DNA from: Frigoribacterium sp. Leaf8
Lineage (GTDB): Bacteria; Actinomycetota; Actinomycetes; Actinomycetales; Microbacteriaceae
Length of the DNA: 38,991 nt
Direction: 5' to 3'
Assembly (NCBI RefSeq): GCF_001421165.1
Contig: NZ_LMKB01000008.1
Span: forward strand, 117,194 to 156,184
In this document: piece by piece, positions 1-38,991 of the stretch
How positions within the stretch are numbered: the stretch's first letter is position 1
How the letters are laid out: each line of letters starts with the position of its first letter
Made by a program: the position numbers and the translations under genes
The notes under the pieces: model-generated
Database searches by the model: none
What the model was told of the DNA's origin: nothing
What the model saw: the letters and a program-made list of their open reading frames with translations, nothing else

Positions 1-108
1 ACAGGCTCGGTCGTGCATGCGCCGCTCGCCCGGACGGATCACTCGACGTCGAGCGACGCCCCCCACCCGCACCCGTTCACCAGGCGATCCGACTTACCCT
101 GGTAGACG

Positions 109-2094
109 ATGCCCAGACTCGCCCGCACCACGGCGCCCGCACTGCTCGTGCTGGTGGCGTTCGCGTCCCTCCTCGCCGCTCTGAAGTTCGGCGGGGCGGC
201 CGACGCGCCCCTCGTCGTCGACCCCGGCGAGGTCGTCCGCTACGGGCTGCCCATGGCCAAGATGCTGGGCAACGTCGGCGCCGCCCTCACCATCGGCACG
301 CTCTTCCTGACCTGCTTCGCACTCACCCGACGCGAAGCGGAGTACGACCGCGCCATGGACGTCGCCGCCGCCGCGTCGGGGTTCTGGGCCGTCGCCTCGG
401 CGATCACCACCTTCTTCACCTTCCTCAGCGTCGCCAACGTGCCGGTCACCTTCGACGACCAGTTCGGGCGGACGCTCGCGTTCTTCCTGACGAACACCGA
501 ACTCGGCATCGCCTGGCTGATCACGACGCTGATCGCGGCGACCGTCACGGTGCTCTGCTTCATCGTCCGCAACATCTGGTTGATCGTCGCCGTCACGGTG
601 CTCGCCGCCGGCGGGCTCATCCCCATCGCCGAGCAGGGCCACGCGGCCGGCACGAGTGGCCACGACGCCGCAGTCACCGACCTCGCCCTGCACCTGGTCG
701 GGGCGTCGGTCTGGCTGGGCGGCCTGCTCGCCATCGTGCTGCTGCGCGGGCACCTCTCGAGCGGGCGGCTGGCGATCGTGCTCGCGCGCTACTCGAGCGT
801 GGCGATCGTCTGCTTCGTGGTCGTCGCGGTGTCGGGCATCGGCAGCGCCGCCATCCGCATCGGCGACTGGTCGGCCCTGACGTCGGGCTACGGCGTGCTC
901 GTGCTCGTCAAGACGTTCGCCCTCGTCGCGCTGGGGTTGTTCGGCGTCGTGCAACGGCGCTGGCTCGTCGGCCGCCTCACGACCCACCCCAAGGCGACGA
1001 CGAAGGCCTTCTGGTGGTTCGTCACCGCCGAGCTCGCGTTCATGGGGCTCGCCTCCGGCGTCGCCGCCGCACTCGCCCGGACGGCCACCCCGGTCGAGCA
1101 GGTCGCCGCAGCCGACCTGGCCGACCCGACCCCCGCGGTCATCCTCACCGAAGAGGCGCTGCCACCCGAGTTGACGCCGCTGCGCTACCTCACCGAATGG
1201 AACGTCGACCTGCTCTGGGGGCTGCTCTGCGCCTTCGGCGTCTTCTTCTACCTGGCCGGCGTCGTGCGCCTGCACCGCCGCGGCGACCGCTGGCCGGTCG
1301 GCCGCACCGTATCGTGGGTGGCGGGCCTGGCCGTGTTGTTCTACATCACGTGCGGCGCCCCGAACGTGTACGAGGAGTACCTCTTCAGCACCCACATGCT
1401 CGCGCACATGGCACTGGGAATGCTCGTGCCCGTGCTGCTCGTGCCGGGCGCGCCCGTGACGCTCGCGTTGCGCACCATCAAGAAACGCAGCGACGGCACC
1501 CGTGGTGGCCGCGAGTGGATCATGATCCTCGTGCACTCCCGGTTCGCGACCTTCGTCAGCAACCCGATCATCTCGGCGGTGCTGTTCGCGGGCTCGCTGT
1601 GGGCGTTCTACTACACGCCGTTGTTCAGCTGGGCGACGACCACGCACATCGGCCACTACTGGATGATCGTGCACTTCCTGATCACCGGCTACCTCTTCGT
1701 GCAGTCGATGATCGGCATCGACCCCGTCAAGGGTCGACTGCCCTACCCCGCCCGACTCGTCGTGCTGCTCGGGACCATGGCGTTCCACGCGTTCTTCGGC
1801 CTGGGCATCATGAGCGCCACGGGGCTCTTCCTCGCCGACTGGTACGGCGCCATGGGGCGCACCTGGGGCCCGACGCCGATGCAGGACCAGTACGTCGCCG
1901 GCGGCATCGCCTGGAGCGTCGGCGAGATCCCCACGATCGTCATGGCCATCGCCGTCGCCATCATGTGGAGCCGCAGCGACGGCCGAGAAGCCGTCCGGAA
2001 GGACCGCCAGGCCGAGCGCGACGACGACGCCGAGCTCCGGGCGTACAACGAGCAACTCGAGGCGCTGTCCCACCAGCGCGAGCGCACCCGCTGA
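109..2094 (+). CDS. CopD-family / CtaG-type cytochrome c oxidase assembly fusion protein
   Basis: 661-residue polytopic membrane protein with two modules. Residues about 1-330 look like the CopD copper-resistance domain (LHLVGASVWLGGLL is the typical H..GA.vWlGG segment). Residues about 370-640 look like the caa3-type CtaG assembly domain (TEWNVDLLWGLL, FSTHMLAHMALGML, HIGHYWMIVHFLITGY, with conserved His in the membrane). Known role of the families: copper handling in the periplasm and copper delivery to cytochrome c oxidase. The fusion is common in actinobacteria. A TACCCT hexamer at 95-100 lies 8 nt before the ATG and no Shine-Dalgarno is visible, so a leaderless transcript is likely (inference). 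A short charged C-terminal tail follows the last membrane segment. The gene is convergent with the LLM gene downstream. Confidence 0.9.
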   Translation: MPRLARTTAPALLVLVAFASLLAALKFGGAADAPLVVDPGEVVRYGLPMAKMLGNVGAALTIGTLFLTCFALTRREAEYDRAMDVAAAASGFWAVASAITTFFTFLSVANVPVTFDDQFGRTLAFFLTNTELGIAWLITTLIAATVTVLCFIVRNIWLIVAVTVLAAGGLIPIAEQGHAAGTSGHDAAVTDLALHLVGASVWLGGLLAIVLLRGHLSSGRLAIVLARYSSVAIVCFVVVAVSGIGSAAIRIGDWSALTSGYGVLVLVKTFALVALGLFGVVQRRWLVGRLTTHPKATTKAFWWFVTAELAFMGLASGVAAALARTATPVEQVAAADLADPTPAVILTEEALPPELTPLRYLTEWNVDLLWGLLCAFGVFFYLAGVVRLHRRGDRWPVGRTVSWVAGLAVLFYITCGAPNVYEEYLFSTHMLAHMALGMLVPVLLVPGAPVTLALRTIKKRSDGTRGGREWIMILVHSRFATFVSNPIISAVLFAGSLWAFYYTPLFSWATTTHIGHYWMIVHFLITGYLFVQSMIGIDPVKGRLPYPARLVVLLGTMAFHAFFGLGIMSATGLFLADWYGAMGRTWGPTPMQDQYVAGGIAWSVGEIPTIVMAIAVAIMWSRSDGREAVRKDRQAERDDDAELRAYNEQLEALSHQRERTR

Positions 2095-2103
2095 CGCGAG
2101 CGG

Positions 2104-2152
2104 CGAGCCGCGAGCCGCGAGCCGCGAGCCGCGAGCCGCGAGCCGCGAGCCG
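2104..2152. repeat. 7-bp tandem repeat, seven units
   Basis: Seven perfect head-to-tail copies of CGAGCCG, starting nine bases after the stop of the CopD-CtaG gene. The array lies between convergent genes and just before a long hairpin. The function is unknown and slippage would change the copy number. A similar 7-bp array lies at 15047-15102. Confidence 0.9.
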
Positions 2153-2171
2153 CGAAACAGGAACGCACCGT

Positions 2172-2217
2172 GTTTCGTGCAGGGCACCGCGACTGTTCGG
2201 GGTGCGGTGCACGAAAC
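2172..2217. terminator. Long imperfect hairpin between convergent genes, likely bidirectional terminator
   Basis: The arm GTTTCGTGCA (2172-2181) pairs perfectly with TGCACGAAAC (2208-2217). A symmetric GG/GG internal mismatch follows, then GCACC (2184-2188) pairs with GGTGC (2201-2205) around a 12-nt loop. It sits between the ends of the CopD-CtaG and LLM genes, so it could end both transcripts. There is no U-tract on either side, so this is not a classical intrinsic terminator. It could also be a dispersed palindromic repeat. Confidence 0.6.
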
Positions 2218-2271
2218 GCGGTGCGCTGGTCGGGGTCGTAGGGCACGAGCCCCGAGGAGGCGCGGGTCGCG

Positions 2272-3306
2272 TCAGGCGAGCATCTCGCGCACCAGCGGGA
2301 CGACCTTCGTGCCGTACAGCTCGATGCTGCGCATCATGAGCTCGTGCGGCAGGCGGCCCATGCTGTACCGCATGTCGAAGCGCGTCGCGCCGAGCAGGCG
2401 CATGTTCTGCGCGATCTTCGTGGCGACGGTCTCGGGCGAGCCCACGTAGAGCGCGCCGGTCGAGCTGGCGCTGGCCTCGTACTGCGCGCGGCTGTAGGGG
2501 GGCCAGCCGCGTTCGCGACCGAGCTGGTTCGTCTGCTCCTCTTGGTAGGGGAACAGCGCCTCCTTGGCTTCGGCATCGGTCTCGGCCACGAAACCGGGCG
2601 AGTGCATCGCGATCGGCTGGGAGTCGTGGCCGAACTCACCGAGGGCGCGTCGGTAGAGGTCGGCGTACGGCGCGAACTGCGCCGGCTGGCCTCCGATGAT
2701 CGCGAGGAAGAGCGGGAAACCGTAGTGTGCGGCCCGGATGACCGACTGCGGCGATCCGCCGACGCCGACCCAGGTGCGGATCGAGCCGCCTTCGGTCTTG
2801 GGGTAGACCTCTTGCGCGTCGAGGCCGGCGCGGACGGTGCCCGACCAGGTCGTCGGGCCCTCCTTCAGCAGCTCGGCGAAGAGTTGGATCTTCTCCTCGA
2901 AGAGCACCTCGTAGTCCTGCAGGTCGAGGCCGAAGAGCGGGAACGACTCGGTGAACGAGCCGCGGCCCAGGATGACCTCGGCACGGCCGTTCGAGATCGC
3001 GTCGACCGTGGCGAAGCGCTGGAACACGCGCACGGGATCGTCCGAGCTGAGGACGGTGACGGCCGAGCCCAGGCGGATGGTCTTCGTGCGGGCGGCGATC
3101 GCGGCGAGCACGACCTCGGGGGCCGAGACGGCGAAGTCCTTGCGGTGGTGCTCGCCGACGCCGATGAAGTCGAGACCGACCTCGTCGGCCAGGACGGCCT
3201 GGTCGACCAGGTTGCGGATGGCCTGGGCGTGCGTGACGGGGCTGCCGTCGAGGCGGTCGGTGATGTCGCCGAAGGTGTCGAGGCCGAACTCGAGGGGGTG
3301 TGCCAT
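2272..3306 (-). CDS. LLM-class flavin-dependent oxidoreductase (luciferase-like)
   Basis: 344 residues with the bacterial luciferase-like TIM-barrel pattern: FGLDTFGDI near the N terminus, FIGVGEHHRKDF (residues about 50-61), IRLGSAVTVLSSDDPVRVFQ and GRAEVILGRGSF. These are typical of the flavin/F420 luciferase-like monooxygenases. The cofactor (FMN or F420) and the substrate cannot be told from sequence. I chose the ATG at 3306 because CAGGAGAG lies at good distance upstream. An in-frame ATG at 3327 would add seven residues but lies upstream of that ribosome site. The end is convergent with the CopD-CtaG gene. Confidence 0.88.
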   Translation of the reverse strand: MAHPLEFGLDTFGDITDRLDGSPVTHAQAIRNLVDQAVLADEVGLDFIGVGEHHRKDFAVSAPEVVLAAIAARTKTIRLGSAVTVLSSDDPVRVFQRFATVDAISNGRAEVILGRGSFTESFPLFGLDLQDYEVLFEEKIQLFAELLKEGPTTWSGTVRAGLDAQEVYPKTEGGSIRTWVGVGGSPQSVIRAAHYGFPLFLAIIGGQPAQFAPYADLYRRALGEFGHDSQPIAMHSPGFVAETDAEAKEALFPYQEEQTNQLGRERGWPPYSRAQYEASASSTGALYVGSPETVATKIAQNMRLLGATRFDMRYSMGRLPHELMMRSIELYGTKVVPLVREMLA

Positions 3307-3338
3307 GCGGGTGCTCTCCTGATTCATACGTTCGCATC

Positions 3339-3344
3339 ATTCTA
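3339..3344 (-). promoter_or_regulatory. Probable -10 element of the LLM gene
   Basis: Minus-strand hexamer TAGAAT, about 32 nt upstream of the chosen ATG at 3306, with the ribosome-binding CAGGAGAG in between. No convincing -35 hexamer lies 17 nt further upstream, where the sequence is GC-rich and runs into the 30-bp repeat array. Confidence 0.45.
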
Positions 3345-3400
3345 ACCGATGGAGCGCGATCGCGGGAGGGGGCCCGGCGCACGTGGCCGTGGCCCACCCG

Positions 3401-3504
3401 ATGCTCGGGCGGCGGGTGCTCGTGCGCGGGATGCCCGGGCGGCGGGTGCTCGTGCGCGGGATGCCCGGGCGCCGGGTGCCGGTGCGCGGGCGGCGGGTGC
3501 TCGG
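3401..3504. repeat. 30-bp GC-rich tandem repeat, three full units plus a partial one
   Basis: Units at 3401-3430, 3431-3460 and 3461-3490, then a truncated unit to 3504. Each begins ATGCYCGGGC and ends GTGCGCGGG. The second unit differs from the first at one position, and the third has a few changes. The array lies upstream of the LLM gene and just past the stop of the HD-domain gene. It contains many CCCGGG/GCGCGG elements able to fold. No function can be assigned. Confidence 0.85.
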
Positions 3505-3512
3505 CGCCGGGG

Positions 3513-4163
3513 TCAGAGGCGGTCGAGCGGGTTCGCGGCGATCCGGTCGCGCATGCCGCCCCGGATCGTGCGGGCGGCCTCGGACCCGGGCTTCCGGTGC
3601 GCCTGCGTCGACATCAGCCCGCCGAACTCGGCACCGAACCCGTCGCGGGGCAGCCGCTCGACCAGGGCGGCGACCAGCTCGGCCGGCCAGTCCTCACCGC
3701 CCACCCCCGACACGTCGAGGCTCGTGGCCCGCTCGAGCAGGTGACCCTCGACGTCGAGGTCGGCCGAGACCGCGGGCCACATGTGCCGCACGATGACGTC
3801 CGCCAGCCGCTGGGCGCGTGCGGCCGACCAGCCCGCCCCCGCGGCGAACACCCGGGCGACCTCGCCCCCCGCTCGCTCGAACGACTCGGTGTGGCTGTCG
3901 AACGGCGACGCCAGCCCGACGTCGTGCAGGGCCGCCGCGACGAACAGCAGCTCGTGGTCGAAGGCCAGCCCCTCGCGGCGCCCGAGGTCGACGGCGAGCG
4001 CCGCCGAGCGACGGCTGTGCGCGAGCAGGGCCGCGCTCGACACGGCGGCGGCGGCCTCGAGGGCCCGGGCGGCGACGAGCGAAGGAGGCGCGAGCAGCTC
4101 GTCGAGGACGGCGGCGGCGGCGGTCGATTGCGGCTCGGGCGTCGGGCGGGGCTCGGTGGGCAT
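3513..4163 (-). CDS. HD-domain protein, cyanamide hydratase-like
   Basis: 216 residues. LLAHSRRSAALAVDLG, then LFVAAALHDVGLASPF, supplies the H...HD metal ligands of the HD superfamily, and later VRHMW adds a further His. Spacing and the FDSHTESFE segment resemble the HD proteins grouped with cyanamide hydratase (Ddi2-like), but the substrate is not predictable. The start is the ATG at 4163: TAGGGT (4171-4176, minus strand) ends exactly 7 nt before it and there is no Shine-Dalgarno, fitting leaderless transcription. It is divergent from the GlxA-type regulator, which may control it. Confidence 0.75.
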   Translation of the reverse strand: MPTEPRPTPEPQSTAAAAVLDELLAPPSLVAARALEAAAAVSSAALLAHSRRSAALAVDLGRREGLAFDHELLFVAAALHDVGLASPFDSHTESFERAGGEVARVFAAGAGWSAARAQRLADVIVRHMWPAVSADLDVEGHLLERATSLDVSGVGGEDWPAELVAALVERLPRDGFGAEFGGLMSTQAHRKPGSEAARTIRGGMRDRIAANPLDRL

Positions 4164-4170
4164 GGCAGGA

Positions 4171-4222
4171 ACCCTACGGGTGGACAGGTCCTGCCACGAG
4201 TGGCAGTGTTGCCACCACTCGT
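4171..4222 (-). promoter_or_regulatory. Leaderless promoter of the HD gene with overlapping inverted repeat
   Basis: The minus-strand -10 TAGGGT (4171-4176) is followed by 7 nt and the ATG. Just upstream, around the expected -35 position, is the inverted repeat ACGAGTGGCA (4196-4205) / TGCCACCACTCGT (4210-4222), whose arms match apart from three extra bases in the second. Its place over the RNA polymerase site suggests an operator. The divergent GlxA-type regulator is the natural candidate to bind it (inference). Confidence 0.55.
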
Positions 4223-4257
4223 CGACATCCCGCCACCCCGCCCTCCCGCCACACCGC

Positions 4258-4305
4258 CAGCCCGCCAGCCCGCCAGCCCGCCAGCCCGCCAGCCCGCCAG
4301 CCCGC
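4258..4305. repeat. 8-bp tandem repeat, six perfect units
   Basis: Six identical CAGCCCGC units in the gap between the divergent HD and GlxA-type genes, between the two inverted repeats described here. The purine-poor strand asymmetry is striking. Copy number changes would alter the spacing between the two candidate operators. Confidence 0.9.
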
Positions 4306-4313
4306 CACGATGT

Positions 4314-4349
4314 GATCACCACGCCACCAGAAAAGATGGCGTGGTGACC
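4314..4349. promoter_or_regulatory. 13-bp inverted repeat upstream of the GlxA-type regulator
   Basis: GATCACCACGCCA (4314-4326) and TGGCGTGGTGACC (4337-4349) are reverse complements at 12 of 13 positions, around the A-rich spacer CCAGAAAAGA. The repeat ends 42 bp before the regulator's ATG. It could be an autoregulatory operator or a 5'-leader hairpin. The AT-rich centre in such a GC-rich gap favours a protein site. Confidence 0.6.
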
Positions 4350-4391
4350 ACTTCGTGGCGGCGTGCGGCTCGACCCACCCCAGGAGACCCG

Positions 4392-5399
4392 ATGCCCCCG
4401 TTCCGCACCGTCGCCACGATCGTCGCCGACGGCGTCGCGCCGTTCGAGTTCGGCGTGCTCTGCGAGGTGTTCGGCCTCGACCGGACCGACGAGGGCGCGC
4501 CTCCTTTCGAGCACCGCATCGTGACCGAGCACCCGGGGCTCGTGCGCACGAACCAGGGCTTCTCGATCACGGTCGACCTCGACCTGGGCGCCGCGGCCGA
4601 CGCCGACGTCGTGTGCGTGCCGGCCCTGTGGACCCGTCCCGACCAGGCCGAGCTCGTCTCCCCGGCGGTGCGCGAGCTGCTCGTCGCGGCCGAGGCCCGG
4701 GGGGCGTGGTTGCTCAGCGTCTGCAGCGGGGCGTTCGTCCTGGCCGAGGCCGGGCTGCTCGACGGCCGCCGGGCGACGACGCACTGGCGGTACTCCGACG
4801 CCCTGCAGCGCGAGCACCCCGCGATCGAGGTCGACGCCGACGTGCTCTTCGTCGAGGACCGCCGGATCATCACGAGCGCGGGCACGGCCGCCGGCATCGA
4901 CGCCTGCCTGCACCTCGTCCGCCGCGAGCACGGTGCCGCCGCCGCGAACGTGATCGCCCGCCGGATGGTCGTGCCGCCGCACCGCGACGGCGGTCAGAGC
5001 CAGTTCATCAAGACGCCCCTCCCGGTCGAGGTCGACGACTCGCTCGCGCCCCTGACCGACTGGATGCTCGGACACCTCCGCGACGACCTGAGCATCGAGG
5101 GGTTGGCCGCGAGGGCGCACATGTCGCCGCGCACCTTCGCCCGACGGTTCAAGGCCGAGCTGGGGGCGACGCCGGGGGCGTGGCTCACCCGCCAGCGCCT
5201 CCTGCGGTCGCAGGAGCTGCTCGAGGCGACGGGGCTCGGCATAGACGCGATCGCCGACGAGGTCGGCTTCGGTTCGGCAGCCGTCCTGCGACACCACTTC
5301 GCCCGCGTCCTCGGCACCACCCCGCGGGCCTACCGAGCGACCTTCGGCGGCGTCGACGACCTGCGCGACCTCGAGCGGGCCGGGGCGGCCACCGCCTGA
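4392..5399 (+). CDS. GlxA-family transcriptional regulator (DJ-1/PfpI domain plus AraC-type HTH)
   Basis: 335 residues. Residues 5-185 form a DJ-1/PfpI-like class I amidotransferase fold, with LSVCSGAFVLAEAGLL placing Cys111 at the nucleophile elbow. In regulators the domain normally senses ligand rather than catalyses. Residues about 225-325 hold the two AraC helix-turn-helices (LSIEGLAARAHMSPRTFARR and IDAIADEVGFGSAAVLRHHF). The ATG follows AGGAG (4382-4386) by 5 nt. It is divergent from the HD-domain gene, and two inverted repeats lie in the shared gap, so control of that gene is likely but unproven. Confidence 0.88.
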   Translation: MPPFRTVATIVADGVAPFEFGVLCEVFGLDRTDEGAPPFEHRIVTEHPGLVRTNQGFSITVDLDLGAAADADVVCVPALWTRPDQAELVSPAVRELLVAAEARGAWLLSVCSGAFVLAEAGLLDGRRATTHWRYSDALQREHPAIEVDADVLFVEDRRIITSAGTAAGIDACLHLVRREHGAAAANVIARRMVVPPHRDGGQSQFIKTPLPVEVDDSLAPLTDWMLGHLRDDLSIEGLAARAHMSPRTFARRFKAELGATPGAWLTRQRLLRSQELLEATGLGIDAIADEVGFGSAAVLRHHFARVLGTTPRAYRATFGGVDDLRDLERAGAATA

Positions 5400-5480
5400 C
5401 CGGGACCGTCCTCGACGGGCCGACCCGCGCTCCCCGCGTCCGGTCGACCCCGGGTGGCTACCGGGCGGCCACGGGCGGGC

Positions 5481-6494
5481 CTAGTCGAACGTCAGCTCGT
5501 CGGACGTGCTGATGCGCATCAGGTACGTGACGGTGAACGGGACGTCCTCGTCGATCGTGTAGCGCTTCCCGTCGAAGAGTGACTGGGCGCCGACGACGAG
5601 GTGGGCGGTGCCGGCCACGCCGGGCACCTGCCACTGACCCGACGGGCCGGGCACGATCGAGACGACGGGGTGGACGGGCACGGTCCACGTCGGGTCGTCG
5701 GTGACCCGGTCGTCGACCTGGCGGCCGAAGGGGCACCCGGCCGGCAGCAGCACCTGCTGCGGGACGCACTGCTCGTCGAGCTGCTGGTCGACCATGTCCT
5801 GCACGGCCTCGACGAACTCGTCCCGCGGCTGCACCTCGATCGACACCCCCGACGTCGCCCCCACGCTGAGCACGTCGGCCTCGACGGTCGGGGCCTCGAG
5901 GTAGCGCGACGCATGGTCGAGCTCGAACCGCGAGGGGGCGAGCACCGTGAACCGGGTCGCGACGTCGGGCGCGTCGGTCGTGACGTCGCGGCCGTCCACC
6001 GTGAAGCGGGAGTCGTGCTGGGGCGTCACGTCGAGCTGCGCGGTGGGTGCCTGCACGAAGCGCCAGGCGTGGAACAGCCCGAACCGGGTGCCGGCCCGCT
6101 GGACGACGAACTGTGACTGCGCGGGCGCCTCGGCCGTGGCCGACGTGCCCTGCATCGAGTACGAGAGCGTGATCGCGTGCGTGTCGTCGCCGAGGTCGAC
6201 GTCGCCCACCTCGGTCACGTCGTCGACGCCGCCGAGCGAGGGCACCTCGAGCAGGGCGTCGGCCAGCTGGTCGGTCGGCGTGACGCCGGCGAGGGTCAAC
6301 GCGCTCGACGTGTCGCCGCGGTCGACCGCCGCCACGTAGCCGCGGACGAAACCGGCGCCGCTGTAGACGGTGGCGTTCAGGGCCACGACGGTGACCCAGA
6401 AACCGATCAGCACGAAGAGCAGCGCCCCGCCCCAGATCGCGACGAAGGGCCAGCCGAGCGGTGGGCGCGTCTCCTCCCCCACAGACGACGACAT
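5481..6494 (-). CDS. Membrane-anchored extracellular protein of unknown function
   Basis: 337 residues. A charged N terminus of about 13 residues and one membrane helix (WPFVAIWGGALLFVLIGFWV) are followed by a long outside domain with a DUF4878-like beginning (FVRGYVAAVDRGDTSSALTL) and later a Cys pair in LDEQCVPQQVLLPAGCPFG that could form a disulfide. No family is firmly recognised. The ATG at 6494 lies 7 nt after the minus-strand hexamer TATTGT, a leaderless arrangement. It is divergent from the helicase and convergent with the GlxA-type gene. The gap 5400-5480 shows no clear terminator. Confidence 0.75.
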   Translation of the reverse strand: MSSSVGEETRPPLGWPFVAIWGGALLFVLIGFWVTVVALNATVYSGAGFVRGYVAAVDRGDTSSALTLAGVTPTDQLADALLEVPSLGGVDDVTEVGDVDLGDDTHAITLSYSMQGTSATAEAPAQSQFVVQRAGTRFGLFHAWRFVQAPTAQLDVTPQHDSRFTVDGRDVTTDAPDVATRFTVLAPSRFELDHASRYLEAPTVEADVLSVGATSGVSIEVQPRDEFVEAVQDMVDQQLDEQCVPQQVLLPAGCPFGRQVDDRVTDDPTWTVPVHPVVSIVPGPSGQWQVPGVAGTAHLVVGAQSLFDGKRYTIDEDVPFTVTYLMRISTSDELTFD

Positions 6495-6501
6495 GACGAC
6501 A

Positions 6502-6515
6502 ACAATAGGAGGCGC
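6502..6515 (-). promoter_or_regulatory. Leaderless promoter with abutting GCGCCTCC element
   Basis: Read on the minus strand: GCGCCTCC, then TATTGT (-10, 6502-6507), then 7 nt, then ATG at 6494. The same order and spacing occur before 19943 and, on the plus strand, before 20651. Confidence 0.6.
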
Positions 6516-6597
6516 GGGTCACGAAGAACCGAGCGTCACGCCCGTCACGGGTAGATTGGTGGCCTCCCCCGCCCCCTCCCGAAAGGTGCTCGTCGTC

Positions 6598-7932
6598 GTG
6601 AGCGTGGCCCTCTCCGCCGAACAGCAGGCGCTGTACGACGCGATCGAGAACACCCGCGAGCACATCTTCGTCACGGGACGGGCCGGCACGGGCAAGTCGA
6701 CCCTGCTGAACCACCTGTCGTGGAACACCTCGAAGCAGATCGTCATCTGCGCCCCCACGGGCGTCGCCGCCCTCAACGTCGGCGGCCAGACGATCCACTC
6801 GCTGTTCCGCCTCTCGGTGGGGCTCATCGCCGACCACGACATCGAGCAGAACGCCGAGCTGCGCAAGCTGCTGAACACCATCGACACCCTCGTCATCGAC
6901 GAGGTCTCGATGGTCAACGCCGACCTGATGGACGCCATCGACCGCTCGCTGCGGCAGGCCCGGCAGCGCAAGCACGAGCCGTTCGGCGGCGTCCAGGTCG
7001 TGCTGTTCGGCGACCCGTACCAGCTGCCGCCGGTGCCGGGCGACGCCGAAGAGCGCGAGTACTTCCGCGACAACTACCGCTCGATGTGGTTCTTCGACGC
7101 CAAGGTCTGGGCCGAGGCGAGCCTGCGCATCTACGAGCTGGCCTTCATCCACCGCCAGACCGAGGGCGACTTCAAAGAGATGCTCAACGCCGTGCGGCAC
7201 GGTCGGGTCACGGCCGAGATCGCCGGGGCCCTCAACGGCGCCGGGGCACGACCCGTTCCGACCGACGGCGGGGCCATCACCCTGGCCACGCGCAACGACA
7301 CCGTCAACCGCATCAACAAGGTCGAGCTCGATCGCCTGTCGGGCAAGGTGATGACCGCCAAGGCCGAGGTCAGCGGCGAGTTCGGCGGCCGGGCCTACCC
7401 GGCCGACGAGGCCCTCGAGCTCAAGGTCGGGGCCCGGGTGATGTTCCTCCGCAACGACTCCGAGCAACGCTGGGTGAACGGCACGACGGGCGTCGTCACC
7501 CGGGTGCGCGACACGGTCTTCGTCGAGGTCGACGGCGAGGTCCACGAGGTGCAGCCCGTCGTGTGGGAGAAGCACAAGTACTCGTACTCGGCGACCACCA
7601 AGCAGCTCAAGAAAGACGTCGTGGCCGAGTTCACGCAGTTCCCGCTGCGCCTCGCCTGGGCCGTCACGATCCACAAGTCCCAGGGCAAGACCTACGACCG
7701 GGCCATCGTCGACCTCGGCTCACGGGTGTTCAGCGCGGGGCAGACCTACGTCGCCCTCAGCCGCATCACCTCGCTCGAGGGGCTGTACCTGTCGCGCCCG
7801 CTGCGTCCGGCCGACATCATCGTCGACCTCGACGTGCGCCGCTTCATGAGCGAGGCGTCACGCGTGCCGGCCATCGAGGCCGCAGCCGACGCCGGCGTGG
7901 GCGACGACGCGACGACGGCCGCCACGGGCTGA
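6598..7932 (+). CDS. PIF1-like / AAA-family DNA helicase
   Basis: 444 residues. Walker A is VTGRAGTGKSTLL (about residues 24-36), motif Ib-like CAPTGVAALNVGGQTIHSLF is the PIF1/RecD-like hallmark, Walker B is LVIDEVSMV, and motif III is LFGDPYQLPPV. The C-terminal WAVTIHKSQGKTYDRAIVDL and YVALSRITSLEGLYL form the UvrD_C_2/PIF1 motif VI region. Expected role: 5'-3' unwinding of DNA during replication or repair, possibly G-quadruplexes. I chose GTG 6598 because GAAAGGTG (6581-6588) precedes it by 9 nt. An in-frame GTG at 6559 is a weaker alternative. It is divergent from the membrane-anchored unknown. Confidence 0.88.
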   Translation: MSVALSAEQQALYDAIENTREHIFVTGRAGTGKSTLLNHLSWNTSKQIVICAPTGVAALNVGGQTIHSLFRLSVGLIADHDIEQNAELRKLLNTIDTLVIDEVSMVNADLMDAIDRSLRQARQRKHEPFGGVQVVLFGDPYQLPPVPGDAEEREYFRDNYRSMWFFDAKVWAEASLRIYELAFIHRQTEGDFKEMLNAVRHGRVTAEIAGALNGAGARPVPTDGGAITLATRNDTVNRINKVELDRLSGKVMTAKAEVSGEFGGRAYPADEALELKVGARVMFLRNDSEQRWVNGTTGVVTRVRDTVFVEVDGEVHEVQPVVWEKHKYSYSATTKQLKKDVVAEFTQFPLRLAWAVTIHKSQGKTYDRAIVDLGSRVFSAGQTYVALSRITSLEGLYLSRPLRPADIIVDLDVRRFMSEASRVPAIEAAADAGVGDDATTAATG

Positions 7933-7983
7933 CGACCCGATCCGACCACGCGGTGGCCCGGGACCCACCCCGTCGGCGATCGG

Positions 7984-8628
7984 CTAGGCCGCGGCCTTCG
8001 CGGCGGCGAGGTCGGCGAACAGTTCGGTGCTGAAGCGGTACGCGGCGCACACCTCGTCGAGCACGTGCTCGCGCTCGTCGGCCGACCAGGTGACGGCGTC
8101 GAGCTGGCGGCGGTAGGTCGTCTTGAACGACTTCGGCTCGGCGATCTCGGCGAACAGGAAGAACCCGACGCCGTTCGTGTCGAATCCGAACCGACGCTGC
8201 AGGATGCTGCGGATCAGGTGGCCGCCCGACAGGTCACCGAGGCAGCGCGTGTAGTGGTGCGCGATGAAGCCGCCGGCCCAGGTCGACGCCTGCTCGATCC
8301 GATCGACGTACGCCCGCGTGGTCGACAGCGGTGAGACCCGGGCCCGCCAGTCGGCACCGAGCAGGAACGCCAGGTCGGCCTCGATGGCCGGCAACCGGGT
8401 CAGCCCCGGGGCGAGGAACGGAGCCACCACCGGGTCGCCGGACCATCCCGCGGCGGCGTCCTCGAGGGCGGCGTAGACGAAGTAGTGCTGAGCGAGCAGC
8501 TGCACGTAGTCGTCCCGCGTCCCCCGGCCGATCAGCAGGTCGGTCATGAACGAGCAGCCGACGTCGACGGGGACCCGCTCGGCCGTGCGCTCCCGCACCG
8601 CCTCGGAGAAGGGGATGACGACGGTCAT
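7984..8628 (-). CDS. Heme oxygenase-like protein lacking the usual proximal histidine
   Basis: 214 residues with the biliverdin-forming heme oxygenase fold: FMTDLLIGRG, AQHYFVYAALE, and the distal-helix signature HHYTRCLGDLSGG. Family role: release of iron from heme using reducing equivalents. Against the HmuO pattern TAxxHxxAExSxFM this protein reads TAERVPVDVGCSFM, so the axial-ligand position (Val19) is not His. His48, in AQHYFVY where Leu or Ala is common, is nearby in sequence. It may use another ligand or have lost catalysis. The start is the ATG at 8628 with AGGAGG 8 nt upstream; a GTG at 8637 lies next to that ribosome site. A DtxR-type iron box covers the promoter. Confidence 0.85.
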   Translation of the reverse strand: MTVVIPFSEAVRERTAERVPVDVGCSFMTDLLIGRGTRDDYVQLLAQHYFVYAALEDAAAGWSGDPVVAPFLAPGLTRLPAIEADLAFLLGADWRARVSPLSTTRAYVDRIEQASTWAGGFIAHHYTRCLGDLSGGHLIRSILQRRFGFDTNGVGFFLFAEIAEPKSFKTTYRRQLDAVTWSADEREHVLDEVCAAYRFSTELFADLAAAKAAA

Positions 8629-8642
8629 GGTGCGCACCTCCT

Positions 8643-8685
8643 GGTCACCTGGGTTAGGTGACCCTAACCCTAGTCAGGGAGGCGC
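8643..8685 (-). promoter_or_regulatory. DtxR/IdeR-type iron box over the heme oxygenase promoter, with leader hairpin
   Basis: GGGTTAGG (8651-8658) and CCTAACCC (8663-8670) are perfect inverted arms around TGAC. Read on the minus strand, TTAGG-N4-CCTAACC matches the core of the IdeR/DtxR consensus. A second perfect palindrome overlaps it: GGTCACCT (8643-8650) with AGGTGACC (8656-8663). In the mRNA this would form a hairpin directly before AGGAGG. Possible -10 hexamers are TAGGGT (8667-8672) and CTGACT (8672-8677). The latter directly follows a GCGCCTCC element (8678-8685). Repression in iron excess is the expected behaviour. Confidence 0.75.
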
Positions 8686-8770
8686 GGTGCCGGTAGCCCC
8701 CGGGGCCGATCCCGGCGGACGTGCAGCCGGATCGCAGCCCGTCCAGAGGTGCGGCGCCCTGCGGCAGGGG

Positions 8771-9223
8771 TCAGCGGCGGCGGCGCTCGGCCCCCACGGC
8801 GGTCGCGAGCAGCAGCAGGCCGCCGACGAGGTGCGTGACGTTGTCGCCGAGGTTGAAGGCCAGGAAGTTGACGTCGGTGCCCTCGAGGAAGAAGCCGGCG
8901 ACGCCGAAGACCACGAAGATCAGGCCGATCCAGGTGTTGATGTACCGGGCGCTCGCTCGCGACGACGCGCCGGCGATGATCAGCGCGGCACCGGCCAGCA
9001 CCCAGACGACGACCAGCGCGGGGTTGAGGTTCCAGACGAACCAGAGCGACGCGCCCTGCGTGGAGAAGAACGTGCCCATGTCCTCGACGAGGAACCCGAT
9101 GGCGCCGAGCAGGAGGAACACCGTGCCGACGAACAGGCCGGCCCCGCGGTTGGGCGACTCGCGGATGGTCGGCTCGTAGGGGGCCGGGGTCGCGGTCGTC
9201 GTGGTGCCGTGGGTGCTGCTCAT
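8771..9223 (-). CDS. DUF4383-like four-helix membrane protein
   Basis: 150 residues. A hydrophilic N terminus is followed by four membrane segments (about residues 32-50, 66-85, 92-110 and 122-141). The end, AFNLGDNVTHLVGGLLLLATAV, matches the DUF4383 pattern of an N..VH or N..TH pair in the final helix. The function of the family is unknown. ATG 9223 is preceded by GAGAGG about 10 nt upstream. It is tandem with the heme oxygenase gene but separated by 142 bp carrying that gene's own promoter. Confidence 0.7.
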   Translation of the reverse strand: MSSTHGTTTTATPAPYEPTIRESPNRGAGLFVGTVFLLLGAIGFLVEDMGTFFSTQGASLWFVWNLNPALVVVWVLAGAALIIAGASSRASARYINTWIGLIFVVFGVAGFFLEGTDVNFLAFNLGDNVTHLVGGLLLLATAVGAERRRR

Positions 9224-9360
9224 GGTGAAGATGCCTCTCGTCCGTGGGTCAGCGTCCAGTATGCCCGCCGTGCGTCGCACCCGCCTCGGCGTCACACCCC
9301 CGGCCCGGCGTGACGCCCCGGGAACGCGGGGTGTCGCGCCGGAACAGGGGTGTCACGCGG

Positions 9361-9394
9361 CGCGCGGGGCGCGCGGGGCGCGCGGGGCGCGGGG
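9361..9394. repeat. 9-bp GC-only tandem repeat upstream of the lipid-kinase-like gene
   Basis: Three copies of CGCGCGGGG and a shortened fourth, made only of G and C. The array ends five bases before a CAAGAT hexamer (9399-9404) that lies 7 nt before the next ATG. It occupies the spacer and -35 region of that putative promoter. Confidence 0.8.
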
Positions 9395-9411
9395 CTGGCA
9401 AGATCGACGCC

Positions 9412-10341
9412 ATGACCCCGACGCCCCTCCGCCTGGTCGTGGCGATCAACCCCGGCGCCTCCGCCGGCGGCCGGAAGCACCTCGCCGACGGGGTGCTCGC
9501 CGGGCTCCGCGGTGCCGGCCACACGGTCGTGCCGCTCACCGAGTCGAGCTACGACGACCTCGTGGCCGCCGCCCGTCGCGAGCTCGACCCCGACCACGGC
9601 GAGCGTCCCGACGCCCTGATCGTCGTCGGCGGCGACGGCATGGTGAACCTCGGGGCCAACCTCGTCGCGGGCACCGACGTGCCGCTGGGACTGGTGCCGA
9701 CCGGCACCGGCAACGACACGGCCCGGGCGTTCGGGCTGCCCCACGACGACGCCGAGGCGGCCACGCGCCTCCTGGTCCGACTGCTCGAGGGCGAGCCGAC
9801 CACGATCGACGCCGGACGCGTGCTGCAGGCCGACGGCCGGGCCACCTGGTTCGCCTGCATGGTCTCGGCAGGCTTCGACGCCGTCGTGAACGAGCGGGCC
9901 AACCGGCTGAGCTGGCCGAAGGGGCGCCGCCGCTACGACGTCGCGCTCGCCATCGAGCTGGTGCGCCTGCCGCGCATCTCGTACCGCCTCGAGCTCGACG
10001 GGGTCGCCTCGACGGTCGAGGGCACCCTGATCTCGGTCGGCAACGGCCAGTCGCTCGGCGGCGGCATGAAGGTCACGCCCGACGCCGTGCTCGACGACGG
10101 GCTGCTCGACGTGCTCGTGGTGGAGCGGCTGACGCGCTGGCAGTTCGTCCGGCTGTTCCCGAGCGTGTTCCGCGGCACCCACCTAAGCCACCCGAACGTG
10201 ACCGTGCACCGCGTGCGTCGGGCCGTGATCGAGGCCGACGGGGTCGCCGCCTACGCGGACGGCGAGCGCGTCGGGCCGCTGCCCGTCACGGTCGAGGTCG
10301 TCCCGGGCGCCCTGCGCGTCTACGCCGCCATCGGTCGCTGA
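9412..10341 (+). CDS. Diacylglycerol kinase family / YegS-like lipid kinase
   Basis: 309 residues with the DAGK catalytic fold: INPGASAGG (residues 12-20, nucleotide-binding loop), VVGGDGMVN (73-77 core GGDGM) and VPTGTGNDTARAFGLP (GTGND 98-102). The C-terminal half holds the second beta-rich domain ending in PVTVEVVPGALRVYA. Family members phosphorylate diacylglycerol or related lipids with ATP. The usual GGDGT is GGDGM here, a Thr-to-Met change next to the catalytic loop. The ATG lies 7 nt after CAAGAT (9399-9404), so a leaderless start is likely. The gene is convergent with the AraC-type gene. Confidence 0.87.
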   Translation: MTPTPLRLVVAINPGASAGGRKHLADGVLAGLRGAGHTVVPLTESSYDDLVAAARRELDPDHGERPDALIVVGGDGMVNLGANLVAGTDVPLGLVPTGTGNDTARAFGLPHDDAEAATRLLVRLLEGEPTTIDAGRVLQADGRATWFACMVSAGFDAVVNERANRLSWPKGRRRYDVALAIELVRLPRISYRLELDGVASTVEGTLISVGNGQSLGGGMKVTPDAVLDDGLLDVLVVERLTRWQFVRLFPSVFRGTHLSHPNVTVHRVRRAVIEADGVAAYADGERVGPLPVTVEVVPGALRVYAAIGR

Positions 10342-10354
10342 CCGCCGGATCGAG

Positions 10355-10412
10355 CCCGGGAGGCGCGCTCGGCGGCGAAGCGGCCCGGGAGGCGCGCTCG
10401 GCGGCGAGGCGG
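10355..10412. repeat. 29-bp direct repeat, two units
   Basis: 10355-10383 and 10384-10412 match at 28 of 29 positions, each beginning CCCGGGAGGCGCGCTCGG. It lies between the convergent lipid-kinase-like and AraC-type genes. Each unit holds GGGAGGCGC, one base off the dispersed AGGAGGCGC word. Confidence 0.9.
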
Positions 10413-10437
10413 CCGAACGCTCCGGGCACCCCCGACC

Positions 10438-11397
10438 TCAGCCGCGGTGCAGCGTCTCGCGGGGGTACTCGCCGAACCGCTGCTGGTACGCGGCCGAGAA
10501 CCGGCCGAGGTGGGCGAAGGCCCAGTGTCGGGCGACGTCGGCGACGGTCGTGGCGTCCGGGGCGGCCGCCCGCAGCGCGTCGTGCACGCGCTCGAGGCGG
10601 ATCTCGCGCAGGTAGGCCGTGGGCGTGGTGTCGAGGTGACGACTGAACGCCTGTTGCAGCCCGCGCGGGGTGAGCCCGGCCTCCCGGGCGATGTCCACGG
10701 CCGAGATCGGCAGGTGGGCGCTGGCGTGCATGTATTCGACGGCGAGGCGGAGGCTCGCGTTGCGCGGTGCCAGCAACGCCGCGGGCATCTGGCTCGAGGT
10801 GTGGGCGAAGGTGTCGAGCAGGGCCACCGCGGCCATCCGGGCCATCTCGGTGCGCATCAGGTCGCTGGGCTCGCCCGAGCCCAGGTAGGCGCGTCCGATC
10901 AGACGGACCGTGGCGTGCCAGGCCTGCATCGCGGCGGACGAGACGGGGGCGGCGTGGTCGAAGCGGAGCGTGCCGGGCATGATGCCGTGCTGCTCGGCCG
11001 CGACCTCGTCGACGACCGACTTGGAGAGGTGGAGCAGGCTCTGGTTGACGTCCTCGGTGGTGAACTCGAAGTCCCGCCCCTCGGGGAAGAGGATCGGTCG
11101 TCCGACGGCTCCGGCCACCTCGTCGCGACCGTTGTCGATCGTGGAACGCCCGTCGAGCAGCCAGTGGACGACGTGCTCGTCACCCGCGGCCGCCTGCCCG
11201 TCGACGCGACCCATGAACATCGTCGACCGCAGGGTCATGGCCCCGTCGCCGACGATGGTGTGGCGGAACGAGAAAGGGGCCTCGGTGGGAGCGACGCGGA
11301 AACCCCGGCCGTTGTACCCGGCCTGCAGGATGTCGACCGCCTCGTCGAGATCGCGCCCCCGCGCGTCGAAGCGCATCTTGTCGTCGCGGGCAGCCAT
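10438..11397 (-). CDS. AraC-family transcriptional regulator
   Basis: 319 residues. The N-terminal two thirds resemble the AraC-binding-like domain that senses ligand or promotes dimers, and residues about 225-319 hold the AraC HTH pair (ISAVDIAREAGLTPRGLQQAFS and TTVADVARHWAFAHLGRFSAAYQQRFG). The ending GEYPRETL matches the classical AraC C terminus. I chose ATG 11397. No clear ribosome site precedes it, and AACAAT lies 8 nt upstream. Longer in-frame forms up to 11565 are possible but would overlap the peroxidase start. It is divergent from the peroxidase gene. The effector and targets are unknown. Confidence 0.85.
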   Translation of the reverse strand: MAARDDKMRFDARGRDLDEAVDILQAGYNGRGFRVAPTEAPFSFRHTIVGDGAMTLRSTMFMGRVDGQAAAGDEHVVHWLLDGRSTIDNGRDEVAGAVGRPILFPEGRDFEFTTEDVNQSLLHLSKSVVDEVAAEQHGIMPGTLRFDHAAPVSSAAMQAWHATVRLIGRAYLGSGEPSDLMRTEMARMAAVALLDTFAHTSSQMPAALLAPRNASLRLAVEYMHASAHLPISAVDIAREAGLTPRGLQQAFSRHLDTTPTAYLREIRLERVHDALRAAAPDATTVADVARHWAFAHLGRFSAAYQQRFGEYPRETLHRG

Positions 11398-11502
11398 CTC
11401 AGCGAATTGTTGCACGCACTCCAAACCCCGCACCAGTCGATCCCAGGGGGGTTGACAGTCGCTCGGCGACGTGCCTGAGGGCCGGCTCGCAGCGGGCGGG
11501 CC

Positions 11503-11508
11503 TACGGT
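11503..11508 (+). promoter_or_regulatory. -10 hexamer of the leaderless glutathione peroxidase gene
   Basis: TACGGT, 7 nt before the ATG at 11516, with no ribosome-binding sequence between. The shared gap 11398-11515 also contains TTGACA at 11452-11457, but that is about 45 bp from this hexamer and so cannot be its -35. Confidence 0.5.
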
Positions 11509-11515
11509 CGGACCC

Positions 11516-11998
11516 ATGACGCTCGACGACATCACCCTGACCACGATCCGCGGCGAGTCCACCACGTTCGGCGCCTACGCCGACAAGGTCGTGATGGTCG
11601 TGAACGTGGCCTCCCGCTGTGGCCTCGCGCCCCAGTACGAGAAGCTCGAGGCGCTGCAGAAGCAGTACGGCGAGCAGGGCTTCACGGTGCTGGGCTTCCC
11701 CAGCAACCAGTTCTTCCAGGAGCTCTCGAGCGGCGAGGCCATCGAGGAGTACTGCTCGGCGACCTGGGGCGTGACCTTCCCGATGATGGAGAAGGTCAAG
11801 GTCAACGGTCGGGGTGAGCACCCGCTCTACACCGAGCTGAAGAAGGCCACCGATGCCGACGGCAAGGCCGGCCGCGTGAAGTGGAACTTCGAGAAGTTCG
11901 TGATCACGCCCGGCGGCGCCGTGCACCGGTTCCGTCCGACGACCGAGCCCGACGCCCCCGAGGTCGTCGCGGTGATCGAGGAGGCGCTGGCCGGCTGA
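11516..11998 (+). CDS. Glutathione peroxidase family protein (thiol peroxidase)
   Basis: 160 residues. NVASRCGLAPQY has the peroxidatic Cys35 in place of selenocysteine. FPSNQF supplies Gln65 and VKWNFEKF the Trp and Asn of the catalytic tetrad. EEYCSATWGVTFPM carries Cys80, the resolving Cys of the thioredoxin-dependent subgroup. It probably reduces hydroperoxides with thioredoxin or mycoredoxin in the cytoplasm. The true start is ATG 11516: the leaderless TACGGT is 7 nt upstream, and the open frame continuing upstream has no homology. It is divergent from the AraC-type gene and convergent with the signal peptidase fusion. Confidence 0.9.
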   Translation: MTLDDITLTTIRGESTTFGAYADKVVMVVNVASRCGLAPQYEKLEALQKQYGEQGFTVLGFPSNQFFQELSSGEAIEEYCSATWGVTFPMMEKVKVNGRGEHPLYTELKKATDADGKAGRVKWNFEKFVITPGGAVHRFRPTTEPDAPEVVAVIEEALAG

Positions 11999-12017
11999 GC
12001 AGACCCGCTGCGGTCGC

Positions 12018-13496
12018 TCAGTGGCCGGCCGCGTACCGGGCCTGCACGGCCGAGGCGCTCTGGGCCGAGTTGTTGTAGATCGTCGTGCCGTCGACCGAGC
12101 CGACGAAGTAGCCGTTGGTCGGAGCCGACGGCAGCCCGCTGAGCGGGGCGTAGCCGACCCGCCAGTAACCGGTGGCCGTCTGCACGGTCTTGTTCGTGCT
12201 GTCGGTGACGACGGCGACGCCGTCGACGTAGACCACCGTGCTCGTGCCCGAGAGGGTGGCGACCACGTGGTGCCAGGCGCCGTCGTTGTACGAGGCGGGC
12301 GTCGTCGTCGCCTTGGTCGTGGTCGTGGTGGGGCGCACGCCGAGGACGATCTTGCCCGCCGTGGTCAGGTACAGCGCGCGGTCGGCGGTCGTGTTCGTGC
12401 CGGTCTGTGCCGTCGTGAAGGCGGCCAGGGTGCCCCCGGCCGTGCTGGTCGTGCGGAACCAGGTCTCGATCGTGAAGGCGGCCTGGCCGGTGAGGTTGAC
12501 CGCGGTCGTGACCTGACCCGTGCCGTCGAGCTGCAGGTAGGGGCTCTGGTTGGTGGCGCACGAGCCGGCGACGAACGTCGCCCCGCCGCTCAGGGTGCCC
12601 ACTCGGGCGAACGAGCTGCCGTCGGTGGTGGTCGTGCCGGACGTCTCGTTGTACGGGAAACCGTACGAGGTCTGCGAGTTGTAGGTGTCCTGCAGGCAGT
12701 CGTAGTTCCCGGCACCGAAGCTCGACGTCGGGTTCCCGGTCGGGGCGGCGAACGCGGCGTGCGCGCCACCGGACACGACGAGGGTGAGTGCGAGACCGCC
12801 ACCGATCGCTGCCAGGCCGATCGCGCCTCCTGCGGTCCTCAGGCGACGGAGGCGCCGCTCGCGACGACGCTGGACGCGGCGGCCGGCGGGGGCGGTCACC
12901 CGAGGCGACGCGGGACGCTCGTCACGCAGCAGGTACCGGTCGTTGCGGCTGAGCAGGACGACGAGGATCAGCAGTCCGCCGGTGACCAGCAGGTGGCCGT
13001 ACTGGTGGGCCGCGGCCCAGACGAAGGGCGTTCCGACGTACGGCACGCGCAGGAACCCGACGCCGATGACGGCGCTGCGGTCGATCGGCGTCGAGTCGAC
13101 GCTCGGGTTGGCGTCGCCCTTGGTGACGATCTGCCCGGCCTGGCCGTTGTCGTGGTAGCGGTGCAGCCGCAGGTGCCCGGCCTGGTCGGGGTCGTCGAAG
13201 AGGAGGACCTGACCGCGGTGCACGTCGGACGCCGCCACGGGCTTCGCGACGACGACGTCGCCGGGGTGGATGCGGGGCTCCATCGAGCCGGTCATCACGG
13301 TCGTGGGGCTCCAGCCGAGGGCGGCGGGAGCGGCCGCGTAGACCATCAGGCCGAGCAGCGAGTAGAGCACGACGCGTGACGCGGTGCCGAGGGCCAGGCG
13401 CGTCCAGTCGAGCCACGGACGAGAGGCACCCAGGGGCACGGTGATCGAGGCCGCGGCCGCGGTGGTGGGCCGCAGCTTCAGGTCGATCGTGCTCAT
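12018..13496 (-). CDS. Signal peptidase I (archaeal/SipW type) fused to a secreted LamG-like domain
   Basis: 492 residues. A membrane helix (about 38-60) precedes the S26B signal peptidase domain: TGSMEPRIHPGD with Ser71, LRLHRYHD with His112 as the general-base candidate (bacterial LepB has Lys), and VTKGDANPSVD (126-130). A second helix lies at about 165-182. Then an Arg-rich stretch (RRVQRRRERRLRRLR), a hydrophobic helix (about 226-244) and AHAAFAAPTGNPTSSFGAG mimic a SipW-dependent signal peptide. Residues about 255-492 are a LamG/concanavalin-like jellyroll (FTIETWFRTTS, WHHVVATLSGTSTVVYVDG). The enzyme thus seems fused to a substrate of its own class. It lies downstream of the TasA-like gene on the same strand. 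The start at 13496 follows AGAGG. Confidence 0.85.
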   Translation of the reverse strand: MSTIDLKLRPTTAAAASITVPLGASRPWLDWTRLALGTASRVVLYSLLGLMVYAAAPAALGWSPTTVMTGSMEPRIHPGDVVVAKPVAASDVHRGQVLLFDDPDQAGHLRLHRYHDNGQAGQIVTKGDANPSVDSTPIDRSAVIGVGFLRVPYVGTPFVWAAAHQYGHLLVTGGLLILVVLLSRNDRYLLRDERPASPRVTAPAGRRVQRRRERRLRRLRTAGGAIGLAAIGGGLALTLVVSGGAHAAFAAPTGNPTSSFGAGNYDCLQDTYNSQTSYGFPYNETSGTTTTDGSSFARVGTLSGGATFVAGSCATNQSPYLQLDGTGQVTTAVNLTGQAAFTIETWFRTTSTAGGTLAAFTTAQTGTNTTADRALYLTTAGKIVLGVRPTTTTTKATTTPASYNDGAWHHVVATLSGTSTVVYVDGVAVVTDSTNKTVQTATGYWRVGYAPLSGLPSAPTNGYFVGSVDGTTIYNNSAQSASAVQARYAAGH

Positions 13497-13610
13497 GGGT
13501 GCCTCTGCTCGGGGGTGGTGCGGATGATGCGGTCTCGGGCCGCCTGGTGCGGTGGTGCGCGGTGCTGGTGCGGTGTCGCCGTGACGCGGGGGTCAGCCGC
13601 GGGACGGGTC

Positions 13611-14210
13611 TCAGCTGTTCTGGGCCTCCCAGGTGAGGCCGAGGCTTGCGGTGCCGCCCTGGGTCGTGTTGGGGGCGGTGTTCGAGACGGTGTAAGTCAC
13701 CTGGTAGGTGCGGGTCTCGGACGCAGTGCCGGTGGGGGCCCAGGTGCCGACGCCATTGGAGTAGTTGGTGTAGCTGGTGCCGAAGGCGGCCAGCGTGCCG
13801 TTGTAGAGGCTCGAGCCCGCCGAGAGCGGGGTGAAGCCGGTGCACGAGCCGAAGCCGCCGCCGGTGCCCTGCACGACGCTCAGCGTGATGTTCGACGCGA
13901 GGTTGTTGGTCGTGGCGGCGCCCGTCCCGTAGAGCTTGACGGCCGAGGCGAGCGAGCCCGTGCTGGTGACGGCGATGCAGTTGCTGCCGGTCTGGCCGGG
14001 CTTGAGGTTCGTGGCGGTGAAGAGCGCGGTGTTGCTGTCGTCGTCGGTCAGGGCGACGGTGCCGGCGGTCCAGTTGCTGGTGGGGTTGACCGTGGTCGAC
14101 GAGAAGGCCGAGTACGACGCCGTGGAGACGACGATGCCCGAGGCGACGAGGGCGGCGGGGATGGCGATCCAGGCGGCGATGCGGGCGATGCGGGGCGTGG
14201 GACGGGACAT
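13611..14210 (-). CDS. TasA/CalY-like protein with SipW-dependent signal peptide
   Basis: 199 residues. The basic N terminus, the hydrophobic stretch IAAWIAIPAALVASGIVV and then ASYSAFSSTTVNPTSNWTAG and TVALTDDDS match the SipW-cognate signal class. Cleavage is expected near residue 33. The mature region is rich in Thr, Ser, Asn and Gly, with a Cys pair (SNCIAV, FGSCTG) and no membrane segment. Relatives form biofilm fibres or surface proteins (TasA, camelysin). The ATG at 14210 has GGAG about 8 nt upstream. The signal peptidase fusion lies 114 bp downstream in the same direction and is the likely processing enzyme. Confidence 0.8.
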   Translation of the reverse strand: MSRPTPRIARIAAWIAIPAALVASGIVVSTASYSAFSSTTVNPTSNWTAGTVALTDDDSNTALFTATNLKPGQTGSNCIAVTSTGSLASAVKLYGTGAATTNNLASNITLSVVQGTGGGFGSCTGFTPLSAGSSLYNGTLAAFGTSYTNYSNGVGTWAPTGTASETRTYQVTYTVSNTAPNTTQGGTASLGLTWEAQNS

Positions 14211-14484
14211 GGTGTGCTCCAGGGCGAGAGGGGGGAAGGGGGATGTCGGGGGCCAGCCGGCGAGGTGATTCAGGGGCTTCGCCGGTGAGAAGCTCACCTC
14301 CCGAACCGTTCCGGTTTCGAGTGGTCGTTGTTCTCAAGTGGTACGACAATCAAATTACTTGGACTCCGAGAGGCACGCAAGGCGAACCATGTCCCCAGTG
14401 GTGGGGGTGTCACGATCGTCGAGATTCTTGTTGACTGAGCCGGTGCCATGGACGGCACGCCCACACGCGTCACGGAGGACCCCC
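14211..14484. promoter_or_regulatory. Divergent control region between the TasA-like and MarR genes
   Basis: GGTGAG (14284-14289) and CTCACC (14293-14298) form a perfect small hairpin in the expected leader of the TasA-like gene. The segment 14325-14365 is clearly AT-rich for this genome and holds TCAAGT (14334-14339) facing ACTTGGA (14357-14363), a weak inverted repeat of the type bound by MarR dimers. No promoter hexamer pair is convincing on either strand. Confidence 0.4.
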
Positions 14485-15033
14485 TTGCTCATCTCCCCAC
14501 CCCGGGCCGACCCCGGCCTCATCACCGGCCCCGGCCTCACGCCCGGCCCCGGCCTCACGCCCGACCCCGGCCTCGCCCCCGGCGACCTCGGCCGCCTGCT
14601 CGACTCGTTCCGCCTGTTGATGCTGAACCACTCGCGGGTGCTCGACCACCAGGGCGACCTCTTCGGGCTGGGCGACACCGACATCCGGTTCCTCTTCTAC
14701 GTGTGGGCCACCGGCGACCTGGTCACCCCGAAGCGGGCGGCCGAGCACCTCGACCTCTCGTCGGGTGCGATGACCAACCTCGTCGACCGCCTCGTCGACG
14801 CCGGGCACCTCGACCGGCGCCGCAACCCGGACGACCGCCGCAGCGTCATCGTCAGCCGCACGCCACGCGGCGTCGAGGTCACGACGGCCATCGCGAGCGC
14901 GTACGCCGCCGCGTTCGCCGAGGTCGTGCCGGCGTCGCGACACGGTGCCCTCGCCGACACGCTGCTCGACCTCGGCCGGGCGTTCGACCGCCACGGGGTC
15001 GGCACGCGCGACGCACCCCACGCCGCCGCCTGA
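14485..15033 (+). CDS. MarR-family transcriptional regulator
   Basis: 182 residues with the winged-helix MarR core: LGDTDIRFLFYVW, TPKRAAEHLDLSSGAMTNLVDRLVDAGHLDR (recognition helix) and NPDDRRSVIVSRTPRG (wing, with the conserved DDRR). The N terminus holds three PGL-centred repeats (PGLITG, PGLTPG, PGLTPD, PGLAPG) coded by repeated GGCCCCGGCCTCACGCCC-like DNA, an oddity outside the domain. I chose TTG 14485 because GGAGG (14474-14478) is 6 nt upstream. A longer frame starting further upstream has no ribosome site. It is divergent from the TasA-like gene, its most likely target besides itself. Confidence 0.85.
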   Translation: MLISPPRADPGLITGPGLTPGPGLTPDPGLAPGDLGRLLDSFRLLMLNHSRVLDHQGDLFGLGDTDIRFLFYVWATGDLVTPKRAAEHLDLSSGAMTNLVDRLVDAGHLDRRRNPDDRRSVIVSRTPRGVEVTTAIASAYAAAFAEVVPASRHGALADTLLDLGRAFDRHGVGTRDAPHAAA

Positions 15034-15046
15034 CCCGCCTCGGCCG

Positions 15047-15102
15047 CGGGCCACGGGCCACGGGCCACGGGCTGCGGGCCACGGGCCGCGGGCCGCGGGC
15101 CG
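15047..15102. repeat. 7-bp tandem repeat, eight units
   Basis: Eight units of CGGGCCR, mostly exact, between the convergent MarR and restriction-enzyme genes. The array ends four bases before the restriction gene's stop codon. Its period equals that of the array at 2104-2152, but the unit differs. Confidence 0.88.
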
Positions 15103-15106
15103 CGGC

Positions 15107-15946
15107 CTAGGGGATGAGGCGGCGCAGGCGTGCGGCGTCGGCCAGGTCGGCCCGGAAGCGGTCGAGCGTCGACAGCGTGTAGAGCCCGTCGATCTGCTGG
15201 TCGACCCAGAGCTGGTGGATGCGCTTGAGGTCGGCCTGACGGCTCTTCCAGCCGATGCCGTCGATCACGGCCATGACGGTCTGTCGGGGCAGCCGCACGT
15301 CGGCCATCTCCTCGATCTCGCGGACGGCGTCGGTCAGCTTCGAACCGGTCGAGTCGAACCCCTTCGCCGCGACCACGATGGCGGGGTCCTGCGCCGAGGG
15401 GATCACCAGGTCGCACGGCGCCGTGCGGTTCGCCCGGCCGGTGAACCGCGTCCGCGTGCCGCAGGCGAGTCCGAGGTCACGGGCGATGGCCTCGATCTCG
15501 TCCTCGAGCCGCCGACCCGACACCCCGGCGCGGATCGCCGACGCCCGGGTGCCGGCCCGGGCCGAGAGCAGGTCGCCGAAGTCGTACGTGCGGTGCCGCT
15601 GGGACGCGACGAGGCGGACGAGCTCGAACTCGTCGTCGAGGTGGGCGACCAGTTCGTCGGCCCGTCCCCGCGCGAGCGTCAGCCAGCTGGGGGTGTCGAA
15701 GGCGTGCCGCAGCGAGTTGCGCAGCTTCTCCTGCGACAGCCCGACGGCCAGGCCGAGGGCGGGCACCCACGCCGGGTGCTGCCGGGTCCACTCGGCGAGG
15801 TGGTCGCGGTCGACGACGGGCAGGTCGCCGAGGCTCGCCGCGGCCCGGCCGAGGTCGGTCGCCGCGGCCGACGGCGCGGTCGGGTCGACGTGCGGGGTCA
15901 TGCGGCCGAGCGAGGCGACGTACTCGTCGAAGGTGGGGATCGTCAC
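15107..15946 (-). CDS. Probable type II restriction endonuclease
   Basis: 279 residues. It is coupled to the DNA methyltransferase by a 4-bp GTGA overlap, which is the main evidence for its role. The C-terminal part reads CDLVIPS (Asp179), then AIVVAAKGFDSTGSKLTDA (Lys195), as in PD-(D/E)xK nucleases of the DpnII/MboI type, with the TGSK motif following the catalytic Lys. The usual acidic residue two positions before Lys is Ala193, so a Glu such as Glu151 or Glu209 may take over, or the site is defective. The end, IDGLYTLSTLDRFRADLADA, is typical of this group. The recognition site is unknown. Confidence 0.7.
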   Translation of the reverse strand: MTIPTFDEYVASLGRMTPHVDPTAPSAAATDLGRAAASLGDLPVVDRDHLAEWTRQHPAWVPALGLAVGLSQEKLRNSLRHAFDTPSWLTLARGRADELVAHLDDEFELVRLVASQRHRTYDFGDLLSARAGTRASAIRAGVSGRRLEDEIEAIARDLGLACGTRTRFTGRANRTAPCDLVIPSAQDPAIVVAAKGFDSTGSKLTDAVREIEEMADVRLPRQTVMAVIDGIGWKSRQADLKRIHQLWVDQQIDGLYTLSTLDRFRADLADAARLRRLIP

Positions 15947-17109
15947 GGTCGGTCCCTCCCGACGAAGACGTACTCGGTGGCCGCGGTGCGGGTCGCCGCG
16001 CGGTGCGTACCGAAGCTGTAGGTGTGGTCGACCACGCGCACCTCGACGTGCGGCTTGACCGTGCGCATCAGCTGCTCGATGCGCTCGCGGCTCGGCACGG
16101 CGTTCGACGAGTACGACAGCACGAGCGCCCCGGCGTCGGCGAACTGCTCGAAGGTGCGCACGAGGGCGTCGTCGACCGTGCGCGGGTAGGCGAACGGCGT
16201 GAACAGCTTGGCGATCTTCTTCGTCTTGGTCTCGGTCATGATCGTCTGCCCCCGCCAGTACACGGCCAGCCCCTGCAGGAAGTGGTACCGCTTCATGTAG
16301 TCCGCGTCGTCCCGAGGAGGCGCGTAGGGCGGATCGAGGTACACCAGGTCGGCGGGTGGTCGCCCGAGGTCGGCGACGTCGCCCTCGACGGCCTCGTGCG
16401 CGAGCCCGTCGTCGAACACCGTCGCACCGTAGGCCCGGACGGCCGCCCGGAACTGCTCGGCCATGGTCAGCCGCAGGTCGCGGCGTCCGTCGTCGTACCG
16501 CGCCCCGGTGAAGGTGAAGACGCCCCGGGGCTGCTTGCGCGCCGCGGCCAGCACGAGGCCCGCGATCGCGAGGTCGCGCTCGGCACCGACGAGCCGGTCG
16601 ACGTGCGACCAGGCCGAGTCGAGGAACGCCCGGTCGTCGGCCGAGAAGAACACGCCGTCGAAGGTGCGGCGGACGACGTCGCGGTCGTCCGCGGGCGGGC
16701 CGCAGATCTCGTCGACGAGCTCGTCGGACAGCGTCGTCGACCCGTTGACGACGGAGGCGCGGGCGATGACCGCGGGGAACGCCAGGAAGTCGTTGCTCAC
16801 GACCTGGCGACCTTCCGCCTTCATCAGGTACGAGACGACGCCGGACCCGCTGAAGGCGTCGATCGCGGTCGAGGGCCGCACCGCGCCTCCTCGGCCTCCG
16901 GGTTCGCGGCTCGACACGGGCGCGACGCTCGAGAAGACGTCGTGCAGCACGGGCAGCAGCGCGTACTTCGAGCCCATGTAGCGCAGGCGGGGGAAGGCGG
17001 CGACGCGGGCGGGCACGGGGGCGGCCCCGGTCGCCGTGGCGGCCCCGGTCGCGGAGGACTGCCTCACGGTGGGCCGGCTCGCGGCGGAGGGCACGAGCTC
17101 GACGGTCAC
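15943..17109 (-). CDS. D12-class DNA adenine N6-methyltransferase
   Basis: 388 residues. LRYMGSKYALLP and TAIDAFSGSGVVSYLMK (FSGSG at 86-90) form the SAM-binding part, and LVYLDPPYAPP (DPPY 259-262) is the catalytic motif of amino-methyltransferases. The order of motifs is that of the alpha/D12 class (Dam, DpnM). It protects host DNA from the coupled nuclease. The N-terminal 40 residues are low-complexity. Start GTG 17109: CAGACT lies 6 nt upstream, suggesting a leaderless transcript. The recognition sequence cannot be read off. GATC is common in this window, so avoidance gives no support for it. Confidence 0.85.
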   Translation of the reverse strand: MTVELVPSAASRPTVRQSSATGAATATGAAPVPARVAAFPRLRYMGSKYALLPVLHDVFSSVAPVSSREPGGRGGAVRPSTAIDAFSGSGVVSYLMKAEGRQVVSNDFLAFPAVIARASVVNGSTTLSDELVDEICGPPADDRDVVRRTFDGVFFSADDRAFLDSAWSHVDRLVGAERDLAIAGLVLAAARKQPRGVFTFTGARYDDGRRDLRLTMAEQFRAAVRAYGATVFDDGLAHEAVEGDVADLGRPPADLVYLDPPYAPPRDDADYMKRYHFLQGLAVYWRGQTIMTETKTKKIAKLFTPFAYPRTVDDALVRTFEQFADAGALVLSYSSNAVPSRERIEQLMRTVKPHVEVRVVDHTYSFGTHRAATRTAATEYVFVGRDRP

Positions 17110-17128
17110 CGGGCAAGTCTGCCGCACG

Positions 17129-18580
17129 TCAGCGGTCGGACGGGCTCCGGGTGCGGGAGTCGAGGTCGACGCGCTCGGCGTGCGGGACGCTGCCGGTGGT
17201 CGTGCCGGCGATGCGCAGGCTCTCTTGTCGCAGCTCGAGCTGGGCGACGACGAGCGCCGCGAGGTCGGCGAGGTTGGCGACCTGCTCGTCACTGGCCGTG
17301 CCCGGCTCGCGACCGATCACCGAGAGGGTGCCGATCGTGTGGCCGTCGCGCCGGGTGAGGGGCACGCTGACGTAGAACCGCATGCCGAGCGGACCGGTGA
17401 CCAGCGGGCTCGACGCCACGCGACGGTCGGTGGCGGCGTCCTCGATGACGAGCGGCTCGGACGAGTGGACGGCCCCGAGCGAGAGGTCGATGTGCCGGGC
17501 GATGTCGCCCACGGCGGGGTCGTAGTGGGTCGTGAACCACGTGCGGTCGTCGTCGATCACGGTCGCCAGGGCGATGGGCGCCGAGAACAGGCGGGCCGCC
17601 ATGGCGGTGACGCGGTCGAGCGCCTCGTTGGGCAGGGTGTCGAGCACCTCGCTGTGGTCGAAGGGCTCGGTGTCGCCCCCGCGCATCGAGCCGTCGCCGG
17701 TCGACAGGTCGCCCACGGCGTCGCGGTGCTCGGTCGTCTCGGTGATGACCACGTCGCGCATCATCGCGACGAGCTCGGCCCGCGTCGGCCGCTCGGCGGG
17801 GTCCCGGCGGGTCATCGCCCGCAAGGCGTGACGCCAGTGCTCGGGCAGCGGGTCGGGCAGCACCGGGTCGCGCGACAGCCGGGCCACGGCCGACTCGACG
17901 AGCGACCCCGGGAACTCGCGTCGACGCGTGAAGCACTGCAGCAGCACGAGGCCGAGGCTGTAGACGTCGCTCGGGGGGCCGACCTGGCCGCCCACGGCCT
18001 GCTCGGGGCTGAGGTACGCCGCGGTGCCGGTGGTGACGCCCTCGGCGGTGAGCCGTTCGACGTCCTCGGTGAGGGCGATGCCGAAGTCGGCGAGCTTGGC
18101 CCGGGCGCGGGCCGCCTCGTGGTCGCCGTAGTCGACGAGCAGGATGTTCGACGGCTTGATGTCGCGGTGCACCACCGCGTGGCCGTGGATGTAGTCGAGC
18201 GCCTCGGCCATGTCGTAGCCGATCTCGGCGATGTGCCTCGGGGCGAGCGCGCCGTGCCGCAGACGGTCTTCGAGGTTGAGGCCGGCGATCAGCGGCATCA
18301 CGAGGAAGCGTTGCGGACCGTTCGGCCCCTGCTCGACGCCGGCGTCGAAGAGACCGACGAGGCCGTGGTGCTCGAGGCTCGACAGCACGCCGAGCTCGGC
18401 CTCTTGTCGGGCCGGGTCGACCATCGCGCTGTGGAAGACCTTGATCGCGACCGTGCGGTTGAGGCTCTCGTCGACGGCCTTGTAGACGGTCGCCATGCCG
18501 CCGCGGCCCACGACGGACTGCAGGCGGTAGCGCTCGGCGAGGACGCGATCGAGCGCGTCGTCCTGCTGTGGCGCGGCCAT
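17129..18580 (-). CDS. Serine/threonine protein kinase with C-terminal GAF domain
   Basis: 483 residues. Residues about 18-285 are a complete Hanks-type kinase: GRGGMATVYKA (glycine loop 25-30), Lys47 in VAIKVF, VVHRDIKPSN (138-143), LADFGIAL (165-167) and GTAAYLSPEQA. Residues about 320-465 form a GAF domain (LFSAPIALATVIDDDRTWF, RFYVSVPL, IGTLSVIG), probably a small-molecule or redox sensor. There is no membrane helix and no PASTA repeat, so it should be a soluble signalling kinase. ATG 18580 follows a GAGGGGGAGG run. The substrate is unknown; the neighbours give no clear clue. Confidence 0.92.
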   Translation of the reverse strand: MAAPQQDDALDRVLAERYRLQSVVGRGGMATVYKAVDESLNRTVAIKVFHSAMVDPARQEAELGVLSSLEHHGLVGLFDAGVEQGPNGPQRFLVMPLIAGLNLEDRLRHGALAPRHIAEIGYDMAEALDYIHGHAVVHRDIKPSNILLVDYGDHEAARARAKLADFGIALTEDVERLTAEGVTTGTAAYLSPEQAVGGQVGPPSDVYSLGLVLLQCFTRRREFPGSLVESAVARLSRDPVLPDPLPEHWRHALRAMTRRDPAERPTRAELVAMMRDVVITETTEHRDAVGDLSTGDGSMRGGDTEPFDHSEVLDTLPNEALDRVTAMAARLFSAPIALATVIDDDRTWFTTHYDPAVGDIARHIDLSLGAVHSSEPLVIEDAATDRRVASSPLVTGPLGMRFYVSVPLTRRDGHTIGTLSVIGREPGTASDEQVANLADLAALVVAQLELRQESLRIAGTTTGSVPHAERVDLDSRTRSPSDR

Positions 18581-18781
18581 CGCCTCCCCCTCGTGACTGG
18601 TGTGTGGTCCATCCTGTCGCATGCGGGGCGATCTCGTGACGGTCCGGCGGGTGACGATCACATCACGACGAGGTCACGCCCATCGCCCGGGGACCCCGGC
18701 GCGAGCGGGCCGGACCTTGCGATGCCCTGGGAGAACGTCGTCGTCGGGAAGGCATCGGGCGGGCCATCGGTTGCGTTGCGC

Positions 18782-19432
18782 ATGACAACCTACGGAATCA
18801 TCGGAGCAGGCAACATCGGCAGCCAGGTCGCCCGGGCGGTCATCGCCCACGGCCACGACGTCGTGATCAGCAACTCGCGCGGCCCCGAGACCCTGGCCGA
18901 CCTCGTGGCCGACCTCGGCCCCAAGGCCCGGGCCGCCACGGCGACCGAGGCCGGCGAAGCGGGCGACGTCGTCGTCGTCACCGTCCCCCTCAAGAACGTC
19001 GACCAGGTGCCCGTCGAGCCGCTCGCGGGCAAGACCGTGATCGACACGAACAACTACTACTTCGAGCGCGACGGCCACATCACCGCGCTCGACGAGGGCA
19101 CCGACACGACCGCCGAGATGCTGCAGCGCCACCTGCCCACCAGCACGGTCGTCAAGGGCTTCAACCACATCCCGGCCGACGACATCACGACCGACACCGC
19201 CCCGGCCGGCACCCCCGACCGCCGCGCGCTGGCCACGTCGAGCGACTCCCCCGAGGCCGTCGCCCTGATGACCGACCTCTACGACGAGCTCGGCTTCGAC
19301 ACCGTCGACGTCAGCCCGTTGTCCGAGAGCTGGCGCGTGGAGCGCGACCGCCCGGCCTACGTCGTCCGTCAGACGAAGGACGAGCTCGTCGCCAACCTGG
19401 CGAAGGCGAACCGGGTGCCGCAGGCCTCCTGA
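18782..19432 (+). CDS. NADPH-dependent F420 reductase-like oxidoreductase
   Basis: 216 residues. A Rossmann start, YGIIGAGNIGSQVARAVIAHGHDVVISNSRGPETL, has the GxGNxG of the F420-dependent NADP oxidoreductase (FNO) family, with NSR at the end of strand 2 as expected for NADP phosphate recognition. VVVVTVPLKNVDQVP and KTVIDTNNYY follow the family. Relatives include true F420H2:NADP oxidoreductases and F420-independent reductases, and nothing here decides between them. The ATG is weakly preceded by any ribosome site. The gene is convergent with the DUF4307 gene, and a strong palindrome lies between. Confidence 0.82.
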   Translation: MTTYGIIGAGNIGSQVARAVIAHGHDVVISNSRGPETLADLVADLGPKARAATATEAGEAGDVVVVTVPLKNVDQVPVEPLAGKTVIDTNNYYFERDGHITALDEGTDTTAEMLQRHLPTSTVVKGFNHIPADDITTDTAPAGTPDRRALATSSDSPEAVALMTDLYDELGFDTVDVSPLSESWRVERDRPAYVVRQTKDELVANLAKANRVPQAS

Positions 19433-19457
19433 CCCGGCCGGGCGGTGACGCCGCCCG

Positions 19458-19506
19458 ACGAACGCGACCCGCGCCTCCTGCAGGAGGCGCGGGTCGCGTC
19501 GTTCGT
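19458..19506. terminator. Bidirectional terminator, 17-bp perfect palindrome plus 6-bp extension
   Basis: GCGACCCGCGCCTCCTG (19464-19480) is followed without a gap by its exact reverse complement (19481-19497). After a 3-nt bulge, GTTCGT (19501-19506) pairs with ACGAAC (19458-19463). The palindrome is built from two facing AGGAGGCGC words. It lies between the convergent F420 reductase-like and DUF4307 genes. There is no U-tract. Confidence 0.75.
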
Positions 19507-19517
19507 GGAGGTGCCGG

Positions 19518-19943
19518 TCAGAGCACCCAGCAGCGGTAGGCCGAACCGGTCACCGCGCGTTCGCTGGTCACGAGCGAGGTCGTGTAGGTCTGCGTGAACG
19601 TGTCGACCGCGGGGAGGTCGACGACCTTCCACCCGACCACCGCGCGGTTCTCGTTCAGCGCCTGCACCGCACAGCCGACGTCCGTGCCGCCCGCGACGTT
19701 GATCGTGTACTGCACCTGGACGGCGTCGTCGCCCGCGACGGTGAAGCCGTAGTGGCTCACCTCGAGCTCGGCCGAGTCACCGTCGAACGCGACGAGCACG
19801 ACCCAGGCCGCCACCACGACGGCCACGACGGCACCCGCGACGAGGGCGATCAGTCGCGATCGACGAGTCCGGCCCGGCCGCCGGCCGTACCGACTGTCGA
19901 GCCGTGAGGCCGGATCGGCGCGCGCCGGGTCGAGGGTCTGCAT
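19518..19943 (-). CDS. DUF4307 single-pass membrane protein
   Basis: 141 residues. A basic cytoplasmic N terminus containing RYGRRPGRTRRSR is followed by one membrane helix (about residues 31-52) and an outside beta-rich domain (VSHYGFTVAGDDAVQVQYTINV) with two Cys (GCAVQA, YRCWVL) that could form a disulfide. The pattern fits the actinobacterial DUF4307 family, of unknown function. The ATG lies 7 nt after the minus-strand TACCCT, so it is leaderless, with a GCGCCTCC element abutting that hexamer. Confidence 0.78.
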   Translation of the reverse strand: MQTLDPARADPASRLDSRYGRRPGRTRRSRLIALVAGAVVAVVVAAWVVLVAFDGDSAELEVSHYGFTVAGDDAVQVQYTINVAGGTDVGCAVQALNENRAVVGWKVVDLPAVDTFTQTYTTSLVTSERAVTGSAYRCWVL

Positions 19944-19950
19944 GGCGTCA

Positions 19951-19964
19951 AGGGTAGGAGGCGC
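19951..19964 (-). promoter_or_regulatory. Leaderless promoter of the DUF4307 gene with abutting GCGCCTCC
   Basis: Minus strand: GCGCCTCC, then TACCCT (19951-19956), then 7 nt, then ATG at 19943. The geometry is identical to that before 6494. Confidence 0.6.
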
Positions 19965-20068
19965 CGGCTCGGAACCGCATGGACGTCACGTCCCGCGGTG
20001 GCCGGCCGGCCGAGGCGGGCCGCCTGGACGGCTCGGGCCGCCTCGTCGGGTCAACCCGCCTCGAGGGG

Positions 20069-20152
20069 TCAGGCCGCTTCGGCCGCGAAGAGCATCGACA
20101 GGTCGAGGGGCTCGGTGGGGGCCAGTTCGACGTAGACCAGGTCGTCGTTCAC
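20069..20152 (-). CDS. 27-residue peptide coupled to an upstream small membrane protein
   Basis: A GTG start at 20152 overlaps the TGA of the preceding 56-aa ORF (GTGA), a sign of translational coupling. The product is acidic, with no signal peptide or Cys, and ends MLFAAEAA: it begins VNDDLVYVEL and continues APTEPLDLS. I recognise no family. It could be a small regulator, a RiPP-like precursor or a chance frame. The tight overlap is the only support. Confidence 0.4.
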   Translation of the reverse strand: MNDDLVYVELAPTEPLDLSMLFAAEAA

Positions 20153-20319
20153 AGGAAGAGCCCGTTGCTGAGGAAGAGCGCGGCGACGAGGCTCGCGCTG
20201 GCGCCGACGGCCGCCGTGGCGATGACGAAGAGGGTCGCCTGGCGTTCGGTCTCGCGGACCTCGGAGAAGGGGCTCTGGTCCGCGTCGATGCGGCGACGCG
20301 ACGGCGTGAGGAGTGTCAT
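20149..20319 (-). CDS. 56-residue single-pass membrane protein, first gene of a tiny operon
   Basis: The N-terminal 28 residues are hydrophilic (SRRRIDADQSPFSEVRETER), followed by one C-terminal membrane helix (about residues 29-53, ATLFVIATAAVGASASLVAA) and a short SNGLFL tail. No family is recognised. ATG 20319 has only a weak ribosome site. Two AT-rich palindromes lie about 120-165 bp upstream. With the overlapping 27-aa ORF it forms a compact two-peptide unit. The amphipathic charge layout (basic then acidic, then helix) suggests a regulatory or anchoring peptide (inference). Confidence 0.5.
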   Translation of the reverse strand: MTLLTPSRRRIDADQSPFSEVRETERQATLFVIATAAVGASASLVAALFLSNGLFL

Positions 20320-20438
20320 GGTGTGTCCGATCTCGGCAGCCCTGTGCTGCCTGCCCGTGATGCTGTTGCCGGAGGGGGCGCGACCCGGTCGCGTCCCGCA
20401 CCGCCCGTGAAGTCGGTGCATAGGAATGAAACCACGGG

Positions 20439-20487
20439 ATAGCTAGTCCCTCTAACTACTCGACCGGGCTGTTCGCATTGCGGACAG
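20439..20487. promoter_or_regulatory. Two palindromic candidate operators in the gap 20320-20650
   Basis: TAGCTAG (20439-20445) faces CTAACTA (20451-20457) across 5 nt with one mismatch, in the style of LuxR/NarL-type sites. CTGTTCGCA (20469-20477) faces TGCGGACAG (20479-20487) across one base with one mismatch. On the minus strand, TATGCA (20416-20421) could be a -10 for the 56-aa gene, which would place the first palindrome near -40 as an activator site (inference). Confidence 0.45.
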
Positions 20488-20553
20488 CGCCCCCTCTCCG
20501 TCGTCGACCAAGCCGGCTCCGAGGCCTGATTCCCCGGCCTTCTGCGCCACCCA

Positions 20554-20643
20554 CCCCCGAAAGGGGAATGTCCTCATTTCGGGGGACCGGCAGACTGACC
20601 TCGGTCTCGGGACGAGACCGCCGGAGGCCGCGCCTCCTGCACT
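20554..20643 (+). promoter_or_regulatory. Hairpin-rich stretch and leaderless-type promoter before the SGNH-like gene
   Basis: CCCCCGAAA (20554-20562) pairs perfectly with TTTCGGGGG (20577-20585). The same left arm can instead fold as CCCC-GAAA-GGGG (20555-20566), so the two are mutually exclusive. Then GGTCTCG (20603-20609) pairs with CGAGACC (20613-20619), and GGAGGC (20623-20628) with GCCTCC (20632-20637). TGCACT (20638-20643), directly after GCGCCTCC, lies 7 nt before TTG 20651. Confidence 0.5.
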
Positions 20644-20650
20644 GCACGGA

Positions 20651-21463
20651 TTGCGAACGCACATGCCCCTGGTCGAGACCCCGACCCCCCGCCCGCACGG
20701 CCGCCTGATCGCGGCCGTCCTGCGCGCCTCCCAACCCCTCTTCCGCCTGCACCTCGCGCTGTACCGGCGCGAGGTGGCGCGGGCGCCCTACCCCCGCGAC
20801 GCCCGCCGCATGACCATCGACGGCCCGGACCCCGTGCACCTGCTCTTCGTCGGCAGCATCGCCGTCGAGGGCTTCGGCGTGCTCGCGCACGACCTGACCT
20901 GCGCCAGCCAGACCGCCCGCCTCGTCGGCTCGGCCCGGGGCCGCGGCGTCACCTGGCGCGAGGTCTCGGCACCCGTGCTCACCGCCGCCGAGGCCGCCCG
21001 CGTCGAGCTGCCGACCGACCCCGCGGAGGCGGCGGTGGTGCTGCTCGGCATCTGTGACGTCCTGCTGGCGACCGGGGGCGCCTCCTGGGAGGCCGACCTC
21101 CGCCGTCTCGCCGACCGGGTGCGCGAGACGGCCGGCCCCGACTGCCGCATGGTCTACGTCGGCATCCCGCCGATGGCCGAGTTCCGGCCGATCCCCCCGG
21201 TGGCCAAGCGACTGCTGACCCGTCAGATCGAACGGCTGAACGCGCTGACGGCCCGGGTCGCCCTGACCACGCCCGGCGCATCGTGGGTGCCGTTCCCCGA
21301 GTGGCGGTCCGAGGGGCTGTACCACCAGGAGCTGTTGTCGTGGGCCACCATGCACCGGCGCTGGGGGCAGGCGATCGCGCCGGCCGTGGTGAGGTCGCTC
21401 GGGGGCGTCACCGCCGCCGAGGCGCGCCACGAGAGCGACCCCGGGCCGGGAGTCCCGGCCTAG
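20651..21463 (+). CDS. SGNH/GDSL-hydrolase-like protein
   Basis: 270 residues if started at TTG 20651, which lies 7 nt after a TGCACT hexamer. ATG 20663 would give 266; neither has a ribosome site. LLFVGSIAVEGFGVL puts Ser69 at the block I nucleophile position (G-S in place of GDS), LLGICDVLLATGG resembles block III without the usual Asn, and YVGIPPM follows. The late HQELLSWATMHRRW offers His224 or His234 for the catalytic base. It may be an esterase or acyltransferase with altered motifs, or a non-catalytic relative. Its stop TAG is shared with the convergent Septum_form gene in one CTAG. Confidence 0.65.
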   Translation: MRTHMPLVETPTPRPHGRLIAAVLRASQPLFRLHLALYRREVARAPYPRDARRMTIDGPDPVHLLFVGSIAVEGFGVLAHDLTCASQTARLVGSARGRGVTWREVSAPVLTAAEAARVELPTDPAEAAVVLLGICDVLLATGGASWEADLRRLADRVRETAGPDCRMVYVGIPPMAEFRPIPPVAKRLLTRQIERLNALTARVALTTPGASWVPFPEWRSEGLYHQELLSWATMHRRWGQAIAPAVVRSLGGVTAAEARHESDPGPGVPA

Positions 21464-22272
21464 ACGCCCGAGTCCGCCAGGCTGCCGACGCGGCTCGTGC
21501 CGTAGGTGTACACGTAGCAGACGACCGAGCGCTCGCCATCGTCCCAGCCCTTCTCGGTCGGGGCGAGCACGCCGTAGTCGGCGAGGGACTCGTCGTACGA
21601 GGCCCCGACGTAGTCGTCGAAGGCCGCGTCGCAGAGGGCGGCCGCCTCGTCGAGGACCTCGACGCCGCCGGGGAACGCGCCGCCGTCCAGCTCGCTCACC
21701 AGGTAGGCCTCCTCGTCGTGAGCCTCGTCGCAGGAGGTCGTCTCGACGTCGCCGGTGCCCTCGCGGCCGAGGTCGCCGACGGTGAAGCAGGTGCCGACGT
21801 CGAGCCCGTCCACGCCGGTCACCCCCGAGAAGTCGAGCGGGTAGAGGTAGTCGCCGTAGACCGCGTCCGAACCGAAGTACGTCGTGGGGTCCTCGCCGCC
21901 GGAGGTGTAGCCGTCGTCGTAGCCGGCCGAGCCGCCGGCGAGCGTCATCCCGCCGAGCAGGCCGGCCCCGCCGCCGACGATCAGGGCGACGACGGCCGTG
22001 CCGACGATCGCGAGGACCCACGGCGTCTTCGAGGGCTGCACCGGCAGGGCGGGGAGGAACGCAGGAGGCGCGGCGTAGGGGTCCTGCGTCGGCCACGGCT
22101 GCCAGGGCGCCTGGGCCTGCGGCTGCGGCTGGGAGTGGGAGTGGGGCTGCCAGCCGGACGGCTGCTGCTCGGGCTGCGGCCACCCCTGCTGTTGCGGCTG
22201 CTGCTCGGGCTGCGGCCACCCCTGCGGTTGCGGCTGCTGGTCGGGCACGCCCGGCTCGATCGGTGTGCTCAC
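21460..22272 (-). CDS. Septum_form-family membrane protein with Gln/Pro-rich N terminus
   Basis: 270 residues. The N-terminal 75 residues are rich in Gln, Pro and Trp with repeated GWPQPEQQP. A membrane helix follows (WVLAIVGTAVVALIVGGGAGLL), then an outside domain with the Septum_form pattern VGTCFTVGDLG, TTSCDEAHDEEAY and FPGG, and four Cys. Related actinobacterial proteins are annotated as septum formation, with little direct evidence. The GTG at 22272 follows AAGGGGA. The tail overlaps the SGNH-like gene by four bases on the other strand. Confidence 0.75.
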   Translation of the reverse strand: MSTPIEPGVPDQQPQPQGWPQPEQQPQQQGWPQPEQQPSGWQPHSHSQPQPQAQAPWQPWPTQDPYAAPPAFLPALPVQPSKTPWVLAIVGTAVVALIVGGGAGLLGGMTLAGGSAGYDDGYTSGGEDPTTYFGSDAVYGDYLYPLDFSGVTGVDGLDVGTCFTVGDLGREGTGDVETTSCDEAHDEEAYLVSELDGGAFPGGVEVLDEAAALCDAAFDDYVGASYDESLADYGVLAPTEKGWDDGERSVVCYVYTYGTSRVGSLADSGV

Positions 22273-22382
22273 GGTCGTTCCCCTTCGTCGACCGGGCCGT
22301 CGGATGGCCGGGTCACGCCGGATCATATCCAGCGCCGGGCACCCCGTTCGACCCCCTGTCCGGGAAGACGACCGTGATCTGG

Positions 22383-22435
22383 TTGCCCACCCCTTCGGCC
22401 TGACCTACACTCGATCCGTTCGAACACACGTTCGA
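22383..22435 (+). promoter_or_regulatory. SOS promoter: TTGCCC-17-TACACT with perfect LexA box
   Basis: The -35 TTGCCC (22383-22388), a 17-bp spacer and the -10 TACACT (22406-22411) are followed by TCGAAC-ACAC-GTTCGA (22420-22435), a perfect actinobacterial LexA box covering the expected start of transcription. AGGAGG and the ATG follow. This is the clearest promoter of the window. Confidence 0.9.
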
Positions 22436-22452
22436 ACGTGCAGGAGGACGAC

Positions 22453-22725
22453 ATGAGCACCCAGACCACCCACGAGCCCGTCGCGCTGTGGTTCGAGCGC
22501 GACCTGCCGGCGCGGCTGGTCTGGTCCTGCCGACGGTGGCGGGTGAGCGACACCCCGACCGAGCTGCGGGTCGAGCCGGCTGTCACGCCCGCCTTCATCA
22601 CGCACCCGCCCCGTCGCTTCGTCGGCTGGCGCTTCCAGGCCACCGACGACGACGGCACCACCCACATGTTCGAGGTCGTCCTCGGCACCGACGGCGGCTG
22701 GGTGCTGGGGCGCGTCTACGACTGA
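22453..22725 (+). CDS. SOS-regulated small protein, DUF6504-like
   Basis: 90 residues. The pattern LVWSCRRWRVSDTPTEL, GWRFQATDDDGT and GGWVLGRVYD resembles DUF6504 proteins, which are usually found beside the imuA-imuB-dnaE2 mutagenesis genes. Here no such gene is within the window, so it stands alone. ATG 22453 has AGGAGG (22442-22447) 5 nt upstream, and a perfect LexA box overlaps the promoter, so induction after DNA damage is strongly suggested. The biochemical role is unknown; an accessory part in translesion synthesis is an inference from family context. Confidence 0.72.
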   Translation: MSTQTTHEPVALWFERDLPARLVWSCRRWRVSDTPTELRVEPAVTPAFITHPPRRFVGWRFQATDDDGTTHMFEVVLGTDGGWVLGRVYD

Positions 22726-22761
22726 CCCGGGACGACGACGGGCGGCTGCGAGGATGACGTC

Positions 22762-23190
22762 ATGACGGACCCCCTGCTCGAACGCATCGAGCGCTACATG
22801 GCCAGGTCACCGGTGAGCGAGTCGTCTCGCCTCACCGCCTGGGCCCGGACGCTCGCCCTCGGCGAGCTGGTCCGCGTCCTGAGGACGAACGAGCCCACCG
22901 ACGTCGGAGTGCAGACCCTCGAGTCGCAGCTGCGATTGGCGGCGACCATCACGCGGGACAGCGGCGGGGACCTCGAGGTCGCGGCCTCGCACCACGATCG
23001 CCTCGCTGCCGATCTCACCGCCGTGCAACCGGATGCGGACCAGTACTCTCCCGTCCGCAACGCCGCCCGCGCCCATCGCATGGCGGCGGCCATCTGCCGT
23101 GGTGATCACTCGGACCTGCGCCGCTTCGCCTCCCACCCGAGGCACGGGACCGACTACACCGCGGCGCTCCGGTTGCCGTCGACCGACTGA
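22762..23190 (+). CDS. Hypothetical helical protein downstream of the SOS gene
   Basis: 142 residues, soluble, with predicted helical segments and many His and Arg (RLAADLTAVQPDADQY, RAHRMAAAICRGDHSDLRRF). No family is recognised. It starts 36 bp after the SOS-regulated gene. GAGGAT lies 6 nt before its ATG, so it may have its own leaderless promoter or be read through from the SOS promoter. The end is followed by GC-rich inverted sequence around 23191-23230 that may terminate. Confidence 0.6.
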   Translation: MTDPLLERIERYMARSPVSESSRLTAWARTLALGELVRVLRTNEPTDVGVQTLESQLRLAATITRDSGGDLEVAASHHDRLAADLTAVQPDADQYSPVRNAARAHRMAAAICRGDHSDLRRFASHPRHGTDYTAALRLPSTD

Positions 23191-23376
23191 CGGTCGGGGC
23201 CCCCCGGCAGACCGCGGCCGGGGCCCGGTCGGAGACTCCCTGGGCGGCCCGGATGGCGGCCCGCGTCGAAGGGTGACGAGGTCCTCGCGCACGGGTTGCG
23301 TCAGGATGTGGGGCCACGGCGTTCAGATGTCGCAAGGGACTCCGTCTCGCGCGGCTGGGCCGCTTAGGACTGTCTC

Positions 23377-23445
23377 ATGCACTCATCGCCGGCCACCCCT
23401 GACACGACCTGCGACCGCCGTGTCGCGCGTCAGGTCCGTTCATGA
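23377..23445 (+). CDS. Putative 22-residue leader ORF coupled to the next gene
   Basis: ATG 23377 lies 6 nt after a TAGGAC hexamer (23365-23370), and its frame of 22 codons (begins MHSSPATPDTTCDRR) ends in TGA that overlaps the ATG of the next gene (ATGA). That is the same junction used between the next three genes. It may be a leader peptide or a true small protein; one cannot exclude chance. Confidence 0.4.
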   Translation: MHSSPATPDTTCDRRVARQVRS

Positions 23446-23951
23446 CCCTCACGGACATCCTTCCCTCGATGCGACGGGTGATCGCCGACCCGTTCGTCCC
23501 CGACGCCTGGCCGGAACGGACTCGTCCGACCCTGGACGACGTCGTCATCGGCGGGGTGTCCCTCGTCCGCCTGGCGAGCATCTGCGAGACGCCGTGCGTC
23601 CACACGGGCGCTGCCCTCGTGCCCCGCTCCGGTGGCCGGGTGTCGACCGTCGACGACGCCACGGCGATCGTCGTCACCGTCAGCAACGTCTGTCGCCACA
23701 GCTCCGGTGCGATCGTCGTCCAGGTGGACGCCCGACTGGGTGCGGTGCCCGTCGCCATCGGGGAGCTGCGTCTGATCGGGCGGATCTCGACGGCCCACGA
23801 CGTGGCCATGGTGATCGGCCTGCAGGACGAGGGGCCCGATCTCGCCGTGGCCGACCTGCCCGGAGACCTTCGCATCGGCGACCTCCTGGCGGTCCCGTGC
23901 CCGGGCGACATCACGGTCGGGCGTCTGCGCCGGCACCAGAGCCGACGATGA
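23442..23951 (+). CDS. Hypothetical protein A of a coupled three-gene set
   Basis: 169 residues with no membrane helix and no recognised domain. The centre is beta-strand-rich (TAIVVTVSNVCRHSSGAIVVQVDARLGAVPVAIGELRL), with three Cys in the first half. The ATG is only weakly preceded by AGGT and overlaps the stop of the 22-aa leader. Its own TGA overlaps the ATG of protein B. Confidence 0.6.
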   Translation: MTLTDILPSMRRVIADPFVPDAWPERTRPTLDDVVIGGVSLVRLASICETPCVHTGAALVPRSGGRVSTVDDATAIVVTVSNVCRHSSGAIVVQVDARLGAVPVAIGELRLIGRISTAHDVAMVIGLQDEGPDLAVADLPGDLRIGDLLAVPCPGDITVGRLRRHQSRR

Positions 23952-24484
23952 CGACCCCTGGCGCCCTCCCGACGATGCGTCACGCCGTGCACGACGTCGT
24001 GGACGGTGCTCATTCGTGGGGCACGCTGGACCAGGCTCCGGCTCGGTCGACGGTCGTGCAGCAGATCACCCTCCGGGTGTTCCGACCGGGAACGAGCCTC
24101 CGCGAGAGGAGGCTCCTCCATCTCCGGCAGATCTGGCCCGTCGCCGGGGCGATCTGCTCGGCCGTGTCGCTCCTCGTCCTGGCATCCCGGGTCCCGGCTC
24201 CGGTGGCGGCCTCGATCGCTCTGGCCCTCTACGGTCTCGGGTTCCTGTGCCTCGACGTCATGACGACACGGCTCCGGGCCACGGTGCGAGAGCTGACGGC
24301 GTCCTCGACGTGCACCCCGGGCGGTCTGGTCGTGCTCGGTGACGCCGCCTGCGTCCGCGCGACGGCTGCGCGGCTCGTCGCCCTCGAGCGGGAACTCGCG
24401 TCAGGCCACCTCTCGCTCGAGCGGTACCTCGCGCGCTGGAACGAGGTCTACACCGCGTTGCCGGCGGATTCGAACCGGACATGA
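23948..24484 (+). CDS. Hypothetical protein B, two membrane helices
   Basis: 178 residues. Two close helices (about residues 65-83 and 87-104, IWPVAGAICSAVSLLVLAS and VAASIALALYGLGFLCLDV) form a hairpin, followed by a soluble part with RLVALERELASGHLSLERYLARWNEVYTALP, likely helical. The helix-hairpin layout resembles DUF6611-type proteins, but this is a weak impression. It is joined by ATGA overlaps to both neighbours. Confidence 0.6.
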   Translation: MTTPGALPTMRHAVHDVVDGAHSWGTLDQAPARSTVVQQITLRVFRPGTSLRERRLLHLRQIWPVAGAICSAVSLLVLASRVPAPVAASIALALYGLGFLCLDVMTTRLRATVRELTASSTCTPGGLVVLGDAACVRATAARLVALERELASGHLSLERYLARWNEVYTALPADSNRT

Positions 24485-24954
24485 CGTCGAAGACGTCGGT
24501 CCCCGTCGCCACTCGTTTCTACGGAACGGGGCCGCAGTTCGATGCCCTCGCCCTGGAGGTCGACGATTTCTCGGCCGCATCGCGACGCGACTCCCGGGAC
24601 GCGGGCCGGTTCTTGACCGACGTGTTGGAGACGCAGCTGCGGCACCTCCGACCGGTGAGCCAGATCCTCCTCCTGGAACGCATCCGCGCCTCCGGACGCG
24701 TCTCGGGGTCTCACTTCTCGACCCTTCGCGGCGTCTTGTCGCGCACGCGGGCCGTGGCGGCGAACACCCACGGCATGGACGTCTCGACCAACGCGCTGCT
24801 CTTGCCTGCCTCTCGAGCCGACGCCCTGTCGGAACCGGACGTGCTCGACCTCGTGCGGCACCGCCCCCTCCAGGCGACGGGCGTCGTCCTCGATCACCAC
24901 GTCCCCGTTCGGGTCGGACGTCTCAGGGAGTCCCTCAGCGCACCCGTCCTCTGA
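24481..24954 (+). CDS. Hypothetical protein C of the coupled set
   Basis: 157 residues, soluble, with helical and charged segments (SRRDSRDAGRFLTDVLETQLRHL, ILLLERIRASGRVSG). No family is recognised. Its ATG overlaps protein B's stop. It ends 54 bp before the convergent kdpE stop; that gap holds one AGGAGGCGC word but no strong hairpin. Joint expression with A and B is likely from the overlaps. Confidence 0.6.
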   Translation: MTSKTSVPVATRFYGTGPQFDALALEVDDFSAASRRDSRDAGRFLTDVLETQLRHLRPVSQILLLERIRASGRVSGSHFSTLRGVLSRTRAVAANTHGMDVSTNALLLPASRADALSEPDVLDLVRHRPLQATGVVLDHHVPVRVGRLRESLSAPVL

Positions 24955-25008
24955 CCGCCATCGTGTACTTCCCTGACGACGGGGGCAGGAGGCGCGTGGC
25001 ATCCGAGG

Positions 25009-25698
25009 TCAGCTGCTTGGCTCGTCGGGCACGAAGCGGTAGCCCATGCCCTGCACGGTCTGGAGGTAGCGAGGTTGAGCCGGGACCGCTTCGAGCTTCT
25101 TCCGGAGTTGGGAGACGTACAGCCGCAGGTACCCGCCGTCAGTGGTGTGTGCCGGACCCCAGATCCGGGTGAGGATGTCCTCCCGTGTGACGAGACGCCC
25201 CGGGTTCCTGACCAGGATCTCGAGGATGCGCCATTCGGTGGGAGTCAGGCGGATCGCCTCGTCCGGTTCGCGGACGACGCTCTTGGCGACGAAGTCGATC
25301 CGGATGCCCCCGAACGTCTCGGACGGTTGATCGGGGGTCGGAGTCGTCCGTCGCGTCAGCGCCCGGAGGCGGGCCAACAGCTCGTCCATGGCGAACGGCT
25401 TGGTGATGTAGTCGTCGGCGCCGGCATCGAGCGCCTCGACCTTGTCCGCGGCGCCGGCTCGGCCCGAGACGACGAGGACCGGGATGTTGCTCCAGCCGCG
25501 GAGGCCTTCGATGACGCCGAGCCCGTCGACGTGCGGCATGCCGAGGTCGACCATGACGACGTCGGGATGTTCTTCGACGACGGCGCGGAGCGCCTCGGCT
25601 CCGTCGGCGGCGGTGGCGATGTCGTAGCCGACCGCCCCGAGGGTCAGGGTGAGTGCCCGGACGAGCTGCGGATCGTCGTCGGCGATGAGGATCTTCAC
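25009..25698 (-). CDS. kdpE: KdpE response regulator (OmpR family)
   Basis: 229 residues. The receiver domain has the acidic pocket DDD (7-9), the phospho-acceptor Asp51 in VVMVDLGMP and Lys in YITKPFAMDELL. The winged-helix domain starts near residue 130 (LTPTEWRILEILVRNPGRLVT, YVSQLRKKLE, YLQTVQGMGYRF). It activates kdpFABC under low potassium or osmotic stress after phosphorylation by KdpD. The GTG start overlaps the kdpD stop (GTGA). It is the last gene of the operon. Confidence 0.93.
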   Translation of the reverse strand: MKILIADDDPQLVRALTLTLGAVGYDIATAADGAEALRAVVEEHPDVVMVDLGMPHVDGLGVIEGLRGWSNIPVLVVSGRAGAADKVEALDAGADDYITKPFAMDELLARLRALTRRTTPTPDQPSETFGGIRIDFVAKSVVREPDEAIRLTPTEWRILEILVRNPGRLVTREDILTRIWGPAHTTDGGYLRLYVSQLRKKLEAVPAQPRYLQTVQGMGYRFVPDEPSS

Positions 25699-28196
25699 GA
25701 GTGGTCCGTCCCGGTCGTCTGATGAGCCACAGGAAGGGAGACGACCATGCTGAGCCCGCCTCCCGGGGTCTCCTCGGCTCGGAGGGTGCCCCCCATGCCC
25801 TCGGTGAAGCCCTTGGAGATGGCGAGTCCCAGCCCGAGGCCGGCGGTGTTGTCGGTGTCGCCGAGGCGCTGGAAGGGGACGAACACCAGGTCCAGGCGTT
25901 CGGGGCTGATCCCCGGCCCCTGATCGGCGACGCGGATCTCCACGGCGTCCCCGAAGGTGCTGCTCGAGAGACGCACCGGTGTCCCCGCGGGGGCGTACTT
26001 GAGGGCGTTGTCGAGCAGGTTCACCAGGACGCGCTGGAGGAGGACCGGGTCGGCGTCGGCCTGGGGAACGTCCTCGCCGATCCGGAGCTCGATGCGTCCG
26101 GGGTCGACCTGGAGTTCGTCCACGGACGCGAAGAGGACGTCGTCGACGTCGACGGGCTGGCGTGACACCGCGAGGGCTCCCGCCTGGACGCGGCTGACGT
26201 CCAGGAGGTTCGTGACGAGGGCCGACAGCGCGTCGAGGCTCTCGTGGGCCGTGGTGAGGAGTTCGTCGCGGTCGCGGTCCGCCCAGACGACGTCGTCTTG
26301 TTGCAGGCCCGTCACGGCCGCCGTGGCCGAGGCGAGCGGCCGCCGCAGGTCGTGTCCGACGGCGGCGAGCAGTGCCGTGCGGACCTGGTCCACCTGCGCC
26401 AGCGGCCCCGCGGAGTCGGCGGTCGCCGACAGGGCCTTGTGTTCCAGGGCCGTCTCGACCTGGGCCGCGATGACCGAGAGGAGGCGCCTCTCGGACGCCG
26501 CCATCGGTGGTCCTGTCATCTCGAGGCGCGCACGGGTGCCGACGGGGACGATCGTCGTCTCGTCGCCGGCCCGGGGTGCGCCGAGGGAGTCGACGACGTC
26601 ACCGTCGACGTCGATGACGGAGACCGTCCGCAGGCGGAAGGCGTCCTGGGTGCGGGACAGGAGCGCGTGGAGCGCGTCCTGGCCGCGGATGACGCCCCCG
26701 GCGACGGCCGCGAGGAGTTCGGACTCGGCGACGGCACGCGCCGCCGCCCGGGATCGACGGGCAGCCTGGTCGACCACGTAGCTGACGAGCAGGGCGATGA
26801 CGACGTAGAGGACGAGGGTCAGGAGGTGCAGCGGCCGGCCGACGGTGATGCTGTCGTAGGGCTCGACGAAGAAGAAGTCCAGCGTCACTCCCGAGAGCAC
26901 CGCCGCGAAGAGGGCCGGCCAGATCCCGCCGACGAGCGCGACGACCACGACGAGCAGCTGGTAGACGAGCACGTCGCTCGTGAGCGATTCGTCGCTGCGG
27001 AACATCACGAGCAGCCAGGTCACGATCGGGCCGAGCACCACGGCGAGACCGCCCCCCAGGAGGCGACGCCGCAGCGTCAGCGCGCCTCCTGCCCGGGGGA
27101 GGGTGAACCGGCCGCCGGCGGCGGAGTGGGTCACGATGTGCACGTCGATGTCACCCGATTCGCGGATGACGGTGGCGCCGATCCCCGGGCCCGTCAGGGC
27201 TGCGGCGACACGGCTCCGGCGGCTGACGCCGATGACGAGTTGGGAGGCGTTCATCGCCTTCGCGAACTGGACCAGGGCGACGGGGACGTCACCACCGACG
27301 ACCTGGTGATGGGTGCCGCCGAGTTTCTCCGTCAGGGCGCGCTGCGCCGAGAGAGCACCCGGGTGCGCATCGCGGAGGCCGTCCTGGGCGATGACGTGCA
27401 CGGTGACGAGCTCGCCCCCGGACGACCGGGCGGCGATGCGGGCGCCACGACGGATGAGGGTCTCGCCCTCCGGCCCGCCGGTGAGGGCGACCACGACCCG
27501 CTCCCGCGCCTCCCACTTGCTGTCGATCCCGTTCTCGACCCGGTAGGCCTTCAGGGCGCTGTCGACCTCGTCGGCCAGCCACAGCAGAGCCAGCTCCCGC
27601 AACGCCGTCAGGTTGCCGAGGCGGAAGTAGTTCGACAGCGCGGCGTCGATGCGGGCCGCCGGGTAGACGTTCCCCTCGGCGAGACGGTCGCGGAGCGCCT
27701 GGGGGGCGAGGTCGACGACCTCGATCTGATCGGCGCTCCGGAGCATGCTGTCGGGGACGGTCTCGCGCTGGGCGGCCCCGGTGATCTTCTCCACCACGTC
27801 GTTGAGTGACTCGATGTGCTGGACGTTGACGGTCGAGATGACGTCGATGCCCGCGTCGAGGAGGACCTGGACGTCCTGCCACCGCTTCTGCCGGGCCGAG
27901 CCCGGAGCGTTGGTGTGGGCGAGCTCGTCGACGAGGGCGAGGTCGGGTCTCCGGGCGAGGACCGCGTCGACGTCCATCTCCGTCAGCTCGACGCCGCGGT
28001 GCAGGGTCGTCGTCCGCGGGACGACCTCGAGATCGCCGAGCATGGACGCCGTGGCCTCGCGGCCGTGGGTCTCGACGACGGCGACGACGACGTCCTTGCC
28101 CTCTCGGGCGAGCCGGGTCCCCTCTTCGAGCATGGTGTAGGTCTTGCCGACGCCGGGGGCGGCGCCGAGCAGCACCCGGAGCCGCCCCCGCTTCAC
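25695..28196 (-). CDS. kdpD: KdpD sensor histidine kinase
   Basis: 833 residues, slightly shorter than the E. coli form of about 890. The N-terminal KdpD domain has Walker A in GAAPGVGKT (11-19) and the DELAHTNAPGS signature. A Usp-like domain follows (about 240-370), then four membrane helices (about 395-490), a GAF-like segment and the kinase core: VGHDLRRPLASA (phospho-His), VLVNLLDNALKYAP (N box) and ADQGPGISP plus GLGLGLAISKGF (G boxes). It senses potassium shortage and turgor signals and phosphorylates KdpE. GTG 28196 lies 4 nt after the kdpC stop. Confidence 0.94.
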   Translation of the reverse strand: MKRGRLRVLLGAAPGVGKTYTMLEEGTRLAREGKDVVVAVVETHGREATASMLGDLEVVPRTTTLHRGVELTEMDVDAVLARRPDLALVDELAHTNAPGSARQKRWQDVQVLLDAGIDVISTVNVQHIESLNDVVEKITGAAQRETVPDSMLRSADQIEVVDLAPQALRDRLAEGNVYPAARIDAALSNYFRLGNLTALRELALLWLADEVDSALKAYRVENGIDSKWEARERVVVALTGGPEGETLIRRGARIAARSSGGELVTVHVIAQDGLRDAHPGALSAQRALTEKLGGTHHQVVGGDVPVALVQFAKAMNASQLVIGVSRRSRVAAALTGPGIGATVIRESGDIDVHIVTHSAAGGRFTLPRAGGALTLRRRLLGGGLAVVLGPIVTWLLVMFRSDESLTSDVLVYQLLVVVVALVGGIWPALFAAVLSGVTLDFFFVEPYDSITVGRPLHLLTLVLYVVIALLVSYVVDQAARRSRAAARAVAESELLAAVAGGVIRGQDALHALLSRTQDAFRLRTVSVIDVDGDVVDSLGAPRAGDETTIVPVGTRARLEMTGPPMAASERRLLSVIAAQVETALEHKALSATADSAGPLAQVDQVRTALLAAVGHDLRRPLASATAAVTGLQQDDVVWADRDRDELLTTAHESLDALSALVTNLLDVSRVQAGALAVSRQPVDVDDVLFASVDELQVDPGRIELRIGEDVPQADADPVLLQRVLVNLLDNALKYAPAGTPVRLSSSTFGDAVEIRVADQGPGISPERLDLVFVPFQRLGDTDNTAGLGLGLAISKGFTEGMGGTLRAEETPGGGLSMVVSLPVAHQTTGTDHS

Positions 28197-28200
28197 GGTC

Positions 28201-28806
28201 TCAGCGTCCCGTCTCGGCCAGGGCCGCGTTGAGCTCGAGCACGTTCACGGTGGGCTCGCCCAGGTAGCCGAGGTCGCGGCCCTGGGTGTGCTCCTCCACG
28301 AGCGCCTCGACGTCCGCGACCGGCAGGTCACGTGCCGCGGCGACCCGCTCGACCTGGATGCGCGCGTACTCGGGGCTGATGTGCGGGTCGAGCCCGGACG
28401 CGGAGGCGGTGAGCGCGTCGACGGGGACGTCCTCCGGGGCGACTCCGTCGCTCTCGGCGATCGCCGCCCGCCGCTCCTCGACGGCCGCGATGAGGTCCTC
28501 GTTCTCGGGCCCGTAGTTGCTGCCGCTCGAGGCGGAGGCGTCGTAGCCGTCACCGGCAGCCGAGGGCCGCGACTGGAACCACTCGGGCAGGGCGACACCG
28601 TCGGCGTCGGTGAAGGACTGCCCGATGAGTGACGAGCCGACGGTCTCACCGTCGACGCGGACGGCGGAACCGTCCGCCTTGCCGCCCAGGACGAGCTGGC
28701 CGACCCCGGTGACGACGGCCGTGTAGGCCACGCCGAGGACGATGGTGAAGACGAGCATCGCGCGGAGGGCGACACCGTACTGGCGGAGCAGGGTGCGGGT
28801 GTTCAT
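28201..28806 (-). CDS. kdpC: KdpC, potassium-transporting ATPase subunit C
   Basis: 201 residues. One N-terminal membrane helix (about 15-38) and an outer soluble domain with SSLIGQSFTD, the Ser/Gly-rich SNYGPEN and the family ending DPHISPEYARIQVERVAAARDL. Family role: stabilises the KdpFABC complex and raises ATP affinity. GAGAGAGA precedes the ATG at 28806. The gap of 31 bp from kdpB contains no promoter signal. Confidence 0.93.
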   Translation of the reverse strand: MNTRTLLRQYGVALRAMLVFTIVLGVAYTAVVTGVGQLVLGGKADGSAVRVDGETVGSSLIGQSFTDADGVALPEWFQSRPSAAGDGYDASASSGSNYGPENEDLIAAVEERRAAIAESDGVAPEDVPVDALTASASGLDPHISPEYARIQVERVAAARDLPVADVEALVEEHTQGRDLGYLGEPTVNVLELNAALAETGR

Positions 28807-28837
28807 GGTCTCTCTCTCGTTCGTCGTCTGCGTCGGT

Positions 28838-30997
28838 TCAGAAGCCGGGGAGCAGGCTGACGATCAGGTCGATGATCTTGATGCCGACGAACGGGGCGAC
28901 GACGCCGCCGAGTCCGTAGACGAGGAGGTTGCGCGACAGGATCGACGACGCCGACGCCGCCCGGTACTTCACGCCCCGCAGGGCGAGCGGGATGAGCACG
29001 ACGATCACGAGGGCGTTGAAGACGATCGCCGAGAGGATCGCCGAGGCCGGCGAGGACAGCTGCATGACGTTCAGCAGCCCGAGCCCGGGGAACACCCCGG
29101 CGAACATGGCCGGGATGATCGCGAAGTACTTCGCGATGTCGTTGGCGATCGAGAACGTCGTGAGGGCGCCGCGGGTGATGAGCAGCTGCTTGCCGATGCG
29201 GACGATGTCGATCAGCTTGGTCGGGTCGCTGTCGAGGTCGACCATGTTGCCGGCCTCCTTCGCGGCCGAGGTGCCCGTGTTCATCGCGACGCCGACGTCG
29301 GCCTGGGCCAGCGCGGGGGCGTCGTTGGTGCCGTCGCCGGTCATCGCGACGAGCGCGCCTCCTTCTTGCTCCCGGCGGATGAGGGCGAGCTTGTCCTCCG
29401 GGGTGGCCTCGGCGAGGTAGTCGTCGACGCCGGCCTCGGCCGCGATCGCCTTGGCGGTGAGGGGGTTGTCGCCGGTGATCATGACCGTGCGGATGCCCAT
29501 GCTGCGCAGTTCGGCGAAGCGTTCGCGCAGGCCGGTCTTGACGACGTCCTTGAGGTACACGACGCCGAGGACGCGAGCCTCCGAGGCCGTGGTCTTGATC
29601 GCGACGACCAAGGGGGTCCCTCCGGCGTTCGAGATCTCGTCGATGCGGGTCTGCAGTTCGTCGTGCTCGGTGCTGGCGAGACGACGGTCCTCCTCGACCC
29701 AGGCGATGACGGAGTTGCCGGCACCCTTGCGGATCTGCGTGCCGTCGGGCAGGTCGAGACCCGACATGCGGGTCTGGGCGGTGAAGGGCACGATCTCACC
29801 CGGCTGACCGTCGGCGTCGTGCCACCCCGTCGTCAGGGCGAGGTCGACGATCGACTTGCCCTCGGGGGTCGGGTCGCTGAGCGACGACCGGGCGGCGGCG
29901 TCGACGAGTTCGGCCCGGGCGATGCCGTCGAGGGGCGTGAACTCGGCCGCCTGCCGGTTGCCGTAGGTGATGGTGCCGGTCTTGTCGAGCAGCAGCGTGG
30001 TGACGTCACCGGCGGCCTCGACCGCGCGGCCCGACATGGCGAGCACGTTGCGCTGCACCAGGCGGTCCATGCCCGCGATGCCGATGGCGCTGAGCAGCGC
30101 GCCGATCGTCGTGGGGATGAGGCAGACCAGCAGGGCGATGAGCACGGGGATGCTCACCGACGCGTCGCTGTAGGCCGCGATGGGGTTCAACGTCAGGGTC
30201 ACGACGACGAACACGATCGACAGGCTCGCGAGCAGGATGTTCAGCGCGATCTCGTTCGGGGTCTTCTGGCGGGAGGCGCCCTCGACGAGGCGGATCATGC
30301 GGTCGACGAAGGTCTCGCCGGGCTTGCTCGTGATGCGCACGACCACCCGGTCGGACAGCACGCGGGTGCCGCCGGTGACCGCGCTGCGGTCGCCGCCCGA
30401 CTCGCGGATCACCGGGGCGGACTCGCCCGTGATGGCCGACTCGTCGACGCTCGCGATGCCCCAGACGATGTCTCCGTCGCCGGGGATCAGCTCGCCGGCG
30501 GTCACGACGACCGTGTCGCCGAGCGTGAGGTCGGCCGAGGACACCGACTCCGAGGAGGCGCGCTCGGCACCGGCGTCGGAGGTCGCGTCGTACGAGACCA
30601 CGCGCTGGGCGGTGGTGCTGGTGCGGGTCGCCTTCAAGGTCTCGGCCTGTGCCTTGCCGCGGCCCTCGGCGACGGACTCGGCGAGGTTGGCGAAGACGAC
30701 GGTGAGCCAGAGCCAGACGGCGATGGCCCAGGTGAAGGAGCCGGGGACGGGCGAGCCGCCCGAGGTCTCGGGACCGGTGAAGAGGCCGGCGATCGCGAGG
30801 ATCGTCGTGTAGGCGGCGCCGACCTCGACGATGAACATGACGGGGTTGTGCCACATCTCGCGCGGGTCGAGTTTGCGGAGCGCGCCGGGCAGGGCCGCGA
30901 CGAGCTGGGCGGCGCCGAACGCGCCTCCTCGGTTCGTCGGGGTCTGGTCACCCTCGCGCTCGTGGTCGGTGGTCGGTGTGTCGGTGGTGATGGACAT
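28838..30997 (-). CDS. kdpB: KdpB, P-type ATPase catalytic subunit
   Basis: 719 residues. ITGESAPV (189-196) is the actuator loop, [12 protein letters not shown] has the phosphorylated Asp338, KGAGNSV binds nucleotide and [12 protein letters not shown] is the hinge. Seven membrane helices are as expected. Only KdpB and KdpA together move potassium, with the ion path now known to run from KdpA into KdpB. The start is ATG 30997, two bases after the kdpA stop. A GTG six bases further upstream also overlaps that stop. The N-terminal 25 residues are polar and variable. Confidence 0.95.
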
Positions 30998-30999
30998 GG

Positions 31000-32673
31000 T
31001 CACTTCAGCCCTTCGGCGAGCGGTCCCAGTGCGAGGACGGGGAAGTAGGTCAGCGCGGTGATGATCACCGAGACGCCGGTGAGCAGGCCCACGAACTGCG
31101 GGCGGTGGGTGGGCAGGGTCCCGGCGGTGGCGGGGACCTTGTCCTGTGCGGCGAAGGAGCCGGCGAGGGCGAGCACGAGCACGATCGGGAGGAAACGGCC
31201 GAGCAGCATCGCGACACCGAGGGTGGTGTTGAACCAGGGGGTGTTCGCCGTGAGGCCGGCGAAGGCGGAGCCGTTGTTGTTCGCGGCGGAGGTGAAGGCG
31301 TAGAGCACCTCGCTGAAGCCGTGCAGGCCCGGGTTCCAGATCGACGTGCCCTCGACGTCGGCACGCACCGCGGGGATCGCGAAGCTCAGCGCCGTGAAGG
31401 CGAGGACGATGGTCGGCGTGACCAGGATGTAGAGGCTGGCGAGCTTGATCTCGCGCGGCCCGATCTTCTTGCCGAGGTACTCCGGGGTGCGGCCGACGAG
31501 CAGGCCCGCGATGAACACCGTGATGACGGCCAGGACGAGCATCCCGTAGAGGCCTGATCCGACGCCGCCGGGGGCGATCTCGCCGAGCATCATGTTGATC
31601 ATCGGCATCATGCCGCCGAGGGCGGTGTACGAGTCGTGCATCGAGTTCACCGCCCCCGTCGACGTCAGGGTCGAGGTGGAACCGAACAGGGTCGATCCCC
31701 AGATGCCGAACCGCGCCTCCTTGCCTTCCATCGCGCCTCCGGCGAGCTGGGTGGCGGTGCCGGCACCGCGGAGCTCGAACCAGGTCATGGCGGTCAGCGA
31801 GACGGCGAAGATCGTCGTCATGACGGCGGCGATCGCGACGCCCTGCTTCGTCGAGCCGACCATGCGGCCGAAGGTGCGCGGCAGCGAGAACGGGATGACG
31901 AGCATCATGAGGATCTCGAACAGGCTCGTCCACGGCGTGGGGTTCTCGAAGGGGTGGGAGCTGTTGGCGTTGAAGAAGCCGCCACCGTTGGTGCCGAGCA
32001 TCTTGATCGCCTCCTGCGAGGCGACGGGCCCGCCGGGGATCGTCGCGGTCCCTCCGGTGAGGGTCGTGACGTCGGTGAACCCGGCGACGTTCTGGACGAC
32101 CCCACCCGCGACGAGCACGAAGGCCGCGACGACGGCCAGGGGGAGCAGCAGGCGGACGAGCGTGCGTGTCAGGTCGACCCAGAAGTTGCCCAGCGTGCCG
32201 CTCTTCGCGCGGGCGAGCCCTCGGATGACGGCCACGGCGACCACGATCCCGACGGCCGCGGAGACGAAGTTCTGGACGGCGAGTCCGCCGAGCTGCACCG
32301 CGTACCCGAGGGTCACGTCGGGAGAGTACGACTGCCAGTTGGTGTTCGTGACGAAGGACGCTGCCGTGTTGAACGACAGGCCCTCGGGGACGGCGGGGAA
32401 GCCGAGCGAGTAGGGCAGGAACGCCTGGAGGCGCTGGATCGCGTAGACGAACAGCACGCCGACGAGCGAGAACGCCAACACGCCGCGGAGGTACGCGGGC
32501 CAGGTCTGCTCGGAGGCGGAGTCGACGCCGATGAGGCGGTAGAAGCCGCGCTCGACGCGGGTGTCCTTCGCCGTCGTGAAGATCCTCGCCATGTGGTCGC
32601 CGAGAGGGCGGTACACGACGACGAGGACGACGACGACCGTGAGGATCTGGAGGATGCCGAACAGCGCGTCCAT
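31000..32673 (-). CDS. kdpA: KdpA, potassium-binding subunit
   Basis: 557 residues with the SKT-channel-like fold of four repeats. The potassium filter segments are visible, for example [22 protein letters not shown], and [12 protein letters not shown]. It takes up potassium with high affinity. The ATG at 32673 shares a base with the kdpF TGA (TGATG). Confidence 0.95.
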
Positions 32674-32762
32674 CAGAAGCGCTCGGGCTTCACGAGGGCG
32701 TACACGAGGTACGCCAAGGCGGCCACGGCGAGGACGGCGGCCCCGATGCTGAAGACGATCAC
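32673..32762 (-). CDS. kdpF: KdpF, small stabilising subunit
   Basis: 29 residues read by eye from GTG 32762: one membrane helix ([20 protein letters not shown]) followed by ALVKPERF, the typical KdpF ending. It is known to stabilise the complex like a bound lipid. The stop overlaps the kdpA start and the start overlaps the stop of the preceding 27-aa ORF (GTGA). Confidence 0.88.
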
Positions 32763-32842
32763 AGCTTCTCGACCCCCTTCGCGACGAGGGACACCACTGC
32801 GAACACAGCGATGACGGCGAGCACGTACACGATGTCGAGCAC
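32759..32842 (-). CDS. 27-residue membrane ORF before kdpF
   Basis: From GTG 32842, with GGAG about 8 nt upstream. It begins [19 protein letters not shown] and ends VAKGVEKL: one helix and a basic tail, with no charged residue inside the helix. It is translationally coupled to kdpF. A similar tiny ORF before kdpF occurs in other actinobacterial kdp operons, from memory. It could be a second KdpF-like subunit or a leader peptide. Confidence 0.7.
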
Positions 32843-32867
32843 TACGACTCCAAGAGGAACGATCGAC

Positions 32868-32958
32868 GGGCCGGACGGCCCGGTGCCCGTCGTGGGCACA
32901 GCGAGTCAGTAGACACCTCGCCGCAGCGTCGATCGCGGGCCCTTACGACTTCCCTACG
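32868..32958 (-). promoter_or_regulatory. kdp operon promoter, KdpE-type direct repeat and leader hairpins
   Basis: A minus-strand -10 candidate TCTACT (32908-32913) has a poor -35. CTTACG (32942-32947) and CCTACG (32953-32958) are direct repeats with 11-bp period, the spacing of OmpR-family sites, at about -41 to -57. Two leader hairpins follow the start: GTGCCC/GGGCAC (32883-32899) and GGGCC/GGCCC (32868-32881). Activation by KdpE is inferred. Confidence 0.6.
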
Positions 32959-33065
32959 CCGAACGCCGTCTTCCTCACGGACACCACACGCCCACCGGGC
33001 ACCGTGCCCCTGGAGCGACGGGCTCCGCCCGACCGTCGAGCGGTGTGACGCTCTACTGTCGCTGG

Positions 33066-33098
33066 GTGCCTTCCTCTTCCCCGCAGGTCCGATGCTGA
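33066..33098 (+). CDS. Possible 10-codon leaderless upstream ORF
   Basis: TACTGT (33054-33059) lies 6 nt before GTG 33066. That frame reads VPSSSPQVRC and stops at 33096-33098, two bases past the ATG of the transporter (33092-33094). Ribosomes ending there could start the transporter, which has no Shine-Dalgarno of its own. The shortness makes it tentative. Confidence 0.35.
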   Translation: MPSSSPQVRC

Positions 33099-34063
33099 CC
33101 GCCGCCGAGTCCTGGCTCGGACGTCGACAGATCGGGCTCTACCTGGTGGCGATCGCGGCTGCCGGTGCGATCGGCCTCACCGTGCCGGGAGCGCACCACC
33201 TCGAGGGAGCGATCGAGCCCGTCCTCGGGCTGCTGTTGTTCGCGACGTTCCTCGGCGTGCCGTTCGCCGCGATCGGGCAGTCCCTCCGAGACGGACGGTT
33301 CCTCGCCGCGGTCGGAGTGCTGAACTTCGTCGTCGTGCCGCTCGTCGTGTTCGGGCTGTCGCGGTTCGTCGCGGACGAGCCGGCCCTGTTGTTCGGGGTG
33401 CTCCTGGTGCTGCTGACCCCGTGCATCGACTACGTGATCGTGTTCGCCGGCCTCGCCGGCGGCGCGTCGGAACGACTCCTCGCCGCCGCGCCGCTGCTGA
33501 TGCTGGCGCAGATCCTCCTCCTGCCGCTCTACCTGCTGCTGTTCGTCGGCCCCGAGGGTGTGGCCGTGGTCGAGGTCGGGCCCTTCGCCCGAGCGTTCCT
33601 GCTGCTCATCGTCGTCCCTCTCGCCGCGGCCGGACTCGTGCAGGCCCTCGGCCGGCGACACCGCGCCGGTGCCCTGGTGGAGCGCACGATGCTGGGCCTC
33701 ATGGTCCCGTTGATGATGGCGACGCTGTTCACGGTCGTGGCCTCGCAGGCCGGGGCCGTCGGAGAGTCCCTGGCGCAGCTTCTCGTGCTGGTGCCGCTCT
33801 ACGCCGGATTCCTCGTCGTCATGGCGGCACTCGGCCTCGGCGTCGGCCGCGTCGCCCGGTTGGACGTTCCGGCCACGCGGGCTCTGATGTTCAGCGGAGC
33901 CACGCGCAACTCGCTCGTGGTCCTGCCGCTGGCGCTGGCCTTGCCGGCGTCGCTCTCGCTCGCGCCGGTCGTCGTCGTGACCCAGACCCTCGTCGAACTC
34001 GTCGGCATGATCGTCTTCGTCCGGGTCGTCCCACGCCTAGTCCGGGGTCAGCCGGTGGAGTAG
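33092..34063 (+). CDS. ACR3/SBF-type transporter (arsenic-resistance-like)
   Basis: 323 residues with about ten membrane helices. LVLLTPCIDYVIVFAGLAGGASERLL is the ACR3-like helix-4 motif, with a Cys in TPC as in arsenite transporters, and MFSGATRNSLVVLPLALALP is the second conserved crossing. Relatives in the bile acid:Na+ symporter superfamily export arsenite or move organic anions. There is no arsR or arsC nearby, so the arsenic role is unproven. The initiation may depend on the small upstream ORF described separately. It is convergent with the carbamoyltransferase-like gene. Confidence 0.75.
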   Translation: MLTAAESWLGRRQIGLYLVAIAAAGAIGLTVPGAHHLEGAIEPVLGLLLFATFLGVPFAAIGQSLRDGRFLAAVGVLNFVVVPLVVFGLSRFVADEPALLFGVLLVLLTPCIDYVIVFAGLAGGASERLLAAAPLLMLAQILLLPLYLLLFVGPEGVAVVEVGPFARAFLLLIVVPLAAAGLVQALGRRHRAGALVERTMLGLMVPLMMATLFTVVASQAGAVGESLAQLLVLVPLYAGFLVVMAALGLGVGRVARLDVPATRALMFSGATRNSLVVLPLALALPASLSLAPVVVVTQTLVELVGMIVFVRVVPRLVRGQPVE

Positions 34064-34082
34064 CCGGCTTCGAGGTCCTGGG

Positions 34083-34904
34083 TCATCCCAGATCCAGGCA
34101 GAACGCCATGACCGCTTGCTGGACCGGCAGGAGGGATGCCTTGAAGGCGTGGCCGACGAAGGCGGGGTGCGCGATGGCGTCGGCACTCACCTCGACGCCG
34201 CGGAGGAACGGTGGGCACGGGTTCAGCCGTGCGCCCGTCGGCGCCGTGTCGAGCAGAGCCGAGTTGATGCGGTACGGCGCGAGGAGTTCCTCGTGCTCGC
34301 CCGGGCCGTCCGTGAGGATCACGTCGGCGGATCGGATCGCCGTCTCGAGGTCGTCGGTCCATCGGGCGCCGGGACTCCGGAGCCCCGCGGGGCAACACTG
34401 GACGAGATCGAGCTGCAGTGCACGGGCCGCCTCCTGCCAGGCGCCCGCGATGTTGCCGTCGGCCCCGACGAACAGGAAGCGCAGGGACCCCAGCTCGCTC
34501 TGCTGCCGGAGGGACCAGAGGTCGGAGAGCACCTCGCACGGGTGGTTCCGCTCGGTCATCGCATTGACGACCGGGACCGTGTCGACTGCAGCCAGCCCCT
34601 CCAGGACGGCGAGATCCCGGTGTCGGGCGACGATGACGTCGGCCCAGGCGCCGAGGTACTCGGCGACGTCCTCGAGGGCCTCGGACTTGTCAAGCGTCGT
34701 GTCCGGGAGCACGACCGGCTGGAGGCCCATCAGGGCGGCACCGCGTTCGAACGTCACCCGGGTGCGCAGGCTGGCCGGGGGGAAGAACATGACGGCGCAG
34801 CCCGCTGTCACCGGGCCGCGTCCGTCGCGGTAGGCGTCGGCGAGCGCGAACACCCGGTCGATGTCGGAGGGGCCCAGGTCGTCGAGTCTGATCAGGGAAG
34901 GCAC
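34083..34904 (-). CDS. Ornithine/aspartate carbamoyltransferase-like protein
   Basis: 273 residues, shorter than the usual 300-330. SLRTRVTFE (45-53) is the carbamoyl-phosphate motif (S-x-R-T-R), VARHRD provides a further phosphate contact and NHPCEVLSDL (120-129) stands where ornithine enzymes have HPCQ. The second-substrate motif HCLP is replaced by NPCPPFLRG. The end, GHAFKASLLPVQQAVM, matches the family. The second substrate is therefore probably not ornithine. There are no arginine-synthesis genes nearby. GTG 34904 lies 6 nt after TACGGT (34911-34916), so a leaderless start is likely. Confidence 0.75.
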   Translation of the reverse strand: MPSLIRLDDLGPSDIDRVFALADAYRDGRGPVTAGCAVMFFPPASLRTRVTFERGAALMGLQPVVLPDTTLDKSEALEDVAEYLGAWADVIVARHRDLAVLEGLAAVDTVPVVNAMTERNHPCEVLSDLWSLRQQSELGSLRFLFVGADGNIAGAWQEAARALQLDLVQCCPAGLRSPGARWTDDLETAIRSADVILTDGPGEHEELLAPYRINSALLDTAPTGARLNPCPPFLRGVEVSADAIAHPAFVGHAFKASLLPVQQAVMAFCLDLG

Positions 34905-35044
34905 CCTGCCACCGTAGAAGACGGACGGGACCGTCCGGGCAGGCCGCTCAAGAGCGCCAAGAGCTACCGCCGGTCGGCCCGCTGGGTATCCCCTGCCGGG
35001 CGGACGCGGGTTGCGAACTAACGGTGCGGTCGCTGACTTCGGTC

Positions 35045-35338
35045 ATGCCACGGGAAGCCACGCAGGAGGCGATCGAGCGGACGGAGGCGGACGGGTTCAG
35101 GCCGGTGCTCGGCCCGGGGAGCATCACCACGATGATCCACGTCGTTCACCGAGTCGGCAGGCCTGAGCGCTCTCGCGTCAGCCTCGGCGAACCACCCGCG
35201 TTCTTGGAACATGACGACCTCCGTCGGTTGCGAGAAGCATCCCAGTGGGACGGGTCGCGGTCAACGACGCTCTTCGAGACGCTGACGCAGGCAGTAGGTT
35301 CGCCACGTGGTGGAAGACTTTCGACGAGCGACGACTGA
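35045..35338 (+). CDS. Hypothetical protein, weak coding evidence
   Basis: 97 residues from ATG 35045, or 104 from GTG 35024. It begins MPREATQEAIERTEADGF and contains SITTMIHVVHRVGRPERSRV. No family and no ribosome site are seen, and the codon pattern is less biased than in neighbouring genes. The gap 34905-35044 upstream shows no other gene. Confidence 0.35.
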   Translation: MPREATQEAIERTEADGFRPVLGPGSITTMIHVVHRVGRPERSRVSLGEPPAFLEHDDLRRLREASQWDGSRSTTLFETLTQAVGSPRGGRLSTSDD

Positions 35339-35557
35339 CCGTCACGCCGCCGGAACTTCCTCCCACGCGACGTAGCACCCTGGTGTTCGCCCCCAGGGCT
35401 CGTCGTCCTCGCGGCGGCACGAACCACGTCTCTCTTGGCACTGGTCCATCAGGACGATGAATACAGCACGCCTGCGCGCTCTCGCGGCCTGAACTGGTCG
35501 GCGAAATCGCGTTCGTTCGGGCCCCAGACCTTGGTCCACAGCCAGTAGCGGCCGCTC
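35339..35557. other. Gap without a supported gene
   Basis: Several short frames exist on both strands, but none has a ribosome site, a motif or the third-position GC bias of the real genes. I see no promoter or hairpin worth naming. It may be decayed sequence. Confidence 0.5.
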
Positions 35558-35707
35558 TCAGAGCGGGAAGAGTTCACACTCGATCATCTCGCGACTGATC
35601 GACCGGCACATCAGCCCGAAGTAGTCATCTCGCGCGCAGCAGCGGAGCCGCAGAAGACCATCGTCTAGCGGGGCTGGTGGCAGATCGGTGAATGTGCTCG
35701 TTCGCAC
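35558..35707 (-). CDS. 49-residue ORF, possibly a GNAT remnant
   Basis: From GTG 35707. The start TFTDLPPAPLDDGLLRLRC resembles the opening of GNAT acetyltransferases (PPxPLxxGxLxLR), but the rest (CRSISREMIECELFPL) does not continue the fold. It is read as a truncated relative or a chance frame. The gap to the lysozyme start at 35729 is only 21 bp and divergent. Confidence 0.3.
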   Translation of the reverse strand: MRTSTFTDLPPAPLDDGLLRLRCCARDDYFGLMCRSISREMIECELFPL

Positions 35708-35728
35708 GGCCCCGTAGCCTTTCGTCCC

Positions 35729-36538
35729 ATGGGGCCTGAGGCGAACGAACATGACGAGGACAGAGACGACGCCTCGGCCCGAACAGGCGCGGTTCCTCGA
35801 GGACGGCGGCGGCGCCGCATCGTCCTTTCGGCCGCCGTGGTCGCCCTCGCATCGCTCGCCGTCGCCGCGCTGCTCTTCACGGGAACGCTCTGGCCCACCC
35901 GCACGGCGGCCCTCAGGTACCCGGTGCAGGGCGTCGACGTATCCGCCTACCAGGGCACGATCGACTGGGGCGTCCTGGCGGAGGAGGACATCGACTTCGC
36001 GTGGATCAAGGCGACGGAAGGCTCGAGCTACCGAGATCCCCGGTTCGAGGACAACTGGGCCGACGCACACGACACCGACCTATTCGTCGGCGCCTACCAC
36101 TTCCTCAGTGTCGACAGCCCGGGAACGGACCAAGCAGCCAACGTCATCGCCACCGTCTCCCGGAACAGGGGCGACCTGCCCGTCGTGGTCGACGTCGAGT
36201 GCTACGCCGAGTACTGCGATGCCCCTCCCTCGGCAGCCACGGTCCGGGAGGTGCTGGACCCGCTCCTCCTCGCGATCGAACAGCATTACGGCCGACCCGC
36301 TGTGCTCTACGCGACCCGCGATTGGTACGAGCGATACCTCGCCGGGAGCTACCCCGCCAACCCCATCTGGTTCCGCTCGGTCGCCACCTCCCCGCGTCTC
36401 ACCGATGACCGCGACTGGACTTTCTGGCAGTGGTCCGCGCGTGAGCAGCTCGACGGGTACGACGGCGACGAAGAGTTCATCGACATGAACGCCTTTCGAG
36501 GCACCCGAGAAGATCTGGAGTCGTTGCTGCTGCCTTGA
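35729..36538 (+). CDS. GH25 family lysozyme, membrane-anchored
   Basis: 269 residues. A charged N terminus with GRRRRR and one membrane helix (about 31-52) leave the catalytic domain outside. VQGVDVSAYQGTIDW (Asp70), FAWIKATEGSSYRDPRF (Glu97), GAYHFLSVDSPGTDQA and PVVVDVECYAEYC (Asp155, Glu157) are the GH25 signature. The WFRSVA and WTFWQWS segments line the substrate groove. It cleaves peptidoglycan. TAGCCT (35715-35720) lies 8 nt before the ATG, so it is probably leaderless. GC content appears somewhat lower than that of the kdp genes. Confidence 0.92.
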   Translation: MGPEANEHDEDRDDASARTGAVPRGRRRRRIVLSAAVVALASLAVAALLFTGTLWPTRTAALRYPVQGVDVSAYQGTIDWGVLAEEDIDFAWIKATEGSSYRDPRFEDNWADAHDTDLFVGAYHFLSVDSPGTDQAANVIATVSRNRGDLPVVVDVECYAEYCDAPPSAATVREVLDPLLLAIEQHYGRPAVLYATRDWYERYLAGSYPANPIWFRSVATSPRLTDDRDWTFWQWSAREQLDGYDGDEEFIDMNAFRGTREDLESLLLP

Positions 36539-36627
36539 TGCCCCGCCGTCGCGGCCGCGCTGATGCCCGCAGCAGCATCCCCGACCGAGACAGCGCCGGG
36601 GCCTGCGACGCATGAGGTCCCTTGCAC

Positions 36628-36648
36628 TCACGGCGACAGCGGCCGTGA
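36628..36648. terminator. Hairpin between lysozyme and hydrolase genes
   Basis: TCACGGC (36628-36634) pairs perfectly with GCCGTGA (36642-36648) over a 7-nt loop, in the gap between these convergent genes. There is no U-tract. It is a plausible but unproven terminator. Confidence 0.45.
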
Positions 36649-36666
36649 TCGCGAGAGACCGTGACG

Positions 36667-37617
36667 CTACTGGGTGTCGACGTGCCCGATCGGGTCGCCG
36701 GCTCGGCGGAGAGCGTCCCGGGCCGCGGGCCAGGCGCCCCCGTCGACGCGGAGAGCGGTGCGGAGGTAGGCGGTGCTCATGCGCTGGATGACGGCGACCC
36801 GTTCGGGGTTCTCGTCGGTGGTCTCGGCCACTTCGTAGCCGACGATCCCGCCCAGGGCATGTTCTCCGCCGTGCAGGGTGAGGAGGTCGGTGGCGCCGGG
36901 GCTGTGCGTGTAGGCGTCGGTGAACCAGTCCGGTCCGCGGCTGGACATCGTGGATTGGTCGTGGTCGCCGGCGACGACGAGGGTCGGGGTGGTGAGCTCA
37001 CGGAACGACGGGCGCATGAAGGGGAAGTTCGCCTGCGCGAAGGGGTGCAGGTCGTCGCCGCCGAGACCGGTGGCGGCGAAGAGGATGCCCGCGGTGACGC
37101 GGCTGTCGGACATGTCGTCTCCGACGTGGCCCTCCTCGTCGACGATGCGTGCACCGAGGAGTGTCTGCGCTGTCTGGCCGCCCCAGGAGTGACCTGTCGC
37201 GGCGATCCGGTCGCGGTCGACGCGGCCGGCGAGACCCGGGACGGCCCCTTCGACGGTGTCGAGCTGGTCGAGGACGCGGGTCAGGTCGGCGATGCGTTCG
37301 GTCCAGATCGTCGGGAAGACCGGGTGGTCGAACCCGAACCCGTTCCGCCTCGAGTCGAGGTGCGTGGGCTGGACGACGACGAAGCCGCGCGAGGCCCAGA
37401 ACGCGGCCAGGGGCGCGTACCCGTCGAGGTTCCAGCCGTTGCCGTGCGAGAACACGACGACAGGCAGGTCGCCTCCCGTGGCGGGTGCCGACACGCGGAC
37501 CTCGAGCGGGACGGCGCGCCCCGGGGCCGACAAGGTGACCGGCGCGACGGAGACGACCGGGCCGGCGCCGACGGCGCCGACGATCTCGTCCAGTGCGGTG
37601 ACGAGTGATGAGGACAT
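36667..37617 (-). CDS. Alpha/beta hydrolase (chlorophyllase/PET-hydrolase-like)
   Basis: 316 residues. VVVFSHGNGWNLDGY forms the oxyanion-hole strand, AATGHSWGGQTAQ is the nucleophile elbow (GxSxGG), GDHDQST carries the acid candidate and TLHGGEHALGG the His. No signal peptide is seen, so it is cytoplasmic. Substrate unknown; esterases and dienelactone-type enzymes are similar. The ATG at 37617 is preceded by AAAGG. It is divergent from a TetR-family gene, and a symmetric operator lies over its promoter, so TetR repression is likely. Confidence 0.82.
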   Translation of the reverse strand: MSSSLVTALDEIVGAVGAGPVVSVAPVTLSAPGRAVPLEVRVSAPATGGDLPVVVFSHGNGWNLDGYAPLAAFWASRGFVVVQPTHLDSRRNGFGFDHPVFPTIWTERIADLTRVLDQLDTVEGAVPGLAGRVDRDRIAATGHSWGGQTAQTLLGARIVDEEGHVGDDMSDSRVTAGILFAATGLGGDDLHPFAQANFPFMRPSFRELTTPTLVVAGDHDQSTMSSRGPDWFTDAYTHSPGATDLLTLHGGEHALGGIVGYEVAETTDENPERVAVIQRMSTAYLRTALRVDGGAWPAARDALRRAGDPIGHVDTQ

Positions 37618-37651
37618 GGAGGGTGCCTTTCGTCGGGAGTCACGCTCTGCG

Positions 37652-37706
37652 ATACTGCTTATCGGAGCGCTGCTCCGCAACATTACGGAACGCTGCTCCG
37701 TTAAGC
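37652..37706. promoter_or_regulatory. Shared promoter with double palindromic TetR operator
   Basis: CGGAGC-GCT-GCTCCG (37663-37677, perfect arms) and CGGAAC-GCT-GCTCCG (37686-37700) are 23 bp apart, flanked by TGCTTA and TAAGCA so that the whole 51 bp is one large palindrome. For the hydrolase, the minus-strand -35 TTGCGG (37675-37680), a 17-bp spacer and -10 CAGTAT (37652-37657) place the first operator inside the spacer. Confidence 0.78.
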
Positions 37707-37738
37707 AAGCACCGGTTCGACCCGATCGAGGAGGCGCC

Positions 37739-38365
37739 ATGCCCGACACGCAGGACGGTGACGCCCCAGCCGCACAGCCACGGCCGGTGGGCCGACCCCG
37801 CAGGAGCCAGCAGGCTCTCCTGGACGCGGCTGCGGCGGTGTTCGTGGAGTCCGGCGTCGACGCTCCCGTCCGCGAGATCGCGACGAAGGCCGGCGTGGGG
37901 GTCGGCACCGTCTACCGGCACTTCCCGACCCGGCCTGAGCTGGTCGTCGCGGTCTACCGACACCAGGTCGAGGCCTGCGCCGAGGCCGGGCCGCGACTGC
38001 TCGCCGAGAGCGCGACCCCGGAAGGAGCCCTGCGTACGTGGGTGGCGCTCTTCGTGGACTTCCTCGTGACGAAGCACGGCCTCGCCACCGCCCTCCACGG
38101 TGACGCCGCTGGCTCCCACGCACTCCACGAGTACTTCGTGGGCCGCCTCGTACCGGTCTGCGGGTCACTCCTCGCCGCGGCCCGCGCCGATCTCGGCCCC
38201 ACGGACGACGAGGCGGCCCTGGATGGGTACAACCTCCTCAAAGGCGTCGGCAACCTGTGCATCGGCGCCGCGAGCGACTCTGACTACGACGCCGATCGGC
38301 TCGTCCAAGCCCTGATATCCGGCGCACTCACCCCAGAGTCATCACGGCTCGAAGGCCCCCGGTAA
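37739..38365 (+). CDS. TetR-family transcriptional repressor
   Basis: 208 residues. The N-terminal HTH is clear (ALLDAAAAVFVESGVDAPVREIATKAGVGVGTVYRHFPTR split across residues about 25-63). The ligand domain ends with GYNLLKGVGNLCIGAAS. ATG 37739 follows AGGAGG (37729-37734) at only 4 nt; that ribosome site is part of an AGGAGGCGC word. It probably controls itself and the divergent hydrolase. The inducer is unknown. Confidence 0.9.
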   Translation: MPDTQDGDAPAAQPRPVGRPRRSQQALLDAAAAVFVESGVDAPVREIATKAGVGVGTVYRHFPTRPELVVAVYRHQVEACAEAGPRLLAESATPEGALRTWVALFVDFLVTKHGLATALHGDAAGSHALHEYFVGRLVPVCGSLLAAARADLGPTDDEAALDGYNLLKGVGNLCIGAASDSDYDADRLVQALISGALTPESSRLEGPR

Positions 38366-38488
38366 CCCATCCCCTAGTGCGACGCCCGGCCGTGGCGACA
38401 GACCCACATTTCGCAACCTGCTCTGGAACGAAACTGAATAGGCTGTGAGACTCGACGACATGCGTTGCCTATCGAAGAGGTAAGTGGT

Positions 38489-38758
38489 TTGCCCCAAGAA
38501 ACTTCCGACCGCCTCAGCCGTTATGCGGTGGCATCCGTCGCTGTAGGTGTCCTGGCGCTGGTCTTGCTCTGGGCGTTTGGTGCGCCAACCCTTGTGACCG
38601 CATTTGGTGCCGGGCTGGGACACCTGGCATTGCAGGACATCAAGCGAACGAGATCCCGCGGCATCGCCCTGGCCTCGGTGGGCCTGACACTTGCGTACGG
38701 CCTGACGCTCAGCTCGATCATCCGATTCATTCCATCGGCGATCAATGGGCTCAACTAG
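38489..38758 (+). CDS. Small membrane protein, DUF4190-like
   Basis: 89 residues from TTG 38489, which follows GAAGAGG at 8 nt. A longer frame from TTG 38465 has no such site. There are two membrane segments (about 12-32 and 60-80) joined by a polar part with GHLALQDIKRTRSRGIALA, as in DUF4190 proteins, which have a glycine-rich helix pair around a basic loop. The base composition is clearly less GC-rich than the rest of the window, suggesting a different history. TAGGCT near 38440 may be its -10. Confidence 0.62.
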   Translation: MPQETSDRLSRYAVASVAVGVLALVLLWAFGAPTLVTAFGAGLGHLALQDIKRTRSRGIALASVGLTLAYGLTLSSIIRFIPSAINGLN

Positions 38759-38991
38759 GCAGCCCCTCCTTCGCAGCGAGTTCAACAATCGCGCCCCTTC
38801 CAGGATCCACGGCACTGACCCGACAGGCACTCAACACCCCTGCGACGGATGAGCTCACGGCGGGTAGTGGCGATCGTCACCTCTACCCGACGCAGCCTCT
38901 GGCAGAAGATCCAGTCCGATGAACGATCGGCGGTTTCAGGGGGTCGTTGCAACGGGTGGTTGTTTCGGGTCCGAGAGTAGCTCCTGGAACG
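38759..38991. other. Window end without a supported gene
   Basis: No convincing frame is present. Near the end GTCGTTGCAACGGG contains the palindrome CGTTGCAACG (38944-38953), reminiscent of IS30-type element ends. The window stops before any transposase could be seen. Confidence 0.4.

What the first reader, a model, noticed from the sequence alone, without database searches (positions are those of the whole stretch)
12018..13496. Signal peptidase fused in cis to a SipW-type substrate with a LamG domain
After the S26B peptidase domain comes an Arg-rich stretch, a helix and AHAAFAAPTGNPTSSFGAG. This mirrors the signal region of the neighbouring TasA-like protein (ASYSAFSSTTVNPTSNWTAG). So one polypeptide appears to hold protease, signal peptide and secreted LamG domain. 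Self-cleavage could release LamG and leave the active protease in the membrane. I know of no described protein of this layout.
Basis: partly seen in the sequence, partly recalled or inferred. Interest (0 to 1): 0.75.

Follow-up and report, generated by a model that had tools for sequence, protein, structure and literature searches.

The report
Signal peptidase carrying its own cargo
In many soil and plant bacteria of the phylum Actinomycetota, the membrane enzyme that probably trims a biofilm-fibre protein carries on its own tail a swappable cargo with the same kind of trimming site, which suggests that one molecule both processes the fibre subunits and supplies the piece that starts or tips the fibre.

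Summary
The gene at 13496->12018 (minus strand) encodes one 492-residue chain: SipW/ER-type signal peptidase (Ser71, His112, Asp128), second TM helix, Arg-rich linker, third TM helix ending AHA|AF, then LamG. It is not an assembly join: peptidase-LamG fusions recur in Frigoribacterium, Curtobacterium, Arthrobacter, Nocardioides and others. In related chains the LamG is replaced by an FN3-like domain, Ig domains, a GH26 domain, a whole TasA-like domain, or only about 20 residues. What stays is the third helix plus a SipW-type cleavage motif. Ala247 is the only invariant position between residues 160 and 292 in 29 aligned proteins. Within the genus the mature passenger was exchanged as a cassette whose left edge lies about 2-4 codons after the predicted scissile bond. 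The upstream partner is a TasA-like fibre subunit (best PDB fold match: TasA fibre). The passenger's first mature residues resemble that subunit's own mature N-terminus, the donor strand in Bacillus TasA. Most likely the peptidase matures the TasA-like protein in trans and frees its own tail, which joins a fibre end as TapA does. Cleavage, its cis or trans character, and fibre docking are inferred, not shown. Passenger-free relatives exist; over the wider peptidase family they are the majority.

The parts
13611..14210 (-). TasA-like fibre subunit gene (199 aa), upstream partner; signal ASYS|AF
   Evidence: TasA fibre 8aur is the best PDB fold match, E 9.6e-5; a relative lies upstream of 78 of 85 peptidase ORFs
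14061..14108 (-). first 16 mature residues of the TasA-like protein (A35-G50), presumed donor strand
   Evidence: low-confidence, unstructured in the AF2 model; equivalent of TasA donor strand 28-38 (PMC9674648, passages)
12018..13496 (-). fused gene: SipW-type signal peptidase plus LamG passenger, 492 aa
13320..13418 (-). TM helix 1 (residues 27-59)
   Evidence: AF2
13032..13319 (-). catalytic domain (residues 60-155) with Ser71, His112, Asp128
   Evidence: S71, H112, D128 and D134 identical in 29 of 29; the A2 profile aligns these motifs with GSMEP, HR and GDNN of SEC11C/SEC11A
12945..13001 (-). TM helix 2 (residues 166-184)
12831..12944 (-). Arg-rich linker (residues 185-222), presumed cytosolic
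   Evidence: sequence
12765..12830 (-). TM helix 3 / signal-peptide hydrophobic core (residues 223-244)
12750..12764 (-). predicted cleavage motif A245 H246 A247 | A248 F249
   Evidence: A247 29 of 29, residue 249 F 26 and Y 3
12708..12755 (-). donor-strand-like segment A248-G263
12027..12665 (-). LamG passenger (residues 278-490); C267 (just before it) and C313 occur together
   Evidence: PF13385; AF2 pLDDT above 90 over much of it; both Cys present in 24, both absent in 5 of 29
12000..12744 (-). exchanged passenger cassette relative to L037, L039 and L040
   Evidence: two-breakpoint fit

Best explanation
A two-gene fibre operon. The first gene encodes a TasA-like donor-strand fibre subunit. 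The second encodes its SipW-type signal peptidase, whose own C-terminus is an extra substrate: a signal helix, a SipW-type cleavage site, a donor-strand-like N-terminus and an exchangeable head (LamG here). The peptidase would cut the TasA-like precursor in trans and its own tail at A247|A248, in the same chain or between neighbours in the membrane, and stay behind as an ordinary membrane peptidase plus a leftover third helix. The freed passenger would donate its new N-terminus to the first TasA-like subunit and, being a complete fold without an acceptor groove, sit at one fibre end as initiator and as tip or base adhesin. This is TapA's role in Bacillus, here made in fixed 1:1 ratio with the peptidase. 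Shown by computation: the architecture, catalytic residues in place, conserved cleavage motif, cassette exchange next to the cleavage site, linkage to a TasA-like gene, and shared N-terminal segment. Inferred: cleavage, its cis or trans character, donation of the strand, adhesion. My estimates: cleavage by a SipW-type peptidase about 0.85; cleavage by the same chain about 0.5; fibre-end docking about 0.45.
For: Catalytic residues identical in 29 of 29 and aligned with SEC11C/SEC11A, E 7.2e-11. A247 is the only zero-entropy column between residues 161 and 291, F249 next. Small-x-small-x(1-2)-aromatic pattern right behind TM3 in 42 of 42 LamG and 33 of 33 FN3-like tails, 12 of 26 other tails, 37% of 2102 control windows. 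An aromatic at P2' impairs E. coli LepB while TasA is cut by SipW (PMC10269814, passages). TasA-like gene upstream of 78 of 85 peptidase ORFs; its model best matches TasA fibre 8aur. Cassette left edge at window 12744 or 12743, 2-lnL interval 12749-12743 for L037, 12748-12742 for L040, a wide 12780-12721 for L039; right edge 12000. Passenger swapping: LamG or FN3-like, Big_7 or GH26, TasA-like domain or bare peptide. Own-operon similarity of the N-terminal segments 21.2 against 16.4 +/- 0.8 for other operons. TasA's donor strand is residues 28-38 and TapA's N-terminus resembles it (PMC9674648, passages); a strain secreting only TapA 44-57 forms proper biofilms, and TapA can only sit at the filament start (PMC10151520, passages).
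Against: No cleavage, secretion or fibre data. Phylogeny alone can raise own-operon similarity. 22 of 93 tails have their best matrix window elsewhere: 8 in the main group (6 FN3-like, 2 LamG) and 14 distant tails; of 33 FN3-like tails 27 are on site but only 9 of these beat all 200 shuffles. In 22 of 30 FN3-like operons the residue before the aromatic is Pro, so the exact scissile bond differs or is uncertain. Fusion is not essential: in the class survey 98 of 138 peptidase ORFs have a tail under 60 residues, and relatives of the main group without passenger exist (L130, L131, L134; 11 of 24). The TasA-like fold match is partial (TM 0.45 on the query, rmsd 12.2) and the sequence-profile match to TasA is weak (E 0.09).
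Confidence: 0.55

Rival explanations
1. Cleaved cargo without fibre role: the passenger is simply a secreted or surface protein (lectin, Ig domains, enzyme) that borrowed the SipW signal; the shared post-cleavage residues are part of the recognition signal or inherited from a TasA-like 5' end.
For: A GH26 domain as passenger fits a secreted cargo. LamG genes also occur as separate genes directly behind a different SipW-type peptidase, with their own SipW-like signal (L099, L103, L071, L106, L110, L025, L032). What SipW itself needs beyond the cut was not found in the passages I read, so a long recognition signal is not excluded.
Against: Similarity runs to about P16' in unrelated passenger folds. 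In four genomes of one genus the passenger is little more than the segment itself, and another passenger is a TasA-like domain (L260).
Confidence: 0.25
2. No cleavage: TM3 is a permanent anchor and the LamG domain sits beside the active site as a docking module or fibre base.
For: The hydrophobic segment is long enough to be an anchor. An uncleaved donor segment at the membrane could anchor a fibre.
Against: An anchor needs no invariant Ala at P1 and aromatic at P2'. Passengers are exchanged right behind the site while the recognition residues stay with the peptidase.
Confidence: 0.13
3. The tail is cut by the housekeeping signal peptidase or by another SipW copy, so the cis fusion has no role in cleavage and only couples expression.
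For: The genome encodes a second fused copy (L002) and two further weaker peptidase matches (L005, L006).
Against: An aromatic at P2' impairs LepB cleavage (PMC10269814). The catalytic residues are kept in 29 of 29 aligned fused chains.
Confidence: 0.07

Closest known systems
Bacillus subtilis tapA-sipW-tasA operon
   Same: Dedicated ER-type signal peptidase, TasA-fold fibre subunit, and a minor SipW-processed partner whose N-terminus resembles the TasA donor strand (PMC9674648, PMC10151520; passages).
   Different: There SipW and TapA are separate chains and TapA's folded part is one Ig domain; here the partner is fused to the peptidase and its folded part is swappable (LamG, FN3-like, Big_7, GH26, TasA-like, or none).
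Bacillus cereus TasA/CalY/CapP matrix system
   Same: SipW processes fibre subunits and an assembly factor (PMC13082335, passages).
   Different: No fusion in the passages read; CapP is described there as an oligomerising chaperone-like protein whose C-domain anchors it to the cell wall.
Archaeal bundling pili and thread filaments
   Same: Donor-strand filaments, some structurally related to TasA (stated in PMC9674648); thread subunit 7pnb is among the weaker fold matches of the TasA-like protein (rank 5, E 0.014).
   Different: I saw no mention of a peptidase-cargo fusion, but saw these papers only as a search listing and as citations.

Membership tests
ER/archaeal-type signal peptidase I (S26B, SipW-like) | Ser-His(-Asp) catalytic residues | tested here: met
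   S71, H112, D128 in 29 of 29; aligned with the same motifs of SEC11C/A by profile. The single-sequence alignment had placed the HR motif three residues off.
ER/archaeal-type signal peptidase I (S26B, SipW-like) | TIGR02228 curated cut-off | tested here: met
   65.2 bits against 51.85
Bacillus SipW equivalog (NF046067) | NCBIfam curated cut-off | tested here: not met
   46.6 bits against 190; so SipW-type, not SipW itself
ER/archaeal-type signal peptidase I (S26B, SipW-like) | cleaves signal peptides | not testable with these tools
   needs an enzyme assay
Laminin_G_3 (LamG) | Pfam gathering score | tested here: met
   65 bits against 27.6; fold matches include neurexin LNS
SipW-class substrate | signal helix with small P3/P1 and aromatic P2' | tested here: met
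TasA/camelysin (neighbour 13611-14210) | PF12389 gathering score | tested here: not met
   18.4 bits against 22.5; 27 of 36 relatives match at E up to 0.1, best 6.7e-7
TasA/camelysin (neighbour 13611-14210) | TasA fold | tested here: met
   8aur rank 1 (E 9.6e-5), 5of1 rank 2 (E 0.006) by Foldseek, TM 0.45 and 0.41; the same two entries top the profile search at E 0.09
TapA | homologous TapA sequence or fold | tested here: not met
   the passenger here is LamG; TapA itself was not searched for; no claim of membership
TapA | donates its N-terminus to TasA | not testable with these tools
   only sequence resemblance of the segment was tested

The most novel reading that the evidence does not exclude
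Actinomycetota use a self-loading fibre system: the signal peptidase is its own substrate and ships an interchangeable head whose freed N-terminal strand plugs into a TasA-like fibre, so each peptidase molecule makes exactly one fibre initiator or tip. The heads (lectin, Ig domains, glycoside hydrolase, another subunit, or only a strand peptide) are swapped as cassettes cut next to the cleavage site.
Probability: 0.4. Interest if true: 0.87.

Novelty: new variant of a known kind. Interest (0 to 1): 0.77.

Why it matters
A peptidase and its own class of substrate in one chain, kept across families while the cargo changes, makes it testable whether a signal peptidase can act on itself and whether this sets the ratio of fibre initiator to enzyme. 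It offers a reason why these SipW-type peptidases sit next to TasA-like genes outside Bacillus, predicts TasA-like fibres with interchangeable heads in soil- and plant-associated Actinomycetota, and would show donor-strand fibres with exchangeable ends in Gram-positives. Public annotation names the three fused plasmid copies only by their passenger, so the architecture is easily overlooked.

Tried and rejected
Assembly join: rejected; fused ORFs occur in many separate assemblies. Dead protease: rejected on sequence. LamG as the defining partner: rejected; the passenger is exchangeable. FN3 identity rests on one hit just under the gathering score (L066, 23.9 against 25; the other seven proteins scanned gave none), so I write FN3-like. 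A CBM5/12 match in L250 and L255 is below cut-off and I do not claim it. Botulinum and tetanus receptor-binding domains head the Foldseek list at 10-16% identity; this reflects a shared jelly-roll fold only and I draw nothing from it. One search anchored the TasA-like segment on the wrong residue; I discarded it and redid it. In one search the passenger anchor of L124 is still off (too early) and that of L128 is a Met; both rows were kept. In one search the printed 70 of 85 used a 400-nt limit; eight more lie at 409-418 nt in the same table, hence 78. One search used residue 314 for the second Cys; the right one is C313. The profile of TasA-like signals hit only 33 fused ORFs; 15 of those (near-copies included) exceed the best of 1989 background ORFs (12.9 bits), the rest do not. 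The 71 on-site tails include L218, not a SipW-type passenger, and L059, whose window lies partly in the helix. In the second, distant fused clade the matrix finds nothing at the site, so the shared strand is shown for the main group only. Promoter scan: none found. Tree: quick method, one substitution matrix, 57 of 159 inner branches open; the two fused clades are starred, finer branching is not relied on.

Full report
WHAT IS THERE. The named stretch is an open reading frame on the minus strand, 13496 to 12018, 492 residues. NCBIfam TIGR02228 (signal peptidase I, archaeal type) covers residues 42-179 above its cut-off; the Bacillus SipW model matches far below its own. Pfam Laminin_G_3 covers 325-477. 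Three helices are predicted at 27-59, 166-184 and 207-241, in line with hydropathy, the last after an Arg-rich stretch. By the positive-inside rule (general knowledge) the linker is cytosolic and both the catalytic domain and LamG are outside. C267 and C313 are both present in 24 and both absent in 5 of 29 relatives, which suggests a disulfide and so an exported passenger.

ACTIVE SITE. A profile of 21 peptidase domains matches human SEC11C (E 7.2e-11) and SEC11A and aligns the GSMEP, HR and GD-N motifs; the earlier single-sequence alignment had the HR motif three residues off. In the alignment of 29 fused LamG proteins, S71, H112, D128 and D134 are the same in 29 of 29. The peptidase part therefore looks active; that SEC11 and SipW use Ser and His is recalled and, for ER-type enzymes in general, stated in PMC10269814 (passages).

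THE CLEAVAGE SITE. Between residues 161 and 291, A247 is the only column without variation and F249 the next most constant (F 26, Y 3). Read as TasA is read, this is A245-H246-A247|A248-F249, with small P3, Ala P1 and aromatic P2'. In three Curtobacterium proteins of the alignment the aromatic is one residue later. Outside these 29, relatives of the genome's second copy have Ser at P1 (L018, L020). Among 101 non-redundant tails with a third hydrophobic segment, the permissive pattern small-x-small-x(1-2)-aromatic follows it in 42 of 42 LamG, 33 of 33 FN3-like and 12 of 26 other tails, and occurs in 37% of 2102 control windows of equal length. A matrix made from TasA-like signals alone puts its best window there in 71 of 93 tails: 40 of 42 LamG, 27 of 33 FN3-like, 4 of 18 other. 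Of the on-site ones 26 LamG, 9 FN3-like and 2 other beat all 200 shuffles of their own tail. An aromatic P2' impairs the E. coli housekeeping enzyme, and TasA is processed by SipW (PMC10269814, passages); the P3-P4' region named there was tested for blocking LepB, not for recognition by SipW.

THE PARTNER. Upstream lies a 199-residue protein (14210 to 13611) with signal ASYS|AF. Its AlphaFold2 model has as best PDB match the TasA fibre 8aur (E 9.6e-5, TM 0.45), then TasA 5of1 (E 0.006); pilins and an archaeal thread subunit follow at weaker scores. Pfam PF12389, the camelysin family, matches it below cut-off, and 27 of 36 relatives at E up to 0.1. A relative lies on the same strand within 420 nt upstream of 78 of 85 peptidase ORFs in the first set of loci, strains held in two collections counted twice. 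The seven others are four distant or unfused peptidases (L005, L034, L035, L110), two at contig ends (L075, L093) and a second tandem copy (L098). The genome holds a second such pair (L002/L116).

DISTRIBUTION AND PASSENGERS. Of 60 relatives, 44 had some match to the query, LamG-only and peptidase-only matches included. Of 394 genomes of the class, 90 had a peptidase match at E up to 1e-12. I fetched 129 loci; they hold 138 peptidase ORFs, 98 with a tail under 60 residues, 6 with 60-99, 34 with 100 or more. Of the 18 with a profile score of at least 115, 14 carry a passenger (12 LamG, one Big_7 array, one unassigned) and 4 do not; of these four, L133 has its LamG in another frame behind a low-complexity stretch. 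Of 396 genomes of the order, 24 including the window's own had a match at E up to 1e-33. Of the 24 loci new to me (L250-L271, L273, L274), 13 carry a passenger or a signal-plus-peptide tail; 11 have none that I recognised in the first 200 tail residues, two of them (L269, L271) with long Pro-rich tails. Passengers seen: LamG, FN3-like, Big_7 Ig domains (L124, L247, L248, L258; a single one in L263), GH26 (L246, PF02156, E 1.4e-12), a full TasA-like domain (L260, 98 bits), and in the four genomes of one genus that matched (L252, L253, L254, L256) only about 20 residues beginning A-F, S-F or T-F. The tree of 162 peptidase domains puts all its LamG and FN3-like fusions in one starred clade of 75 rows; eight rows there are classed as without passenger, three of them probably broken or cut (L068, L095, L133). 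A second starred clade of 7 rows holds further fusions, so fusion arose or was lost more than once.

CASSETTE EXCHANGE. Against L037, L039 and L040 the DNA of the fused gene is 90-91% identical up to about window 12744, 64-65% from there to 12000, and 94-96% beyond (profile). The left edge has a 2-lnL interval of 12749-12743 (L037), 12748-12742 (L040) and a wide 12780-12721 (L039). The predicted bond lies between 12756 and 12755. So the recognition residues stay with the peptidase, and the mature passenger up to just past the stop codon is the exchanged unit. The three comparisons probably reflect one event. L036 (close throughout), L038 and L046 (more distant throughout) do not show the drop.

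THE DONOR-STRAND LINK. In TasA the residues right behind the SipW cut (28-38) form the strand that completes the next subunit, with F29, I32 and F39 in hydrophobic contacts; TapA's N-terminus resembles it and may give the first strand (PMC9674648, passages). TapA has a complete Ig fold, is far rarer than TasA, and a strain secreting only TapA residues 44-57 forms proper biofilms (PMC10151520, passages). Here the passenger starts AFAAPTGNPTSSFGAG and the TasA-like protein AFSSTTVNPTSNWTAG. Over 76 operons (91 rows before removing identical segment pairs, near-copies kept; four ORFs left out for lack of a partner or motif) the score of 13 residues against the own-operon partner is 21.2, against other operons 16.4 +/- 0.8, against shuffled letters -0.4 +/- 0.8. 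It holds for LamG (24.8 / 18.8 / -0.5) and FN3-like passengers (16.3 / 14.5 / -0.2; p 0.015). Shared ancestry of operons contributes to the own-operon excess. Both segments are at low confidence in the models, as expected of a free donor strand, though this alone proves nothing. The bare-peptide tails are what one would expect if the strand is the essential part.

JUDGEMENT. That the chain is real, conserved and built for SipW-type cleavage between A247 and A248 is well supported. That the passenger is a TapA-like fibre end is the most economical reading of the shared strand, the bare-peptide variants and the TasA-like passenger, but is untested. Whether cleavage is within one chain cannot be told from sequence. 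No paper describing such a fusion showed up in the nine search listings; subscription journals and preprints are not in that library, so priority is not proven.

Noticed in passing
L002 / L116 (same genome, contig 5): A second complete pair, TasA-like (55% identical) plus fused peptidase-LamG (44% identical), in the window's own genome.
   Followed up: partly
L252, L253, L254, L256: In four genomes of one genus the peptidase tail ends after the signal helix and about 20 residues: a passenger reduced to a strand-like peptide.
   Followed up: partly
L246:4157-5620: Plasmid copy whose passenger is a GH26 glycoside hydrolase domain; the annotated protein starts inside the catalytic motif, just behind the Ser.
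   Followed up: partly
L260:1-2748: The passenger is itself a TasA-like domain (98 bits, profile positions 5-198): peptidase fused to a fibre subunit.
   Followed up: partly
L099, L103, L071, L106, L110, L025, L032: LamG genes with their own SipW-like signal sit directly behind a different SipW-type peptidase gene: the split form of the same pairing.
   Followed up: partly
window 14338-15033 (+) and 10438-11565 (-): A MarR-family regulator is divergent to the operon and an AraC-type regulator lies nearby; the gene convergent to the fused gene is a glutathione peroxidase.
   Followed up: no
window 15107-17292 (-): A D12-class adenine methyltransferase followed on the same strand by an unassigned ORF that could be its restriction partner; not tested.
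   Followed up: no
L098:5830-9706: Two tandem fused peptidase ORFs in one Microbacterium testaceum contig; the second lacks the SMxP motif in its frame and may be broken.
   Followed up: no
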